Assembly (NCBI GenBank): GCA_028282325.1
Contig: JANQID010000052.1
Location: 1-64,000, forward strand
DNA: 64,000 nucleotides
Origin: Chloroflexaceae bacterium
GTDB taxonomy: Bacteria > Chloroflexota > Chloroflexia > Chloroflexales > Chloroflexaceae
Direction of reading: 5' to 3'
Below, piece by piece: positions 1 through 64,000 of the stretch (position 1 is its first letter; each line of letters opens with the position of its first letter). The notes under the pieces are model-generated. The model did not search any database. It was not told the origin of the DNA and was given only the letters and a program-made list of their open reading frames with translations. The position numbers and the translations under genes are program-made.

Positions 1-18
1 TCAGGTTGTGAAGTCTCT

Positions 19-67
19 GTAGTGCCGCCTTCAGGCGGTTCCCTTCGCCGCCTGAAGGCGGCACTAC
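19..67. repeat. 20-bp perfect inverted repeat (hairpin)
   Basis: Two 20-nt arms (19-38 and 48-67) are exact reverse complements around a 9-nt loop. Each arm also contains the near-palindrome CCGCCTTCAGGCGG, so a nested cruciform is possible. There is no T-run after it, so it looks more like a REP-type or mobile palindrome than an intrinsic terminator. No second copy was seen in this window. Confidence 0.8.
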
Positions 68-162
68 GCAATCTTTACGACTGCGGTAGGATTGCTATAG
101 CTGTGAACGTTCCCTGGCATCAATGCAATCTGTAGTTGTGACCAGTTGCGATTCGTAGACCT

Positions 163-1116
163 ATGAACGTCTTAATTACCGGTTGCGGCGGCTATATTGG
201 AACATATCTGTCCCGCACCCTGCGCTCGCAGGGGCATACTGTACGCGGGCTGGACTATAACGCGAGCAAGCTCAAGCCGCTGGAAGCTATTGGCGTTGAA
301 CCTATCGTTGCGGACATCAGCGAGAACGACCTGACCACACTTCGCGCGGCGGTAGGCGGCATAGAGGTCGTGTATCACCTGGCGGGGTCGGCATTAGGCG
401 ACGGCGACGCGATCCTCCAGACGAACGTGCTCAGCGCGCGTAATATCGCCGCGGTGTGCGGTTCGGGCAGCGGCGTACGCATGCTGGTATTTGCCAGCAG
501 CGGCGCATTGTATCCCAGCGGCCCGGACTGGCTGGATGAGGATACGCCGCCGGAGCCCGCCTTTACCTATGCGCGCTCGAAGCTCCTCGCCGAATATGAA
601 TTGCTTACCGCCCACGCTAGAAACGGCGTCCCGGCGATTATCGCGCGCATCGCCGGAGTGTATGGACCGGGCAACCCTGCATTGATGCTGCCAATGGTGC
701 AGCGGGGGCGCTTCCCGCTTATTGGCGGCGGCAAGGGCTATGCCAGCTACATTCACATCGACGACCTGATTACCGCACTCCTGACCCTTCCTGAACGTGG
801 ATGTCCCGGCCAGATCTACAATCTGTCCGATGATGAGCCTGTCCTGATCCGCGAATTTTACAGCCATCTGGCCAGATTGCTGGACGCGCCGCCGCCGCCG
901 AGCATCTCGCCCAAAATAGCGCAGTTTATCGTACAGGGAGTAAAGATGCTGGCGAAGTTACGGAACCAGCCGGCGCCGCTGCCATCCGACATGGTGCAGA
1001 TGGCAGCCGTCTCGCACCGTATGCGTAATCGGCGAATGCGCGAGGAGTTGGATGTCATTCCACGCTATGCAACATATCGCGAGGGATTAGTCACGTGCAT
1101 TCCCGCACGTTCTTGA
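163..1116 (+). CDS. NAD-dependent epimerase/dehydratase (extended SDR)
   Basis: A 317-residue protein of the extended short-chain dehydrogenase family, which epimerises or dehydrates nucleotide sugars or related alcohols with NAD(P). The N-terminus carries the dinucleotide-binding glycine motif GCGGYIG after a beta strand (about residues 7-13), and the catalytic YxxxK appears as YARSK near residue 146, with an upstream SSG segment for the catalytic serine. The length is normal for the family. It ends 12 bp before a broken SRPBCC gene, and the two radical SAM genes follow, so it may act on the same small-molecule pathway. Substrate cannot be read from sequence. The start ATG is the first in frame; its ribosome-binding site is weak. 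Confidence 0.85.
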   Translation: MNVLITGCGGYIGTYLSRTLRSQGHTVRGLDYNASKLKPLEAIGVEPIVADISENDLTTLRAAVGGIEVVYHLAGSALGDGDAILQTNVLSARNIAAVCGSGSGVRMLVFASSGALYPSGPDWLDEDTPPEPAFTYARSKLLAEYELLTAHARNGVPAIIARIAGVYGPGNPALMLPMVQRGRFPLIGGGKGYASYIHIDDLITALLTLPERGCPGQIYNLSDDEPVLIREFYSHLARLLDAPPPPSISPKIAQFIVQGVKMLAKLRNQPAPLPSDMVQMAAVSHRMRNRRMREELDVIPRYATYREGLVTCIPARS

Positions 1117-1128
1117 AAGGCTCTGCAT

Positions 1129-1593
1129 ATGTTTGTACAGGAAGAGTTCATTGCCATTAATACAACGCCGGCTGTTGTTGAGAAGCATTTGACCGATGCA
1201 GCGCTTCAGGAGAAGTGGCGTTCAGCGCTGGTGGTGATCGAGCCGATCGAAGGCGATTCTATGGTTCAGGGCAGCACGTTTATGCTGCGTCTGAAAAGCC
1301 TGGGTTTGGCGGGAGTAAAGCATACCGTTACCGAGCGCGATAACAAGCACATTCTTTTGACCAGTGGCGGTCTCTGGCGTGGTACGGAAGTCTGACAGTG
1401 GTTCGCCAACGGTTCACGTACAATTGTGCAGCATCGATTCGAATACGAAGCGCCCAATATTGTGCTAAACCTCTTTATGACCGTTGCCGGATCATTGCTC
1501 GCGCAATTTGATATGCGCATCCAGTTGTTACGCTTGCAGCAGGCTATCGAAGGGCGCACGCCGGCGCAAATCACGACTGCAAAGGATGCATAA
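1129..1593 (+). pseudogene. SRPBCC-family protein interrupted by in-frame TGA
   Basis: This reading frame would encode a 154-codon START/SRPBCC-type (polyketide cyclase/lipid-binding fold) protein. The first 88 residues end at TGA 1393-1395, but the same frame continues without frameshift to TAA at 1591. The part beyond the stop aligns residue by residue with the intact paralog at 5103-5582: the paralog reads W-R-W-F-A where this gene has stop-Q-W-F-A, so a single TGG to TGA change explains it. A GAAAGG ribosome-binding site precedes the ATG. Either the gene is decaying or the base is a sequencing error. TGA recoding to Trp is unlikely because TGA ends several genes here. Confidence 0.8.
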
Positions 1594-1803
1594 CTCCGGT
1601 GGCGGATCGATAACTTGGTTGTAGCAACACTGTCACCATGTGTAGATAAATCATAACGCAAGTTTTTACCAGAATTTGTTATTATATGTAACGCCGATGC
1701 TACGATTCTGCACAGTACCTGGCAATGCCCATAAGATAATAAAGGGCATGCTAATGTGTTTTCAAAAATCCTGTGACGCATAGAATGCGACGAGGAGGGT
1801 AAA

Positions 1804-3351
1804 ATGGGCAACGTAGGTGAGAATCATTCGGGCATAGTACAATCGAGCAATGGTGCCGTAATAACGCTGCAAAACTCGAATGGGCGATCTTTATCGGGGC
1901 GCCCGCGTAAAAAAGAGTATCGACAGCCTACGCTGCCGCCGGAGTCGATTCGACCCCTGAAGATCCTGCTGATCAATCCGATGGGCAAACAAGAAGAAGA
2001 CAGCAACCAGAAGGGTCTGTTCAACATGGCCATCGGGGTTCTGACCAGCATCACGCCAAAGCAACACATCCTTGAGCTTGTGGATGATCTCTTTGGCGAC
2101 GAGATCAACTACGATGGGGATTATGATATCGTCGGTATAACGGCGCGCACCGTCAATGCTACCCGCGCGTACGACATCGCCGACGAGTTTCTGAAGCATG
2201 GCACTCGTGTAGTGTTGGGCGGCGTTCACCCGTCGTTCAACTACGACGAAGCCAAGCCGCACTGCACGACGGTTGTGATTGGCGAGGCGGAAAGCCTCTG
2301 GACAACCGTGCTCGAAGATGTTGCCTTTGATCGACTCCAACCGCGCTATGACTCAACGGATTTTTCACCTGTTACGACGGTTCCGCCGCTTGATTATGAA
2401 CGTATCGCTAAATCGAGCAAGCGTGCCAAGATCGACGGACGCAAGTCAATCCCAATTTATATGACCCGTGGCTGTCCGTATGTCTGCTCGTTCTGTGTCA
2501 CCCCGAACTTTACCGGCAAGCTCTACCGTATCCAATCGCCGGAAGCGATTAAGCAGCAGATCGAAGCTGCCAAACAGCACTTCTTCAAGACAACGCTCTT
2601 CAGCAAAAAGCCCTGGTTTATGTTCACCGACGAGAACTTCGGCGTGAACAAGAAGAAAATGTTCGAAATCCTTGATGTGCTCAAGGAATGCGATATTACG
2701 TTCAGCACCTTTATCAGCATTAATTTCCTTGAAGATCCGGAAACAGTGCGGCGGCTGGTGGCGGCCGGATGTCTGATGGCGCTGGTCGGCTTCGAATCGA
2801 TCAATGAAGAGACGCTGAAGAAATACAACAAGGCGCGCCAGAATTCCGTTGCCGATTTCACCCGAATCATTCGCAGCGCTCAGGAAATGGGCCTGTGCAT
2901 TCAGGGCAATTTCCTGGTTAACCCGGATATCGATACTTACGAAGATATGGAAGCCGTGGCGAAGTTTGTGCGCGAAAACCATGTTGTGATGCCCATTTAC
3001 CAGATCATCACGCCATATCCCGGCACGGTGATGTATTGGGAGTACAAAGAGCAGGGATTGGTCGTCGATGAGGATTGGGACAAATACACCGGTGCCAATC
3101 TGGTGATCAAGAGCGAGCGCTTTGACCCGCTGGAATTTCAGATGCGCTATCTGGAGAGCTATCGCAAGATGTTTGACTGGGCGCCGATCTTTCAACGGGT
3201 TGCGCACAATTCGCACAAACTGGTTACGTTGATCACCAGCCTGTACTTCAAAAAGAATCTTGACGACCAGCTTAGTAGCGTACGTAGCGGCAAACGACGT
3301 CCGATAGCCCAGACGGGTCTAAGCACTCGGCTTGAGGCGATGGAGGGGTGA
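1804..3351 (+). CDS. B12-binding domain radical SAM protein (first of tandem pair)
   Basis: A 515-residue cobalamin-binding radical SAM enzyme. The N-terminal half contains the Rossmann-like B12-binding region, with a LLINPMGKQ strand-loop near residue 57 and the GGVHPS segment near 140. The radical SAM 4Fe-4S motif is CPYVCSFC (C-x3-C-x2-C) near residue 223. Such proteins typically methylate, cyclise or rearrange unactivated carbons using SAM and cobalamin; the substrate here is unknown. A strong AGGAGGG ribosome-binding site sits 5 bp before the ATG. The stop is 4 bp before the next gene, a paralog with the same domain order. Both share the GGVHP and GExESxW blocks. It is not clearly BchE, HpnP or HpnR from what I can see. 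Confidence 0.85.
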   Translation: MGNVGENHSGIVQSSNGAVITLQNSNGRSLSGRPRKKEYRQPTLPPESIRPLKILLINPMGKQEEDSNQKGLFNMAIGVLTSITPKQHILELVDDLFGDEINYDGDYDIVGITARTVNATRAYDIADEFLKHGTRVVLGGVHPSFNYDEAKPHCTTVVIGEAESLWTTVLEDVAFDRLQPRYDSTDFSPVTTVPPLDYERIAKSSKRAKIDGRKSIPIYMTRGCPYVCSFCVTPNFTGKLYRIQSPEAIKQQIEAAKQHFFKTTLFSKKPWFMFTDENFGVNKKKMFEILDVLKECDITFSTFISINFLEDPETVRRLVAAGCLMALVGFESINEETLKKYNKARQNSVADFTRIIRSAQEMGLCIQGNFLVNPDIDTYEDMEAVAKFVRENHVVMPIYQIITPYPGTVMYWEYKEQGLVVDEDWDKYTGANLVIKSERFDPLEFQMRYLESYRKMFDWAPIFQRVAHNSHKLVTLITSLYFKKNLDDQLSSVRSGKRRPIAQTGLSTRLEAMEG

Positions 3352-3355
3352 CGGT

Positions 3356-4711
3356 ATGGTGAATGTGATGTCAACACCGCCTTATGCGTTGAATGGGCGT
3401 CGCAAGAAGTGGCTGCTTGTGCAGCCGAAAAGCGATACCCCTCTGCGGGTAGACTCGGCTTCGATCAGCATTCCGCTCAATCTATTGATGGTTGCGACTG
3501 CGGCGCAGAAGCACTTCGATATCGACTTGATCGACGAGCGTGTCGGCGATAAGGTGCCGACGGATCTCAGCGCTTACGATGTCGTTGCGATCACATCTCG
3601 GACGCTGAATGCGAAAAAGACCTATGCGATCGGCGATCATGCGCTGGCTCAGGGCAAGCGCGTCATCCTTGGCGGTGTGCATCCCGCGCTTGTGATTGAT
3701 GAAGCGCTTCAACATGCGACATCGATCGTTGTCGGCGAAATTGAGTCGATTTGGGATGAGTTGGTTGAGGATGTCAAACAGGACGCATTGAAGCGGGTCT
3801 ATCGTTCCAACGGGTTCAAATCGATGAACGATATGGAGCATCCGGACTTCACCATTATGACGCGCCGAAAGCGCTCGCGTCCTTATAATACGCGAATTCC
3901 GATCCTTGCGACCAAAGGCTGCCCAATCGGCTGCAATTTCTGCTGCGCGCCCAAGATCTATGGGAAAGTGTATCGCACCCGCGATGTTGATCACGTTCTA
4001 GACGAGATTCGTTACCACCAGGATCGTCTGGGGCGGCCCGGTGTCAATTTCTCGTTTATGGACGATAACATCTGCTTTCGGCCGGCTTTCGCCGAAGCAC
4101 TCTTCAACGCTATGATCGGTATGGGGGTCAAGTGGAATTCGAATATCTCGATGAATTTCCTCGAGAAGCCCCATATTCCACAACTTGCCAAAGAAGCCGG
4201 CTGCGAGTTGCTGAGCGTCGGCTTCGAGTCGGTGTCGCCGGAAACGATCAAACTCGTCGGCAAGGGCTCGAACCGGGTTGCACGTTATGGCACCGTTGTC
4301 GAGAATACGCACAAGGAAGGTCTCGCTCTGCAGGGCTATTTCATTTTTGGCTTCGACACCGATACGCCGGAAGGGTTTCAGGCGACGTACGATTTCATTA
4401 TGGAGAATTGCATCGATTTTCCGGTGTTTACGATCGCTACGCCTTTCCCCGGTACGGACTGGTACGAGGAAGTGAAGCACCGGCTGGTTCATTCTGACTG
4501 GGATAAGTATGACACCATTCACTATATGTACAAGCCGGCCAAGATGGATCGGGACGAGTTCCTGAAGAGTTTCATTAAGATCCAGCGCGAAGTCTATTCC
4601 TGGAAGGCGATTCACAAACGCCTGGGCTATCGCAAGTTTGATTGGGTCTGGGGAGTTAATATTGCTATGCACTTCTTCTCGCGCCGTCTGACACCGGAAG
4701 TTCTCCTCTAG
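3356..4711 (+). CDS. B12-binding domain radical SAM protein (second of tandem pair)
   Basis: A 451-residue paralog of the preceding gene, with a cobalamin-binding N-terminal half (GGVHPA segment) and the radical SAM cysteines in CPIGCNFC. I chose ATG 3356 because GGAGGGG lies 7 bp upstream and it begins 4 bp after the previous stop; a TTG at 3332 would overlap the upstream gene. The two enzymes probably act consecutively on one pathway or pair as distinct activities after a tandem duplication. The diverged N-terminus (the first gene carries about 40 extra residues) fits sub-functionalisation. A strong terminator hairpin follows at 4746-4774, ending the unit. Substrate unknown. Confidence 0.85.
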   Translation: MVNVMSTPPYALNGRRKKWLLVQPKSDTPLRVDSASISIPLNLLMVATAAQKHFDIDLIDERVGDKVPTDLSAYDVVAITSRTLNAKKTYAIGDHALAQGKRVILGGVHPALVIDEALQHATSIVVGEIESIWDELVEDVKQDALKRVYRSNGFKSMNDMEHPDFTIMTRRKRSRPYNTRIPILATKGCPIGCNFCCAPKIYGKVYRTRDVDHVLDEIRYHQDRLGRPGVNFSFMDDNICFRPAFAEALFNAMIGMGVKWNSNISMNFLEKPHIPQLAKEAGCELLSVGFESVSPETIKLVGKGSNRVARYGTVVENTHKEGLALQGYFIFGFDTDTPEGFQATYDFIMENCIDFPVFTIATPFPGTDWYEEVKHRLVHSDWDKYDTIHYMYKPAKMDRDEFLKSFIKIQREVYSWKAIHKRLGYRKFDWVWGVNIAMHFFSRRLTPEVLL

Positions 4712-4745
4712 TCTCGCGCTGTTGGAGGCGATCAGATCTGGGTTG

Positions 4746-4774
4746 AGTTCGGGAGCCACAACGGCTCCCGAACT
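4746..4774 (+). terminator. Intrinsic terminator after radical SAM pair
   Basis: A perfect 12-bp stem (arms 4746-4757 and 4763-4774, loop ACAAC) followed by GTGTTTA. It sits 35 bp beyond the stop of the second radical SAM gene and before the repeat element at 4841. Confidence 0.75.
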
Positions 4775-4840
4775 GTGTTTATCCCCTGGTGTCTCTACAT
4801 CCTCGATGGCTCCATCGTCCAATTCTCATCTCGCCGCTGC

Positions 4841-4979
4841 TACCAAACAATATGGGAGACACCGCATAGGGTCATTCTGAGCGCAGCGAAGAATCTCCGA
4901 TTCCCCCAACGCTGAGCCTCTTCACGCTGCCGGCGGCTCCATTCAGGGTGACATGCGGCATGGGTATCATCGTTTGGTA
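4841..4979 (+). mobile_element. 139-bp MITE-like repeat, copy 1
   Basis: The element starts TACCAAACAATATGGGAGAC and ends CATCGTTTGGTA, giving terminal inverted repeats TACCAAAC/GTTTGGTA. It contains the internal block TCATTCTGAGCGCAGCGAAG. Two further copies of exactly the same length are at 18117-18255 (same orientation) and 54287-54425 (inverted). A GC dinucleotide flanks both sides of this copy, a possible 2-bp duplication; alternatively the terminal TA is the target. No coding capacity, so it would need a transposase in trans. Confidence 0.8.
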
Positions 4980-5102
4980 GCGTCCAGCGCTACCTGGCAA
5001 GGCTATGCTTGCTTGTATGGTATAGTACTCAGAGGCGGCGGCATTTGTCGCCAGATGCGAGTGGCGCAACATTCCCGGAAAATCGTCGGAAAGGACGGGT
5101 AT

Positions 5103-5582
5103 ATGCGAGTTCAGGAAGCGTTTGTCTCCGTACAGGCCTCGCCTGCTGTTGTCGAGCGTTATCTGACTGACCAGAAATTGCTCGCGAAATGGCTCCTTAC
5201 TCGCCTGGTTCCGATCGAGGGTGATTTTATGGCCCGCGGCGGCAAACACCAACTGCGCTTGAATCTGTTGGGCGTAGTGCCGGTGGTTTATACCGTAACC
5301 GAGCGTGATAGCAACCATATTTTGATGAATATCGACGGACTGTGGAAGGGGACCGAACTTTGGCGTTGGTTTGCTGAAGGCTCGTACACCATTGTGCAGA
5401 ACCGCATAGAATATGAAATTCCAAATGACACCGTGCGTGTATTCGCCGATGGCGTGGATTTCTTGTTCTTTGATATTGATATGCGGGTTCAAATGAATCG
5501 ATTGCGTCAGGCCATCGATGCCGAACGACGACGACAGCTCACCGGTAAAGAGCCAAAGCAGTTGATGATCGACGTTGAGTAG
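5103..5582 (+). CDS. SRPBCC-family protein (intact paralog)
   Basis: A 159-residue START/SRPBCC-type protein, a fold with a deep hydrophobic cavity used by polyketide cyclases, aromatase-like enzymes and lipid binders. No catalytic motif can be assigned. It is clearly paralogous to the broken gene at 1129-1593: both begin with an FVQE/RVQE segment, share the central VTERDxNHIL block and the GLWxGTE block, and end with a similar charged helix. ATG 5103 is preferred over the upstream in-frame ATG at 4953, because AAGGACGG lies just upstream and the longer form would begin inside the repeat element. The pair brackets the two radical SAM genes, suggesting the whole block handles one hydrophobic substrate. 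Confidence 0.7.
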   Translation: MRVQEAFVSVQASPAVVERYLTDQKLLAKWLLTRLVPIEGDFMARGGKHQLRLNLLGVVPVVYTVTERDSNHILMNIDGLWKGTELWRWFAEGSYTIVQNRIEYEIPNDTVRVFADGVDFLFFDIDMRVQMNRLRQAIDAERRRQLTGKEPKQLMIDVE

Positions 5583-5683
5583 CTGCCACATCACGATGCT
5601 GTCGATCAATTTCTTGGAATATGGTATGCTATGCGCGCCATTTTGGATTCGACATTGCACATACTTCAAGGATCGCAAGCGAT

Positions 5684-6556
5684 ATGAGCACGAGTACCGA
5701 TGCTGTGACTCGGTATAGCATCACTGAACGATGGATTAATGGCGATCATGGCCTGATTCGCTACTGGGTCTCTGAACCATATCAAGGGCATCCGGTCTTA
5801 CTCATCCACGGATATGGCGGATTGATCGAACACTGGCGGCGGGTGATGCGCCCGATTGCCCGGTCACATACGCTCTATGCGATGGATCTGTATAATTTTG
5901 GTTATTCCGCCCGTGTCAAAACCAATCCCAGCAAGGAACTCTGGGCCGATCAGGTTGCTGAGTTGATCAGTCAGATATTTCCTGCGCCGGCTGTGGTGGT
6001 TGGACATTCGATGGGCGGCATCGCCGCAGCGCAACTGGCGTGCGATTATCCAGAGATGGTGAAAGGGCTGGTGCTGGTCAACAGTACCGGCTTGATCCCG
6101 CCTGATGCTGAGAGTGCAACATTTAACGACTTCTTCTTTAGTATGGTGCGCACTCCTGGCGTCGGTGAGATGCTCGCCGGAACTATGGGAAACGCCTGGG
6201 CTGTGCGTCAGGGTCTGCTCTCTGCCTATCATCGCAAGGATTTTGTTACATCTGAGCTTGTTGATCTTTTCAGCGGGCCGTTGCGGCGGAACGGCGGCGC
6301 GTTGCCTTATCTCGCCGTGACCCGCTCCTTCGAGCGCTTTGTGCTTGGTATTAAGCCGGGACAGATCACAGCGCCCTCGTTGCTGATCTGGGGTGAGCAA
6401 GATCGTGCTGTGCCTCCATCGTTGGCGTACTATTTCAAAAAGCAGATGCTTCCTCATGCGACGGTCGAGATCATTCCCGACAGCGGGCATTGTCCGTTTG
6501 ACGAAACTCCCGATGAGTTCTGCGAGATCTTATTGCCCTGGTTGGCATCGTTATAA
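5684..6556 (+). CDS. Alpha/beta hydrolase
   Basis: A 290-residue alpha/beta-hydrolase-fold enzyme. It shows the oxyanion segment HGYGG, the nucleophile elbow GHSMGG (serine nucleophile), an acidic residue in LIWGEQDR and the catalytic histidine in GHCPFDE near the C-terminus, so the triad is complete. The length and HG/GHSMGG pattern fit esterase, haloperoxidase-like or BchO-like members; the substrate is not determinable. The start at 5684 gives a normal N-terminus; an in-frame ATG at 5621 would add 21 residues without a better ribosome-binding site. It lies 101 bp after the SRPBCC gene and ends the plus-strand block before a shared terminator. Confidence 0.85.
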   Translation: MSTSTDAVTRYSITERWINGDHGLIRYWVSEPYQGHPVLLIHGYGGLIEHWRRVMRPIARSHTLYAMDLYNFGYSARVKTNPSKELWADQVAELISQIFPAPAVVVGHSMGGIAAAQLACDYPEMVKGLVLVNSTGLIPPDAESATFNDFFFSMVRTPGVGEMLAGTMGNAWAVRQGLLSAYHRKDFVTSELVDLFSGPLRRNGGALPYLAVTRSFERFVLGIKPGQITAPSLLIWGEQDRAVPPSLAYYFKKQMLPHATVEIIPDSGHCPFDETPDEFCEILLPWLASL

Positions 6557-6591
6557 AGCAAGCAACGGGTCGGTATCTCGCATCTGCGTAG

Positions 6592-6635
6592 ACAAAGAGG
6601 CGGAGCGCCAGAAAGCCAGCGCTCCGCCTCTTTGT
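6592..6635. terminator. Bidirectional terminator between convergent genes
   Basis: A perfect 16-bp stem (6592-6607 with 6620-6635) around a 12-nt loop, with CTCTTTGTTTG on the plus side and the matching A-rich CAAAGAG on the other. It lies between the hydrolase (plus) and the FHA protein (minus), so it can stop transcription from both sides. Confidence 0.85.
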
Positions 6636-6660
6636 TTGTCATCTCGCCGACTCTTGCTTC

Positions 6661-8238
6661 TTATGTGTGAAAGATCAGCACAATCCGTCCAAACTGAAGC
6701 TTCGCGCCATCCTGGATCGGCGTGGCCACATTTGGTTCAAGGCGGCTGCCGTCGACGCGAGTGTAGTTGGTGCTGTTGAGATCGGTTAGCACCCATTGTC
6801 CGTTCACGAGGTTCAGGCGGGCGTGCTGGCGGCTCACGCCTCCCGACTCGCCGCCAAATGGGGTCAGGTCGATCTCGGGGAAGATGCTGCTAACCGGATC
6901 TTCGCGTCCAATGATTATTTCGGTTTTACCCGATGGCAATGCCACTTCCTTGTTGCCATCAATAAGCGCCAGCCGTGGCCCGACGACTGCTTGGGGCTGG
7001 GGCGGTGCAGGCGTTGGTGCGGGAGGGGGCGCCGCTGCCGTCGGCGCTTCCGGCGTTGGTGCAGGGACTGCGGGGGCGGCGGCGCTGCCAGCGAGAGCAG
7101 TCAGCTCGGCTTCAGCCTCGGCCAATGCGCGTCGGGCCTCATCAAGTCCGGCCGTTAGGAATGCCGGGGCTTCGCCGGCCGGATAGCGAGCCAGCATTTG
7201 CTCGTACTGCGATACGGTGTCGTGATGGGCTGTCACCAGCCCCTGAAGACGGGCCACTTCCGCCGGATCTGGCCCGCTCGGCAACGCAGAGAGATCGGCT
7301 TCAGCCTCGGCCAATGCACGTTGGGCTTCATCAAGTCCGGCCGTCAGGAACACCGGGGCTTCGCCGGCCGGATAGCGAGCCAGCATTTGTTCGTATTGTG
7401 ACACGGTATCGCGATGGGCTGCAACCAGCTTCTCCAGGTGCTGTCGCTCCTCAGCCGACACTGGTGTGGGAGACGGCGGTGGAGTCGGTGCAGGAACCGC
7501 TATGGTCTCCTCTTCGGCGCTGGTTGGCGTGGGTGCAGGCGGAGGTGCGGTCGGTGTTGAAGGCGGCGGAGCCGTCTCAGGCTCCACAGGCGCTGATTTC
7601 GCAGGTTCTGGCGCCTCCGCCTCCGGTGTGATGGGCGATTGCTCTGCGGGCGCTGCCGGGGTGGGTTCTGCTATCTGCGTTTCGGCAGCTACAGCAGCCG
7701 GCGGCTCAATCGGCGTTTCGGTGATCGCATCGGGTTGGGCTGGTATCACCGATGTCGGTGCATCTGGCTGAATCGGCGCCTCCACAGCTTCTGGCGCAGA
7801 AACATTTGGCGAATCTGGCGGGACGACAGTCGTTGCGAGATCCACGCCACAGTTCTCGCAATAACTGTCGCCGGGCAGATTCTGATGTCCGCATACCGGG
7901 CATATATGGCTTTCTGTTGTACTCACTGCCGCCATCTCCGTTACCGCTGGCGCGGGTGCAAGCATTGTCGGTGCGTCAGAGAGCGTTGGCCGGGGCAAAG
8001 CCAAGTCGCTGAGCGATGCGCCGCATTCGCTGCAAAATGCTTCGCCCGGCACTACCTGCGCACCGCAAGAAGGGCAGGTCAGCATTGCCGGAGCGGGCGT
8101 AGGATCAGCTTGTGTTGCTGGCGCATTTGCGCCTGGGGTTGGCGCAGGCGTCGCCGCAGCATCCAGACGCGATCCGCATTGATCGCAGAAACGATTAGCA
8201 TCATCGTTTTGAGCACCACAGTTGGGGCAAGTAATCAT
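6661..8238 (-). CDS. Zinc-ribbon / FHA-domain signalling protein
   Basis: A 525-residue modular protein. Three double-CxxC zinc ribbons occupy the N-terminus (CPNCG...CDQCG, CPSCG...CSECG, CPVCG...CENCG). A long Pro/Ala/Glu-rich low-complexity linker follows, then two tandem 63-residue units built on a TVSQYEQMLARYPAGEAP core. The C-terminal FHA domain shows IIGRED, SRQHARL and LNSTNYT, the phosphothreonine-binding loops. FHA domains read phosphothreonine, so this protein is likely a docking partner for kinase or phosphatase targets. ATG 8238 has AGGGAG upstream and starts right at the first ribbon; an in-frame TTG at 8274 adds a non-conserved tail. It is the last gene of the minus-strand run 12811-6661. 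Confidence 0.8.
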   Translation of the reverse strand: MITCPNCGAQNDDANRFCDQCGSRLDAAATPAPTPGANAPATQADPTPAPAMLTCPSCGAQVVPGEAFCSECGASLSDLALPRPTLSDAPTMLAPAPAVTEMAAVSTTESHICPVCGHQNLPGDSYCENCGVDLATTVVPPDSPNVSAPEAVEAPIQPDAPTSVIPAQPDAITETPIEPPAAVAAETQIAEPTPAAPAEQSPITPEAEAPEPAKSAPVEPETAPPPSTPTAPPPAPTPTSAEEETIAVPAPTPPPSPTPVSAEERQHLEKLVAAHRDTVSQYEQMLARYPAGEAPVFLTAGLDEAQRALAEAEADLSALPSGPDPAEVARLQGLVTAHHDTVSQYEQMLARYPAGEAPAFLTAGLDEARRALAEAEAELTALAGSAAAPAVPAPTPEAPTAAAPPPAPTPAPPQPQAVVGPRLALIDGNKEVALPSGKTEIIIGREDPVSSIFPEIDLTPFGGESGGVSRQHARLNLVNGQWVLTDLNSTNYTRVDGSRLEPNVATPIQDGAKLQFGRIVLIFHT

Positions 8239-8323
8239 AATGTGTATCTCCCTATGTTTAGAGCACAAAAGCAAACCAAAGCGTTGTCACCTCGCCGAAG
8301 ATCCGCCAGACGTGGAGGGGCGA

Positions 8324-9574
8324 TCAGATTTCCTCATCGAGCTTTTGGGTAAGTCGACGAGTCGCGTAGCGCAATTCTTTTTGGGTTTCAGCACTCAGAG
8401 TCGCACCTTTCTCTAACTCCTCGGCCTGCTTCTGGGTTTTTTCAGCCAGTTCCAGTTCACCCAGATCCAGTAAGCGGGTCGCCGCAGCGCGCAGCTTTTG
8501 CGTTGCACCGCTTACATTGCCGACTTCTGCTTCATCCAGCGCGCGTGTCTGGAGCTTGAATGCTGTCACTTTCTCGACCAGATTCATCACGCGCGGGTCA
8601 TACGCTGCCGTGTCGGACTTGGCCGTCATATCGAGCAGCACGTCTTGCTTCAACACTTGCTCGGCTTCTTGCCCGACAGGCGTATAGTGCAATTCGGCCT
8701 GGGCGATGCGAAACGTCCCCGCCGCTCGTGATGGCAGCATCAGATCCATTACGATGCTTCCGCCGTCGTCGAAAGTCAGGTCGCCCAATCGTACGGCAAC
8801 CTCATTCTCGCCGATGGGCTGGTAGCCAAGGTTCGCGATGGTTGGCGTGACGCGATAGACCGCACGCGGCGAAACATCTCGCACCAATCGCAACAGGATG
8901 CGCGCGTCTTTGACGGCAGTTCCTTGAATCTGTTGCACTGTGCGTTGAAAGAATGCATCGATAGCCATCGGTTCGGCGATATAATCGGAAACGCCGTCAC
9001 TGACCTGGGCTATGTCGTCCAGCAATTGGGCATTCCACTCGGCGCCCAGCCCCAGTGCGGTGATATGCACGCCCTCCTGGCCGAGATTTTGCGCGATAGC
9101 GCGACAAATGTCTTCATCGCCCCAGGTCTGACCATCGGTCAAGACCAGCATATGTGCAATGCGATCGGCGCTGAGATTCTTCTCTAATTCAGCCTGACCA
9201 GCCTGTAATCCTAACGACATTGCAGTACCGCCGGCCTCTTCAATCGTATCGATGCGCGCGAGCAAGGCGGCCTGATCATCGGCGGGCGTTGCCGGAACTA
9301 CCACCTGGACAGTATCATCAAAGATCACCAGTGAGACAATATCCTGCGGCGTGAGGGATTCGATAACGCGTCGGGTCGCCGCTTTCATACTTGCAAGCTT
9401 TTCACCCTTCATCGAACCCGATCGATCGAGTACGAGACAGAAATTCAGCGGCGTCGGCGTACTTGGCGGCGCAACAGGCTGCGCCTCAACCAGCAAATAG
9501 TTGACCTGCGGCGCGCCGCTGACCAAAATTGGCGCCCGTCCCCAGGTACAAGTGAGCGTGACAGTATCTGACAT
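8324..9574 (-). CDS. von Willebrand factor A (vWA) domain protein
   Basis: A 416-residue protein with a vWA domain near residues 40-210. The metal-ion-dependent adhesion site is visible as LDRSGSMKG (DxSxS), with the downstream threonine/aspartate positions in GGTAMS and LTDGQTWGD. A beta-rich region follows, then a C-terminal helical segment with heptad-like Leu/Ala and many Glu/Lys residues. vWA proteins in such clusters scaffold protein assemblies in a Mg-dependent way. There is no signal peptide, so it is probably cytoplasmic. A GAGGAA ribosome-binding site precedes the ATG. It lies between the FHA protein and the PP2C genes, consistent with one phosphorylation-controlled complex. Confidence 0.85.
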   Translation of the reverse strand: MSDTVTLTCTWGRAPILVSGAPQVNYLLVEAQPVAPPSTPTPLNFCLVLDRSGSMKGEKLASMKAATRRVIESLTPQDIVSLVIFDDTVQVVVPATPADDQAALLARIDTIEEAGGTAMSLGLQAGQAELEKNLSADRIAHMLVLTDGQTWGDEDICRAIAQNLGQEGVHITALGLGAEWNAQLLDDIAQVSDGVSDYIAEPMAIDAFFQRTVQQIQGTAVKDARILLRLVRDVSPRAVYRVTPTIANLGYQPIGENEVAVRLGDLTFDDGGSIVMDLMLPSRAAGTFRIAQAELHYTPVGQEAEQVLKQDVLLDMTAKSDTAAYDPRVMNLVEKVTAFKLQTRALDEAEVGNVSGATQKLRAAATRLLDLGELELAEKTQKQAEELEKGATLSAETQKELRYATRRLTQKLDEEI

Positions 9575-9677
9575 ACAGCATTCCTCTTCGTTTTGATTTC
9601 CGCGCGGCGCGCCGCGTGGTCGCTCGCCAATTCAGCGCTTGACTGTGTTTGCGTTGATGGCGAGCCGTCTGCGCTGA

Positions 9678-11456
9678 TCATAAAGCAGACAGGCGTACCA
9701 GGAGGGCGGTGATGTTATCTTCACCGCCGGCCTGATTTGCAGCCTGGATTAATTCCGTACACGTATGCTGCGGATCGGCGTGTTTCGCCAGGATCCGCGC
9801 GATCTCAGGATCGCGCGTCATTTCCCACAAGCCGTCGGAACACAGCAGAATCGCATCGCCATCTTGCAGGCGTTCGCTGAACAGATCAACTTCCAGGTCG
9901 GGTTTGTCGCCGAGCGAACGTAATACGGCGTTACGTTGCGGATGGCTATAAATATCCTCTTCGGTGATTTGTCCCAGATCGACCAGTCGCATCACCAGGG
10001 AATGATCTTTGGTGATGCGGCGCATTGTACCATCGCGATAGAGATATGCGCGGCTGTCGCCGACGTTAGCGATGGTCAGGCGGTCGCCTACGATAAGCGC
10101 CATCGTCAGCGTCGACCCCATGTCGTTGTTGCGGGCGAGGCTCTCGTTCAACACATATTCATTGGCTTGCAGCGCCGCTCGTTTGACGATGTCACGCGCT
10201 TGTTGTTCATCATAGCTTGAGTCGAGATCTAGCGTCGGTGCGAGATATTCGCTCAACAAGACCTCGGCTGCGCCGCGCACCGCCAGTCCGCTGGCGATTT
10301 CACCGGCTGCGTGGCCGCCCATGCCATCTGCCACTATATAGGCGCCCCATATGCGTTGCGTCGATGTGTTATCCATCGTCAGATTCAAAAACAACAGGCT
10401 ATCTTCGTTGTGGTCGCGCACAATACCGGTGTCGGTGACACCGCCGCATTGTTGATGCAGATAGAAGGGATGCATACGCTCGGCGATTAATGCATCCAGC
10501 CGCTCTGCCAAAGCAGCGGGTTTGGCAATCGCGCTGGTGCGGATGTCACGCAGGACGGTCGCTAAATCTTGCACCTCGAACGCTGCGATTGCGGCGTCAT
10601 CATCATTCAGGCGTCGGGTTGTACGCGGCGTCTCCGTCAGCGCCTCCAACAAATTTGCCAGCGCTTGTAGGTCGTCGGCCTCTGCGTCAGCGCATTCATC
10701 TTCCTCAAAACGATGCAAATGCGGAACATTGCGCAATCGCGGTTGGCCTGGCGCCATTAACTCGATATCTGCCGGCGCGAGTGCGCCGAGCGCCAGATTT
10801 TGTGTGTGAAGCGCTTGCAGCAGGAGAGCAAGCGCCTGACCAACTCGCAGCGCCGAAAGCTCGTCGAGCGGCGTTTCCGCGGAACCGCGTCCGCTATCGT
10901 GCAATACGATCAGCGTACGCTCATCGTCGGCCACCTGATCCCATAGGATCGGCAATAATGCTTGAGCCTCTTCATTTTCTACGACATCGATTAGAGCGAG
11001 TCCTGCCGGTTTATCATTGGCGCTGAACGCACCCTGATACACGCGTGGTTTCAAGGCGGCGCCGCAATCCATACAGAAGGCTTCGCCTGGTTCGTTTGCC
11101 GTTGAATCACACGCCCAACAGCGCTGCCAGGGTTCGTGATCACGGACTTGAATCGTGTCGGCTTCCTCGCCGATCACCTCATAGCGTCCGCCAATAAGCT
11201 GCGGCATTGCTGCCTCAGACTGATCCATAATCTCCTCCTGATCGTTAAACGGCAGCAGTGGGGCAGTCTGCCCAAAAGCGGCCGCCTGCGGCATTGAATG
11301 AGATATCTCATTGTCCATAAGCGCTTCAGCCAGCCAGCGGTCATCATCTTGAGTCGGGCGGAGCGGCGGCGTTGCAGATGGCAATGGACCCGCACAGTTC
11401 CAGCAAAAGCGTGCTCCAGGGCGGTTCGCACTTCCGCACGATGGACAGATAGACAT
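9678..11456 (-). CDS. Zinc-ribbon PP2C-type Ser/Thr phosphatase with kinase-like middle region
   Basis: A 592-residue protein. The N-terminal zinc ribbon is CPSCG...CWNCA; a second is CWACD...CMDCG near residue 115. The C-terminal PP2C domain starts near residue 337 with the Mg/Mn ligands DHNED, ADGMGG, GDSRAYL, SDGLWE and GGEDNIT, so phosphatase activity is expected. The middle (about 140-330) has a kinase C-lobe look: ALLLQALHTQNLALGALAPADIEL resembles the H-R-D-x-K-P-x-N-I region but lacks the catalytic Asp/Lys/Asn, so it may be a pseudokinase; this is inference. PP2C enzymes dephosphorylate targets of Hanks-type kinases. It lies 44 bp downstream of another PP2C gene. Confidence 0.85.
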   Translation of the reverse strand: MSICPSCGSANRPGARFCWNCAGPLPSATPPLRPTQDDDRWLAEALMDNEISHSMPQAAAFGQTAPLLPFNDQEEIMDQSEAAMPQLIGGRYEVIGEEADTIQVRDHEPWQRCWACDSTANEPGEAFCMDCGAALKPRVYQGAFSANDKPAGLALIDVVENEEAQALLPILWDQVADDERTLIVLHDSGRGSAETPLDELSALRVGQALALLLQALHTQNLALGALAPADIELMAPGQPRLRNVPHLHRFEEDECADAEADDLQALANLLEALTETPRTTRRLNDDDAAIAAFEVQDLATVLRDIRTSAIAKPAALAERLDALIAERMHPFYLHQQCGGVTDTGIVRDHNEDSLLFLNLTMDNTSTQRIWGAYIVADGMGGHAAGEIASGLAVRGAAEVLLSEYLAPTLDLDSSYDEQQARDIVKRAALQANEYVLNESLARNNDMGSTLTMALIVGDRLTIANVGDSRAYLYRDGTMRRITKDHSLVMRLVDLGQITEEDIYSHPQRNAVLRSLGDKPDLEVDLFSERLQDGDAILLCSDGLWEMTRDPEIARILAKHADPQHTCTELIQAANQAGGEDNITALLVRLSAL

Positions 11457-11500
11457 AACGCGTTCTCACTGCTGCAATGCAATAATCGTCCGTCGGCATT

Positions 11501-12811
11501 TCACGAACGTGTCGTTGGCTCTGCACGGCGACGTGCATTCAGCGTCGCTCTCGCGACAATAACACTAATATTGTCGCGCCCGCCGCGCTGGTTGGCAAGA
11601 TCAACCAGTTGATCGCATATGTTTTGGGAACTGGCTCCGGACAATGCGATATCGAGCAGTTCCTGGTCATTGACGTGAACAGTCAATCCATCTGAGCAGA
11701 GCACAAGGATATCGCCGGCGTTCAATGCTTGACTGCTGGCGTCCGCTTCGATGGTCGCATCGGCGCCCAGCGCACGATAGAGCATGTTCCGATTTGGATG
11801 GGTGCGCGCTTCCTCGTTGGACAACTGACCGATATCGACTAATCGTGCGACCAGGGTATGATCCGCCGTTAATTGCAGCAGACGCGAACCGTCCGTTGTC
11901 ACGCCATATGCATTGAGTACGTACGCGCGACTATCGCCGATGTGGGCTAGATGAATGCGATTATTGGCGATCAACGCTATAGTGAGCGTCGTTCCCATCC
12001 CGCGCTGGTTGCGATTGGCCTGCGCCGCGGCATACACGCGCTGGTTGGCCGCTATAGCCGCCTGGCGCAAGAGCGTTTGCCATGCTTGATCATCGTTCGG
12101 GTTCGTGTTGCGCAGCGCATCGACCAGCGCTTGCTTCACCGCCTCGCTTGCCAGGCGGCTGGCCTCTTCGCCGGCCTGTGCGCCGCCCATACCATCGGCG
12201 ACAATCAAGAGCGTTGATTGCATTCCATCGGATGTCGTGATGCGCCCGGCATAGCAGGAATCTTCGTTATTCTGGCGTACCTTCCCGACGTCCGTTCGCA
12301 TCGCGATGTTCAGAAGCAAGAGCGGCGCATTCTGAGCGCTTTCTTGGAGCGCGCCGCGCTGGATATTGGCAAAGAGCGACCCGCAGGCGACGCAATAGCG
12401 CGCCGATGCTCGATTACCTCGCCCGCAAATCGGGCAGGTCAGCTCGTAGACGCGTACAGCTGGCAGGCGGGATGTGATGCGCACCGTCTCTCGACCTTGC
12501 GCCAGTTGCTGCGACAGGCTTTCGAGAATATTCGACAGATCTTTGATGGCCGCCGCTGCACGCTCACGATTCACCGTATCGGCATGGTGCAACCGTTGTT
12601 GCCACCAGTAGATGCCCGACTCCACCATCGCCAGCAGTTCACGCAGGCTGAGTACATCCGAGGAAACATTCAGCCGTTTAGCGCCGGGCAAGAGAACTGC
12701 TTCGGGTTCGACATCGCCGGAGATGGCATTACCGCACGCTGAACAGAACCGTGCGGTGGATGAGTTCGGGGCGCCGCAGAAAAAACACCTTCGGCCAGTG
12801 GGCTGAGTCAC
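11501..12811 (-). CDS. Zinc-ribbon PP2C-type Ser/Thr phosphatase
   Basis: A 436-residue protein with two double-CxxC zinc ribbons (CFFCG...CSACG at the N-terminus and CPICG...CVACG near residue 125), separated by a helical segment. A PP2C domain from about residue 165 has its metal ligands intact: NNEDS, ADGMGG, GDSRAYV, SDGLT and GGRDNIS. It is the first gene of the minus-strand run 12811-6661 and faces the FHA-ABC exporter across a 219-bp divergent intergenic region. Two PP2C enzymes side by side suggest distinct targets or regulation by the ribbon domains. No intact Ser/Thr kinase is in the window. Confidence 0.88.
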   Translation of the reverse strand: MTQPTGRRCFFCGAPNSSTARFCSACGNAISGDVEPEAVLLPGAKRLNVSSDVLSLRELLAMVESGIYWWQQRLHHADTVNRERAAAAIKDLSNILESLSQQLAQGRETVRITSRLPAVRVYELTCPICGRGNRASARYCVACGSLFANIQRGALQESAQNAPLLLLNIAMRTDVGKVRQNNEDSCYAGRITTSDGMQSTLLIVADGMGGAQAGEEASRLASEAVKQALVDALRNTNPNDDQAWQTLLRQAAIAANQRVYAAAQANRNQRGMGTTLTIALIANNRIHLAHIGDSRAYVLNAYGVTTDGSRLLQLTADHTLVARLVDIGQLSNEEARTHPNRNMLYRALGADATIEADASSQALNAGDILVLCSDGLTVHVNDQELLDIALSGASSQNICDQLVDLANQRGGRDNISVIVARATLNARRRAEPTTRS

Positions 12812-13030
12812 CTTGTTCCCTCAACGATGATGAAAGAGCAATCAGCAATACTGATCAGGCGTTGCTCATCGTGCGTCGATTGGATATACGACGTTCATCC
12901 GATACCGATGGATGCGGAATGTACTCAGGGAGTATGTATACCGGTTGCAATCTCCTACGACCTGTGCTATCAATGGAAGTGGTGAATCGCGTGCAGTATC
13001 AGGCAAATTATAGCACACGGAGAGAAGCCT
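12812..13030. promoter_or_regulatory. Divergent promoter region with 8-bp inverted repeat
   Basis: This gap separates the PP2C gene (minus) from the ABC exporter (plus), so it must hold both promoters. TGTGCTAT (12963-12970) and ATAGCACA (13010-13017) form an exact 8-bp inverted repeat 39 nt apart, and AAATTATAG near 13006 resembles a -10 box. Operator function is a guess. Confidence 0.35.
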
Positions 13031-15697
13031 GTGGTCTCACCTATTAATTGTATTCACTGTCAGGCGTCTCTTAGTCGCGCCGATGCTCGTTTCTGCCCGG
13101 TCTGCGGCAAACCTCAGACATCTGCTGCTTCGCAACCTGATCCAGATGCGTCATCATCCGGGGGTGATGCGCCATCGCCGCCATCTCCTTCACCCACTGC
13201 TACAATTGGCGTGGGCGCCTTCTTGCTCATTCAGGAAGGCGGGCGCTCAGAGAGCGTTTCATTAGGGCAGCAGCCGTTGACGCTTGGACGTTCTGCCGAA
13301 AATGATATTGTCATCCCATCGCGTTTTGTTTCCGGACGTCATGCGCGTATCGAGCCCGATGGGGCGGCGCATCGAATCGTCGATGTGGGTAGTACGAACG
13401 GTTTGCTCTACGAAGGCCAGCGCGTCCAGCAGCATCGTCTGGCCGATGGCGACGTGTTACGCATCGGCGATGCCGCCACGGGCAATTTCGTCACGCTGAC
13501 GTATCGCAACGCGTTAGCTATGCGTACACCCCAAAGCGCCCTGATTGCGCGCAGCTATGAGCTGGATCCGGACGATCCGCAAATTACCATTGGTCGCGTA
13601 GGCTGTGAAGTTACCCTCTCCAACCCCCAGGTTTCGCGCTTTCACGCTCAGATTGACCGCCTGCCGGATAATCGGCGTATGTTGCGTGATGCCGGCAGCA
13701 CTAACGGCACCTTTGTCAATGGCCAGCGGATTACTCAGCATATCCTCACGCCCGGCGACATCATTCAGATCGGGCCGTTCAAGCTGGTATACAACATTAC
13801 CAGCCTTGATCAATATGATCAGCGCGGCGCACTGCGGATCGACGCCCGAAATCTGACCCGCGTCGTATCGCGTGGCAAAGAAAAACGCACCATTCTTGCC
13901 GATGTGTCGTTGAGCATCGCTCCGCGCGAGTTTGTGGCAGTGGTCGGCGGCAGCGGCTCCGGCAAGAGCACGTTGATCAAAGCGCTGTGCGGCTACGCGC
14001 CGGCGTCCAACGGAACCGTGCTTGTCAACGGCGACGATTTCTATCGCAATTTCGACGCTTATCGCACTGTGTTGGGCTATGTACCGCAAGAAGACATTAT
14101 CCATCGCACGCTGCCGGTTGAACGTGCGTTAACCTACGCCGCTCAACTGCGCTTGCCCTCCGACACCGCCGCCGCTGAAATCGACCAGCGTATCGATCGC
14201 GTGCTCGAAGATGTGGAAATGGATCCGCATCGTAATGCATTGGTGGAAAACCTGTCGGGCGGACAACGCAAGCGCGTGAGCATTGGCGCGGAGCTGCTCG
14301 CGGATCCTAGCCTGTTTTTCCTTGACGAACCGACCAGCGGGTTAGATCCCGGCCTGGAGAAGAAGATGATGTACACGCTCCGTCGCCTGGCCGACAGCGG
14401 GCGCACGGTCGTGCTCATCACCCATGCCACTGCCAATATCACGCAATGTGATCATGTCATTTTTATGTCCAACGGCCGTGTGGTCTATTTTGGTCCGCCG
14501 AGCGACGCGCTTGACTTTTTTGGAATCTCTAGCGGCGACTTTGCCGACATCTATACGAAGCTCGAAGGAAGCGCCGAACCGCACGAACCAATCGTTCAGC
14601 GCGATCTTAAGGACGAGTATGCGCATTGGAAAGCTACGCAAACCGGATCGAACCCGTCAACGGGCGCTGATGGTTCGGCGCCTTTGCTGTCCGAATTATG
14701 GGAAGCCAGATACCGCCGCTCGCCCTATTATCAGCATTATGTGACCGACCGATTGGCGCAACTCCCGCAAGGGCCGGTCGTTACTTCGCATATGACCGAC
14801 ACACGGGTAAAAGCCCCGCGCATCTCGCCGTTCCGCCAGTTTGGCATTCTGGTTCGGCGCACCTTCGATCTGACTTTGCAAGATCGTCGGAACTCGCTCA
14901 TTTTGTTGCTTCAAGCGCCGATCATCGCATTGCTGCTCTTGCTGGTGGCTCGCGGTGATGCGCTAACCGGAACTCTTGCCGAAGATGTGATCCCGCGCGG
15001 CGAGGCCAAGAAGATCCTCTTTATGCTGGCGACGGTCAGCGTCTGGTTTGGAATCATCAATGCCGTGCGCGAGATCACCAAAGAACGTCCGATCTACCGC
15101 CGCGAACGGTTGGTCAATCTGCGCATCGGCCCATACATTTTTTCAAAAGTCGTCGTTCTCAGTGTACTGGTGCTCATCCAGAGCGTTATCCTGCTGCTTA
15201 TGCTCAGTGTAAAATTGCGCTACCCCGACGACACCGGTCTACTGATGCCGTCATCGCTTGAAATCTTCGTCACCGTGCTCTTGACATCGCTTGCCGGTAT
15301 GGCGCTGGGGTTGGGCATCAGCGCCTCATCGTCAAATGCCGATCGGGCAATGAGCATTGTCCCTCTGGCGCTCATTCCGCAAATTCTCTTCGCCGGCCTC
15401 ATCTTCACGATCGAAGGTCTGGCGACGCCGCTTTCCTGGCTGACGATCAGTCGCTGGTCGATGGACGCGCTGGGCAGTAGCGTCGATCTCAACAACCTCT
15501 GCGATTTGCCTAACATGGCGAATACAATCAACTCGGGATGCAGCCCCGGATTCCTCCCCGCAGATACAGCGTTTGCCAATGCGTTTGACCACAGCATTGA
15601 GCACGTATTGACCCGCTGGGCTATCCTGTTTGTCTATACTATCGCCTGTCTAGGCATAACTGCCTGGATCCTCAAACGTCGCGATCGCCAGATTTGA
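13031..15697 (+). CDS. ABCG-type ABC exporter with zinc ribbon and two FHA domains
   Basis: An 888-residue fusion. In order: a zinc ribbon (CIHCQ...CPVCG, residues 6-27), FHA domain 1 (LTLGRSAEND, SGRHAR, GSTNG), FHA domain 2 (ITIGRVGCE, SRFHAQ, GSTNGT), an ABC ATPase (Walker A GGSGSGKST near 305, signature LSGGQRKRVS near 407, Walker B LFFLDEPTSG near 433), then an ABC2-type permease from about residue 610 with six hydrophobic helices. It therefore combines nucleotide-binding and membrane halves like ABCG half-transporters. FHA domains likely gate it through phosphothreonine binding. GTG 13031 is the start, with GGAGAG just upstream. The cargo is unknown; its position opposite two PP2C phosphatases supports phospho-control. 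Confidence 0.88.
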   Translation: MVSPINCIHCQASLSRADARFCPVCGKPQTSAASQPDPDASSSGGDAPSPPSPSPTATIGVGAFLLIQEGGRSESVSLGQQPLTLGRSAENDIVIPSRFVSGRHARIEPDGAAHRIVDVGSTNGLLYEGQRVQQHRLADGDVLRIGDAATGNFVTLTYRNALAMRTPQSALIARSYELDPDDPQITIGRVGCEVTLSNPQVSRFHAQIDRLPDNRRMLRDAGSTNGTFVNGQRITQHILTPGDIIQIGPFKLVYNITSLDQYDQRGALRIDARNLTRVVSRGKEKRTILADVSLSIAPREFVAVVGGSGSGKSTLIKALCGYAPASNGTVLVNGDDFYRNFDAYRTVLGYVPQEDIIHRTLPVERALTYAAQLRLPSDTAAAEIDQRIDRVLEDVEMDPHRNALVENLSGGQRKRVSIGAELLADPSLFFLDEPTSGLDPGLEKKMMYTLRRLADSGRTVVLITHATANITQCDHVIFMSNGRVVYFGPPSDALDFFGISSGDFADIYTKLEGSAEPHEPIVQRDLKDEYAHWKATQTGSNPSTGADGSAPLLSELWEARYRRSPYYQHYVTDRLAQLPQGPVVTSHMTDTRVKAPRISPFRQFGILVRRTFDLTLQDRRNSLILLLQAPIIALLLLLVARGDALTGTLAEDVIPRGEAKKILFMLATVSVWFGIINAVREITKERPIYRRERLVNLRIGPYIFSKVVVLSVLVLIQSVILLLMLSVKLRYPDDTGLLMPSSLEIFVTVLLTSLAGMALGLGISASSSNADRAMSIVPLALIPQILFAGLIFTIEGLATPLSWLTISRWSMDALGSSVDLNNLCDLPNMANTINSGCSPGFLPADTAFANAFDHSIEHVLTRWAILFVYTIACLGITAWILKRRDRQI

Positions 15698-15795
15698 CAT
15701 GTAAAGCAAAATTATAATCAGATCAACAACCCCTTTTACCCTATTTCAAACCTTCTCAATGCACTAATTCAATATCTTTAAATCTGTGCAACATC

Positions 15796-15825
15796 TTGAC
15801 ATCGCTGATCTTTGTGAAGTATAAT
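15796..15825 (+). promoter_or_regulatory. Consensus-like sigma-70 promoter for the XRE-cupin gene
   Basis: TTGACA (15796-15801), an 18-bp spacer, and TATAAT (15820-15825) match the sigma-70 consensus in all twelve positions. It would give a leader of about 45-50 nt before ATG 15880, and it rules out the upstream in-frame TTG at 15796, which lies inside the -35 box. Confidence 0.8.
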
Positions 15826-15879
15826 AAAAAATGTTCTCTCGATATCTCATTCTGTAATATGGTATGGATAGATATACAT

Positions 15880-16428
15880 ATGTCTTTAGGTCAGAAAATA
15901 GGTCGTCTTCGTCAAGAACGCGGACTCACCCTGCAAGAAGTCTCTGATGGCTCTGGATTAACCCCATCGTTCCTGAGCCGTCTCGAACGCGACAAAGTGA
16001 ATATTTCTGTTGCCAACTTGCGCAAACTGGCGCTTTTTTTTAGCGTCCAGATGACATATTTCTTCGAAGGTGAAGACAATCAACAAGTTGGGCAAGTTAT
16101 GCGCCCGATTGAACGTGTGAAGCTGAGCCTCGACGATGCACCGGTTCAGGTTTATTCGCTCCTTCCTGCCAACAGCGAGTTAGAAGCGCGTCTGATTGAA
16201 GCGGATCCAGGCAACGGTCAACAGGGATTTTCCGGCGGCGGAAGCCAGATGATTTTCTTGCTGAACGGGGAGATCGAATATCATCTGGGTGATGAAGAGT
16301 ATCTGCTCGAAAAGGGTGATACGCTCTTCTACCGAGCGGACGTTGCTCATAGCTGGACCAATGTGGGGGACGGTACCGTAACCTTGTTAACAGTCAGCAC
16401 CCTCAATAATGCGCGTCCTGAGCGCTAA
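15880..16428 (+). CDS. XRE-family regulator with C-terminal cupin domain
   Basis: A 182-residue DNA-binding protein. The helix-turn-helix is at about residues 5-60 (IGRLRQERGLTLQEVSD...LTPSFLSRLERDKVNIS), a classical XRE/Cro fold. A cupin barrel follows at about 105-175 (GGGSQMIFLLNGEIEYHLG...LEKGDTLFYRADVAHSW), with the usual histidine and glutamate positions for a small-molecule or metal site. Proteins of this build usually control metabolite uptake or biosynthesis genes and bind an effector in the cupin. The start is fixed by the consensus promoter upstream. The permease gene at 16699 follows after 270 bp with its own promoter, so co-transcription is not required. Confidence 0.88.
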   Translation: MSLGQKIGRLRQERGLTLQEVSDGSGLTPSFLSRLERDKVNISVANLRKLALFFSVQMTYFFEGEDNQQVGQVMRPIERVKLSLDDAPVQVYSLLPANSELEARLIEADPGNGQQGFSGGGSQMIFLLNGEIEYHLGDEEYLLEKGDTLFYRADVAHSWTNVGDGTVTLLTVSTLNNARPER

Positions 16429-16599
16429 TGCAGGCATGGGGCGTTCGGGTTTGTCGGCGAATGTAGCCGCAATGCGATAAGTTTCCAATGTATTGCGGCC
16501 TTATAATCGTACCCCCTGAATCTGGTTCCAAAATCCACTGGATATGGCGCAATACGGCACTGCAACGTAGCGCAAAACGTGCGTTAACTGCGTTATAGC

Positions 16600-16629
16600 T
16601 TGCTATTCTTCAGTCTTCTCGACTATAAT
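16600..16629 (+). promoter_or_regulatory. Promoter for the AI-2E-type permease
   Basis: TTGCTA (16600-16605), an 18-bp spacer and a perfect TATAAT (16624-16629), 70 bp before the permease ATG. Confidence 0.6.
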
Positions 16630-16658
16630 GACCGCAGATGCAATACCATCGAAGATAT

Positions 16659-16672
16659 CGATATATATATCG
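16659..16672. promoter_or_regulatory. 14-bp perfect palindrome, possible operator
   Basis: CGATATATATATCG is its own reverse complement and lies about 25 bp past the predicted transcription start and 27 bp before the permease ATG. This is a position where a repressor such as the XRE protein next door could act. The role is inferred. Confidence 0.35.
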
Positions 16673-16698
16673 GTGCAGCAAAGCCGTAAGATAGCGCT

Positions 16699-18012
16699 AT
16701 GAGTTTAGAGTCACGCGACCAGGATGCATCGTCGGCGGATCTTGCCGGCGCTCAAACGCGAGCAGATTCAGCAGTAGCCCCTGAAACAATTCGTCAACCA
16801 GTCGTCGGAGCGATCGAACGAATCCCGCTACGGCGCGTTTGGCGTTGGCTCCTCATCATCGGCTCGTTGTATGGATTAGGCTGGCTCTTCTGGAGCGCGC
16901 GATCAGCTTTAACCCCATTCCTCATCGGCATCGTGCTGGCATATCTGTTGCTGCCGCTGGTCAATCGCCTTGAGCGGTGGCGTCCGCGCTGGCAGGCGAT
17001 TATTATTGTCTATCTGGGCAGCTTGCTGGTCATTATCGGTTTCATCGCCTACGTCGTTCCTCCGCTGATCAGCCAGTTTGGCCAGTTGGTCAGCTTTATT
17101 CCCGATATGCACCAGATAGAAGATCAGTATAACCTTCTGCTTGCACAATACGAAGATACGCTGAGCTTGTTGCCGCCTGAAGTGAGCGCGCCCATTCGCG
17201 ACAGCGTAGATGAGGGGTTGGAGTCGATCCAGAGTAACTTGTCCAGCTATGCCCAGAATGTCGGCACATTCTTAATCAATAGCATTATCCAGGTGTTGAC
17301 AACGATCGTCACCACGGTCACGTTTCTGCTGGGATTTTTGCTGATTCCTTTCTGGCTCTTCTATGTTCTGATGGATCAGCGCGCAGGTCAGGCGGCGCTC
17401 GATCGTCTGCTTCCCGCAGCGATCCGCAAAGATTTCTGGGCCGTGGCGATTATTATTGACCGCGTGCTTAACGGCTACGTTCGTGGGCAACTATTCCTGG
17501 GGTTTGTTGTTGGGTGCGCTGCCGGATTCGGGTTGCTGGTTCTGGGGATGTTCGGGTTTGAGATTCCCTATATTCTCTTGCTGGCGGTGTTCGCCGGTAT
17601 CACCGAGCTGATACCGGTGATTGGACCGATCATCGGCGCTGTACCGGCCATCATTATCGGTTTATTTGACTCGCCGACCACCGCGCTCGCTGTGACTATT
17701 CTGTATATCGCGATCCAGCAGTTGGAGAACAACTTTCTTGTACCTCGCATCGTCGGCGATAGCGTAGGCATTCATCCGGCAGTCTTGATGGTATTGCTGG
17801 TGGTGTGTAGCCAGGTGTTTGGACTGGTCGGGGCGATACTCTCTGCGCCGCTCGCTGCGGTTACGCGTGATGTCTTCAGCTATATCTATGGTCGTTTAAG
17901 CGATCCGCCAATACCGGCAGGCCAGTTGCCGCAACGTTTGCAGAAAACGGTGGAACCTTCGCCTGATCTCCAGCCGGCTGCTGCCCCAGGCGACACGGTC
18001 AACACCAGTTGA
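16699..18012 (+). CDS. AI-2E family (PerM/YdiK-type) membrane transporter
   Basis: A 437-residue polytopic membrane protein of the AI-2 exporter superfamily (UPF0118). A hydrophilic N-terminal tail of about 45 residues precedes two helices. A long soluble segment (about 115-190) follows, then a block of five to six helices with the family-typical GxxxGIxELIPVIGPIIGAVPA stretch near residues 310-330, then IQQLENNFLVPRIVGDSVGIHP. Members export small molecules, and some act as Na/H antiporters; the real substrate here is open. A palindromic operator candidate and a good promoter lie upstream, and a strong terminator follows the stop. Confidence 0.85.
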   Translation: MSLESRDQDASSADLAGAQTRADSAVAPETIRQPVVGAIERIPLRRVWRWLLIIGSLYGLGWLFWSARSALTPFLIGIVLAYLLLPLVNRLERWRPRWQAIIIVYLGSLLVIIGFIAYVVPPLISQFGQLVSFIPDMHQIEDQYNLLLAQYEDTLSLLPPEVSAPIRDSVDEGLESIQSNLSSYAQNVGTFLINSIIQVLTTIVTTVTFLLGFLLIPFWLFYVLMDQRAGQAALDRLLPAAIRKDFWAVAIIIDRVLNGYVRGQLFLGFVVGCAAGFGLLVLGMFGFEIPYILLLAVFAGITELIPVIGPIIGAVPAIIIGLFDSPTTALAVTILYIAIQQLENNFLVPRIVGDSVGIHPAVLMVLLVVCSQVFGLVGAILSAPLAAVTRDVFSYIYGRLSDPPIPAGQLPQRLQKTVEPSPDLQPAAAPGDTVNTS

Positions 18013-18045
18013 AAGCTTCTGTAAGTCTATCTTAAACACAAACTC

Positions 18046-18072
18046 CCGACCGGATGCGCGGTCGGTTTTTTT
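18046..18072 (+). terminator. Intrinsic terminator of the permease gene
   Basis: A CCGACC/GGTCGG stem (18046-18051 with 18060-18065) is followed immediately by seven T residues (18066-18072), 33 bp after the permease stop. Confidence 0.85.
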
Positions 18073-18116
18073 GTATACCTGCCAAACCTTGCAGAAAACT
18101 TAATATGCCGAGCAGC

Positions 18117-18255
18117 TACCAAACAATATGGGAGACACCGCAGAGTGTCATTCTGAGCGCAGCGAAGAATCTCCGATTCCCCCAACGCCGAGACCCTTCA
18201 CGCTTCCTGCGGCTCCGTTCAGGGTGACATGCGGCATGGGTAGCATCGTTTGGCA
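18117..18255 (+). mobile_element. 139-bp MITE-like repeat, copy 2
   Basis: Same length and orientation as the copy at 4841-4979 and highly similar throughout. The ends are TACCAAAC and GTTTGGCA, so the right end has one mismatch in the terminal repeat. GC flanks it on both sides. It lies between the permease terminator and the convergent HD gene. Confidence 0.8.
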
Positions 18256-18287
18256 GCAACGCTCAGGATTGAGGAGTACGAGCGCTT

Positions 18288-18803
18288 TTACGCATCAATA
18301 CGCTGGCAGCGAAGAAAACTAGCGGCGCAAACCTTGCGCTTCTCACGCTCTGCAAAGAACGGGTCGCTTTCGCGCAGACGGCGGCGTACCTTTAAGCTGC
18401 GACCGTTGAACAACCCGCGCACGAAGTGGGTCAGGTCGGTGAGCGATGCCATCTTGTCGGCGATGACCAGAACCCAGCCTTCGCGCGTAGTTGGACGCGG
18501 GCCGAATGGGTACATATGGCTGATGATAGCGCTGGCGACTTCCTGCGGTTCGCCTATCTCGCTGGCAATATTGGCCGCGATGGCGCCGTGAGTGGTAAGG
18601 GTTCCCAGGCGCGAGTCAAGGTCATGCAGAACTGCGGCGCGTACACATGTACGTCGATCGGCGCCAAGGAGGGGGGCAATGTGATATGAATAACGAGCGG
18701 AACGCATCAAGTGGTCATGTTTGACGACGCTGTGGTGGATGTGGTTACGAGTTTCAACAACTTTTGGGTGTTCTAACAAATCTGCAGCGATGGTTCGAAC
18801 CAT
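18288..18803 (-). CDS. HD-domain phosphohydrolase
   Basis: A 171-residue single-domain HD-superfamily protein. Metal ligands appear as HH (in HIHHSVVKHDHL), then LHDLDSRLG for the HD pair and ISHMYPFG plus IADKMASL further on, in the order expected for the family. HD proteins hydrolyse phosphomonoesters or nucleotides with divalent metals. ATG 18803 is favoured by a GAGGAGG ribosome-binding site 6 bp upstream; an in-frame start at 18824 would lie upstream of it. A basic tail (LKVRRRLRES) ends the protein. It is monocistronic between a repeat element and a 350-bp gap. The substrate is unknown. Confidence 0.85.
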   Translation of the reverse strand: MVRTIAADLLEHPKVVETRNHIHHSVVKHDHLMRSARYSYHIAPLLGADRRTCVRAAVLHDLDSRLGTLTTHGAIAANIASEIGEPQEVASAIISHMYPFGPRPTTREGWVLVIADKMASLTDLTHFVRGLFNGRSLKVRRRLRESDPFFAEREKRKVCAASFLRCQRIDA

Positions 18804-19155
18804 CCAGGCCTCCTCGAGGTGCAAGTTTAGCTATAAAGCTCTATCTTTATACCATGCAACACCGATCTCATCAACTAAGCAGCGGTCCTGATCTAATCTG
18901 GCGCTTATGAGAGACTTCCCAATGTATGGGGGAAAGTTCCTCCCTAAATTGGGGACGACATTGCTACCAATTATGTCGATACTATGGTACACTTATCATA
19001 ACTTCTCTGGACATCAATACCCTACGAGTTACAACAGAGTTACAACAACGAGATGTCCTGGCACACTCGACAGCCGGGCCATTTCTCGATATAAATCGAG
19101 AAGTATTGCAATGGTATGCCATTGCTCCAGCCTTATCTAGGGAGGGTAGGTAGGT
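18804..19155. other. Intergenic region, 352 bp
   Basis: This divergent gap separates the HD gene from the hypothetical at 19156. It is AT-richer than its neighbours. Short open frames at 18907-19153 overlap each other and look like chance. A strong AGGGAGGG ribosome-binding site at its right edge serves the next gene. I see no RNA gene or repeat. Confidence 0.5.
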
Positions 19156-19788
19156 ATGAGTTTTTGGAATTATGCTTCTGATGCCCAATCGTCGCTACTG
19201 TCTCACTCGCGCTTAATGCAAGTGCTAGAGGTTGAGACTGTGGATAATGGTTCCGATGATCAAGCGGTTGTGCGCTACCAATATATGCTGCGTACCGCTC
19301 CGCCGGATATCATTGAGCGAGCGCATGTCGAGGCGTTTGCCCAACTGATCCCCGAACAGCGTGATCTCGTTCTTCGTGAGTTCGCTGCACAGCTCCCGAT
19401 GTATGAGCGTCATTATCTGCGATCCGATGACTGCGAGGCTGATCCGCACACGCTGGCGCAATTGGCGACTCGTGCAGAGATGCGTTATCCGGGCAGCATT
19501 GAGCGTATGACGGTGCGTATTCCAGGAGGATCATCCGCCGATATGCCAGATGGTATGTTCGGCGCAACCATCTTGGAGGATCTGGCTGCCGGGTTTGTTG
19601 GTAGTGCGGTGGCCCGACAATTCTTCGCAGGATGGGACGCTGAGCCGCCATTCGGCGCTCAACTAGCGCCGATCTTTGATGGCGAATTTTTTGGGACGTT
19701 GGAAGAGCTGGAAGACATTGAGCCCGATTTTGAGGGGGGTATTGATGGCTTTGGAGGGGTCGATCTGAACGTGAACGGCGTATGTTAG
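19156..19788 (+). CDS. Conserved-looking hypothetical acidic protein
   Basis: A 210-residue protein that I do not recognise. ATG 19156 has AGGGAGGG just upstream. The N-terminal 120 residues are mostly helical and charged, with an RAHVEAFAQLIPEQRDLVLREF segment (about residues 54-75) that looks like a compact helical domain. The middle has GGSSADMPDGMFGATILEDLAAGFVGSAVARQFF, a glycine/alanine-rich amphipathic stretch. The C-terminus is strongly acidic and glycine-rich (EELEDIEPDFEGGIDGFGG). No signal peptide or clear membrane helix is visible. lipB begins 126 bp downstream on the same strand. Confidence 0.6.
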   Translation: MSFWNYASDAQSSLLSHSRLMQVLEVETVDNGSDDQAVVRYQYMLRTAPPDIIERAHVEAFAQLIPEQRDLVLREFAAQLPMYERHYLRSDDCEADPHTLAQLATRAEMRYPGSIERMTVRIPGGSSADMPDGMFGATILEDLAAGFVGSAVARQFFAGWDAEPPFGAQLAPIFDGEFFGTLEELEDIEPDFEGGIDGFGGVDLNVNGVC

Positions 19789-19914
19789 CTCCTTTTGCAG
19801 CCACGCTTTTTAAGTGCAGCGAGTGTTGTGTGGATAGCCTTCCCGCAACGCTCGCTTTGTTGTTGGCTGCTGTCCAGCGCCCACGAGGCGGACTATGGTA
19901 TACTGGCTCCACCG

Positions 19915-20595
19915 ATGAAGGCGACAATCACGACAACACGCATCTGTCAGGTTATTCGCGCCGGTCAAGTCGAATACCAAGCGGCCTGGGACTGGCAACG
20001 ACAACTCGTCGGCGAGCGCTCGGCGGGGCGTCGCAGCGATATGCTGTTGCTGCTCGAACATCCTCCCACGATTACCCTGGGCCGTGCTGCACAGAGCGAA
20101 CACGTCTTATTCTCCGGGGAGCAACTGGCCCGGCGAGGGGTGGCGTTGGTCGCGAGTGATCGGGGCGGCGACGCGACGTACCATGCTCCTGGTCAGCTTG
20201 TGGGCTATCCGATCATCAAGCTGTCGCGTTATGGCGGGGATGTAGGGCGCTATGTGCGCAACATTGAGGAGATGTTGATCCGCACCCTTGCCGATTTCTC
20301 GATCAGTGCCGATCGAGCTGCCGGACTCGCCGGCGTGTGGGTTCAGGAAGGCAGCGCGAAGATCGCCGCCATTGGCGTGCGAGTCAGTGCGAGCGGCGTT
20401 ACATCGCATGGTTTTGCGTTGAATATTGCGCCTGACCTACGGGGCTTCGACCAGATCGTGCCGTGCGGCATCCGTGATCGCAGTGTGACTTCGATGGCGA
20501 CACTCCTCGGCGTCGCACCGATACAGGAAGATGTCATCGAGCGCCTCTTGAACCACTTTGCCGATATTTTTGCGGTCGAGTTGATCGACGCCTGA
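19915..20595 (+). CDS. lipB: Octanoyl-[acyl carrier protein]:protein transferase LipB
   Basis: A 226-residue LipB. It transfers octanoate from acyl carrier protein to the lipoyl domain of 2-oxoacid dehydrogenases and the glycine cleavage H protein. Visible motifs are LLLEHPPTITLGR, RGGDATYHAPGQLVGYP, the catalytic lysine in AKIAAIGVRV and the catalytic cysteine in PCGIRDRSVTS. I chose ATG 19915 because the family begins close to this point; the in-frame ATG at 19795 would add 40 unrelated residues. A TATACT box at 19900-19905 lies directly upstream, implying a very short leader. lipA follows 117 bp downstream, giving the complete endogenous lipoylation pathway. Confidence 0.93.
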   Translation: MKATITTTRICQVIRAGQVEYQAAWDWQRQLVGERSAGRRSDMLLLLEHPPTITLGRAAQSEHVLFSGEQLARRGVALVASDRGGDATYHAPGQLVGYPIIKLSRYGGDVGRYVRNIEEMLIRTLADFSISADRAAGLAGVWVQEGSAKIAAIGVRVSASGVTSHGFALNIAPDLRGFDQIVPCGIRDRSVTSMATLLGVAPIQEDVIERLLNHFADIFAVELIDA

Positions 20596-20712
20596 GAGAT
20601 GGTTTGCAAAAACTGGCTCATTCTGCGATTCGTCAAATTTTAGCCGGGTTTTGAGCGCGTGTCGTGCAAACTTGGCGGCATTAGTAGAGAATGCTAGAAA
20701 GTAATACCTAAT

Positions 20713-21639
20713 ATGGCCGATTATATTCCGCTCTCTGCTATCGACACCGTGCAAAGCGAGACGCCATCCGCCAGAGTTACCGCCGTGCGCCCGCGCCGAC
20801 CAGACTGGCTGAAGGCTCGTGCGCCGATGGGAGCGAATTACCGCGATGTCTTGCATCTGGTGCGTGAGCAGCAACTACATACGGTGTGTGAAGAAGCGCG
20901 CTGCCCTAACATCGGTGAATGCTGGAATCATCGCACCGCGACGTTTTTGCTGCTGGGCGACATATGCACGCGCGGCTGCCGCTACTGCGCCATTGGCAAA
21001 GGCAAGCCACAACCGATTGATGAAAACGAACCGGAACGCATCGCCGAGGCAATCGCCCACCTGCGGCTCAAACACGCCGTGCTCACCTCGGTCAATCGCG
21101 ACGATCAGCCAGATGGCGGCGCGCACATCTTTGCGCGCAGCATCGAGCGCATTCGGGAAGTTGTGCCCGATTGCGGCATTGAAGTGCTCATCCCCGACTT
21201 TGACGGCAACTGGGATGCGTTGCAGATGGTGCTCGATGCTCGACCGGACGTTTTGAACCACAACATCGAAACCGTACCCCGGCTTTTCCGGCGCTTCCGC
21301 CCGCGCGCCCGTTTCGAGCAGAGCCTGGAGTTGCTGGCCCGCGCTCGCTGTTTCGACCCGCGCCTGGTGACGAAGAGCGGCTTGATGGCGGGCGCTGGTG
21401 AAACTAACGAGGAAATTCTGGAAGCGCTGGATCGCTTGCGCGAGAGCGACGTGAATGTGTTAACCATCGGGCAGTATCTCGCGCCGACAAGTGATTATTG
21501 GCCGACCCATCGCTATGTTACACCGGATGAGTTTGCGATGTTCAAAGCCGAGGGTTTAAAGCGCGGCTTCACCCACGTCGAGAGCAGCCCATTGGTTCGC
21601 AGCAGCTATCGTGCTCACGAACACGTCGCCCAGATGTAA
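20713..21639 (+). CDS. lipA: Lipoyl synthase LipA
   Basis: A 308-residue radical SAM enzyme that inserts two sulfurs into protein-bound octanoate. Both iron-sulfur clusters are visible: the auxiliary cluster cysteines in CEEARCPNIGEC (C-x4-C-x5-C) and the radical SAM motif CTRGCRYC (C-x3-C-x2-C). The family-conserved C-terminal serine ligand region is present as ESSPLVRSSYRA. Length is normal. It forms an operon-like pair with lipB on the same strand. A hairpin at 21675-21697 follows the stop and is shared with the convergent AEC permease. Confidence 0.95.
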   Translation: MADYIPLSAIDTVQSETPSARVTAVRPRRPDWLKARAPMGANYRDVLHLVREQQLHTVCEEARCPNIGECWNHRTATFLLLGDICTRGCRYCAIGKGKPQPIDENEPERIAEAIAHLRLKHAVLTSVNRDDQPDGGAHIFARSIERIREVVPDCGIEVLIPDFDGNWDALQMVLDARPDVLNHNIETVPRLFRRFRPRARFEQSLELLARARCFDPRLVTKSGLMAGAGETNEEILEALDRLRESDVNVLTIGQYLAPTSDYWPTHRYVTPDEFAMFKAEGLKRGFTHVESSPLVRSSYRAHEHVAQM

Positions 21640-21674
21640 GACCACGCGGCGTCGAATCGAAAACATCAGCAGCG

Positions 21675-21697
21675 GGGAGCGTGATGCACGCTCCCCT
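21675..21697. terminator. Hairpin between convergent lipA and AEC permease genes
   Basis: A 10-bp perfect stem (21675-21684 with 21688-21697) and a 3-nt ATG loop, located between two convergent stops. The plus side continues TTCGCTTT and the minus side CGCTGCTGATGTTTT, so it could work in both directions, more convincingly for the minus strand. Confidence 0.55.
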
Positions 21698-21720
21698 TCG
21701 CTTTGATGAACACACGCACT

Positions 21721-22626
21721 TCAGAGGAACGCCAGCACCGCTGCCAGCGATATGACGCTTGCCAACGTCGAAAACAGCACCGTTGCGGTGACGAAACTGG
21801 GCAGGACATCGTTCTCCAACGCGATAATCGACACCAGAACCGCCGTAGGCATACTGGCCTGGAGAATGCCCACATTGCGCTCTACCCCGCTCAACCCAAA
21901 TATGCCGACCAGCACAAATGCCAGAACCGGGCCGGAAACGAGCCGAATGCTTGCCGAGATCGCCATATCCATATTCGGTCGCGGAATGCCGGCGTTTGCC
22001 AGTTGCACTCCTAATACGACCAGCATCGTCGGAATGAGCGCTCCGGCCAGCAGTTCCATCGGGCGAGTGACAATAGCGGGCAGATCGATCTGCATCCAGT
22101 TCAAAAAGATCGCCGGCGGCAGCGCGAGCAAAGCGGGTGTTTTGAAAACCTGGGTGGATGCGTGCAGCGCATTTCCACGTTTGAGATTCGCTGCGGTGAC
22201 ACATACGATGAATGCAAGCACCAGATTTGCCAGAAAGTAGATAGTAGCCGGCGCCAGTGCGTCATTTCCTTCGGCGAACTGGATGATCGGCAAGCCAAAA
22301 TTGCCCACATTGCCAAACACGGCGATCATTACATAGGCGACTGTCATCTGCATTGAGCGGCGCAACAACCGCGCGACGACAAACGCTATCAGCGTTGAAC
22401 CGACATACACCACGGTGATAAACACGATCATCCGTATCGCCAGACCGGCTTCGATCCGGGCTGTGCTTAACACGTGGAAAATGAACGCGGGGGTCAGCAC
22501 AAAGTAGGCGAATCGCGAAAGCGTGCGGGGGTCGAATTGCAGTCGCGGACCGATAAGATAGCCAAGCAAGACCAGAAGAAAAACCGGCGCTAGAATGTTC
22601 AGAAAGATTCCGACCAATTGCGTCAT
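21721..22626 (-). CDS. AEC (auxin efflux carrier) family permease
   Basis: A 301-residue integral membrane protein of the AEC family, secondary carriers for organic acids and similar anions. About ten hydrophobic segments alternate with short loops; family-typical blocks include FLNILAPVFLLVLLGYLIG at the N-terminus, the FGNVGNFGLPI segment near residue 105, and a C-terminal half repeating the five-helix fold. ATG 22626 is preferred over the TTG at 22647, with GAGGAG upstream at somewhat long spacing. It faces the TRAP binding protein across a 235-bp divergent region, so both may be controlled together; both move small organic anions. Confidence 0.87.
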   Translation of the reverse strand: MTQLVGIFLNILAPVFLLVLLGYLIGPRLQFDPRTLSRFAYFVLTPAFIFHVLSTARIEAGLAIRMIVFITVVYVGSTLIAFVVARLLRRSMQMTVAYVMIAVFGNVGNFGLPIIQFAEGNDALAPATIYFLANLVLAFIVCVTAANLKRGNALHASTQVFKTPALLALPPAIFLNWMQIDLPAIVTRPMELLAGALIPTMLVVLGVQLANAGIPRPNMDMAISASIRLVSGPVLAFVLVGIFGLSGVERNVGILQASMPTAVLVSIIALENDVLPSFVTATVLFSTLASVISLAAVLAFL

Positions 22627-22681
22627 AGTAGTAAGGGCGCTCCTCAAACTAGGCGTTTACGCGTGCCTGAACTGCACGATC

Positions 22682-22716
22682 CGGCGTTATGCTGGTGCAG
22701 CCATAACGGCGTTATG
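22682..22716. repeat. Short direct/inverted repeat in divergent region
   Basis: CGGCGTTATG occurs twice (22682-22691 and 22707-22716), with CATAACG in between as an inverted partner. It lies between the AEC permease and TRAP genes and may be a regulator site; nothing else supports this. Confidence 0.3.
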
Positions 22717-22779
22717 ATACCATACCCCTTGCAGCCTTCCGCCTTCCGGTATGACAATATATCTTAGATATGGTTTCTA

Positions 22780-22808
22780 TTGCTTAAAGAAGGGGTTTCA
22801 TGTATAAT
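22780..22808 (+). promoter_or_regulatory. Promoter of the TRAP binding-protein gene
   Basis: TTGCTT (22780-22785), a 17-bp spacer and a perfect TATAAT (22803-22808), about 54 bp before the ATG. Confidence 0.7.
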
Positions 22809-22861
22809 ATGGTGAATTGTAGCCGCTCTCTTTGTGAATATTCCCAGGAGCAAAGACACAG

Positions 22862-24007
22862 ATGAAACGACGCGAGTTTCTGCGTGGCGCCGCCGCTGGT
22901 ATGCTTGGAGGTCTTGGTCTGACGTTGGGCGCTTGTGCCACTTCTGCACCCGAACCGAGCGAAGCCGAACCTACTGAAGAAGGCGCCAGCCCGCCCGCCC
23001 AGGGTCAGGAAGCTGTCGAATGGCGTATGGGCACCAGTTGGCCGGTCTCGCTTGACACGATCTATGGCGGTGCGACAACCGTTGCCGAGCGTGTCAGCCA
23101 GATGACGGACGGTATGTTCAAGATCGAGACGTTCCCTGCCGGTGAATTGTTCGGCGGCACAGAAGTGCTCCAGAATGTTCAGCAGGGTGCGGTTGAAGCC
23201 GGTCATACGGCTTCCTACTACTATGTCGGACTGAATAGCGCGTTGGCCTTCGGCACCTCGGTTCCATTCGGCCTGACTGCACAGCAGCAGAATGCCTGGC
23301 TCTATCATGGCGGCGGTATGGAGGCGATGCACAAGGTCTATGCCGATTTCAATGCGATTGGCTTCCCGGCGGGTAATACCGGCACGCAGATGGGCGGCTG
23401 GTTCCGCAACGAGATCAACTCGACCAGCGACCTGCAAGGCCTGAAGATGCGCATCCCTGGTCTTGGCGGTCGTGTAATGGAGCGTCTGGGCGTCAACGTG
23501 CAGGTTCTGGCAGCGCCCGAAATCTACCAGGCGTTGCAAACTGGCGCTATCGACGCCACCGAGTGGGTCGGTCCGTATGATGACCAGAAGCTAGGCTTCT
23601 TTGAGGTTGCTGATTATTACTACACGCCAGGCTGGTGGGAGCCCGGTCCTACCCTGGATGTGCAGGTCAACCTGGAAGCCTGGAATAAGCTGTCGCCGGC
23701 ATATCAGGAGATCCTCAAGACAGCCTGCTATGAAGCCAACATTAATATGTTGGCGAAGTATGATGCGCTCAATCGCCAGGCGCTCGATGAGTTGTTGGGG
23801 AATGGCGTCCAGTTGCGCACCTATAGCGACGAAATCTTGAGTGCTGCACAGACGGCTGCGTTTGAGTTGTATGCCGAAGAATCGGCATCCAACCCTTCGT
23901 TCCAAGAGATCTTTGGCCCCTGGAAAGAATTCCGTGATCGGGTCTATAAGTGGCACCAGACGAACGAGTTGCCGATGACGACGTTTGTCTATAACAACCC
24001 TGTCTAG
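22862..24007 (+). CDS. dctP: TRAP transporter substrate-binding lipoprotein (DctP family)
   Basis: A 381-residue extracytoplasmic solute receptor for a TRAP transporter. The N-terminus MKRREFLRGAAAG carries a twin-arginine signal (RREFLRG) followed by a lipobox LGAC, so it is probably Tat-exported and lipid-anchored. The mature protein contains the DctP-family blocks WRMGTSWPVS, an ETFPAGELFGG helix start, and GLKMRIPGLGGRVMERLGVN containing the conserved arginine that binds the substrate carboxylate. ATEWVGPYDD matches the class that binds 2-oxo acids or other carboxylates. Its permease genes dctM and dctQ lie downstream but on the opposite strand, an unusual polarity. The gene ends with its own terminator. 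Confidence 0.9.
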   Translation: MKRREFLRGAAAGMLGGLGLTLGACATSAPEPSEAEPTEEGASPPAQGQEAVEWRMGTSWPVSLDTIYGGATTVAERVSQMTDGMFKIETFPAGELFGGTEVLQNVQQGAVEAGHTASYYYVGLNSALAFGTSVPFGLTAQQQNAWLYHGGGMEAMHKVYADFNAIGFPAGNTGTQMGGWFRNEINSTSDLQGLKMRIPGLGGRVMERLGVNVQVLAAPEIYQALQTGAIDATEWVGPYDDQKLGFFEVADYYYTPGWWEPGPTLDVQVNLEAWNKLSPAYQEILKTACYEANINMLAKYDALNRQALDELLGNGVQLRTYSDEILSAAQTAAFELYAEESASNPSFQEIFGPWKEFRDRVYKWHQTNELPMTTFVYNNPV

Positions 24008-24037
24008 GCACTTCTCACATATCGTCTCTTATTTCAC

Positions 24038-24072
24038 GGGTGGCATCCTGATAAAGGATGCCACCCCCGTTT
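24038..24072 (+). terminator. Intrinsic terminator of dctP
   Basis: A 12-bp perfect stem (24038-24049 with 24055-24066) around loop GATAA, followed by CCGTTTTC, 30 bp after the stop. Confidence 0.85.
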
Positions 24073-24097
24073 TCTGACCAGCATATCAATGGAACAA

Positions 24098-24126
24098 CCG
24101 GTTTGACATCGTTGATGTCGAACCGG
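24098..24126 (-). terminator. Probable terminator of the dctQM genes
   Basis: A 13-bp stem (24098-24110 with 24114-24126, one G-U-type mismatch) with a 3-nt loop. It lies 30 bp beyond the dctM stop in the minus direction and is followed on that strand by TTGTT. Confidence 0.55.
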
Positions 24127-24155
24127 CTGTTTCTGTTTCTTGTTGATCGGGGGTG

Positions 24156-25487
24156 CTATTTGATCAGCGACGGCAAATATGTGGCGAGATCGGGAACCAG
24201 AATGATCAAGATTAAGACCAGTATCTGAATGATAATGAACGGTATAACGCCGCGATAAATATGCCCGGTCGTAATACTTGGCGGCGCTACGCCGCGAAGA
24301 TAGAAGAGCGCAAACCCAAACGGCGGTGTGAGGAATGACGTCTGCAAGTTAGCGCCCATAATGATGCCAAACCAGACCAGATCGATGCCTAGAGCTTGTG
24401 CGGCAGGCACGAAAAGTGGAATCACGATGAACGCGATCTCGAAGAAATCGATGAAGAAGCCCAGGAACAATACCATCAACATACTGGCGATCATGAAGCC
24501 CCAGTAGCCGCCGGGCAGGTTGGTCATAATGTCAAAGACAAACTTGTCGCCGCTCAACCCGCGGAAAATCAACGAAAATGCTGTCGAGCCGATGAGGATG
24601 AAAATAACCATTGTGGTGGTGCGCATTGTTGCCTCGGCAACCTCGCGCAGGATTTTCCAGTTCAGGCGACGTTTGAACGCCGCCAGCAGCGTTGCGCCCA
24701 ACGCGCCGACAGCCCCGGCCTCAGTGGCGGTTGCAATGCCAAAGAAAATGCTGCCCAATACCGCAACGATGAGGAGGAGCGGCGGGATCATAACTTCAAC
24801 CACGCGCAGTGCGAGAGCCCGTCCGCTCATTGTGCGCTCGGAGAGCGGCAGCGCCGGGGCGACTTTGGGGCGCAACAGCGCCAGGACGAAAATGTAGATC
24901 ACAAACGCGCCGGTCATAATCAGGCCGGGGATGAACGAACCGATGAACAATTTTCCCACCGATACGCCGAGTTGGTCACCGAGCACGACCAGCACGATGC
25001 TAGGCGGAATAATTTGTCCGAGCGTACCCGATGCGCAGATAACGCCGCATGCCAATTCCTTGTTGTATTTATAGCGTAGCATAATCGGCATCGAGATTAG
25101 CCCCATCGCAACGACGGTGGCGGCGACCACGCCCGTTGTGGCGGCCAGCAACGCGCCCACCAGCACGATTGAAATCGCCAGGCCGCCGCGCATTGGCCCA
25201 AAGAGAACGCCCATTGTTTCGAGCAAATCTTCCGCCAGGCCGGATTTTTCGAGAACCGAACCAAGGAAAATAAAATAGGGTATGGCCAACAGGGTAAAGT
25301 TGGACATAATGTTGAAAATTCGCGACGGCATCGCGCGAATCAGAGCCGCGTCAAAGATGTCGAGCGAGATGCCGATGATGCCGAACAGAATTGCGACTCC
25401 GCCAAGCGAAAATGCAACCGGATACCCCAGAGCCAGAAGAAGGAGGGCGCCCAGGAACATCATCGGTCCAAGTAGTTCAAGAAGCAT
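24156..25487 (-). CDS. dctM: TRAP transporter large permease (DctM)
   Basis: A 443-residue, almost entirely hydrophobic protein with about twelve membrane segments, the ion-coupled transport subunit of a TRAP system. Family blocks are visible: the N-terminal FLGALLLLALGYPVAFSLGG, the AIPYFIFLGSVLEKSGLAEDL region, and CASGTLGQIIPPSIVLVVLGD. The C-terminal half has FLGFFIDFFEIAFIVIPLF. It takes substrate from DctP and uses a sodium gradient. GGAGGG precedes the ATG, and it starts 12 bp after dctQ, so the two are cotranscribed. It is convergent with dctP rather than downstream of it. Confidence 0.93.
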   Translation of the reverse strand: MLLELLGPMMFLGALLLLALGYPVAFSLGGVAILFGIIGISLDIFDAALIRAMPSRIFNIMSNFTLLAIPYFIFLGSVLEKSGLAEDLLETMGVLFGPMRGGLAISIVLVGALLAATTGVVAATVVAMGLISMPIMLRYKYNKELACGVICASGTLGQIIPPSIVLVVLGDQLGVSVGKLFIGSFIPGLIMTGAFVIYIFVLALLRPKVAPALPLSERTMSGRALALRVVEVMIPPLLLIVAVLGSIFFGIATATEAGAVGALGATLLAAFKRRLNWKILREVAEATMRTTTMVIFILIGSTAFSLIFRGLSGDKFVFDIMTNLPGGYWGFMIASMLMVLFLGFFIDFFEIAFIVIPLFVPAAQALGIDLVWFGIIMGANLQTSFLTPPFGFALFYLRGVAPPSITTGHIYRGVIPFIIIQILVLILIILVPDLATYLPSLIK

Positions 25488-25499
25488 GCCAACCCTCCG

Positions 25500-26084
25500 T
25501 TAGTGAGCGCCCGTTGGCTCTGATTCGATTGTATAACCGCGAATAATTGCCAGATTCTTAATAATCTCGGAGATGCCCTGAATGATTAACAGCGCAACGC
25601 TGATCAAAATGAACGTTTTGATCGGATAGCGGGGCAAACCGCCAGGATCAGGAGACATCTCCTGGATTGACCAGGAGAAGAGAACGGCTGACCAGGAGAA
25701 ATATAATAGGAGAATACCAAAGGGGATGAGAAAGAGAAGCGCTCCCAACAAGTTTACCCAGGCTTTAGTTTTGGGACTCCAGCGAGCATACATCACATCA
25801 ACGCGTACATGCCCGTTATGCTTAAGCGTAAATGAGGCGCCCAACAGAAAGATAATGGAGAAAAGATACCATTGTAACTCGATCAACACATTCGAACTGA
25901 GATTCTGACCTATCGCGCGCCCGATATAACGTCCGCCGACATTCCAGACGCCAACCAGTACAACGATGGGAATAAGCCAGTATGCCAATGTTCCGACGCC
26001 TTGCGTGAAAGCATCGATGGTTTTTGAAAGACGCAGCAACGCTCGCAACGAGATCCCCCTCCCTGATTCTTGTGTTTCGATCAT
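25500..26084 (-). CDS. dctQ: TRAP transporter small permease (DctQ)
   Basis: A 194-residue four-helix membrane protein. Hydrophobic segments lie at about residues 33-55, 75-92, 112-135 and 153-175; ELQWYLFSIIFLLGASFTLKHNGHVRVD is the DctQ-family signature. It forms the membrane complex with DctM. It is first of the two-gene minus-strand unit, and the 530-bp gap upstream would hold its promoter. The N-terminal ~25 residues are polar. Confidence 0.92.
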   Translation of the reverse strand: MIETQESGRGISLRALLRLSKTIDAFTQGVGTLAYWLIPIVVLVGVWNVGGRYIGRAIGQNLSSNVLIELQWYLFSIIFLLGASFTLKHNGHVRVDVMYARWSPKTKAWVNLLGALLFLIPFGILLLYFSWSAVLFSWSIQEMSPDPGGLPRYPIKTFILISVALLIIQGISEIIKNLAIIRGYTIESEPTGAH

Positions 26085-26614
26085 CCATACACCGGCTATA
26101 TAACAAGCTTACGTTGGTTATGAAATCTGTTGCGTGCGCTCCACAGGCGTCTGTTTGCTGAAACATCGCCCCTAGCTTAGCCTGACAGGTTTACGATGTC
26201 AAGAGGATTGCTATATGCGCCATCAAAAGCCGGTGATACGAGATCATGCATATGCACTACAAAATTCCGACATGATAGAAAAACATCCTATGGACGTATC
26301 TGAAGCGATACCTCCTAAGAATTGTACATCTTATCACTGAATTATAAGATCCGAAAGGAAAAATTATAGCTTACGCGCATAGTACCGGGTTCGCAGGGTT
26401 CTGTCAATAACAGCGTTGGAAATCGGCATGCGCCGGAATATTGCGATTGACACGTGCGCAGCGGCTGCTATGCCGACTTTCGGAAAAGCCCGATTGAGTC
26501 TGAAGACGTAGTCTGTGAGTTTGCCGTCACGCTATCTATGTGCTTAAATCTTGCCCGCTACGATGCAGTATGCTACAATGAGCGCGACTTCACGCAAGGA
26601 ATGAGGAGTGACCT
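26085..26614. other. Intergenic region, 530 bp
   Basis: This divergent gap lies between dctQ and the response regulator. It holds the response regulator promoter at its right end and presumably the dctQ promoter at the left. A short 7-bp hairpin (26328-26334 with 26344-26350) is the only structure noticed. Open frames in it are short and overlap dctQ in antisense. Confidence 0.5.
26551..26579 (+). promoter_or_regulatory. Probable promoter of the response regulator
   Basis: TTGCCC (26551-26556), a 17-bp spacer and TACAAT (26574-26579), 36 bp before the ATG. Confidence 0.55.
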
Positions 26615-26998
26615 ATGACCGATCCATCCGGTCGAAACCCGGCCATTATATTAGTCGAAGATGAGCCCGATATTTTGATCATCCTGCATCGTTTGATGCG
26701 CGATCTGACGGGTGGATATGATATTATCACGGTGAATGGCGGCGCTGAAGCGTTAGCGCACATTGAACTGCGTCCTGTGCCTCTAGTAATTACCGACTAC
26801 AATATGCCGGGAATGAATGGTCTCCAACTCGCCGCTGCGATCAAAGAAACGTCTCCAGACACACGTGTGGTGATGATTACGGCATATGCAACACCCGAAC
26901 TCGAAAAGCGTGCACGTGAACAGCGTGTTGATTATTATCTGCCCAAGCCATTCCCTTTGGATCGCCTGGAACAAATTGTACGTGATGTGCTGCAATAA
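26615..26998 (+). CDS. Single-domain response regulator (CheY-like receiver)
   Basis: A 127-residue stand-alone receiver domain. The acidic pocket is VEDEPD near residues 14-19, the phospho-acceptor aspartate is in VITDYNMPGMNG near residue 57, the conserved threonine follows in MITAYA, and the lysine is in YLPKPFPLD. With no output domain it must act through protein contacts, as CheY or Spo0F do. No histidine kinase is adjacent, so its partner is elsewhere. A good promoter precedes it and a terminator follows, making it monocistronic. An AATGAGGAGTGACC ribosome-binding region supports the start. Confidence 0.92.
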   Translation: MTDPSGRNPAIILVEDEPDILIILHRLMRDLTGGYDIITVNGGAEALAHIELRPVPLVITDYNMPGMNGLQLAAAIKETSPDTRVVMITAYATPELEKRAREQRVDYYLPKPFPLDRLEQIVRDVLQ

Positions 26999-27065
26999 GG
27001 AATGCCAATCTCCTGATATTAAAACTGCATAATAGTATATCTACAAATTGTAGTTTCCTACAGAG

Positions 27066-27092
27066 CCTCACTCTCAGGAGTGGGGTTCATTT
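27066..27092 (+). terminator. Terminator after the response regulator
   Basis: An 8-bp stem (27066-27073 with 27078-27085, one G-U pair) and a TCAG loop, followed by TTCATTTTG. Confidence 0.65.
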
Positions 27093-27269
27093 TGTGGTAA
27101 CAGCTATCTGGCTGGAATAGAATGTCGGTAATATAGATGTCAAGCATATGGGTAGCTATCGCATCAGCCGCTTATCAGCTTATATTCATTGCCTCTTCGA
27201 ATCCGGATGGTATATAAAGATGCCATCAGTACGCAATGTTGCGTTGTATATATGTCGAGAGGTGATAAC

Positions 27270-27425
27270 GTGATCGAAGTAACGAATCTATTTCCAACCG
27301 TATTGTTCGGTATTATGATTGTGCTCACACTGGTGCTCTTGCCGATGCTCAACGAAGAGCACTCTCTGCGCTGCGATGATGAGCAGCGCACCGACGAGTT
27401 ATATCTGCGTAAGCAGAGTAAGTGA
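27270..27425 (+). CDS. Small single-pass membrane protein, unknown
   Basis: A candidate 51-residue protein starting at GTG 27270, with AGAGGTGA just upstream. It has one strong hydrophobic segment (FPTVLFGIMIVLTLVLLPML, about residues 8-27) and a charged C-terminal tail rich in Glu, Asp, Arg and Lys. Upstream in-frame ATGs at 27252 and 27189 are possible but less well supported by ribosome-binding sites. It ends 25 bp before the convergent nucleotidyltransferase gene. I do not recognise a family; the clear hydrophobic/charged layout is the main reason to believe it is real. Confidence 0.45.
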   Translation: MIEVTNLFPTVLFGIMIVLTLVLLPMLNEEHSLRCDDEQRTDELYLRKQSK

Positions 27426-27449
27426 GAGCATCACCTTTCACTTGCGTCA

Positions 27450-29114
27450 TTATGCCGATTGATTTGCAGCGAGTTGGCGAATCAGCGCCAGCGCTTCCTC
27501 TCGTGTATGAATTTCCCCTGCTGCTTGCGCCTCCTGCACCTCGCGCAAAAGTTCACCCACCCGTTTACCGGGACCGATACTGAGCGCACGCATAATCTCG
27601 TTCCCATCTAACAAAGGGCGTGTTGGTTGTGCGGGCGGGCTCCAGTAAGCATCCAGAAGTGATGTGACCCAGGCGATATGTTGGCTCCAGTCGCGTGGAT
27701 CGATATGCGGGCCGCGTGTTGCCAGATGATCTGCCAGTTCGTGAATCAACACATCCGGTCTGGCATCCTCGGTGTCACGGAAGAAACGCACGAATGCCCG
27801 ACGAGTACTATGTTCGGCGGTACGGAGTTGCCCCGGCCGCATATGATGGCGGACGATCAGGGCGGTATAGGCAATTTCCTGACGATTGAGCCGCAATCGT
27901 TGGCTGATTGCAGCGACCGTGTCTGCGCCGATCTCTTGATGACCGTAGAACACTACCCCTCCGTCCGGCTTCATTTGGCGCGTCTGTGGTTTGGCAATGT
28001 CATGAAGCAATGCTGCCAGCTTGAGCGCCGCCGCCCGTGAACGCCCTCCGCGAGTCCTGGCGCTTAAATGATTGCGTAAGCGCTCAGCATATGGCAATTT
28101 GCACGACAACGTCGGATGTGTTTGAACCGCAACAGGAAGGCATTTTTGCCGGTTCTCCGCGATATTTTGAACCCCTATGCCGTGGAGCAGCCACTCGACG
28201 CATACCACCGTTTCCAAAGAATGTTCAAGCACCGGCAAGAAATGCACAATGGGTTGTTCACATGCTCGCGCCGACTCAAGTTCGGGAAATATGCGCGTTA
28301 GGGCCCCTGTAGCATCCAGGTAGATAAGCCAGCGTGCGGAATCGGGCATCTCCAGAATTTTGAACAACTCATCACGTACTCGTTCCGGGGCGACATAGGC
28401 AAGTAACGATGCCGAGTTCCGAATTGCATCATCAAGCTCCGGGACGATGCGCATACGTAAGCTGGCTGCCAGACGTACAGCGCGTAAGAGGCGCAACGGA
28501 TCGTCGATGAGACTGGAGGGCGTGCAACAACGCAGAGTGCGCGTGGCGAGATCGCGCAAGCCGTCGCATGGGTCGATAACAACCGAAGGCTGCCAACATA
28601 GGCCGTCTCGTAGCCAGATCGCGTCGGGAATGAGCGGAAGCGCTAGTGCGTTAATCGTAAAATCGCGTAACCGAAGGTCTTCTTCGAGGGTTGGCCCGCG
28701 TAGTTGCGATAGGTCTACAACCAATCGTTGATCGGTGCGCGGTGCGTAGACGACACGTCCCGTTCCGTACTCATTATGCAGCGCTACAAACGAAGCGTTC
28801 TGCGAATCGGCGAAAGAACGCGCGAGTTCAAGTCCGTTGACGGAGACCGCGATGTCGAGATCTTCGAGTGCGCGGCCAAGGGCGATGTCACGCACTGTGC
28901 CGCCGACCAGCCAGGCCGACGCACCACGATCTTCGCAAAATGCCGCTAGATGTTGCAGCACTGTGATAACGCTGGCGTCTGCTGTATTTGAGTTGTTAGC
29001 GTTCAAGTTATTTATCGCAGTATTAGTCACTAGGTCGGACAACGTACGAACGGAGCCAGCGAGAAAGCGGCGAAGGCGATCGTGACTGATCTGCCCACCG
29101 AGCAATGCCGGCAA
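27450..29114 (-). CDS. CCA-adding enzyme / poly(A) polymerase family nucleotidyltransferase with HD domain
   Basis: A protein of up to 554 residues. The class II nucleotidyltransferase head shows LVGGTVRD, then LGRALEDLDIAV with the catalytic DxD pair, and RDFTINALAL. The tail has an HD phosphohydrolase domain (AALLHDIAKPQT, near residue 370, then IVRHHMRPGQL), as in bacterial CCA enzymes that also hydrolyse 2',3'-cyclic phosphates. It most likely matures tRNA 3' ends; poly(A) polymerase activity is the alternative. No ATG exists near the N-terminus: the longest form begins with TTG 29114, and a GTG at 29030 is an equal candidate, so the start is uncertain. It is monocistronic. Confidence 0.85.
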   Translation of the reverse strand: MPALLGGQISHDRLRRFLAGSVRTLSDLVTNTAINNLNANNSNTADASVITVLQHLAAFCEDRGASAWLVGGTVRDIALGRALEDLDIAVSVNGLELARSFADSQNASFVALHNEYGTGRVVYAPRTDQRLVVDLSQLRGPTLEEDLRLRDFTINALALPLIPDAIWLRDGLCWQPSVVIDPCDGLRDLATRTLRCCTPSSLIDDPLRLLRAVRLAASLRMRIVPELDDAIRNSASLLAYVAPERVRDELFKILEMPDSARWLIYLDATGALTRIFPELESARACEQPIVHFLPVLEHSLETVVCVEWLLHGIGVQNIAENRQKCLPVAVQTHPTLSCKLPYAERLRNHLSARTRGGRSRAAALKLAALLHDIAKPQTRQMKPDGGVVFYGHQEIGADTVAAISQRLRLNRQEIAYTALIVRHHMRPGQLRTAEHSTRRAFVRFFRDTEDARPDVLIHELADHLATRGPHIDPRDWSQHIAWVTSLLDAYWSPPAQPTRPLLDGNEIMRALSIGPGKRVGELLREVQEAQAAGEIHTREEALALIRQLAANQSA

Positions 29115-29685
29115 GCCCGTCGCTGTCGTCTGCCTGAACGAGCTTATCAGATAGTCGCTATAGAGTAGAGGTCGAGAAGCTCATCGTTTGTCATACTTTG
29201 GAGTCTGTCACACTACTCGATTCGTTGGCGCGCAAGGTGAGTCAGTCATCTCAGCATGTCGCCTTAAATTCGGCAGTATTGCATACAAAGGCTAATGATT
29301 GTATATTATATCATGATACGCAGATAATGAGCGGTGAGATAATGCAAATGAGTGCCAGATGTCTCTGGAAAAACCTAAAGATGAATATAAAATTACAATA
29401 AATTGTTATGGTTTATAGAAATCTGATATGACGTATCCTGACGATAAAAGTGTCAATAGAAAGATTGATGGTATTTTATTATGAAGGTGCGATTGTGTTG
29501 TATCGGATTATATTATATTGATATAGGGATGAGCCAACGTCGTATAGCGGGAATACCTATATGAGACTGACCCTTTAGTACTATGTTGATTGTTGACAGT
29601 CGAAATGCCGCATGCTATAGTAGAGTCATACCGCTTTTAATATAGTACTACAATGAGAATTGTCGCATGATGTATGACCTGACCC
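29115..29685. other. AT-rich intergenic region, 571 bp
   Basis: This stretch between the nucleotidyltransferase and the transposase remnant is clearly richer in A and T than the rest of the window. The palindrome TAGTACTA occurs twice (29576-29583 and 29643-29650). A 67-codon plus-strand frame at 29198-29401 has no ribosome-binding site and is not called. It may be partly foreign DNA brought in with the IS. Confidence 0.45.
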
Positions 29686-30253
29686 TTATGCCCGAATGGG
29701 CGGCGCCAGTAACAGCGTCTGCGGATCAATCGGAGCATCCCTATTGGCGATCCAGCGTTCGGTGCGTTGCCGGTGCGCGCGTTCTGCCGCTGCGTGGCGG
29801 CGATCGTAATAGGCCAGGCGCTCCAGCACGCGGTCGAGCGTTGGTTGTGGCGCTGGCAGCAGCACATGCAGGAGCAGGCACACCTGCGCCAGGCTCAGGC
29901 GCGGGGCCTTTATTTTCAGCCGGATTTGCCCGCGCACCAGGAAAAAGTGCGCCAGGATCACCAAGGTCATATATGGCAGCGCAGAATGGCGGCATCATCG
30001 TACTGTCGGTCACAAACTGCTGCATCCCGCGGACGGCGTGTCCGCTCGCGCCCAGTTGCGCGATCACGATCGGCCCGATCGATTTGCGCGGGAGCGGACT
30101 GAGGAGGCCCTGCAGGGAGCGTTCGGCCCAGGTGCGCGACTCGCTCCGGGCAAAGAACGCCCCAGAGATGGCGTGATAGGGTTTGAGCGCCCCCGCCAGA
30201 TCCTGCACATCGGCGGGCGTCAAGGTCAGGGTGGGTACGGTCTCGTTGGTCAT
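29686..30253 (-). pseudogene. IS701-family transposase remnant with internal deletion
   Basis: The N-terminal ~85 residues of an IS701-like DDE transposase are intact from ATG 30253, which has AGGAGG upstream. They read LTLTPADVQDLAGAL, then RSESRTWAERSLQGLLSPLPRKS and LGASGHAVRGMQQFVTDS. Near 30000 the frame changes and the sequence jumps to the family C-terminus (ALPYMTLVILAHFFLV, then RLSLAQVCLLLHVLL), ending at 29686. The central part with the catalytic DDE residues, roughly 250-300 residues, is missing. It cannot be active. It lies directly upstream of the gas vesicle operon. Inverted-repeat ends were not identified. Confidence 0.8.
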
Positions 30254-30731
30254 CACATCCTCCTGCTCAGGCGGCTCTGAACAGGATTATACCAGATCTC
30301 GTTGCAGTATTAGTGCAAAAATGCTTTTCCCAAGGTATTGTTGCCATTACCAAGTAAATGCCTCATCATTGTAATGGTATTCCGGGTGAGCGTCTCTTCT
30401 CGTCCTTGTAAGACGTTTATTTTTGTATAAACAATTATAATCTTTACACACTTGGTCTTTTGGGATTTCCTTATCGCGTCGTAATAGATCTATTTACACT
30501 CATTCAGGTGTGTTGTTCTATACCACGATACAATAGTTTTGTTTGCAATCGTGTGCTGTGTTCTGCGTGACCTGACAAGTTGGTGTCATAGCAACGCAGT
30601 GATTTATGGGCCCCAAGATACGTTGAGGTGGTTTGGGTATTCTCTTTACCTTGTGATTGTCCGTCCGCTAAAGCGTGTCTGTAGCATACAGGGCATGTGG
30701 TCAATCTTTGAGACAAAATGGAGGAAAACAC
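30254..30731. promoter_or_regulatory. gvpA upstream region, 478 bp
   Basis: This AT-rich leader between the IS remnant and gvpA must hold the main gas vesicle promoter. TATAAT occurs at 30436-30441 and TACAAT at 30529-30534, but neither has a convincing -35 box at normal spacing, so an activator-dependent or alternative-sigma promoter is possible. A GGAGG ribosome-binding site lies 8 bp before gvpA. The 67-bp stretch at 30610-30677 is G/T-rich. No gene is seen here. Confidence 0.45.
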
Positions 30732-30950
30732 ATGGCGGTCGAGAAAGTGAACGCGTCCAGCAGCTTGGCAGAAGTGATCGATCGTATTCTGGACAAGGGT
30801 GTTATCATCGATGCTTGGGCTCGTCTCTCGCTGGTCGGTATTGAGTTGCTCGCGATTGAGGCTCGCGTGGTTGTCGCCGGTGTTGACACCTGGCTAAAGT
30901 ATGCTGAGGCTGTTGGCCTGACCGCATCGGCCGAAGCTGCTGCCGCTTAA
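30732..30950 (+). CDS. gvpA: Gas vesicle major structural protein GvpA
   Basis: A 72-residue protein that builds the ribs of the gas vesicle shell. It matches GvpA almost throughout: [42 protein letters not shown] and [11 protein letters not shown] are the helix-strand-strand-helix core, with a short alanine tail. It starts at the ATG preceded by GGAGG. It is the first gene of a 15-gene operon. A weak hairpin with six T residues (30961-30980) and a larger hairpin (31012-31068) follow it, which would explain higher gvpA than accessory-gene expression. It is the only canonical GvpA in the window. Confidence 0.98.
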
Positions 30951-30960
30951 GCGTATTCGC

Positions 30961-30980
30961 AGGAGCCTGGCAGGTTTTTT
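30961..30980 (+). terminator. Weak hairpin with T-run after gvpA (attenuator candidate)
   Basis: AGCCT/AGGTT around GGC (30964-30976), extendable by G-U pairs, ends in six T residues (30975-30980), 10 bp after the gvpA stop. It would be a leaky terminator separating abundant gvpA mRNA from the accessory genes. Confidence 0.4.
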
Positions 30981-31011
30981 GCGTTTCGTCGGATTGCTGT
31001 CTTAGGTAAGG

Positions 31012-31068
31012 GGGATGATGACGATGGAATGGTGAAGGTTAATCTCATCTTTCATCGCTCATCATCCC
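31012..31068. repeat. Hairpin between gvpA and gvpC
   Basis: A 15-nt arm at 31012-31026 pairs with 31053-31068, with one bulged base, around a 26-nt loop. It may protect the 3' end of a gvpA-only transcript or act as an attenuator. Confidence 0.6.
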
Positions 31069-31177
31069 TATATTTTATAGATATAGATTTTTCGTTTTTA
31101 TAGAATTGACTGTCCGTGGTTTTGACGATCCGGAATTGGTATGGAACCGTGATAGTTTCCAAGAAACGGAGGATCGC

Positions 31178-32509
31178 ATGAGTCTGCATAACGCGATGGA
31201 TGCGCTGAGTCGGCAATTATTGCAGGCATATAAAGAGCGTCAAGAGGCAGTCATAAGTATGCAGACTGCAACGGCGCAACTGCTGGAGGAACTTTACGAA
31301 TCACATCAAGAGATGGCGGTCGAGCAGCGCGAACGGTTGCAGGCGCAGGTGACAACTCTGCGTGACACGGTAGCAACAATGCTAGACGATCATTATGTGG
31401 CACACCAGGAGATGGCGGTCGAGCAGCGTGAGCGGTTGCAGGCGCAGGTGGCAACTCTGCGTGACACAGTGACAGCGATGCGTGATGACCTCAACGCGGC
31501 GCATCAGGAGATGGCGGTTGAGCAGCGCGAGCGGTTGCAGGCGCAAGCGACAAACTTGCGTGACACGGTGACAGCGATGCGTGATGACCTCAACGCAGCG
31601 CATCAGGAGATGGCGGTCGAGCAGCGTGAGCGGTTGCAGGCGCAGGTGGCAACTCTGCGTGACGCGGTAGCAACAATGCGTGATGACCTCAACGCAGCGC
31701 ACCAGGAGATGGCCGCTGAACAGCGCGAGCGGTTGCAGGCGCAGGTGGCAACTCTGCGTGACGCGGTAGCAACAATGCGTGATGACCTCAACGCAGCGCA
31801 TCAGGAGATGGCGGTCGAGCAGCGCGAACGGTTGCAGGCGCAGGTGGCAACTCTGCGTGACGCGGTGACAGCGATGCGTGATGACCTCAACGCAGCGCAC
31901 CAGGAGATGGCGGTCGAGCAGCGTGAGCGGCTGCAGACGCAAGCGACAAACTTGCGTGATACGGTAGCAACAATGCGTGATGACCTCAACGCAGCGCACC
32001 AGGAGATGGCCGCTGAACAGCGCGAGCGGTTATCTGAAGAACGAGAAGAGTTGCGCGCTGCTGTTGCTGCTACGCGGGGTGAATTGCAACAGGATTACAA
32101 TCAAGCTCGGCAAACGTGGCGTGATCTCCAAGCATCAAAACGCCGCTACAATTTCGTAGAAACCACTGAACCCTCGACGGCTTTCGACGTCACGCCGGAG
32201 GCTTCGCCCCCTCCGCTGGCAATGCAGGAAAGCGAACCTCTTTCACCTCCGCCTATGGAGGAGACATCTGTTCCGATAGTTGCTGATGCATCTTCGCCAG
32301 ATGACGTATTAGCTAAATCCGATGAGCTTTTGGCCATTCGTGGGATTGGGCCCAAGATACAGCAACGCTTGAAATCGGCTGGTATTTTTACCCTTGCCCA
32401 GATGGCCGAAGGTACCCCAGAAGACATTCGTCGGGCATTAGGCGATCTAGCTATTGCGGCTAATTTGGAAGATTGGATTGTTCAGGCAAAAGGCTTGTTA
32501 GCCGGCTGA
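31178..32509 (+). CDS. gvpC: GvpC-like protein: eight 33-residue repeats plus helix-hairpin-helix tail
   Basis: A 443-residue protein. Residues 43-306 are eight consecutive 33-residue units, each starting HQEMA(V/A)EQRERL and ending near MRDDLNAA; units 1-7 are nearly identical (99-bp DNA repeats 31304-31996) and unit 8 has diverged. Exact 33-residue helical repeats are the hallmark of cyanobacterial GvpC, which clamps the outside of the vesicle and stiffens it. A Pro/Ser-rich linker (about 325-380) leads to a C-terminal helix-hairpin-helix domain with LLAIRGIGPKIQQRL, absent from classical GvpC. ATG 31178 has ACGGAGG 6 bp upstream; the longer TTG-started form is rejected. Repeat sequence itself is not close to cyanobacterial GvpC, so function is strong inference. 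Confidence 0.8.
   Translation: MSLHNAMDALSRQLLQAYKERQEAVISMQTATAQLLEELYESHQEMAVEQRERLQAQVTTLRDTVATMLDDHYVAHQEMAVEQRERLQAQVATLRDTVTAMRDDLNAAHQEMAVEQRERLQAQATNLRDTVTAMRDDLNAAHQEMAVEQRERLQAQVATLRDAVATMRDDLNAAHQEMAAEQRERLQAQVATLRDAVATMRDDLNAAHQEMAVEQRERLQAQVATLRDAVTAMRDDLNAAHQEMAVEQRERLQTQATNLRDTVATMRDDLNAAHQEMAAEQRERLSEEREELRAAVAATRGELQQDYNQARQTWRDLQASKRRYNFVETTEPSTAFDVTPEASPPPLAMQESEPLSPPPMEETSVPIVADASSPDDVLAKSDELLAIRGIGPKIQQRLKSAGIFTLAQMAEGTPEDIRRALGDLAIAANLEDWIVQAKGLLAG
31304..32095 (+). repeat. Eight 99-bp tandem coding repeats in gvpC
   Basis: The repeat units begin at 31304, 31403, 31502, 31601, 31700, 31799, 31898 and 31997, each exactly 99 bp and in frame. Units 2-7 differ at only a few positions each, while unit 8 is diverged. 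Such homogeneity implies recent unequal crossing-over and predicts copy-number variation between strains, and assembly collapse in short-read data. Confidence 0.92.
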
Positions 32510-32532
32510 AGTGAGTAGTAGGGTAAATAACC

Positions 32533-33480
32533 GTGACAATGATGAACGAAGCACGCGCCAGATTTGATGGCAGTGATAAGACTGTGCTGATGCTGCGCCC
32601 GCGTTCCGATTTTGTGGAAACCGATACCACGCGTGAAGTGATCGTTCGGGCTCTTGCCTATCTGAAAACTGGATTACCTGTTCATTTTCGTGGTCCCGCC
32701 GGAACGGGGAAAACTAATCTGGCATTGCATGTTGCGGCGCAGTTGCAGCGTCCGGTGATGTTGATCGTAGGGGATGAAGCTCTTACGACAACTGATATGG
32801 TGGGTGATTCCAACGGCTATCGGTATCGTAAGGTGGTTGATCGCTTTATCCACTCGGTAACAAAATATGAAGAAGACGCAGTGCAGCGTTGGGTGGATAG
32901 TCGTTTGACCAGCGCCTGCCGGGAAGGCTTTACACTTGTCTATGATGAGTTTACTCGCTCTCGTCCGGAGACCAATAACGTTTTGTTGAACGTATTGGAA
33001 GAGCGGATGCTCATCTTGCCGACGGGAACGCGTCAGGATAATTACATCAAGGTTCATCCCGATTTTCGTGCAATTTTTACCAGCAACTCGCAAGAATATG
33101 CTGGCGTCCATCAAGTGCAAGATGCGCTTAGTGATCGAATGGTATCTATCGATCTCGACTATTATGATCGAGATACGGAAGTTGCTATTACTGCCGCGCG
33201 CTCTGGCCTGGATCATGTGGCGGCTGCCAGGATTGTAGACGTCGTACGTGATTTTCGCGAGACGCGAGACTACGATCAAGTTCCTACATTGCGAGCCTCT
33301 ATTATGATCGCTCGTGTTACAGTTCAACAGGAGATTTATCCTTCCATCCAAAATGGTCGGTTTGTATCGATCTGTCTGGACATCTTAGGCTCCAAAAGCG
33401 AGTTTACCAACGAAGGTCGAGAGCAGCGAGCGCGACGACAGAAACTCATCTTGAGCCTACTTGAACGACACTGTGGATGA
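32533..33480 (+). CDS. gvpN: Gas vesicle AAA ATPase GvpN
   Basis: A 315-residue MoxR-type AAA ATPase needed for vesicles to grow to full width in other organisms. Walker A is GPAGTGKT near residue 55, Walker B is FTLVYDEFTRS, and the sensor region FRAIFTSNSQEYAGVH is present. It begins 23 bp after gvpC. The GTG at 32533 is used, but in-frame ATGs at 32539 and 32542 are equally possible. GvpN is thought to remodel GvpC or GvpA using ATP. The stop codon region overlaps the next gene's possible start, so the pair is translationally coupled. Confidence 0.95.
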   Translation: MTMMNEARARFDGSDKTVLMLRPRSDFVETDTTREVIVRALAYLKTGLPVHFRGPAGTGKTNLALHVAAQLQRPVMLIVGDEALTTTDMVGDSNGYRYRKVVDRFIHSVTKYEEDAVQRWVDSRLTSACREGFTLVYDEFTRSRPETNNVLLNVLEERMLILPTGTRQDNYIKVHPDFRAIFTSNSQEYAGVHQVQDALSDRMVSIDLDYYDRDTEVAITAARSGLDHVAAARIVDVVRDFRETRDYDQVPTLRASIMIARVTVQQEIYPSIQNGRFVSICLDILGSKSEFTNEGREQRARRQKLILSLLERHCG

Positions 33481-33488
33481 GGTATAGA

Positions 33489-33842
33489 ATGAAGATTAAA
33501 GGTATGCGGGATATTCGCTCTCGGTATGGGCTGTCCAGCAAGGGGATTCCCAAGTCGCGCGAGCAAATCGTGGCCGAGTTGGCTCGCCTGGGTCACCATA
33601 GATCACGCCTTAAGCGCGAGTTGGACATCTGGATTGCCAATCAGCAGCGTACCAAGGAGCGTATCCAGCAAGTGAGAGAACGAATTGCCCTCTTACAACG
33701 CTCGCTGAATCGTGCATCTTTCGATTGCGATGACGAAGAAGAGTCGCCTGCAGCTGAGACGCCAGTCGAGAAGAGCGATTCGCCGGATACGGCTGGTAAT
33801 GGCAACTCAGAGGGATGGCGAGAAGTCTCCCTGGAATACTAA
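33489..33842 (+). CDS. Small coiled-coil gas-vesicle-cluster protein (GvpV-like?)
   Basis: A 117-residue protein, basic and helical over the first 75 residues and acidic at the C-terminus. The pattern RSRYGLSSKGIPKSREQIVAEL is followed by ARLGHHRSRLKRELDIW and a heptad-rich segment through ERIALLQRSL. Similar small coiled-coil proteins occur in other gas vesicle clusters (GvpV and relatives), but I cannot confirm the family. ATG 33489 has GAGGT 6 bp upstream. An ATG at 33477, overlapping the gvpN stop by 4 bp, lacks a ribosome-binding site. Its place right after gvpN suggests an assembly adaptor. Confidence 0.65.
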   Translation: MKIKGMRDIRSRYGLSSKGIPKSREQIVAELARLGHHRSRLKRELDIWIANQQRTKERIQQVRERIALLQRSLNRASFDCDDEEESPAAETPVEKSDSPDTAGNGNSEGWREVSLEY

Positions 33843-33871
33843 ACCGTTACGTCTAATGTAGGAAGCAAGTC

Positions 33872-33931
33872 TAGGCAACTGCTCATCATTACGTGAAAAG
33901 TTGCCTAACTTTTGCTATGTATGATAGCAAA
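33872..33931. promoter_or_regulatory. Two consecutive hairpins before gvpH
   Basis: Hairpin 1 pairs TAGGCAACT (33872-33880) with AGTTGCCTA (33899-33907). Hairpin 2 pairs TTTGCTAT (33911-33918) with ATAGCAAA (33924-33931). They are followed directly by the AAAGGAG ribosome-binding site and two mini-ORFs (33945-33959 and 33959-34003), the second overlapping the gvpH start. Such an arrangement could set gvpH translation or process the mRNA. Confidence 0.5.
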
Positions 33932-33989
33932 GAAAGGAGTGGTGATGCCTCGTATCTGATGCCAGGTATGATGGTGTTGCTGTATTTGT

Positions 33990-34538
33990 ATGAGTATGGA
34001 TAACTTTTTCAAAGGCCTCGGCGATGTTATAGGTTTGTTGTCGAAAGCAGTCGAGGTAGCCGAAAAAGATGGAAACATTACGAAGGAATTCCGAACCGGA
34101 GGGGAAGGAGAGAAGCCAGAAATTTTCTATGGCTTTAATATGCGCACTAACCTGCGTAGCATCCCTCCATCTGTCAAGTCCAACAGTCCGCGTTCGTCGC
34201 GTTCGTATCGAGTTAGTTCGAAGCCTGCTTCATCTGTTAGCTCCGGAGATTTCCAAACAGAAGAAGACCACGAGCCGTTAATTGATATCTTCAATGAAGA
34301 TGATGAGATTGTGATCATCGCAGAACTGTCAGCGATAAGCGAGCAAGAGATTTCGGTCGAAATTCAGGAGGATATTTTTCGCTTGCAAACAACTGGCGAA
34401 CGGCGGTATGTGAAGGAAATATTGCTTCCTGCTCATATAGATGAACAGTCGATGCGACAGACCTATCGCAACGACATCCTAGAAGTTCGACTGAAGAAAG
34501 CAAGCCAATCCTCGTCGGGCGGCGGGGAAGGAGCATAA
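33990..34538 (+). CDS. gvpH: Hsp20-family gas vesicle protein GvpH
   Basis: A 182-residue small heat-shock-like protein. Residues 1-90 are a variable N-terminal arm (MSMDNFFKGLGDVIGLLSKAVEV). A serine-rich linker follows, then an alpha-crystallin domain at about 95-175 with EPLIDIFNEDDEIVIIAEL, VEIQEDIFRLQT and the C-terminal NDILEVRLKKA. GvpH of archaea and some bacteria is a chaperone within gas vesicle operons that keeps accessory proteins or GvpA soluble. The ATG lacks a good ribosome-binding site; two upstream mini-ORFs with a strong site may feed ribosomes to it by reinitiation. Confidence 0.85.
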   Translation: MSMDNFFKGLGDVIGLLSKAVEVAEKDGNITKEFRTGGEGEKPEIFYGFNMRTNLRSIPPSVKSNSPRSSRSYRVSSKPASSVSSGDFQTEEDHEPLIDIFNEDDEIVIIAELSAISEQEISVEIQEDIFRLQTTGERRYVKEILLPAHIDEQSMRQTYRNDILEVRLKKASQSSSGGGEGA

Positions 34539-34548
34539 GGGCGTTGGC

Positions 34549-35322
34549 ATGGCTGAACGCATGGGAAAGTATATATACAGCATCATTCGCTGTGAACAGC
34601 CACATCAGTTTCCGCTGCATGGAATAAGTGAGTATGGCAGCATTGTCTATACTGTGAACTTCCAAGACCTCGCGGCAGTTGTGAGCGATTCGCCGATTAT
34701 TGAATATGAGCGTACTCGCCGCACTATGACTGCGCACACAGAGGTGCTGGAAGGCGTGATGTCAGAATTTACCATCTTGCCAGTGCGTTTTGGCACGGTA
34801 GCCCCGAATGCTGAAGCCATCATTGAGCAATTACTCAAACGACGCTACGATGAACTGAATCATCTCGTAGATGAGCTGGAAGGTCGAGTTGAACTGGGTT
34901 TGAAAGCCTTCTGGTATGAAGGCGGCATCTTCCGTGAGGTTATCGAGGAATATCCTGACATTCGCCAATTCCGCGATCAGTTGCAAGGAAAACCTCCTGA
35001 ATCAACTCACTATGACCGTATTCGTCTCGGCGAAATGGTTGAAGCCGCAATCCAGAAAAAGCGTGATGAGGACGCTGATCATATTCTCGGCGCTCTCCAG
35101 ACGTTAAGTTACAAGACCAGGATCAATAAAGTATTGACTGATCGTATGGTTATCAATGCTGCGTTTCTGGTGGATCGTGATCAAGAAGCCTTGTTCGATC
35201 AAGCAGTGCAGAAACTTGATGCAGCTATGCATCATCGACTGATGTTTAAGTATGTAGGCCCGGTGCCGCCTTACAACTTTGTTACAATTATGGTCGTCTG
35301 GGATCAACAGGTCGGCAGTTAG
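34549..35322 (+). CDS. gvpF: Gas vesicle protein GvpF
   Basis: A 257-residue GvpF/GvpL family protein. The N-terminal half holds GKYIYSIIRCEQP, QDLAAVVSDSPI and the hallmark FTILPVRFGTVAPNAEAI; the C-terminal half has INAAFLVDRD and ends LMFKYVGPVPPYNFV, the family-typical terminus. GvpF/L binds GvpA monomers and acts in nucleation, possibly as a chaperone. It is the first of four paralogs of this family in the operon and the most canonical in length. It starts 10 bp after gvpH. Confidence 0.95.
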   Translation: MAERMGKYIYSIIRCEQPHQFPLHGISEYGSIVYTVNFQDLAAVVSDSPIIEYERTRRTMTAHTEVLEGVMSEFTILPVRFGTVAPNAEAIIEQLLKRRYDELNHLVDELEGRVELGLKAFWYEGGIFREVIEEYPDIRQFRDQLQGKPPESTHYDRIRLGEMVEAAIQKKRDEDADHILGALQTLSYKTRINKVLTDRMVINAAFLVDRDQEALFDQAVQKLDAAMHHRLMFKYVGPVPPYNFVTIMVVWDQQVGS

Positions 35323-35349
35323 AAGCTTCTGCGGAAATGGCTGGATAAT

Positions 35350-35601
35350 ATGGGTTTCCTGATACAGCTACTGACTTTCCCAATTCTAGGCCCTATCCAG
35401 GGAGTTGTCTGGATTTCTGAGCAGATAGCTGAACAGGTGGATCAGGAGTTCTACAACGAGGACAAAGTCCGCGGCCAATTACTTGAGTTGGAGTTGCGCT
35501 ATGACCTCGATGAAATCAGCGAGGAAGAGTATATGGCTGCAGAAGAAGTGTTGCTTGCAAGGCTGAAGGTCATAGCAAACAGGCGTCATGCAACAGAATA
35601 A
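35350..35601 (+). CDS. gvpG: Gas vesicle protein GvpG
   Basis: An 83-residue small helical protein. MGFLIQLLTFPILGPIQGVVWI is the hydrophobic, conserved N-terminus of GvpG. A charged coiled-coil segment ends in LRYDLDEISEEEYMAAEEVLL, the family's C-terminal half. GvpG is an essential accessory protein that interacts with GvpF in known systems. It begins 27 bp after gvpF, as in most gvp operons. The ribosome-binding site is modest. Confidence 0.93.
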   Translation: MGFLIQLLTFPILGPIQGVVWISEQIAEQVDQEFYNEDKVRGQLLELELRYDLDEISEEEYMAAEEVLLARLKVIANRRHATE

Positions 35602-35613
35602 GGGAGATCTCGT

Positions 35614-35865
35614 ATGAATGGGCCAGAGATCGCACAACAAGCCAAAGAACAGCTTGCTGTATTGACCGGCTTCAAAGCTGAAACTATATCGAGTCTTTAC
35701 CGTGACGATACAGGCTGGCATATCAATGTAGAAGTCGTTGAATTGCGGCGCACCCCCGACTCTTCTGACATACTGGCGACATATGAGACATTGATGGACG
35801 ATACGGGCAATATTCTCAGCTATCGACGTTCGCGACGCTACTATCGAGGACAGACCGACCAGTAA
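35614..35865 (+). CDS. gvpO: Gas vesicle protein GvpO
   Basis: An 83-residue protein matching the conserved GvpO core: GWHINVEVVELRRTPDSSD, then DILATYETLMDDTGNILSYRR and RRYYRG. Compared with actinobacterial GvpO it lacks the long acidic N-terminal tail. GvpO is an essential accessory or regulatory protein in haloarchaea and actinobacteria. AGGGAG precedes the ATG, and it starts 12 bp after gvpG. Confidence 0.92.
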   Translation: MNGPEIAQQAKEQLAVLTGFKAETISSLYRDDTGWHINVEVVELRRTPDSSDILATYETLMDDTGNILSYRRSRRYYRGQTDQ

Positions 35866-35891
35866 TCGCATATATTTAAGGATATAACACG

Positions 35892-36203
35892 ATGCCAGAC
35901 CATCGAATGCAACAATCCGTTCAAGCGACTAACCTGGCTGATATATTAGAGCGCGTGCTCGATAAAGGTATCGTGATTGCCGGCGATATTACTATCTCGT
36001 TGGCAGATGTAGATCTGCTGAAGATCAAAGTGCGCCTCCTCGTGGCCTCAGTGGATAAAGCGATGGAGATGGGCATTAACTGGTGGGAGAGCGATCCGTT
36101 TCTTTCTTCTCGCGCCCAACAACTGGAAACAGAGAACCAATTGCTCCGTGAACGGCTTGAACGGCTTGAAGCGGCCATACAGCATAAGGCTCTGGAACAG
36201 TAA
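35892..36203 (+). CDS. gvpJ: GvpJ-type minor gas vesicle protein
   Basis: A 103-residue GvpA-related protein. The GvpA-like core is NLADILERVLDKGIVIAGDITI followed by SLADVDLLKIKVRLLVASVDKA. A C-terminal helical extension (LETENQLLRERLERLEAAI, residues 78-96) forms a leucine-rich coiled coil, the feature that separates GvpJ from GvpA. GvpJ is thought to nucleate the conical caps. AAGGAT precedes the ATG. Its TAA stop shares a base with the ATG of the following AAA ATPase, so the two are translationally coupled. Confidence 0.92.
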   Translation: MPDHRMQQSVQATNLADILERVLDKGIVIAGDITISLADVDLLKIKVRLLVASVDKAMEMGINWWESDPFLSSRAQQLETENQLLRERLERLEAAIQHKALEQ

Positions 36204-38413
36204 TGACCAACGATCAGTCCACAGATGAAACTCGTGACCCGAATGGCAGTATTATGCTCACGGTGGCTGAGGCTCCCGCCAAGGATGTCGGGCGTGGATT
36301 GGCGCGGATTGACCCCAAAGACCTGGAGCGATTGGGTATTGCAATCGGTGATGTAGTAGAGATCGTCGACCAGCAATCTGCCGTAGCGCGAGTAATGCCG
36401 GCGTATGCTGCTGAGCGTGGTCGCGGGTTAATTCAAATTGACGGGATCTTGCGTGCGAATGCCGGCGCGAGTCTGGATGATCGGGTAGCCGTACGTCCTG
36501 TGAAAGTTCAACCTGCTCGCCAGATTGTGTTGTCGCCGATTGAACGCCTCCTTTCGGTTCCCAAGCCTTCCCAGATGCGTTATCTATCGCGTCTGCTCGA
36601 TGGCATTCCGGTTAAAAAGGATAACCGAGTGCGGGTCAACTTATTCGGTTCCCGTGCTCAGACGTTTGCTGTTGTTGAATCCACGCCGGAAGATCCAGTC
36701 ATTATTGGGTCGGGTACGACTATTCGTATTGCCGGCGAGGGCAAAGAGGCGGTTCGTAGCAGCGTAATAACCTATGAGGACATTGGCGGGCAGAGCCGCG
36801 AGTTGCGGCGTGTTCGCGAGATGATTGAACTGCCTCTCCGCTACCCTGAGATTTTTGAGCGCCTCGGTATTGATCCTCCGCGCGGCGTTCTTTTGCATGG
36901 CCCGCCGGGAAGCGGCAAAACGCTTATCGCTCGCGCTGTTGCCCACGAAACCAACGCTTACTATCTCCATGTCAATGGCCCGGAAATCATTGACAAATGG
37001 TACGGTTCGAGCGAAGCGCAACTGCGCAGCATCTTTGAAGAAGCGCGTAAAAATGCTCCGGCGATTATCTTCATTGATGAAATTGATGCGATTGCCCCCA
37101 AACGGGAAGAGATGGGCGGAGAGCGACAGGTGGAACGCCGAGTAGTGGCACAACTCCTGGCGCTTATGGATGGATTGGAGTCGCGCGGCAATGTGATCGT
37201 TATTGCGGCGACCAACATTCCAAATATGTTAGATCCGGCTTTGCGCCGCCCTGGCCGTTTTGATCGGGAAATCGCTATCAGTGTACCCGACCGAGAGGGG
37301 CGGCGGGAGATCCTGGAAATTCATACGCGTGGGATGCCGCTCGCTGATGATGTCTCTCTTGATCGCCTGTCGGCTATCACCCACGGTTTTGTCGGCGCCG
37401 ACCTCGCTGCTATCTGTCGCGAAGCTGCGATGAGCAGTTTGCGGCGTGAATTGCCCCAGCTTGATCTGGCTCAAGTTCATCGCTCCTATGACAAGCTGAT
37501 GAACTTGCAAGTGGCAATGGACGACTTTATATCTGCGCTATCGGAGGTTCAGCCCTCGGCTATTCGCGAAGTGTTTACCGAGGTGCCTGATGTAGATTGG
37601 GCTGATGTCGGCGGGTTGGATTCGGCCAAACAACTGTTGATCGAATCCGTGGAGTGGCCGTTGAATTACGACTGGCTCTTCAAAAAGTCGGGAGTACGTT
37701 CGCCGCGCGGCATCTTGATGTATGGGCCGCCCGGAACGGGCAAGACCTTGCTGGCCAAAGCATTGGCGAAGCAGAGCGAAGTCAACTTTATCGCTGTCAA
37801 AGGACCGGAATTGCTGAGTATGTGGGTTGGCGATTCCGAGCGGCGTGTTCGTGAGGTGTTTCGCAAAGCGAAGCTTGCCGCGCCATGCTTGATATTTTTT
37901 GATGAAATTGATGCGCTCGCGGTTCGCCGCGGCGGCGGCGATGGTGCGGCTGGCTCTGAAGTGTCGGATCGCCTTCTCAGCCAACTTCTCACAGAACTTG
38001 ACGGTATTGAGGAATTGAAGGGCGTGGTTGTCCTGGCAGCGACAAACCGGGTCGATCGGCTGGATCCGGCGTTGTTGCGTCCGGGGCGTTTCGATTTTCT
38101 GGTCGAGATACCATTGGCGGATTTCACAACACGCCTGGCTATCTTCCGTATCCACACGCATGGTATGGCGCTTGAGACAGACGTAGATCTGGAAGCGCTC
38201 GCCGCCGAGTGCGAAGGTTTTTCAGGGGCAGATATTGCCGGATTGTGTCATCGGGCTTCACTGCTCGCCATCCGCGAATATATGCAGATGAATGCGCAGC
38301 GGCTACAAACGCAACGTGAATCATATCAGAGAGGATTCAATGACGCAGACGCCCCCCAACTTTATATCGGACGACGCCACTTTAAACTTGCCCTGGAACG
38401 CGGACGATCCTAG
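36203..38413 (+). CDS. CDC48/VAT-type double AAA+ ATPase in gas vesicle operon
   Basis: A 736-residue homolog of archaeal VAT and eukaryotic p97/CDC48, which unfold and extract proteins. An N-terminal substrate-binding domain (about 1-185; double-psi-barrel look, ARIDPKDLERLGIAIGDVVEI) is followed by D1 with GPPGSGKT near 233 and IIFIDEIDA near 289, and D2 with GPPGTGKT near 509 and LIFFDEIDA near 563. Both arginine-finger segments (RRPGRFDREI, LRPGRFDFLV) are intact, so both rings should be active. It overlaps gvpJ by 1 bp and the following GvpF/L gene by 74 bp. It is inferred to remodel or disassemble gas vesicle proteins. A housekeeping role is the alternative, though its embedding in the operon argues against it. 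Confidence 0.9.
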   Translation: MTNDQSTDETRDPNGSIMLTVAEAPAKDVGRGLARIDPKDLERLGIAIGDVVEIVDQQSAVARVMPAYAAERGRGLIQIDGILRANAGASLDDRVAVRPVKVQPARQIVLSPIERLLSVPKPSQMRYLSRLLDGIPVKKDNRVRVNLFGSRAQTFAVVESTPEDPVIIGSGTTIRIAGEGKEAVRSSVITYEDIGGQSRELRRVREMIELPLRYPEIFERLGIDPPRGVLLHGPPGSGKTLIARAVAHETNAYYLHVNGPEIIDKWYGSSEAQLRSIFEEARKNAPAIIFIDEIDAIAPKREEMGGERQVERRVVAQLLALMDGLESRGNVIVIAATNIPNMLDPALRRPGRFDREIAISVPDREGRREILEIHTRGMPLADDVSLDRLSAITHGFVGADLAAICREAAMSSLRRELPQLDLAQVHRSYDKLMNLQVAMDDFISALSEVQPSAIREVFTEVPDVDWADVGGLDSAKQLLIESVEWPLNYDWLFKKSGVRSPRGILMYGPPGTGKTLLAKALAKQSEVNFIAVKGPELLSMWVGDSERRVREVFRKAKLAAPCLIFFDEIDALAVRRGGGDGAAGSEVSDRLLSQLLTELDGIEELKGVVVLAATNRVDRLDPALLRPGRFDFLVEIPLADFTTRLAIFRIHTHGMALETDVDLEALAAECEGFSGADIAGLCHRASLLAIREYMQMNAQRLQTQRESYQRGFNDADAPQLYIGRRHFKLALERGRS

Positions 38414-39497
38414 CCGTTCGTTTTTTCATTACATCTATGCGATTATTCCTGCTCAGGATCAATTTGTTCTTGATATACACGGTGTTGAGGAAGACAGTGT
38501 GGTAATGTCTACATTGCCATACAATGGATTATCGGCGGTTGTTAGTCAGGCTTCCTGCGCCGATTATCGCGGAATGCAGCGTCAGGATGCCGTGCGCTAT
38601 CTTCTGGCCCATCAGCGTGTCACCGAAGCAGTGATGAATCACTGCCGGTCAAGCGAAGAGTCATTTGCCATCCTGCCGGTGAAATTTGGGACGGTGCTGG
38701 CTGATGAGGCGCGCATGCTTCAGTTGTTGGCATATGGTGCGGCGACGTTTCAGCCTGCGCTTGATGAGCTACGCAATCTGTTCCAGATCGAATTGCTGGT
38801 GTTGTGGGATTTGAACGAAGTCTTTCAAGAAATACGAAACGAACCGGCCATTGCCGAGATTACGGCCAGCATCGCTGCGCGGCCCAACGATGATACAACG
38901 GCGGAACGGATAGTCGTCGGTCAGATGGTCAAGGCCCTGATAGAGAAACGCCGTTCCTCGATCAAGGAGCAGTTTCTCAATCGGCTGCGAGACATAGCGC
39001 AGGGTGTAATCATCAATCCGCCAATGGATGATTCGATGGTGCTGAATCTGGCGTTGTTGTTAGATGATGCGGGGCATAATACTACCGATCAGCTTCTGGA
39101 CGAGCTTGATGAACAGTTTGCCGGTAAGCTAAATATTCGGTCGGTAGGTCCGCTTCCACCGTACAGCTTTGCATCGGTCGATGTGCGAACGCCTTCATTT
39201 GCCGAGATCGAGAATGCCCGTCAGATCCTGGGTCTGGGTGAAACGTCGACGTATAACGATATACGCAAGGTGTATCATCAACTCGCTGGTACGGTGCATC
39301 CTGATCATCATCCTGATAATCCGGAATCGGCTGATCGAATGACCGAGCTGGCACAGGCGTATGATCTGCTTATGACATATGCGGCAAGCCAGCGCAGTCA
39401 GACGGAATCGCCTGAGCACGTTCCTATGCATTGCGATTTTCGCCAATCAGCGGTTGAGCAAACGTTGTTGATTTCAATTCAACGGCAAGAACATTAA
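38340..39497 (+). CDS. gvpF/L: GvpF/GvpL-family protein fused to a DnaJ J-domain
   Basis: A 385-residue protein. Residues about 30-280 are a GvpF/L fold (FFHYIYAIIPAQDQ, SFAILPVKFGTVLADEA, VGPLPPYSFASVDV). The C-terminal segment (about 288-350) is a J-domain: ARQILGLGETSTYNDIRKVY then HPD at 320-322, the tripeptide that stimulates DnaK ATPase. The protein could thus deliver GvpA-related clients to Hsp70. The start at 38340 has GAGAGG upstream and overlaps the AAA gene by 74 bp in another frame. The last ~30 residues are variable. No dnaK lies in the window, so the general cellular Hsp70 would be the partner. Confidence 0.88.
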   Translation: MTQTPPNFISDDATLNLPWNADDPSRSFFHYIYAIIPAQDQFVLDIHGVEEDSVVMSTLPYNGLSAVVSQASCADYRGMQRQDAVRYLLAHQRVTEAVMNHCRSSEESFAILPVKFGTVLADEARMLQLLAYGAATFQPALDELRNLFQIELLVLWDLNEVFQEIRNEPAIAEITASIAARPNDDTTAERIVVGQMVKALIEKRRSSIKEQFLNRLRDIAQGVIINPPMDDSMVLNLALLLDDAGHNTTDQLLDELDEQFAGKLNIRSVGPLPPYSFASVDVRTPSFAEIENARQILGLGETSTYNDIRKVYHQLAGTVHPDHHPDNPESADRMTELAQAYDLLMTYAASQRSQTESPEHVPMHCDFRQSAVEQTLLISIQRQEH

Positions 39498-39525
39498 GTG
39501 GAACGCAGCAGCATCGGTTTGCCGT

Positions 39526-40773
39526 ATGGATGAACAAATCACAACCCTGATTAACCAGATCAAGTCCCAGATTCGCGCAGACGAATCTGATGATCAGCAA
39601 ATCGCTCTGCTGCTGCAAGAGGCGCGCGCTGAGGCGTGGGCTGAGGCCAGGGCATTGATTAAGAATATGTTCTTCCAGGCGATTCTGGAGAAAGTCGTAC
39701 AGACGCCGCAATCTCCAACTGCTCGCAACCAGATATCTGCCATCCAGTCAGCCTCTCCAGATGACGCGCAGCTTTTGCAGGAGATGGAAGCCATCAAGTC
39801 GCAGCTTGCCGAGAACGAGCGCCTGCTCTCCCAGATGCAATCGGCGCCTGCGGAGAAGAGCATTAAGACGTCAAATCAAAGCATAGAAAAGTCTATGCCG
39901 CGCGCTGATGCCGCGCACGATAATGGTTCGAACGGCAATGCTGCGTATCTTTCGCTTTTCTGCTATGTGTACGGCGTTGTCGGCGACGATGCCCAGTCCT
40001 TGGTGCAGGAATTGGCGCTTCAGGGTGTTGACCAGGCTTTTCCTGTGCATACGCTGAAATATAAAGACGTGCAAGCCGTGCTGAGTTATGTGTTGCCACA
40101 GGAATTTGGGCAGAGTGAGCTTGAGGCCAACCTGCAGCATATGCCGTGGCTCGAAGCCAAGGTGTTGGCGCATCAGCAGGTGCTCACGTCCATTCTTGAA
40201 CGCCAGACCATTATCCCGATGAAATTTGCCACTATCTATCAGAGTGAGCAACGGGTGCGGGATATGCTTGAAACGTATTATGACGAATTCATCGATGCGT
40301 TGACCTATTTGCAGGGCAAGCAGGAGTTGGGTGTTAAGATCTATTGCGACCGTCCGTCGGTGATGCAATCCGTTGCAACTGAGAGCGACAGGGTTGTGCA
40401 GATCAAAACCGAGATGGATAATACCTCGGAGGGTGCGGCCTATTTTCTCAAGAAGAAACTGCAAACCGTGATCGAGGATGATGCAGTCGATTCAATGGAT
40501 GCGGCGGCGCAACACATTTACGAACAGCTTTCGCATCTAGCGGTCGAATCTGTGATGAACCCGATACAGCAATCGGAAACGCTTGATGCCCAGGTTGAGA
40601 TGATCCTGAATACCGCCTATCTGCTTGATAATGATAACGTGGCTGATTTTCGGCGCATCCTCGATAGGTTGATGGAAGACTATAGTACGCTGGAATTAAA
40701 CTATGAGCTGACCGGCCCGTGGCCGCCGTATAATTTCGTGACTATTGGCCAGACGCCGGAAGAGGGTGCATAA
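39526..40773 (+). CDS. gvpF/L: GvpF/GvpL-family protein with coiled-coil N-terminus
   Basis: A 415-residue protein. Residues 1-120 are helical: an Ala/Glu-rich stretch (ALLLQEARAEAWAEARALIK) and a heptad segment (LLQEMEAIKSQLAENERLLS), followed by a short linker. Residues about 145-410 are a GvpF/L domain (LFCYVYGVVGDD, QTIIPMKFATIYQSE, LELNYELTGPWPPYNFVTI). The N-terminal extension resembles those of long GvpL-type accessory proteins and could mediate oligomerisation. It starts 28 bp after the J-domain fusion. This is the third of four paralogs and the longest in the operon. Confidence 0.9.
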   Translation: MDEQITTLINQIKSQIRADESDDQQIALLLQEARAEAWAEARALIKNMFFQAILEKVVQTPQSPTARNQISAIQSASPDDAQLLQEMEAIKSQLAENERLLSQMQSAPAEKSIKTSNQSIEKSMPRADAAHDNGSNGNAAYLSLFCYVYGVVGDDAQSLVQELALQGVDQAFPVHTLKYKDVQAVLSYVLPQEFGQSELEANLQHMPWLEAKVLAHQQVLTSILERQTIIPMKFATIYQSEQRVRDMLETYYDEFIDALTYLQGKQELGVKIYCDRPSVMQSVATESDRVVQIKTEMDNTSEGAAYFLKKKLQTVIEDDAVDSMDAAAQHIYEQLSHLAVESVMNPIQQSETLDAQVEMILNTAYLLDNDNVADFRRILDRLMEDYSTLELNYELTGPWPPYNFVTIGQTPEEGA

Positions 40774-40774
40774 T

Positions 40775-40996
40775 ATGCCCAGATCGGTGATGCGTCCGGA
40801 GCAAGAAGTTACTATTCTCGAACTCCTTGATCGCGCGCTTGACAAAGGCGTGGTGCTCTGGGGCGAAGTTGTTATCTCTGTTGCCGACGTGGATCTGGTG
40901 TATGTCGGTTTGAAAGTGCTGCTGTCATCAGTAGAGACGGCGAATCGTATGCGCTACCACACGTTGCCCGACCAAGAAGATCCGCCCGCGTCGTGA
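40775..40996 (+). CDS. GvpJ/GvpM/GvpS-type small gas vesicle protein
   Basis: A 73-residue GvpA-related protein with EVTILELLDRALDKGVVLWG and VISVADVDLVYVGLKVLLSSVE, the helix-strand-strand core. It lacks the long coiled-coil tail of the first GvpJ and the full GvpA C-terminus, so it fits the GvpM or GvpS group of minor proteins. It begins 1 bp after the preceding stop (TAATATG), and the next gene starts 4 bp after it, so the three are tightly coupled. Confidence 0.88.
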   Translation: MPRSVMRPEQEVTILELLDRALDKGVVLWGEVVISVADVDLVYVGLKVLLSSVETANRMRYHTLPDQEDPPAS

Positions 40997-41000
40997 TCTT

Positions 41001-41717
41001 ATGTTGTACCTCTATGCCATCACCGACCACGTTGATGCGCCTCTTCCCCCCGAAAGCGGCATAGCCGACGAGCCGCTGGTGAATTCTACGTATAAAGACA
41101 TTGCCGCTGTTGTTAGTCAGCTTGCGGTGGTACGGGTAGAGCCGACTGAAGCGAACGTGTGGCGACATGAAACCGTGTTGGAAGCATTGATGCAACAGCG
41201 AACGGTTCTCCCGGTTCGGTTCGGGACGGCGATCTCCGATGCGGAGGCCGTTTATGGCATTCTGGCGACGCACTACGCGAGCTTTACCAAGAACCTGCAG
41301 AAGGTGTGCGGGCGCGTGGAGTTGGGTTTGCGGGTGCTTTGGGATCCGCTCCGGCAAGCAGCAGACGAGTCGGCATCGCTTCCCTCTCAAAGCGGTTATG
41401 ATTATATGCTTGCACGATTGGATGAGCATCGACGGAAGCAAGAGCAGCAACAGCAGGCCGAAGCCCTGGTGACTGAGATACAAGCGCCTCTTTTACGTCT
41501 GGCTGTTGAACATCGTCAGCGGGTGCTGATAACTCCGCGTATGCTCTTATCCGCAGCATACCTGGTTGATCGGTCAGCCGAAGCCGCATTTCACGAGAGC
41601 GTATCCCTGCTGACTGAAGCGTATCCAACGTTGCAATTTCTGTGTACCGGACCGTGGCCGGCATACAACTTTGTAGAACTCGGCTCTGCGGTTCTGCGCG
41701 CGAGCGATAATGTGTAA
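41001..41717 (+). CDS. gvpF/L: GvpF/GvpL-family protein (fourth paralog)
   Basis: A 238-residue GvpF/L protein with MLYLYAITDHVDAPL at the N-terminus, the hallmark RTVLPVRFGTAISDAEAV, a charged Gln/Glu-rich helix (DEHRRKQEQQQQAEAL), LLSAAYLVDRSAE and the end block CTGPWPAYNFVEL. It is the shortest paralog, without an added domain. It starts 4 bp after the GvpM/S-type gene. The order small-GvpA-like, GvpF/L, gvpK mirrors the J-L-S-K end of actinobacterial operons. Confidence 0.93.
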   Translation: MLYLYAITDHVDAPLPPESGIADEPLVNSTYKDIAAVVSQLAVVRVEPTEANVWRHETVLEALMQQRTVLPVRFGTAISDAEAVYGILATHYASFTKNLQKVCGRVELGLRVLWDPLRQAADESASLPSQSGYDYMLARLDEHRRKQEQQQQAEALVTEIQAPLLRLAVEHRQRVLITPRMLLSAAYLVDRSAEAAFHESVSLLTEAYPTLQFLCTGPWPAYNFVELGSAVLRASDNV

Positions 41718-41753
41718 TCTGGCATATCTATGAAGTCAGGCTCCTCCTAAATT

Positions 41754-42095
41754 ATGGAAGATAAACTGCACTACACTACTGATGATCTCCAGTCTTTCGC
41801 CGAAGAGATTGAGCGCGCCAGCAACAGCTTGCCATCGCGCATCAACGCCGATCCCTCTGATGCAGAGCGGGGATTGGCCAAACTCGTTCTGACTCTGATC
41901 GAGCTTCTTCGCCAGCTTATGGAGCGTCAGGCGATCCGGCGCATTGAGGCCCAATCGCTCAGCAATGAAGAGATTGAGCGATTAGGGCAAACGTTTATGA
42001 AGCTAGAAGCGCGTATGGAGGAGCTGAAGCAGATCTTTGGACTTGAGAATGAAGAGTTGAATATCGACCTCGGACCGTTGGGGAATTTGCTTTGA
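41754..42095 (+). CDS. gvpK: Gas vesicle protein GvpK
   Basis: A 113-residue accessory protein of the GvpK family. The core DAERGLAKLVLTLIELLRQLMERQAIRRIEA is the conserved helix, followed by LSNEEIERLGQTFMKLEARMEEL. GvpK is essential for vesicle formation elsewhere and is usually near the operon end, as here. Its stop overlaps the start of the ArsA-like gene (TTGA), implying translational coupling and placing the ATPase in the operon. Confidence 0.95.
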   Translation: MEDKLHYTTDDLQSFAEEIERASNSLPSRINADPSDAERGLAKLVLTLIELLRQLMERQAIRRIEAQSLSNEEIERLGQTFMKLEARMEELKQIFGLENEELNIDLGPLGNLL

Positions 42096-44065
42096 CCGCG
42101 GTGCAGAATCGACCCTCGTTTTTGCGCGACGTACGCCTTACGTTATTGCTTTTCGGCGGCAAAGGCGGCGTCGGTAAGACGACCACAGCCGCCGCTACGG
42201 CCCTCTTCTGGGCCAAACGGCAGCGCAAAACGCTTATCGTTTCGACTGACCCGGCGCATTCGCTCAGTGATAGTTTCGATCAGCTTATCGGCGACGCGAT
42301 AACCCCTATTCAAGGCTGTTCACACCTCTTCGCGCTGGAAATTAATCCGAATCGGCTGCTCGACGACTTCAAACGCCGGTACGGCGATATTCTCAAAATG
42401 ATCGCCTATCGTGGCACCTACTTCGATCAGGATGACATTGACCAATTCTTCAACCTAGCTCTTCCTGGCCTGGATGAGCTTATGGCGATCATTGAGATCA
42501 CCAATATTATCGGCTCGCAAGCCTACGATCTGGTTATTGTGGACACTGCTCCAACGGGTCACACCCTGCGGTTGCTCAGTCTCCCCCAATTGATGGAAGA
42601 GTGGATCAATGTTCTTGACCTGATGTTGGAGAAACATCGTTATATCGCCGCGACATTCGGGCGCTACGAACCGGATGCGACCGATGCGTTCCTCGATCAG
42701 ATGGCGGCAGATTTGCGACGGTTGCGCGCGATCTTGAGCGATTCGCATACCACCGAGTTTGTGCCGGTAGCTATTCCTGAAGCGATGAGCATTGAAGAAA
42801 CAACCCGGCTCTTGACCGGTCTCGCAGAGCATCAGATCAACGTGCAAACTATTGTTGTCAATCGGGTCGTTCTAGCGAGGGATTGCCCTTTTTGCACGGC
42901 GCGACACGCTATGCAGGCGCCGCATCTGCACGAAATTGAGCAGCGATTCGCGCAACGGACAATCGTGCAAGTCCCGCTTTTTGGGCACGAAATACGCGGC
43001 CAAGAAGCGCTGGAGAAGTATATTCGCGCTGTCCAGGGCAACTGGGATCTGGCTACAGAAAGCGATACAAATGTGTCCGGCGAGTCAAACGCGGTGCATC
43101 TTGCACCCGTTGTTCAGTTCGATCTGCGCGCCTTGCAACATCTCAAGCTGCTCCTCTTTGGCGGCAAAGGCGGTGTTGGCAAGACCAGTATGGCTGCGGC
43201 GACAGCCTTGCACCTGGCGCGTACGCATCCTGAGCACAAAACGCTCATCTTTTCGACCGATCCGGCGCACTCGCTAACCGATAGTTTCGAGCAACAGATC
43301 GGCAGTCAGATTACGTCGATTGATGGTTTTGAAGGGTTGTTTGCGCTGGAGATGGACTCGCTCGATCTGCTTGAGGATCTGAAACGGGCGTATGTTGCGG
43401 AAATCGATGAGGTCTTCGATTCGTTCTTTAGCGGCTCATTCGATGTACCGTTCGACCGGCGGGTGATGGAGGAGCTTATCTCCCTCACACCGGCCGGACT
43501 CGATGAGTTTATGGCGTTGATCAAGATTATGGATTTTATGGAGGAAGGGCGCTACAACCGCTACATTCTTGATCTTGCGCCTACCGGGCATGCGTTGCGT
43601 TTTCTCGAAATGCCGGATGTGGTTCGGCAGTGGTTTACTACCTTCTTCAAGCTGTTGTTGAAGTATTATGAAGTGACGCGACTCACACGGATGAGCGATC
43701 TGTTGCGGCAGAAATCGAAGCAACTGCGGCAGGTGCAGAAGATATTGCATGATGCTGAACGCTGCCAATTTGTCGCCGTAACTATCCCCGAAGCTATGGC
43801 TGTTGAGGAGACGCGTCGTTTGTTGCAGCGCCTGGCCGAACTGGAAATCACGTGCGGAGGGGGCGTTGTGAATATGGCGGCGATGCCGTCCGCGAGTCAG
43901 TTTTGCACTGGTCTGCGTTCAGGTCAGCAGCGTTATGTAGAAGAATTGCGCCAACTGCACGCCAATATGGCGCTGGCGCCCTTCTTTACCGAGGAGATCC
44001 GCGGCGTTGACCAACTCTCCAGAATGGCCGATACGATCTACGGCGCTATGCCAACGCTGCCGTGA
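42092..44065 (+). CDS. Tandem ArsA/Get3-like ATPase at the end of the gas vesicle operon
   Basis: A 657-residue protein made of two ArsA/Get3 domains. Each begins with the deviant P-loop GGKGGVGKT(T/S) (near 22 and 356), followed by STDPAHSLSDSF or STDPAHSLTDSF (switch regions) and DTAPTGHTLR or DLAPTGHALR. The first half has the zinc-type CPFC motif near residue 265 that dimerises Get3; the second half has lost it. The arsenite-binding cysteines of ArsA are not obvious. Get3 delivers hydrophobic tail-anchored proteins, so a role in shielding GvpA is inferred. Its TTG start overlaps the gvpK stop; a GTG at 42101 is an alternative. An unrelated housekeeping role is possible. Confidence 0.88.
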   Translation: MTAVQNRPSFLRDVRLTLLLFGGKGGVGKTTTAAATALFWAKRQRKTLIVSTDPAHSLSDSFDQLIGDAITPIQGCSHLFALEINPNRLLDDFKRRYGDILKMIAYRGTYFDQDDIDQFFNLALPGLDELMAIIEITNIIGSQAYDLVIVDTAPTGHTLRLLSLPQLMEEWINVLDLMLEKHRYIAATFGRYEPDATDAFLDQMAADLRRLRAILSDSHTTEFVPVAIPEAMSIEETTRLLTGLAEHQINVQTIVVNRVVLARDCPFCTARHAMQAPHLHEIEQRFAQRTIVQVPLFGHEIRGQEALEKYIRAVQGNWDLATESDTNVSGESNAVHLAPVVQFDLRALQHLKLLLFGGKGGVGKTSMAAATALHLARTHPEHKTLIFSTDPAHSLTDSFEQQIGSQITSIDGFEGLFALEMDSLDLLEDLKRAYVAEIDEVFDSFFSGSFDVPFDRRVMEELISLTPAGLDEFMALIKIMDFMEEGRYNRYILDLAPTGHALRFLEMPDVVRQWFTTFFKLLLKYYEVTRLTRMSDLLRQKSKQLRQVQKILHDAERCQFVAVTIPEAMAVEETRRLLQRLAELEITCGGGVVNMAAMPSASQFCTGLRSGQQRYVEELRQLHANMALAPFFTEEIRGVDQLSRMADTIYGAMPTLP

Positions 44066-44066
44066 G

Positions 44067-44963
44067 TTATCCGGCATAGCGTCGCGCCACAGTATCAACC
44101 TCTGTTCCGTACCCCTCGCCGAAGAGATTCAAGTGATTCAACAGGTGGTACAGGTTGTAGAGATCGCGCCGATCCGTGTATCCTGGTTCGAGTGGCCATG
44201 CTTCCTGATAGGCTTGATAGAAGCGAGTGGTAAATCCCCCAAACATCTCGGTAAATGCCAGTTCGGCTTCGCGGTCGCTGTAGGAGACTGCCGGGTCGAT
44301 CAAAGCGTATCCGCCGGCAGCGATGGCCATAATGTTCCCGCCCCACAGGTCGCCGTGGATCAGCGATGGGGAGCGCCTGAGACCGCCTAGCAGGGCGTCC
44401 AGATGTTCCAGCAAGCGTTCCAGCATCCGTCGCCGTCCAGGGTGTAATCGACCGATGCGTTGAGCGAGCTCGATTTGCGGACGGAGGCGGCGCTCGCGGA
44501 AGAATGAAATCCAGTCCGCATCCCATCCGTTGTTTTGAGGCGTACTGCCGATGTAGTTGTCGTGGTCGAGGCCGTATGCCTCGGCGGTCGAATGATGGAG
44601 GGCTGCGAGCTGCACTCCCAGGGTCTCCTGCGAAGCGCGCCCGCCGGTCGCTGGCTCAAGCCATTCCATCAACACAAAAGCCGGAGTGCGGTCGGTTGCT
44701 TCGCTAAAACGAAAGACCGTCGGAACGCGCACCGCGCCGCTCGTGCGCAATAGCTCTAATCCTCGCGCTTCAACTTCGAACATGCGCGGCAGCGGACGGG
44801 CGTTCCATTTCAACATATAGGCGCTCTGGTCAGTCTCCAGTCGCGATGCGTTGTTGATGCACCCGCCGCCAACCCCGCGAACCGCACGCACAGGCGTGGC
44901 GTCGCCAATTGTGCGTAACGTGTCCAGAATCGGCTCTTCGAGGGAGGCTGGCAAACGGCTCAT
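44067..44963 (-). CDS. Fructosamine/ketosamine-3-kinase family protein
   Basis: A 298-residue kinase-like-fold protein of the fructosamine kinase family, which phosphorylates ketoamine adducts on proteins and so reverses glycation. Key segments are VGGGCINNASRL (nucleotide loop), YMLKWN (lysine), LIHGDLWGGNIM (catalytic Asp with HGDLWGGN) and ALIDPAVSYSDRE (metal-binding Asp). Its stop is 1 bp from the stop of the gas vesicle ArsA gene on the other strand. It overlaps the upstream phosphatase gene by 4 bp, so the two are coupled, and the phosphatase may act on the same kind of adduct. Confidence 0.92.
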   Translation of the reverse strand: MSRLPASLEEPILDTLRTIGDATPVRAVRGVGGGCINNASRLETDQSAYMLKWNARPLPRMFEVEARGLELLRTSGAVRVPTVFRFSEATDRTPAFVLMEWLEPATGGRASQETLGVQLAALHHSTAEAYGLDHDNYIGSTPQNNGWDADWISFFRERRLRPQIELAQRIGRLHPGRRRMLERLLEHLDALLGGLRRSPSLIHGDLWGGNIMAIAAGGYALIDPAVSYSDREAELAFTEMFGGFTTRFYQAYQEAWPLEPGYTDRRDLYNLYHLLNHLNLFGEGYGTEVDTVARRYAG

Positions 44964-45442
44964 AGGCTCTCTTTCTGGCGCACGTAGTCGAGAAATCCGC
45001 GACAGCCGGCGGTGACCAGCCTGTATACGCGATCAAAACCGCCGGTGTAGTAGGGATCGGGCACATCGAGCGTATTGCTTTCCGGCGCAAATTCAAGCAG
45101 TCGACGCAATTCGCCGCGCGGCGTGTTGTAGCGAATGTGCATATCGCTCAAATTCTCGTCGTCCATTGCCAAAATGTAGTCATAATGCTCTGTATCGCGT
45201 TGGGTGAGCTGCTGCGCGCGTTTTTGGCCCAGGGGAACGTTGTTCCGCTGGAGCACCGCCTGCGTCCCGGAATGCGGTCGCTCACCGACGTGCCAACCGC
45301 CGGTGCCCGCCGATGCAATCTCGAAACGATCGTGCAGCCCTGCTTCAGCGACCATCTGGCGAAATACGGCTTCAGCCATTGGCGAGCGACAAATGTTCCC
45401 GGTACATAGAAACAGAACCCGTATCGGCATAGTATCGGCCAT
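44960..45442 (-). CDS. Low-molecular-weight protein tyrosine phosphatase
   Basis: A 160-residue LMW-PTP. The catalytic P-loop is CTGNICRS (Cys and Arg of C-x5-R-S) near residue 13, and the general-acid aspartate is in VPDPYYTGGF near residue 129. It removes phosphate from tyrosine or small phosphoesters. Start ATG 45442 has GAGGAG upstream; an upstream in-frame ATG at 45466 gives a longer tail. In several bacteria LMW-PTP and fructosamine kinase genes are adjacent, as here, and they overlap by 4 bp. Confidence 0.93.
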   Translation of the reverse strand: MADTMPIRVLFLCTGNICRSPMAEAVFRQMVAEAGLHDRFEIASAGTGGWHVGERPHSGTQAVLQRNNVPLGQKRAQQLTQRDTEHYDYILAMDDENLSDMHIRYNTPRGELRRLLEFAPESNTLDVPDPYYTGGFDRVYRLVTAGCRGFLDYVRQKESL

Positions 45443-45496
45443 ATGCTCCTCTTCAATCGGCAACATCGCTGCTTCAAGAGACTACGCTGTCTGAAC

Positions 45497-46429
45497 TTAC
45501 CTGGCTCCGTAGTCTATCATACCATGCTCTGATTGGTTCAGCGCATGCATTATCGCGTCGGCGACGCCGGCGCAATCGGCTACCGCTGCGAAGACGGGCG
45601 CGGCTGGCCCGATCACAAGTAGCGGAACCGGGTTGCAGGTATGTCCGCGGGTGGAACGATCCTCGATGTTGCCGTGGTCGCTGGTAATCAGCACCGTATC
45701 GGCGGGATGGCGCGTTTTCAGCAGACCGCCGATCAGCCCGTCGATACGCTCAATTGCCTCCGTATCGCTGATGGGCAGTCGCCCGTGGCCGACCAGGTCG
45801 GTGAGAAAGCTCTCGAAAAACACCAGGTGATGTTGACGCGCCAATGCGGTCAGGACTGCGCCCGCCTGCTCCGGCGATAGTAACGGTGTATCGTGAATAT
45901 CGTACCGGCTCTGTAGCACCTCGCCGGTGATGTCCCACATCAATGCTTGTCCGTTGCGCAGGTCTTCGAGTGTGCGCAGCCGCAAGTCGGCGCCTTCGGC
46001 AGCGATGACGCTGGCCGAGCGTCGCACGCGCCGGTTGGCCAGGGCCTGCCAGTATTGCGGGGAAAACGCGTTTGCAAATGTCGGGTTCATCTGCTGTTCC
46101 GCCACGCGGCGGAAGATGCTGCGCTGCGCGAGCACAGCTTGCAACGCCGTTGGGGGATAGTTCGGCTGGTGGCGGCCAACCGCTTGCGCCGTATTCAAGC
46201 CGGTCAACAACGCCGTCTGTCCGGTGCCGCTCTGGGGCGTCCCCGGCACGCCAAGCGTCGCATCAATCGGGCGCAGCAACAACCCTGGTCGTTGTTGCGC
46301 CTGCTCATCGGTGAACGAACCGCCCAGCAGCTCATGGAGAACAGGCGTTTGCGCCGCTGAAAATGGGTTGCGCGAACTGTGTGGAGCTAGCCCTACGCCG
46401 TCGAGAAATACAAAGATGACGCTCATCAT
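45497..46429 (-). CDS. Phosphoglycerate-mutase-like metalloenzyme (alkaline phosphatase superfamily)
   Basis: A 310-residue protein of the alkaline-phosphatase/iPGM superfamily. The N-terminus has FVFLDGVGLAPHSSRNPF, with the metal-binding Asp and the usual G-x-G start. LPISDTEAIERIDGLI and the C-terminal VLITSDHGNIEDRSTRGHT hold the second set of metal ligands (DHGN and H). It is far shorter than the ~510-residue cofactor-independent phosphoglycerate mutase, so it is likely a related phosphomutase or phosphatase of unknown substrate. It starts 31 bp after mfd, in the same minus-strand run. ATG 46429 or 46426 can both be the start. Confidence 0.85.
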   Translation of the reverse strand: MMSVIFVFLDGVGLAPHSSRNPFSAAQTPVLHELLGGSFTDEQAQQRPGLLLRPIDATLGVPGTPQSGTGQTALLTGLNTAQAVGRHQPNYPPTALQAVLAQRSIFRRVAEQQMNPTFANAFSPQYWQALANRRVRRSASVIAAEGADLRLRTLEDLRNGQALMWDITGEVLQSRYDIHDTPLLSPEQAGAVLTALARQHHLVFFESFLTDLVGHGRLPISDTEAIERIDGLIGGLLKTRHPADTVLITSDHGNIEDRSTRGHTCNPVPLLVIGPAAPVFAAVADCAGVADAIMHALNQSEHGMIDYGAR

Positions 46430-46459
46430 GGCAGGATATGAACAATAGTTGATGCTATA

Positions 46460-49400
46460 TTACGCTTTGCCCAAAACTTCGAGCACACTGAGCAGCTTCT
46501 CGACCCACGCGCTGTTCAGGGCGCGCCGATCCAGGCGAACAAATTGCGGGCCAATCTTGACGGCGGCGTCGCGCCCAAACCGGCGTCGCAGCCGTTCGCG
46601 CGCAGTCTGATCGATGATGGGTAGGCGCACGATGAACTCGCTGTCGGTGGTGATCACCGAGCCGACCCCGGCGTCGAGCGCCAGGGCCTTGATGTGCAGC
46701 CAGGTGAGTAGATTGGCGGCTGTTTCGGGTAGTTTGCCGAACCGATCTTGTAACTCCTGGCGCAATTCGCGCACTTCCGCAACGGTTTGCGCCTCGACCA
46801 TGCGCTGATATACACTCAGGCGCACGCTCTCGTCGGCGATGTAGTCGGCGGGCAAGTAGGCTGTCAACGGTAGATCCAGCGTAACTAGCGGACTGACTAG
46901 CACCTTCTCGCTCACAGCGGGGGAGAAACGCGCATCACTGTCTCTGGCTGTCTGATCGGCGTCGGGTTCCGGGCGCGTGATTTTCGGTTCACGGGCGTGA
47001 TCTTTCAATTGCCGCACCGCCTGTTCCAACAGCCGCGAGTAGAGATCGAAGCCGACGGCGGCGATATGGCCGCTTTGCTCTGCGCCAAGCAGGTTGCCTG
47101 CGCCGCGAATCTCCAGGTCGCGCATAGCCACCCGAAAACCCGCGCCGAGTTCGGTCGCCTCTTGAATAGCCTGGAGGCGTTGTTGCGCCTCTTCGGTCAG
47201 CGCGTTGTAGGGTTTGTAGAGCAAGTAGGCGTAGGCGCGATTGGCGCTGCGCCCGACGCGTCCGCGTAGCTGATGGAGTTGTGCCAGGCCATAGTTTGGT
47301 GCGTCGTCGATGATGATCGTATTCGCGTTCGGTACATCCAGCCCGCTCTCGATAATCGTTGTGCAAACCAGCACATCGTATTTGCCGGCGAAGAAGTCGA
47401 GCATCACGTTTTCCAACTGGCGCTCGTCGAGTTGGCCATGTCCGACTCCAATCGCTGCTTCAGGCACGAGGCCGCGCAGATGGTTGGCGATGTGGTAGAT
47501 GCTGTGGACGCGGTTATGCACTACATAGACCTGACCGCCACGATCGAGTTCGCGCAAGATCGCATCACGCATCAGATTGTCGTTGGACGGTGCGACGTAG
47601 CTCTTGATCGGTATCCGGTCTTCGGGCGCCGTATTGATGACGCTCATATCGCGGATACCGGCCATAGCCATATGCAACGTGCGCGGAATGGGCGTTGCTG
47701 TGAGCGTCAGCACGTCGATGTTGGCGCGCAGTTGCTTGATCTGCTCTTTGTGGCGTACGCCAAAGCGCTGCTCTTCGTCAACGATGAGCAAGCCGAGATC
47801 GTTGAAACTTACATCTTTCGATAGCAAACGGTGAGTTCCCACGATAACGTCGATCTGACCGCGCGCCAGTTGGCGGAGGATTGCCTCTTGCTCCTTCTTT
47901 GAGCGAAAGCGTGAAAGCATCTCGATCACAATTGGGAATGCCGCCATACGTCTTTGGAACGTGTTGTAGTGTTGTTGGACCAGTATGGTCGTTGGCGCGA
48001 GAATTGCAACTTGCTTGCCATCTTGCACAGCTTTAAACGCGGCGCGCAGAGCGACTTCAGTTTTGCCAAAACCGACATCGCCGCAGATCAGCCGATCCAT
48101 CGGCTGGTCGGCCTCCATATCTTGCTTCACCTCGTTCAGGGTTCGCAACTGGTCGTTGGTTTCGATGTAGGGAAATGCGGCTTCGAGTTCGCGCTGCCAC
48201 TCGTTGTCTGGACTAAACGCATATCCCTGGCTGAGTTGGCGTCTGGCGTAGAGATCCAGCAGATCGTTGGCGAGGTCGCGTACGGCGGTGCGAGCTTTGC
48301 GTTTGGCGCGCTCCCACTCCTGGGTTCCCAGGCGGGTGAGTTGGGGCTTGGTATCGCTCGATCCAATGTAGCGTGAGACACGATCGGCCTGATCCACCGG
48401 CACGTAAATCCGATCGCCCGCAGCATAGCACAGGTTCAGATATTCGCGTTCGACTCCGTCGATGGTGCGGCGCAGCAAGCCATCGTAGACTGCAATGCCG
48501 TGCTCAATATGAACCACGTAGTCGCCCGGTTTTAAGCCGCGCAAAAACGCGGCGCGTTCGGCGAGGCTGCGCTGTTTGCGGCGCTGACGTTCGGCCAGCG
48601 GGCGGCGTTGTCGCCATCCGAAGATTTCAGTGTCGGTGTAGAGCGTCAGGTTTAGGTCGGACGTGCGCCAACCTTCGTCGAGTGTGCTATGCACCGTGGC
48701 GAAGCGGCGCAGCGATGCATCGGCGAGAGGTTGTGCGGATTCGTTGTTTGTTTGCCGATCCGACGCGGGACTCTCGGTCGCCGGCTCCGCATTGTCCGCA
48801 GCTTTCGCCAGGGCATGCTCAACCAATTCCTGTATCCGTGCCGCCTGGTGGGTGACAACGACGACTCGTTCGCCGCTGTGCAGTCGTTCGATGATGTCGC
48901 TCACCAGCCGTTTGAATTGACCGCCGAAGAGTTCGGGTGCGCTGAATGATGGTGGCTGGAGGCTGCGCTGAGCCATCGTTTGTGCGGATTCGAATTCATT
49001 GTTGCTCAGATCGGCCAGGGTCAATCTTTCGTCCGCCGCTTGCCAGATCGCATTCCAGAGCAGGTAGGGGCGGGGAAAGTCGTTGGGCAGTTCTTTTGCT
49101 TCGATCCGGGCCAGGCGTTGCGATTCGGCGTGGTTGTGAAAATCCGCAGCGTGCTGCGCCAGGAGCAATGCCTCACTGAAACACACGAGCGTGCCGGTTG
49201 GCAAATGACTGATCAGCGAGTGGGTAGGAGCGACCGTGGACGAGAGTTCGTCGGCGTCCCAATAACTGTCACGGAAGAACGGCGCGAAGAACGCGCGGCC
49301 TTCAAAATGTTCGCCCAGATCGATCCGGGCCATGCCGGAATCCCACTCATCGCGGGCTTCGGGGCGTAGATCGCTCACGTCGAGCGCTGCCAGTCGGTCG

Positions 49401-50164
49401 AGAGCGCGGGCACGGTTCCAGTACGGCGCCTCGTGGGGCGGGCTGATGACGACGTGGTCAAGGCGCTGATCGCTGCGCTGCGTCTGCGGGTTGAAACGGC
49501 GCAGGCTGTCGATCTCGTCGCCGAACCACTCGATGCGTAGCGGCTGGGTGTCGGCAGTTGGCCAGATGTCCACAATACCGCCGTGACGGTTCAGCTCACC
49601 CGGCGTCTCAACCGTCGGCGCAATCTGATAGCCCTGGTCGATCCAGCGACGGATCAACGTGTCCTGGGGCATTTCGTCGCCACGGTTGATGAGCGTCGCC
49701 GCAGCGTCGAACTCGGCGGGTGCGAGTGTGGGTTGCAGGAGTGCTTTGACCGATGCGATGATCACCATTGTTGTTCCGACCGTCGCGTGATCGGTGGCGC
49801 GCGCGGCTGCGAGCCATTGAACAACGTGCAGGCGCGGCCCAAGCACATCGACGCCGGGCGACATATGCTCGTATGGCATCGCGTCGCTGGCGGGATAGAG
49901 CAACACCTGCTCCGGCGCAAGCCACTGGCGCATGTCTTCGGCGGCCCGCAATGCCAGATCACTGCTGCTCACGACGTAGAGGATTGGCGCGGCGACGCGG
50001 CGTTCGTCAAACAGATGCGCCAGCGCAGCGCTGAGCGGAACGCGGGCAGCACTGATCAATGGCGCGATGCGGATTTCGCCGCGTGCTTCGATGAGCGCTT
50101 CAGAGATAGCTGTGAGCGGGGGAAGTGCGGAAAGCTCGTGACACAGATCGACTAGCGTATGCAT
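46460..50164 (-). CDS. mfd: Transcription-repair coupling factor Mfd
   Basis: A protein of about 1234 residues that removes RNA polymerase stalled at lesions and recruits UvrA. The N-terminal UvrB-homology region is present. The RNA-polymerase-interacting domain is at about 540-620 ([18 protein letters not shown]), and the RecG-like motor carries Walker [12 protein letters not shown] near 691 and DEEQRFG near 794. [19 protein letters not shown] and RGRVGRS complete the helicase motifs, and the C-terminal domain follows. ATG 50164 is chosen over GTG 50170; neither has a clear ribosome-binding site. It is in the run with glcE upstream. uvrA is present at 61103. Confidence 0.97.
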
Positions 50165-50224
50165 AATCACAAAGAGGCCGATCGAAAGGAAGCAACTCGT
50201 GCTGAAACAGATCGGCGCGTAGGG

Positions 50225-51493
50225 TTACACGACATAACGCCCAGGATTCAGAATTCCTGCCGGGTCCCACTGCGCTTTGAGCGATCGCATTAGAGACGCA
50301 GCCGATGGCGGCGGGCCCCAGATGTCGAGCGTGCGGCGCAGCGCGGCAGGAGCATCCTCGACCACGGCGTATCCCTTAATCGCCGCCATTGCCGAACGCA
50401 CCTCGGCCAGCGCAGCGGTGGCTTCATCGGGGTCGGGATCGGCGGGCAAATACCAGCGTACAAATGATAGCCCAACCCCGGCATATACCATCCGCGCGAC
50501 AGGCCAACCATAATTGCGCATAATTGGCTCTAGCAAGCGACTCTGATCAAGCAGCTGCGATGACGGCGCGCCCAGGCGCAGCATCAGTGCGCCATCGTCG
50601 AGCGGCGCGCTGAAATTCGCAATATCGCGCCAGAATAGCGCCTCGTTATGCTCATCCAGGTCAACGCACGACGCGCCGGCGTCAATGCCGCGGATCACGG
50701 CTTCGCGAATCTGGCGGTTCACTGCGGCTGACACGCCGGCGAAACGCGCGACGATGATTAAGTGATCGGGTTGATCGTGCATAAACCCTTGTAGTGAAGG
50801 GAGGCGTTCCGCCGTCGTTCTATTAAGCGCCACGAGGCTGACAGGATTGAGTGGTGCAGCGCGGAGTTGTTCCAATGCCTGAAGGATATTGAGAGGCTTG
50901 CTATACGCTGTAAGTACGCTGTGTTTGCATTCGGGCAACGGGAGCGTTTTAAAGGTCGCTTCAAGGATGACGCCCAGCGTGCCCAGCGCGCCAATATGCA
51001 GCTTGTGGCTGTCATAGCCAGCGACGTTTTTTACCACTCTGGCGCCGCTCTTCACGATGCGCCCGTCGCCCAGAGCGACGCGCAGGGCCAACACCCAATC
51101 ACGGGGAATGCCGTAACCCAGCCGCAGTGGCCCGCTGGCGCCGGAGGCCAGCAATCCGCCGATGCTGGCGGCGCTGGCGGAGGGAGGCGCCCACGGCAGC
51201 CACTGGCCATTTTGCGCCAGACGGTCTTGCAGGTCATCCAGTCGGACGCCGGCTTCGACGGTGATCACCAGATCTTCCGGGTGATACTCGATTGTACGGT
51301 TGAGATGGGCTGTACGTAGCGCCAGGTTATAGCGGGTTGGAGCATTGCCCAGATGTTGGCGCGTTCCGCCGCCCCACGGAACGACGCTTGCGCCGTCGGC
51401 GGTTGCTTGCTGGAGCATAGCAGCAAGCTCGTCGGCGTTGCGAGGGGTATGAACTGCCTGCGGGGCGATGCCCTCGATGTAGTAATTACTCAT
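50225..51493 (-). CDS. glcE: Glycolate oxidase FAD-binding subunit GlcE
   Basis: A 422-residue FAD-binding PCMH-type protein. The FAD-binding region has VVPWGGGTRQHLG near residue 38 and LGYGIPRDWVLALRVALGDGRIVKSGARVVKNVAGYDSHKL typical of GlcE. The glycolate oxidase complex GlcDEF oxidises glycolate or D-lactate to the 2-oxo acid. It lies 88 bp downstream of a metallophosphoesterase. The third subunit, GlcF (iron-sulfur), is not in the window, so the complex is split or GlcF lies elsewhere. Phosphoglycolate salvage would link it to photorespiration-like metabolism. Confidence 0.9.
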   Translation of the reverse strand: MSNYYIEGIAPQAVHTPRNADELAAMLQQATADGASVVPWGGGTRQHLGNAPTRYNLALRTAHLNRTIEYHPEDLVITVEAGVRLDDLQDRLAQNGQWLPWAPPSASAASIGGLLASGASGPLRLGYGIPRDWVLALRVALGDGRIVKSGARVVKNVAGYDSHKLHIGALGTLGVILEATFKTLPLPECKHSVLTAYSKPLNILQALEQLRAAPLNPVSLVALNRTTAERLPSLQGFMHDQPDHLIIVARFAGVSAAVNRQIREAVIRGIDAGASCVDLDEHNEALFWRDIANFSAPLDDGALMLRLGAPSSQLLDQSRLLEPIMRNYGWPVARMVYAGVGLSFVRWYLPADPDPDEATAALAEVRSAMAAIKGYAVVEDAPAALRRTLDIWGPPPSAASLMRSLKAQWDPAGILNPGRYVV

Positions 51494-51581
51494 CGCATTT
51501 CTCTCGCTACGATAGCATATTCGCAGAAACAGTCGGCAAAAGCTGCCCCGGTCTGTGGTTCGTCACATTGCCGACCTGGCG

Positions 51582-52277
51582 CTAGGGATGTCGATAGCGC
51601 GCCTCTAACAGCTTGCGAGCTTTGCGTTCGGCATTGGGATATCCGACTGCCGCATAGTCGCGCGCGACCGCCTCGGCGTCAAATGCTATGCGATGATGGG
51701 CAATCTGCCAGTTTGCACCATCAAACGTAAGGGTGACATAGACCGCGCGGAGCAGGCCATCGCGCGGAAATCCGACGCTGGCGACATCCACCAGCGTGTA
51801 GCGATCGACCGTACGCACAAACGGCACGTGATAGTGGCCAAACGCGACGATCTCCTGACTGACGCCGTCGAGCAGCGGGCGAATGATCGCCGGGCTGTGA
51901 TCGGGCTTGATCGCTGCGCGCAAATCGCACGGGTTGGCGTGAACCACAAGCAACTCGCGTCCGGGCGCTGCGGCGACGGTTTGTGCGAAAGGCAAATCGT
52001 CAAGCCATTGCAGATCCTCGGCGCTCAGTTGGGCGCGGGTGAAATCATATTCGATGTCGCGCTCGTGAACCACGTCATAATCCGTATTGCCAATGACAAA
52101 ACGCGTATTTGGCAAAGCGCGCAGAATAGCCAGCGACTCAGCCGGACGCGGGCCGTCGGCGACCAGATCGCCCGCCACAATAATCAGGTCGGGCGCAGTC
52201 TCGTGGCGGATATGGGCCAGGACGGCTTCGAGGGCGACGGCGTTGCCATGAATATCAGAGAAAATGACTATGCGCAT
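51582..52277 (-). CDS. Calcineurin-like metallophosphoesterase
   Basis: A 231-residue two-metal phosphoesterase. MRIVIFSDIHGNAVALEAVL has the first aspartate and histidine (DIHGN), IIVAGDLVADGP the second aspartate, FVIGNTDYD the asparagine, and VVHANP plus FGHYHVP supply the metal histidines. ATG 52277 is chosen because AAGAGG precedes it and the conserved core begins at once; an in-frame start at 52310 is unlikely. It sits between glcD and glcE in one run; it could be a phosphoglycolate-type phosphatase, but this is a guess. Confidence 0.9.
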   Translation of the reverse strand: MRIVIFSDIHGNAVALEAVLAHIRHETAPDLIIVAGDLVADGPRPAESLAILRALPNTRFVIGNTDYDVVHERDIEYDFTRAQLSAEDLQWLDDLPFAQTVAAAPGRELLVVHANPCDLRAAIKPDHSPAIIRPLLDGVSQEIVAFGHYHVPFVRTVDRYTLVDVASVGFPRDGLLRAVYVTLTFDGANWQIAHHRIAFDAEAVARDYAAVGYPNAERKARKLLEARYRHP

Positions 52278-52306
52278 AGAGCCTCTTGATTGGCGGCGCT
52301 CACTGC

Positions 52307-53761
52307 TCACATCAGCCTATCCAGCATTGTGGTCTGGCCTACGGACTGGGCGAACGATGTTTTGGCATAGGACTCGTGCAACGGTATGAGCTTGGTTGGG
52401 TTGAGCAGCCCGGTTGGATCAAAAACGGTGCGCAGTTGGCGAAATGCGGCTAGATCATCTGCGGTGAACATCCAGTGGAGATAGGCTCTCTTCTCGATGC
52501 CGATGCCGTGCTCGCCGCTAATCGTACCGCCAACGTCCACACACATGCGCAGAATCTCCTCGCTCGCCGCGACGGCGCGTTCAAGGATGCCAGGGGTGCG
52601 CAGATCGAACAACAAGAGCGGATGCAAATTGCCGTCGCCGGCGTGAAAGATATTGACGATGGTCAGGTCATAGCGATCAGCGACGGTTTCGGTGAAGCGC
52701 AACGCCTCCGGCAAGCGTGATCGTGGCACCACGCCATCCTGAATATGATAGCGCGGCGCGATACGAGCGCAAGCGGCCAGCGCGCCTTTGCGCCCGGCCC
52801 ACAGCCTGGCGCGCTGAGCAGGATCGTTCGCGACTTGCACCTCGCGTGCGCCCATCCGTCGGCAGATTTCGACGATGAGTCTGGCCCAGGTCTTCAACTC
52901 CTCGCGCAAGCCGTCGATTTCGATCAACAACACCGCGCGCGCATCCGCCGGATAGCCGGCATGCACCGACTCCTCGACGGCGGCGATGCCGCGCCCGGCC
53001 AGCATCTCCATAGCCGTAGGAATGATCCCGGCGGCGATAATCGCCGAAACGCTGGCGCTGGCCTGATCCAGGTCATCGTAGATTGCCAGGAAGGTTTGCA
53101 CATCCTCGCTTATCGGGAGCAGGCGCACCGTCACCTCGGTGATAATGCCCAACGTGCCCTCGTTGCCCACCATAACGCCCAACAGATCATAGCCCGGCTC
53201 ATCGGGGGCGAGGCTGCCCAGGTGCGCGATACTGCCATCGCTTAACACCACCGTCGCTGCCAGAACGTGGTTAGTCATTACGCCATACTTCAGGCAGTAC
53301 GGCCCGCCGGCGTTGGTTGCCGCGTTGCCGCCGATGGTGCAAGAACGCTGACTGCTTGGATCGGGGGCGAAGTGCAGCCCATAATCCGCTGCTTGCTCGC
53401 TCAACGTCAGATTCACGGCGCCGGCCTGCACAACTGCCGTGCGATTATGCGGATCGATGGCTATGATCGTATTCATCCGCGCCAGCGAAATGACAACCCC
53501 ACCCGATTCGGCGACGCTTCCGCCGCTCAGTCCGGTGCCCGCGCCGCGGGCGACCACCGGGCGTCCATGCGCGACGGTGATACGTACGACGGCGGCGACT
53601 TCATCGGTGGTGGCTGGGACGGTGACGATCTGCGGCAGCGCCTGATCGAGCGACGAGCCGTCGTATTCGTAGAGCATCAATTCTTCGGGACGATGCAACA
53701 CCCCACGCTCGCCGAGCACCTCTACGAGAGCCGCGATTAATTGAGAACAGGATCCCGGCAT
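52307..53761 (-). CDS. glcD: Glycolate oxidase subunit GlcD (FAD-linked oxidase)
   Basis: A 484-residue FAD-linked oxidase of the VAO/PCMH family, the catalytic subunit of the glycolate or D-lactate dehydrogenase complex. PVVARGAGTGLSGGSVAESGG is the FAD-binding loop, DPSSQRSCTIGGNAATNAGG the second FAD contact, and the C-terminal GTISGEHGIGIEKRAYL carries the active-site histidine (GEHGIG). It begins 5 bp after the membrane protein stop and is followed by the phosphoesterase, then glcE. The lack of glcF is notable; otherwise the gene is complete and normal in length. Confidence 0.93.
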   Translation of the reverse strand: MPGSCSQLIAALVEVLGERGVLHRPEELMLYEYDGSSLDQALPQIVTVPATTDEVAAVVRITVAHGRPVVARGAGTGLSGGSVAESGGVVISLARMNTIIAIDPHNRTAVVQAGAVNLTLSEQAADYGLHFAPDPSSQRSCTIGGNAATNAGGPYCLKYGVMTNHVLAATVVLSDGSIAHLGSLAPDEPGYDLLGVMVGNEGTLGIITEVTVRLLPISEDVQTFLAIYDDLDQASASVSAIIAAGIIPTAMEMLAGRGIAAVEESVHAGYPADARAVLLIEIDGLREELKTWARLIVEICRRMGAREVQVANDPAQRARLWAGRKGALAACARIAPRYHIQDGVVPRSRLPEALRFTETVADRYDLTIVNIFHAGDGNLHPLLLFDLRTPGILERAVAASEEILRMCVDVGGTISGEHGIGIEKRAYLHWMFTADDLAAFRQLRTVFDPTGLLNPTKLIPLHESYAKTSFAQSVGQTTMLDRLM

Positions 53762-53766
53762 CAGGG

Positions 53767-54222
53767 TTACCGCTTGCTACGCACACGCTGGCGCAGATCA
53801 ACAGCAGGGCGTCGGAAGGTCAATATGTCGATCATACCACGCGGATAGTATTGGGCGATCATCGTGACGCCTCCACGCGAGCGCCAGGCGATGGATAGCC
53901 CCAACGCGATCAAGAGAAGCACGCCGCTGAGGATTCCGTTGAGCGGCTGTTGTGTGATCTGTACCAGCGTTATATAGGTAAAAAGGAGACCAATGCATAT
54001 CGCTTGACCTACAGGCAGCAGGATGAGCCGATTGCTTACCTGACGATAGGCATTCATATATGCAATCACCCACCAGACTTCAAATACGACCACCAGGATG
54101 GTTAATGCAACCAGCACGAGTAACTCCTCAACAAGCGCGTCAGGATTATCAATGTGTCCAGGCGCGTATGCCGCACTCTTCCATTCATCAAATGATAGCA
54201 CATCCTTTGCTTTGTATGCCAA
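53767..54222 (-). CDS. Predicted membrane protein, unknown
   Basis: A 151-residue protein I do not recognise. Three hydrophobic segments lie at about residues 32-53, 65-87 and 94-111. The N-terminal 30 residues are polar and acidic, and the C-terminus is basic (RRPAVDLRQRVRSKR), giving a likely cytoplasmic tail by the positive-inside rule. It stops 5 bp before glcD on the same strand, so it probably leads that operon and may anchor the glycolate-oxidase complex to the membrane. The repeat element at 54287 lies just upstream of its start. Confidence 0.7.
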   Translation of the reverse strand: MAYKAKDVLSFDEWKSAAYAPGHIDNPDALVEELLVLVALTILVVVFEVWWVIAYMNAYRQVSNRLILLPVGQAICIGLLFTYITLVQITQQPLNGILSGVLLLIALGLSIAWRSRGGVTMIAQYYPRGMIDILTFRRPAVDLRQRVRSKR

Positions 54223-54286
54223 TGACTATGGTGTTTCGTTTTTACAGCGTCTTGCCCGTATGCTATAATCGCCGCCTGATTGTCGT

Positions 54287-54425
54287 TACCAAACGATGCT
54301 ACCCATGCCGCATGGCACCCTGAACGGAGCCGCAGGCAGCGTGAAGGGTCTCGGCATTGTGGGAATCTACGATTCTTCGCTGCGCTCAGAATGACACCAG
54401 GCGGTGTCTCCCATATTGTTTGGTA
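54287..54425 (-). mobile_element. 139-bp MITE-like repeat, copy 3 (inverted)
   Basis: The reverse complement of the copies at 4841 and 18117, again exactly 139 bp, with TACCAAAC and GTTTGGTA ends. It is flanked on both sides by GT, a possible 2-bp duplication. It fills most of the divergent gap between the membrane protein and the glycosyltransferase, ending 22 bp before the latter's start, so it may carry or disrupt promoters. Confidence 0.8.
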
Positions 54426-54447
54426 GTATCTGCATTTGAGGAAGGTT

Positions 54448-55227
54448 ATGCCTGAACGTCCGAGCATTACTGCTTTCTTTCCTGCATACAATGATGCCGG
54501 CACTATTGCCAGCATGGTTATAGCAGCGGTAAATACCCTGGAAGAGCTGACCGACGATTACGAAGTGATTGTTGTGGAGAACGGCAGCACTGACTACACT
54601 GTCGAAATATTAGAATCCCTGGCCCGGCGCTGCGAGCGACTCCGCGTTTTGTCCCACTCCGAACCGCTCGGATATGGCGGCGCATTGCGGGTTGGGTTCG
54701 CCAACGCTACAAAAGACCTGATTTTTTACACCGATGGCGATGCGCAATATGATCCGCACGAACTGCGGTTGTTAGCGCAGGCGCTGCGTGATGACATCGA
54801 TGTGGTCAACGGATGGAAAATCCATCGCAACGATCCATTTCATCGGATTATCATCGGTCGGCTGTATCACCACATTGTCAAGCTGCTCTTCGATTTCAAG
54901 CTGCGCGACGTTGATTGTGACTTCCGCTTGATTCGCCGTGACGCATTGGAGGTTATCGATCTGGAGTCGGACAGCGGGACGATCTGTCTTGAGCTTGTCA
55001 AGAAGATGCAGGATGCTGAGTTCACATTTGCCGAAGTTCCGGTTCACCACTATCACCGTACCTATGGCAAAAGCCAGTTTTTTAACTTTCCGCGCCTCTG
55101 GCGTACGGGCGTTCAGCTACTTGATCTCTGGTGGAAACTCGCGATCCGGCGTTCGCATATGCGCAGCATCGCGCAACGACGCAGGGCGCTGATCCAGAAG
55201 CGCGCCAGCTCGCAAAGCTGGCCGTGA
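54448..55227 (+). CDS. Family 2 glycosyltransferase (dolichol-phosphate mannosyltransferase-like)
   Basis: A 259-residue GT-A fold glycosyltransferase. ITAFFPAYNDAGTIASMV is the nucleotide-binding start, EVIVVENGSTDYT the second conserved block, and FYTDGDAQYDP holds the DxD metal site. DVDCDFRLIRRDAL is typical of DPM1-like enzymes acting on polyprenyl phosphates. No membrane anchor helices are visible, so it is a soluble or peripheral type. ATG 54448 has AGGAAGG upstream; the in-frame TTG 54436 is rejected. The next two genes, a large membrane protein and an epimerase, suggest a cell-surface glycan pathway. Confidence 0.92.
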   Translation: MPERPSITAFFPAYNDAGTIASMVIAAVNTLEELTDDYEVIVVENGSTDYTVEILESLARRCERLRVLSHSEPLGYGGALRVGFANATKDLIFYTDGDAQYDPHELRLLAQALRDDIDVVNGWKIHRNDPFHRIIIGRLYHHIVKLLFDFKLRDVDCDFRLIRRDALEVIDLESDSGTICLELVKKMQDAEFTFAEVPVHHYHRTYGKSQFFNFPRLWRTGVQLLDLWWKLAIRRSHMRSIAQRRRALIQKRASSQSWP

Positions 55228-55237
55228 TCAAACATCC

Positions 55238-57319
55238 ATGATAGTCGAACAAGCCGCCCGCCTGAATCCTCCTGCTCGCAAACCAATTCATCACATCCTG
55301 TTGTCCTGGCTCCTGGCAATGGCGTCACTATTCTGGTCGCGCGGTGCCGTGCTAGGAATCATCGCGGGAGTATGGGTGGTTACCCTGATCGTCTATCAAT
55401 TTCCTGTGCAGGCAACGCTTAGTCTAACCGATCAGCCTTCACCTGTGCGCATCTTATGGGCATATCCGCCTGAGGCTGCGACCGTAGGCGGGCAACGCTG
55501 GACGTCGTCGCACGCAACGATTATCGTGCCGGGGGTCGGCAGCGGGAGGGTATGGGTGCGGCTGCGCTTCTTCGGCGGCGCGCAGGATGGCGCCGGACGC
55601 GTGTTGACGATTCAGTCTGGCGAACAAACCGTTGTTCGGACTCCGATCCGCCCGGATTGGCAAGAAATCCGGCTGTTGACTCCCCTCGAAGCAATCGATG
55701 CAACGACGGGCGATCTGGCGTTGACACTGGCAATTCCTCCGTTTACCGTTATTGATGATGAACGCGTGTTGGGTGTTTCGCTTCACGAGATGCACGTCAG
55801 TGTCGTGCCTGACTCTCCCTGGATGCCAATCGAGCGTGTAGGGCGGCTGGCGCTCATTGCGCTGCTGCTGTTCTGGTCGCTACGGGCCACGGGATTGCCC
55901 ATCCGCTGGTCGCTCATTAGCGTGGGTGCGGCGTTTCTTGGTCTGGCGTGGTTGATTGCTGGCGGGAATGGGCAGGATATGGCGCTCCGCTTGCAGGGCG
56001 CATTGGCAGTCGCGGTGCTGGTGCAAGTCTTGCCCATCACGCTGGCGCTGGCATTGATCGTGCTCGGCGCAACGTCGGCCTGGGGATGGCGGCGAGTGCA
56101 ACTATGGGCGATTGCCGTGCGCGGCGCGGTGCTCCTGATATTCACCTTGCGCCTGGCCGGTCTGATGCATCCTCAGTTTGTGCCGATTGATCATGGCCTG
56201 CGGGCGCACCAGTTGCTGCATATCGCCAGCGGACGCGAGTTCCTGGTGCGCGATCAGCTTGAGCAGCAGTGGGAATGGGGAACCAGCGAGCCGATTCCTT
56301 ACTCATTGCTGACCTACTATCTGCTACTGCCGCTGACGCTAATCTGGCAGGATCAGAGCGCGTTGATCGGCGCGGTGAAGGTTGTTTCGTCGGCGCTTGA
56401 GGCTGGTGTGCCGCTGATGCTATGGGCATTGCTGCGCGGCGCTCCTCTGCAGAATGCGGCGGCAGCGGGGGCGAGCCTCTGCTATGCGGCGCTGCCGGCA
56501 GGCTATCTGTTTTTTCACGATGGCAGCTTTCCGACCACGATCGGAATCTGGTTGACGCTTCTGGCCCTCGTGGCAGTGCGCTGGATCGTCGCCAACCACG
56601 AGGCGACAGGCGGTTCGGTCTCAGTCGGCGCGCGCAGGGTCATTCCCTATGTTCTGGGGGTTGGCTTGCTGGCATCGGCATTTGGTGCGTATGTCACCCA
56701 TATCGCGTTTGTGCCGTTTTTGACATTGACGCTGGCGGCAAGTTTGTACTGGTTGGGCGGCGCGCCGCCCTTACGCCGCGCGGCGCTGTCGATCATTCTG
56801 ACGCTGGCGCTGGCATTGCCGATTGGTTGGGCGCTCGCCTACGCGAGCTATACCCGCACGCTGATCGAACGAACGATACCGGCGTTCTTGGGCCTGATCG
56901 CCGCCGAAGGCTCGGTCGGTCAGAACAGCGAACTCTTTTTCGGAACGCCGATCAATTCCTTCGCCGAGCATATGGTCGCCCACTTTCGGGTGTGGCCCGC
57001 GGCGCTCGCTGCGGTCACGCTGGTCGTGCTCTTCATTCGAGCGCGTTCGAGCTTTAGCATGCATCTTGGTCTGGCCTTCACTGTGTTCCTGGCCGCCACA
57101 TCGCTCGCCGAACGCTGGTTTGGCTTGTGGAACAAACATATGGTCTTTGCCGCGCCGGGAATCGCGATGCTGGCCGGCATCGGGTTAGCCTGGCTCTGGC
57201 GGCGTGGTTGGGCCGGGCGCATCGTATGCGTCGGGTTGCTGCTGTACTTGTTTGGCGCAAGCACGTTTGCCTGGGCGAATCGCAGCTTGTGGTACATTTT
57301 GCCTCCGGAGGCGCTGTAA
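55238..57319 (+). CDS. Large polytopic membrane protein, glycosyltransferase-like
   Basis: A 693-residue membrane protein. A helix near residues 20-55 is followed by a soluble beta-rich domain (about 65-190), then at least ten hydrophobic helices to the end. The layout (many helices, an early extracytoplasmic domain, segments such as PIDHGLRAHQLLHIASGREFL and SFPTTIGIWLTLLALV) resembles polyprenyl-phosphate sugar transferases of the GT-C class. The usual DxD or DE motif after the first helix is not evident, so activity is uncertain. It starts 10 bp after the glycosyltransferase and overlaps the epimerase start (TAATG), so the three form one operon. Confidence 0.75.
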   Translation: MIVEQAARLNPPARKPIHHILLSWLLAMASLFWSRGAVLGIIAGVWVVTLIVYQFPVQATLSLTDQPSPVRILWAYPPEAATVGGQRWTSSHATIIVPGVGSGRVWVRLRFFGGAQDGAGRVLTIQSGEQTVVRTPIRPDWQEIRLLTPLEAIDATTGDLALTLAIPPFTVIDDERVLGVSLHEMHVSVVPDSPWMPIERVGRLALIALLLFWSLRATGLPIRWSLISVGAAFLGLAWLIAGGNGQDMALRLQGALAVAVLVQVLPITLALALIVLGATSAWGWRRVQLWAIAVRGAVLLIFTLRLAGLMHPQFVPIDHGLRAHQLLHIASGREFLVRDQLEQQWEWGTSEPIPYSLLTYYLLLPLTLIWQDQSALIGAVKVVSSALEAGVPLMLWALLRGAPLQNAAAAGASLCYAALPAGYLFFHDGSFPTTIGIWLTLLALVAVRWIVANHEATGGSVSVGARRVIPYVLGVGLLASAFGAYVTHIAFVPFLTLTLAASLYWLGGAPPLRRAALSIILTLALALPIGWALAYASYTRTLIERTIPAFLGLIAAEGSVGQNSELFFGTPINSFAEHMVAHFRVWPAALAAVTLVVLFIRARSSFSMHLGLAFTVFLAATSLAERWFGLWNKHMVFAAPGIAMLAGIGLAWLWRRGWAGRIVCVGLLLYLFGASTFAWANRSLWYILPPEAL

Positions 57320-58314
57320 TGGATTCATACATTGATGCATTTGCCAATGCCCGCGTGCTGATTACCGGCGGTCTAGGATTTATTGGGAGCAATCTGGCGC
57401 GGCGTCTGGTCGATATTGGCGCCAGGGTGACACTGATTGACTCGCTCATCCCTGAGTATGGCGGCAATTTATACAATATCGCCGGCATTGAGGACCGCGT
57501 GCGGGTGAATATTGCCGACGTGCGCGACGAGTACTCTATGGATTACCTGGTGCAAGGACAGGACTATCTCTTTAACCTGGCCGGTCAGACCAGTCATATG
57601 GACTCGATGCGCGATCCCTATACCGACCTGGAGATTAACTGCCGTTCGCAGATATCGATTCTGGAAGCATGCCGCAAGCACAACCAGGATATCCAGATTG
57701 TGTATGCCAGCACACGGCAGATCTACGGCAAACCCGACTATCTGCCTGTTGATGAGCGGCATCTCCTGCATCCCACCGATGTCAATGGCATCAATAAAAT
57801 GGCCGGCGAGTGGTACCACATCATCTATAACAATGTGTACGGTATTCGTGCGTGCGCCCTGCGCTTGACCAATACCTACGGGCCGCGTATGCGTGTGAAG
57901 GATGCGCGCCAGACCTTCCTGGGCATCTGGATCAAGCGCTTGATCGACCGGGAGATGATCCAGGTATGGGGCGATGGAACGCAGATACGCGATTTTACCT
58001 ATGTTGACGATTGCGTGGAGGCGCTCTTAATGTCGGCGGCTTCGAGCTCTGCAAAGGGGCAGATCTTCAATTTGGGCAGCGACGAAACGATTAACTTGAG
58101 CGATCTTGCGGCGCTCCTGGTTGAGATCGATGGCGGCGGCGCGTATGAAATCATTCCCTACCCGGAGGATCGCAAGCCGATCGACATCGGCGACTATTAC
58201 GGCGATTATCGCCTGATCCAGGGGCGGTTGGGCTGGCGTCCGCGCGTGATATTGCGCGCCGGGCTGGAGCGCACGATAGCGTTCTATCGTGAACACCGCG
58301 ACTATTACTGGTAG
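57319..58314 (+). CDS. NAD-dependent epimerase/dehydratase with Tyr-to-Asn at the catalytic site
   Basis: A 331-residue extended SDR. GGLGFIGSNLARRL is the NAD-binding loop near residue 17, and IVYASTRQIYG supplies the serine/threonine. The usual catalytic YxxxK reads N-G-I-N-K (TDVNGINKMAGEWYH), so the tyrosine appears replaced by asparagine while the lysine is kept. A neighbouring tyrosine or another residue may take its place, or the enzyme may bind rather than convert its sugar. GDGTQIRDFTYVDD is the standard sugar-binding stretch. The ATG overlaps the stop of the membrane protein, and it likely makes the nucleotide sugar for the glycosyltransferases. Confidence 0.85.
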   Translation: MDSYIDAFANARVLITGGLGFIGSNLARRLVDIGARVTLIDSLIPEYGGNLYNIAGIEDRVRVNIADVRDEYSMDYLVQGQDYLFNLAGQTSHMDSMRDPYTDLEINCRSQISILEACRKHNQDIQIVYASTRQIYGKPDYLPVDERHLLHPTDVNGINKMAGEWYHIIYNNVYGIRACALRLTNTYGPRMRVKDARQTFLGIWIKRLIDREMIQVWGDGTQIRDFTYVDDCVEALLMSAASSSAKGQIFNLGSDETINLSDLAALLVEIDGGGAYEIIPYPEDRKPIDIGDYYGDYRLIQGRLGWRPRVILRAGLERTIAFYREHRDYYW

Positions 58315-58429
58315 ATGATACGGCGTAGCGTGACGCAACAACGCCGCGAACATGACCGTCACATAGGTAGTTGTACAAACAAACACTACAATATGCGCAA
58401 CCCGATTATGGTCGTGAAGGAGTCTGACG

Positions 58430-58939
58430 GTGAATATGCCTATGTCGCGGCTTATGCGCAGCCGCACTGATAAAATGATCGCCGGCGTGTCCGGCGGAAT
58501 TGGCAACTATCTGGGCATTGATTCGGTCATTGTACGAATCTGCTTTGTCTTTCTGGCGTTCCTCGGCTGGGGGCTGCTGTTATACCCTATTCTCTGGATA
58601 ATTATGCCGCTGGAACCCGCTCCGGCGGATTGGCCCGGCTCCAAGCCTGACGATGATCCGAACGCCCTTTTTGTCGGCGGTGGTCGGCAGCAGGTGCGCT
58701 ATGATCCAATGACCGGCGCACCACTCGATCCCGATCAAGATATCCCGATCCGCAACGTTACGCCGCCGGGTAACTCGACGGAACGGAATACCCAGCGTGG
58801 CCGCATACTGGGGATTGCGTTGCTTGGCGTAGGGGTGTTGCTGATCCTGAAGATGATATTGCCGGGCGGATTGGCTCCGTACATTCTGCCGGCGCTGTTG
58901 ATCGGCTGGGGGATCTGGATGCTCCGTCGCGCGCGCTAA
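58430..58939 (+). CDS. PspC-domain membrane protein
   Basis: A 169-residue protein. The N-terminal PspC domain is RSRTDKMIAGVSGGIGNYLGID, followed by VIVRICFVFLAFLGWGLLLYPILWII. A hydrophilic loop (about 65-118) precedes two closely spaced hydrophobic helices at the C-terminus. PspC proteins sense envelope stress or regulate phage-shock responses; no PspA or PspB neighbour is seen. GTG 58430 has AAGGAG 8 bp upstream; in-frame ATGs follow at 58436 and 58442. It follows the epimerase after 115 bp. Confidence 0.88.
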   Translation: MNMPMSRLMRSRTDKMIAGVSGGIGNYLGIDSVIVRICFVFLAFLGWGLLLYPILWIIMPLEPAPADWPGSKPDDDPNALFVGGGRQQVRYDPMTGAPLDPDQDIPIRNVTPPGNSTERNTQRGRILGIALLGVGVLLILKMILPGGLAPYILPALLIGWGIWMLRRAR

Positions 58940-58979
58940 AACAGCAACGACATTGCGCCGTTCGCGCCTGTTGTGCAGC

Positions 58980-59639
58980 TTATCCGCTTTGGGCAAGCTC
59001 ACGCAGGCGCGATGGATTCAGGAGAGTGATGCCGGAATGATCGATGTCGAGCAGACGGGCGGCGCGAAACTGGTTGATCACTTTTGTTACCGTCTCACGA
59101 TACGCGTTGATCATTTCGGCCAGTTGTTGGTGCGTGCGTCGAGGCAGCCGTGACCGCTGGTGGCCGTCGGCGCTGTCGGCCATATCCAGCAAGAGCGATG
59201 CCAATCGGGCCGGTACTGATTTGAACGCCACTTCCTCTAGGCGGCGACTCACCATCATCTGATATTGCCCCAGGGCTTCGATCATCGCCAGCCGCAGGTC
59301 GGCCTGTTGGAGCAGGGCCTGATACAGGGCTTCACGCGGCGCCTCAATAACGCAGGATGTTTTCACTGCCTCCGCGAACGTATCATACGTTGCGCTTCCG
59401 GTTAGAACAATATGCCCGAAGATCTGCCCTGGCTCAATCACTTTCAATGTCAATACGCGCCCGCTTGAAGAAAGCAACTGTAAGCTAATCTGACCGGATT
59501 GGAGCAGGTAAAGCGATCGCGGCGGCTGGCTGGGCGTGTAGATGAAGCTATGACGCCGGAAAATCGCGATAATGCTGCGCGGCATCAGTTGTTCCCACAG
59601 CTTGTGGTATTGGCCGAATTGCTGTTCTGCCGATTGCAT
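58980..59639 (-). CDS. Crp/Fnr-family transcriptional regulator
   Basis: A 219-residue regulator. The cyclic-nucleotide-binding-type beta barrel lies at about residues 20-115 (RRHSFIYTPSQPPRSLYLLQSGQISLQL, then PGQIFGHIVL). A dimer helix follows, and the winged helix-turn-helix is RTHQQLAEMINAYRETVTKVINQF near residues 168-191. The cAMP ligands are not fully conserved, so the effector is unknown. No N-terminal cysteine cluster is seen, so it is not an oxygen sensor of the Fnr type. ATG 59639 has AGAGGAG 7 bp upstream; the longer form from 59717 is rejected. Its promoter is at 59751-59779. Confidence 0.92.
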   Translation of the reverse strand: MQSAEQQFGQYHKLWEQLMPRSIIAIFRRHSFIYTPSQPPRSLYLLQSGQISLQLLSSSGRVLTLKVIEPGQIFGHIVLTGSATYDTFAEAVKTSCVIEAPREALYQALLQQADLRLAMIEALGQYQMMVSRRLEEVAFKSVPARLASLLLDMADSADGHQRSRLPRRTHQQLAEMINAYRETVTKVINQFRAARLLDIDHSGITLLNPSRLRELAQSG

Positions 59640-59750
59640 CGCGATACTCCTCTTGCCCTGCTTGATCGGGCATAACGCCGTCTTCAACATGTGAATATTG
59701 ACGGTACGCGCGACCATTATTGCGAAACGCTTGAGATATTCTGCATACCT

Positions 59751-59779
59751 ATTGTAGCATAAGCTTGATGAATTCTGAA
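59751..59779 (-). promoter_or_regulatory. Promoter of the Crp/Fnr regulator gene
   Basis: On the minus strand: TTCAGA (59779-59774), a 17-bp spacer and TACAAT (59756-59751). It gives a leader of about 105 nt to the ATG at 59639. Confidence 0.55.
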
Positions 59780-59791
59780 TATAAGCTACGC

Positions 59792-60952
59792 TTACGCGAG
59801 ATAGTCGCGGATGTCTGCCGCAACGCTAAAGGGATCGATGCTAATGATGCTGCCGGCAAACATTTCCATCGCGCCAAAATTGACTGCGCGCGACATTGGC
59901 TTGCCGCGATCAACAATGCGCACACACACGGGCATATCGCTCCAGTCCTCGTCGGTCGAAGCGCAAGGCGGCAAATAGACGGCAAGGTTAAAGCTGTGCA
60001 TCCGTTGTCCATCGATCAATGCGCGGAGGATGGCATAGACCGAGTCCCACAGCGGTTGCAGAGCTAGCCGGATGTCTTGCACCTCCGGGTCATTCCACAT
60101 ATCCGGTTCAAGGCGCGATGATTGCAAGATGACGACTTCCCGATCCTTGATCGGCGTAAGCGTTGCATAACCGGTGACGCCGTCAGCGACGGGAATCCCC
60201 AGATCCAGCGTGGTGTGAATAGCGCCAAGATCCGTTAAGAGATTGCTGTCGTATTGCTGGCGATACGCGATCCCGGCTTGCCGCCAGCGTTCGATCTGGC
60301 CAACAGCCATATGTTTTGACAAGATCATCTGCAAATGACCATGTATAATCGATGCTCCGGCTTTCCAGAGGCAATTCCAGGTGATCAGCGGATAGCGGCT
60401 TGTCGGATCGGCGCGATGAGCGTGGGCGATCCATCGTAGTGCATTGGCGAAATAATCGTGCAACTGGTCACGGTTGAAACATAACGGGTGGAACTCATCA
60501 AAGATCACCAGCCCATGCCAGCCGTCATATTTGGCCACGTTCGATGCTGTAACGCAATGACGCCCGCGAATGCGCCCGAACTTATCGGCAGGCGTGCTGC
60601 GCAACGGATCGCGAAACATATCGCTAGACCCGGCATAGCTTGCGATAACTTGCTCCAGTGCTGCATCGGGGTCGATGCCTGTAGAGGCGTCGGCTTCCAG
60701 CGGACGCAATGCACGGAGCGGATTGTACATCGCCGTGTCAAGCGTCAGTCGATTCGTAACCCGCACAATAGTTTGAGTGCGAACAGCATCGACGGTGTGA
60801 AACTGCTGCTCCAGCCAGGCATACATTGAGGGCGGAGGATTGGCGTATCCCGTCGAGCGTTCAACAAACAACGCCCGGTCACAACAGGCGCGGATATGCG
60901 GAGGAAGTGCGGCAATAAGCTCAGGCAAGCGGGCTATGCAGCGCTCAGTCAT
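59792..60952 (-). CDS. GalT/HIT-superfamily nucleotidyltransferase-like protein
   Basis: A 386-residue protein with HIT-like architecture. The core is HCVTASNVAKYDGWHGLVIFDEFHPL (a nucleotidyltransferase-type segment), followed by WNCLWKAGASIIHGHLQM with the HxHxQ triad near residue 205. It resembles galactose-1-phosphate uridylyltransferase and ATP adenylyltransferase homologs but lacks an obvious zinc cluster, so the exact reaction is open. ATG 60952 with GGAGGT close upstream is preferred to 61015. It is divergent from uvrA across 150 bp and lies upstream of the Crp/Fnr gene. The N-terminal 80 residues look like an added helical region. Confidence 0.75.
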   Translation of the reverse strand: MTERCIARLPELIAALPPHIRACCDRALFVERSTGYANPPPSMYAWLEQQFHTVDAVRTQTIVRVTNRLTLDTAMYNPLRALRPLEADASTGIDPDAALEQVIASYAGSSDMFRDPLRSTPADKFGRIRGRHCVTASNVAKYDGWHGLVIFDEFHPLCFNRDQLHDYFANALRWIAHAHRADPTSRYPLITWNCLWKAGASIIHGHLQMILSKHMAVGQIERWRQAGIAYRQQYDSNLLTDLGAIHTTLDLGIPVADGVTGYATLTPIKDREVVILQSSRLEPDMWNDPEVQDIRLALQPLWDSVYAILRALIDGQRMHSFNLAVYLPPCASTDEDWSDMPVCVRIVDRGKPMSRAVNFGAMEMFAGSIISIDPFSVAADIRDYLA

Positions 60953-61102
60953 AGACCTCCGGGAACAACTGGCCTCAATGCCGCGCAGTATAGCCGGAGA
61001 AACAGCCATACGCAAATAGGCCTTGCGTCTGTCGCTATTATATGCTAGGATTGCCGTTCTAACGAACAGGCATCACGATCTCTGCTCGTAGATGATCGGC
61101 TC

Positions 61103-64000
61103 ATGACAAACTGGATCACTATTCGCGGCGCTCGCGAACATAATTTGAAGAACATCGATGTTCAACTGCCTCGCGACAAACTCGTCGTCATAACAGGGCT
61201 TTCCGGATCGGGAAAAAGCTCGCTTGCCTTCGATACGATTTTTGCCGAAGGCCAACGCCGCTATGTGGAGAGTCTCTCCGCATATGCTCGTCAATTTCTC
61301 GGTCAGCTTGAAAAGCCTGATGTCGATTCCATCGAAGGCCTCTCTCCGGCGATTGCGATTGATCAAAAAGGCGTCGCTCGCAACCCTCGCAGCACGGTTG
61401 GCACCGTAACCGAAATCTACGACTATTTGCGTCTCCTCTTTGCCCGTGTCGGGCGTCCGCATTGCCCATTGTGCAATCGATCTCTAAGCAAGCAAAGCCC
61501 GCAGCAAATGATTGATGCGATTTTGCGACTCCCCGAAGGCGATCGTATCTTGCTATTGGGTTCGTTGGTGCGCGATCGCAAAGGGGAACACCAGCGATTG
61601 CTTGATGAAGTGCGGCGGCAAGGATTTGTGCGGGTTCGGATAGATGGTGAAGTACGTGAACTTGACGAGCCGATTCGACTCGAAAAATATCGCCCCCACA
61701 CGATTGAAGTGGTGGTTGATCGGCTCGTCAATCGCAACCTCGACCGCACCCGTCTAGCAGATTCGGTTGAGACCGCTCTCAAACTGGGTCAAGGCGCGCT
61801 TGTTGTGCATGTGGTTGACGGTGACGATTTCCTCTTTTCTGAAAACTACGCCTGCCCGGTTCACGGGCCGATTCAAATAGGCCAGCTTGAGCCGCGCGAT
61901 TTCTCCTTTAATAGCCCGCACGGCGCTTGCACGGTATGCAGTGGTCTGGGCTTGGTTCAGGAGATTGACCCAGAACTGGTCATTCCTGATCGAAACCGAT
62001 CGCTGGCTGAAGGCGCTATCGTTCCCTGGCGACAGGGGAGTAAAGCCGAACAACGCTTCTACGCCGAGTTACAGGAATCGCTCGCCGAACATCTGGGTTT
62101 TTCGCTTGATACGCCTGTGCGGTTGTTGCCGCCGGAGATTGTTGGTACGCTGCTGTACGGCTCGAACGGCGATGTGTTGCCGCTGCGCTATCGTGTGCGC
62201 GGAGAATTACGTAGCGAACAAAAGCCTTTTGAAGGGGTCATTCCATGCTTGCGTCGCCGGCTGAGTGAAACCCAAAATGAACAGGAGCGCAGCCAGCTTA
62301 ACCAGTATACGACACCGCGTATATGTTCGGCATGTCATGGCGCGCGCTTACGACCGGAAATCCTCGCCGTAACTGTTGCGGGTGCAACCATAGCTCAGGT
62401 TGCCGCGATGACGGTACAAGCAGCGTTGACCTGGACAACCAACTTAAGTGATGAATGTACCTCACACGCAGCAAGGAGCGCGTCGGGTTTGGAAGAGACC
62501 AATCAGCGCATGCTGCTGGATATGCTTTCGCAGCGTGAACGACTGATTGCCAGACCAATATTGAAAGAGATATGCTCCCGCCTCAGCTTTCTGATGGATG
62601 TCGGCTTGAATTACTTGCAGCTTGATCGCCCGACCTCTACGCTCAGCGGTGGTGAAGCGCAACGCATTCGTCTGGCCACGCAGGTCGGCGCCGGATTGTC
62701 CGGGGTGCTCTACGTTCTTGACGAGCCGAGCATTGGTCTGCACCCGCGGGACAATCAGCGATTGTTGCGAACGTTGTGCAACTTGCGCGAGCTGGGCAAC
62801 AGTGTGCTGGTTGTTGAACATGATGAGGAAATCATTCGTGCTGCCGATTGGGTGATTGATATTGGACTAGGCGCGGGCGGCAAAGGCGGCTCGTTGGTCG
62901 CCAGCGGCCCGCTTGAGGCTATTCAAACATGTGAGCATTCGATCACCGGACAGTTCCTGAATGGCGCGCGCCGGATCGCGATTCCAAAGACCAGGCGCAA
63001 AGGCAACGGGAAGAGCCTGACAATACGTGGCGCACGTGAGCACAATCTCAAAAACATTGACGTGAGTTTGCCGTTGGGTGTGTTTATATGTTTCACAGGC
63101 GTCAGTGGCAGTGGGAAGAGCACGCTCGTTATCGAAACATTGTACGCTCGCCTGGCTCAGATACTCTACAATGCGCGCGAGCGCCCTGGTCAGCACGATG
63201 CATTGTTTGGCAGCGAACATATTGACAAAGTCATCGCAATCGATCAAGCGCCAATTGGGCGAACGCCCCGGAGCAATCCGGCGACGTATACCAAAGTGTT
63301 CGACCCGATCCGCAATCTTTTTGCCCAGACGGCTGAGGCGCGCACCCGCGGCTATGATGCCAGCCGATTCTCATTCAACGTCAAAGGTGGACGTTGCGAG
63401 TCTTGCGGTGGCGAGGGGTTGATACAAGTTGAGATGCAATTTCTTCCCGATTTGTTTATACCCTGTGAAGTATGCGGCGGAACGCGCTATAACCGTGAGA
63501 CGCTGGAAGTGCGCTATCGTGGCCGGAATATCGCCGAAGTTCTTGATATGACTATCGAGGAAGCGGCTGATTTTTTTGCACGTATACCCACCATTCGTGA
63601 AAAGCTTCAGACTCTGATTGATGTCGGGCTGGGATATTTGCACCTGGGTCAGCCGGCCAATACGCTCAGCGGAGGCGAAGCGCAACGCATCAAATTGGCG
63701 AGTGAGTTATCGCGTCGAGCGACCGGGCGAACTCTCTATATTCTTGACGAACCTACGACAGGTTTGCATACCGCTGACATTGAACGCTTGCTTCTTATCC
63801 TCCAACGCCTGGTTGATGCCGGCAATACCGTGTTAGTTATTGAGCATAACCTGGATGTGATCAAATCTGCCGATTGGGTCATTGATATTGGGCCGGAGGG
63901 CGGAGATGACGGAGGTTATGTAGTAGCGGCCGGCACGCCCGAACAAGTTGCGGCGAGCGAGTCTCACACCGGCACTTATGTGCGGCGTGTGCTGAATATG
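61103..64000 (+). CDS. uvrA: Excinuclease ABC subunit A UvrA (runs off the window)
   Basis: 966 codons are open to the window end without a stop, so the 3' end is cut off or just beyond; the family's usual length is near 940-960. ABC module 1 has Walker [11 protein letters not shown] near 32 and signature [11 protein letters not shown] near 513; module 2 has GVSGSGKST near 665 and [11 protein letters not shown] near 854. Zinc fingers appear as CPLCN, CTVCSG, CSACHG, then CESCGG and CEVCGG. An insertion of about 15-20 residues follows [13 protein letters not shown] (near 445-460). UvrA recognises bulky DNA damage and is the partner of the Mfd encoded at 46460-50164. ATG 61103 starts directly at the conserved N-terminus. 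Confidence 0.97.

Follow-up and report, generated by a model that had tools for sequence, protein, structure and literature searches.

A strongly diverged GvpC with a helix-hairpin-helix head in the gas-vesicle cluster of a Chloroflexaceae bacterium

Organization of the Gas-Vesicle Cluster

The window, i.e., the whole stretch of 64,000 nucleotides analysed, comes from a 4.6-Mb Chloroflexales genome and carries a full gas-vesicle cluster (Table 1). The cluster begins with gvpA, the gvpC under study, and gvpN, followed by an ORF for a coiled-coil protein, an Hsp20/GvpH-like gene, gvpF, gvpG, gvpO, and gvpJ, and continues with genes for a CDC48-type AAA protein and a GvpF/L-DnaJ fusion, gvpL, a gvpJ/M-like gene, gvpF, and gvpK. 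The order gvpA-gvpC-gvpN is set by gvpN lying 3' of the studied gene, and a place between gvpA and gvpN, taken as one mark of GvpC membership, is the one that this gene occupies. The limits of the gene and its position behind gvpA, both given in an earlier reading of the bare DNA (the sequence-only reading), proved correct, the ATG being immediately preceded by GGAGG.

Table 1. Features of the gvpA-gvpN segment (positions in the window)
Feature	Position	Strand	Remarks
gvpA, shell protein	30732..30950	+	PF00741 56 bits; PRK09371 127.8 bits, above cut-off
Strong RNA hairpin	31010..31068	+	long, perfect-armed; in the gvpA-gvpC gap
Diverged gvpC	31178..32509	+	443 aa; ATG at 31178, stop ends at 32509
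N-terminal cap, aa 1-24	31178..31249	+	first repeat begins at aa 25
Eight 33-residue repeats, aa 25-288	31250..32041	+	register of the Anabaena GvpC repeat
Pro/acid-rich flexible linker, aa 331-372	32168..32293	+	net charge -8; pLDDT mostly under 50
HhH head, aa 373-443	32294..32506	+	PF14520; model; homologous heads in relatives
gvpN	32533..33480	+	TIGR02640 381.6 bits, E 1.8e-114, above cut-off

The gvpA-gvpC gap is occupied by an RNA hairpin. The fold of the segment 30951-31110 has a z score of -5.2, and none of 200 shuffles was equally stable; hairpins are found at the same site in many relatives, with sequences different from that in the window. A consensus scan for an intrinsic terminator after gvpA found none. 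The hairpin possibly lowers the level of gvpC relative to gvpA, and a contribution of this kind to holding gvpC under gvpA would suit a minor coat protein.

Two further genes of the cluster code for multidomain proteins. The fusion gene (38292-39497, + strand) joins a GvpF/GvpL domain (PF06386, E 5.9e-48) to a C-terminal DnaJ domain (PF00226, E 8.8e-11) and is also present in several relatives, and the gene for the CDC48-type double AAA protein (36203-38413, + strand; CDC48_N and two AAA domains) is kept in most relatives. The gvpC-gvpN interval of loci L046, L048, L050, L052, L054, L055, L056, and L062 codes for a conserved protein of ~240 aa (RRIRSAGR.SGS.EVTLP.QL).

The window protein was searched against 100 related genomes. 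Outside the main clusters, each match to the repeat region that was followed up adjoins a gvpA on its 3' side, four of the five in gvpA-gvpC-gvpF mini-clusters lacking gvpN, three of them with gvpO. Repeats in unrelated operons, which the sequence-only reading had named as evidence that would speak against it, were not found among the followed-up copies in the host genome and the 100 related ones. The sole other match in the host genome is weak (E 0.05) and is to another protein, at its HhH tail. The mini-clusters L144, L145, L146, and L147 have the structure gvpA-gvpC(HhH)-gvpF, and in L144, L145, and L147 genes that begin like those of response regulators lie upstream. Genome G028 has both forms of GvpC, the one in its main cluster being headless and the one in a mini-cluster bearing the HhH head.

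Repeat Array

In the HQEMA register the array of eight units covers aa 43-306, with HQEMA at aa 43, 76, 109, 142, 175, 208, 241, and 274, i.e., at a spacing of exactly 33 residues without indels. At the DNA level TRF finds a period of 99 bp (7.3 copies, 87% matches, 0 indels), and a higher-order period of 297 bp as well, in agreement with the exact 33-residue (99-bp) period described in the sequence-only reading. Tandem 33-residue repeats, another mark of GvpC membership, are present here as eight units of exact period. Among units 1-7 the mean dN is 0.069 and the mean dS 0.616, and the resulting ratio of 0.11 indicates that the repeat is constrained at the protein level. AlphaFold2 predicts a single helix spanning aa 2-320; the pTM of the whole protein is 0.23, so the relative placement of its parts is not readable from the model.

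Matches of the repeats to LPP, Apolipoprotein, and COG6_N (weak, Pfam) and to Rad50 and SMC (NCBIfam) were set aside as reflecting coiled-coil composition. A comparison of the helical hydrophobic moment with the contact face of Anabaena GvpC was significant for neither protein and was dropped.

Descent from GvpC

A search with PF01304 gave no match above the cut-off in the host genome and none at its gvpC locus, and the window protein matches neither PF01304 nor TIGR02641, which would be the direct sign of a cyanobacterial-type GvpC. A model of 34 cyanobacterial repeats gives it 8.2 bits, a score reached by 26 of 200 in-unit permutations. As the cyanobacterial models miss the window protein, the claim of homology depends on intermediates, found among counterparts at the same gvp site in genomes of the same family: TIGR02641 (cut-off 18.8 bits) is passed by L148 (32.1 bits), L094 (21.9 bits), and L055 (21.1 bits). 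The profile search with GvpC repeats suggested in the sequence-only reading failed for the window protein itself and succeeded for these three counterparts.

Scored against the cyanobacterial repeat model, counterpart L148 obtains 103.8 bits, and against one made from the window repeats 55.2 bits; none of 200 in-unit shuffles was as good, such shuffles preserving period and composition, losing order, and not serving as a control for every amphipathic pattern; reversed sequences preserve the spacing yet also fail. A model of the L053 repeats gives the window protein 162.7 bits (0.9 when reversed, 55.5 for the best of 500 shuffles) and the cyanobacterial GvpC L101 104.5 bits, which none of 500 shuffles equalled. 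The window protein and L148 align nearly without gaps over 236 aa with 33% identity, and the first unit begins at aa 25 in the window protein, L053, L055, L056, and L062. Homology to GvpC repeats in one register is in this way found in two steps, with shuffle and reversal controls. Since same-locus proteins of the family score above the cut-off of the curated GvpC model and share one register with the window repeats, the window protein is, as judged from sequence comparison, a strongly diverged GvpC and not a convergent one.

It shares with cyanobacterial GvpC (Anabaena flos-aquae; PF01304/TIGR02641) the 33-residue period and its register, the helical rod, the site between gvpA and gvpN, and several contact residues, but it falls below detection by the family models, has other contact residues changed, and carries a linker and an HhH head that Anabaena-type GvpCs lack. 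Other Chloroflexales GvpCs (L148, L055, and L053, and the HhH-headed L054, L057, L058, L078, and L083) have the same locus and repeats, and many have the same head; some are headless, some have nearly canonical repeats, and many contain an extra helical region ahead of the head, absent from the window protein.

Contact Residues and the GvpA Docking Helix

According to Huber et al., nine positions of the 33-residue repeat are conserved (4, 11, 12, 15, 19, 23, 26, 30, and 33); in Anabaena, substitution with Ala at 19, at 11+33, or at 4+12+30 abolishes the stabilisation by GvpC, which docks on helix alpha2 of GvpA (PMC9994262). In the same register the window repeats have His19, Ala23, Gln26, and Leu30 in all eight units, Leu4, Met11, and Gln33 in seven of the eight, and Arg12 in six. 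Compared with Anabaena, Leu4, Ala23, Gln26, and Leu30 are kept, while Phe11 is replaced by Met, Leu12 mostly by Arg, Arg19 by His, and Phe33 by Gln, and site 15 is changed as well. Helix alpha2 of the window GvpA is nearly the same as in Anabaena. The replacement at site 19 can be followed in relatives, His and Arg interchanging there among repeats of a single protein in L055 and L048; in L055 two repeats with His19 are followed by two with Arg19. The retained contact residues, the path taken by site 19 in relatives, and the near-identity of GvpA alpha2 make it very likely that the rod still binds the ribs through an altered set of contacts. Co-variation of site 19 of GvpC with site 52 of GvpA was considered and rejected, as Asp52 of Chloroflexales GvpA accompanies His or Arg without strict pairing.

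Linker and Head of the Window Protein

The C-terminal HhH domain noted in the sequence-only reading is real: the PF14520 match reaches 29 bits against a gathering cut-off of 27 (E 1.5e-6), enough for its assignment as an HhH domain, and the AlphaFold2 model of aa 373-443 alone has five helices and a mean pLDDT of 87.7. In the model of the whole protein a disordered stretch follows the helix and the folded head comprises aa 379-442. The window head is acidic (net charge -2, pI 4.8), and those of L041, L042, and L049 are basic (pI 8.3-10.2). Its nearest solved sequence relatives are the C-terminal domains of the D. shibae protein-O and a complex I subunit, the function of the former being described as obscure (PMC12079452). 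RadA/Rad51 N-domains, NusA AR2, and SAM domains are its relatives by fold, all of them weak (E 0.03 or worse). Homologous C-terminal HhH domains occur in several alphaproteobacterial proteins (RC-LH1 protein-O of D. shibae, the complex I subunit, L21, S2, and the phasin PhaH), whose N-terminal parts are unrelated to the window protein. Another protein of the host genome (L005, 1045-1839; C52), whose N-terminal part is unrelated, ends in a Pro/Ala-rich linker and an HhH tail, which suggests that the tail is modular.

Heads on Other Proteins in the GvpC Position

Across Chloroflexales GvpCs the HhH heads are homologous to one another, with 26 of 74 columns invariant. The head is present at 12 of the Chloroflexales GvpC loci examined, the window included, and absent at 11, when both fused heads and heads encoded by a second ORF beside GvpC (L040, L042) are counted and with L041 lying on a partial contig. 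About half of the examined GvpCs do without a head, which makes it dispensable. The GvpN tree is too weakly supported to fix the position of the window protein or to serve for a count of head gains and losses.

An HhH head (52.5 bits) is also present in L143, an alphaproteobacterial gene located between gvpA and gvpN. In the class-level relatives L059 and L060 a winged-helix-like tail takes the place of the HhH head, with MarR_2 above the cut-off in L059. Profiles of winged-helix tails match gvpA-gvpN proteins of Desulfobacteraceae (L132), Chlorobium (L137), and MAGs labelled as Bacteroidetes (L138, L139, L141); most of the proteins from these three groups have no match to the repeat models, so that they are called GvpC by position only. 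A winged-helix-like tail was found at ten cyanobacterial loci, which themselves built one of the two winged-helix profiles, seven of the ten being found by the second profile too. In at least one case, L076, the tail belongs to the same protein that passes TIGR02641 (21.5 bits); its TrmB match (E 5.5e-5) is below the cut-off. Several of the cyanobacterial winged-helix tails have a pI above 8, and some winged-helix tails are acidic. The winged-helix-tailed proteins (L076, L093, and L111 of cyanobacteria; L060; L132; L141) resemble the window protein in the succession of a helical or repeat region, a Pro-rich or acidic linker, and a small folded C-terminal domain, and differ from it in the type of head. 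The Pseudanabaena-type proteins L069, L073, L125, and L127, likewise in the GvpC position, end in a conserved tail of yet another type (IEQFVVDYVSQLSTNSSLLEVVNDRDTVRDLL...), which the profiles used assign neither to HhH nor to winged helix.

Anabaena-type GvpCs end without a folded head. Folded heads on proteins in the GvpC position look common in a sample consisting of the 80 best GvpA matches, which is hence biased and in which several links are weak and the window head alone was modelled. Their recurrence at the gvpC site in several phyla removes the impression, given by the sequence-only reading, of the HhH tail as a one-off surprise. No description of an HhH or winged-helix tail on GvpC was found in the open-access literature searched, the coverage of which was incomplete.

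Proposed Functions of the Rod and the Head

The gene is probably a diverged gvpC whose product forms a rod along the GvpA ribs stiffening the vesicle, with a head held off by the linker. The 33-residue repeats would form one long alpha-helix following the ribs on the vesicle exterior, with each repeat spanning roughly four GvpA subunits, and a rod so bound would stiffen the shell, while the flexible Pro/acid linker would keep the folded HhH head off it. The sequence-only reading had left deep divergence and convergence side by side; the TIGR02641-positive counterparts in one register speak for the former, and its view of the repeats as unrelated to those of cyanobacterial GvpC gave way once the intermediates L053, L148, L055, and L094 had connected them. 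Convergence, in which an unrelated amphipathic helix would have arrived at a period of 33 residues owing to the ~5-nm span of four GvpA subunits, is in keeping with the lack of a direct match between the cyanobacterial GvpC models and the window protein, but it is scarcely credible given that same-locus intermediates match both sides in one register and that the first unit begins at the same residue in several relatives. Alternatively, the protein may descend from gvpC and no longer hold the ribs tightly, acting mainly as a tether or an assembly factor. The loss of the Phe and Arg contacts essential in Anabaena (PMC9994262) is what this explanation would account for; the exact 33-residue pitch, the dN/dS of about 0.11, the conserved GvpA alpha2, and the His/Arg interchange at site 19 in L055 and L048 make it very unlikely.

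As to the head of this probable rib-bound rod, it could, tentatively, be a protein-binding adaptor tying the vesicle to other vesicles, to the septal region, or to the nucleoid. Cryo-electron tomography of Ca. Viridilinea mediisalina revealed vesicles with 4.8-nm ribs near septa, with filament sheets alongside (PMC7332563), an arrangement for which a positioning role could account, and the GvpC of this organism (L078) bears an HhH head like that of the window protein. HhH and winged-helix folds are frequently DNA-binding, and the head might instead bind DNA, either tying the vesicle to the nucleoid or acting in gvp transcription, by analogy with the C-terminal domain of the phasin PhaF. Such a function, to which the MarR_2 match of L059 and the pI above 8 of several cyanobacterial winged-helix tails would lend themselves, has a precedent in PhaF of Pseudomonas putida, an organelle-coating amphipathic helix with an appended positioning domain that binds DNA and drives granule segregation (PMC3574117). 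The analogy is functional only; the PhaF tail is a histone-like repeat and not HhH, and the window head, like some winged-helix tails, is acidic, its nearest solved relatives being C-terminal domains of membrane-complex proteins of obscure function; DNA is not favoured as its partner, and a DNA-binding head is considered unlikely. Another function conceivable for the head is to join GvpC molecules end to end, completing a helical belt round the shell, and cross-linking has placed the termini of Anabaena GvpC close together (PMC10185304); the SAM and Rad51 N-terminal domains, to which the HhH fold is similar, include some that take part in self-association. However, a disordered linker of some 50 residues is a poor strut and many GvpCs function without a head, which leaves end-to-end coupling rather improbable.

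To tune the acoustic contrast of gas vesicles, engineers alter GvpC. The structural work on its rib contacts consulted here is based on Anabaena GvpC. The window protein shows the extent of drift open to the rib-binding repeat: even positions indispensable in Anabaena have changed, with the 33-residue pitch kept. The recurrence of heads in several phyla suggests a further task for the rod in addition to stiffening. A bolder and rather doubtful generalisation is that GvpC in many phyla is a two-part organelle adaptor, in which a rib-binding rod carries a tethered head that positions or clusters the vesicles, e.g., near the septum, the place at which those of Chloroflexales are observed; the heads in question are HhH in Chloroflexales and an alphaproteobacterium and winged-helix-like in cyanobacteria, Chlorobi/Bacteroidetes, Desulfobacteraceae, and other Chloroflexota. 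Were this so, the Anabaena GvpC studied in the laboratory would be a headless form in which the role of the head is hidden. The recurring heads suggest a further role for the shell coat, perhaps in positioning the vesicles.
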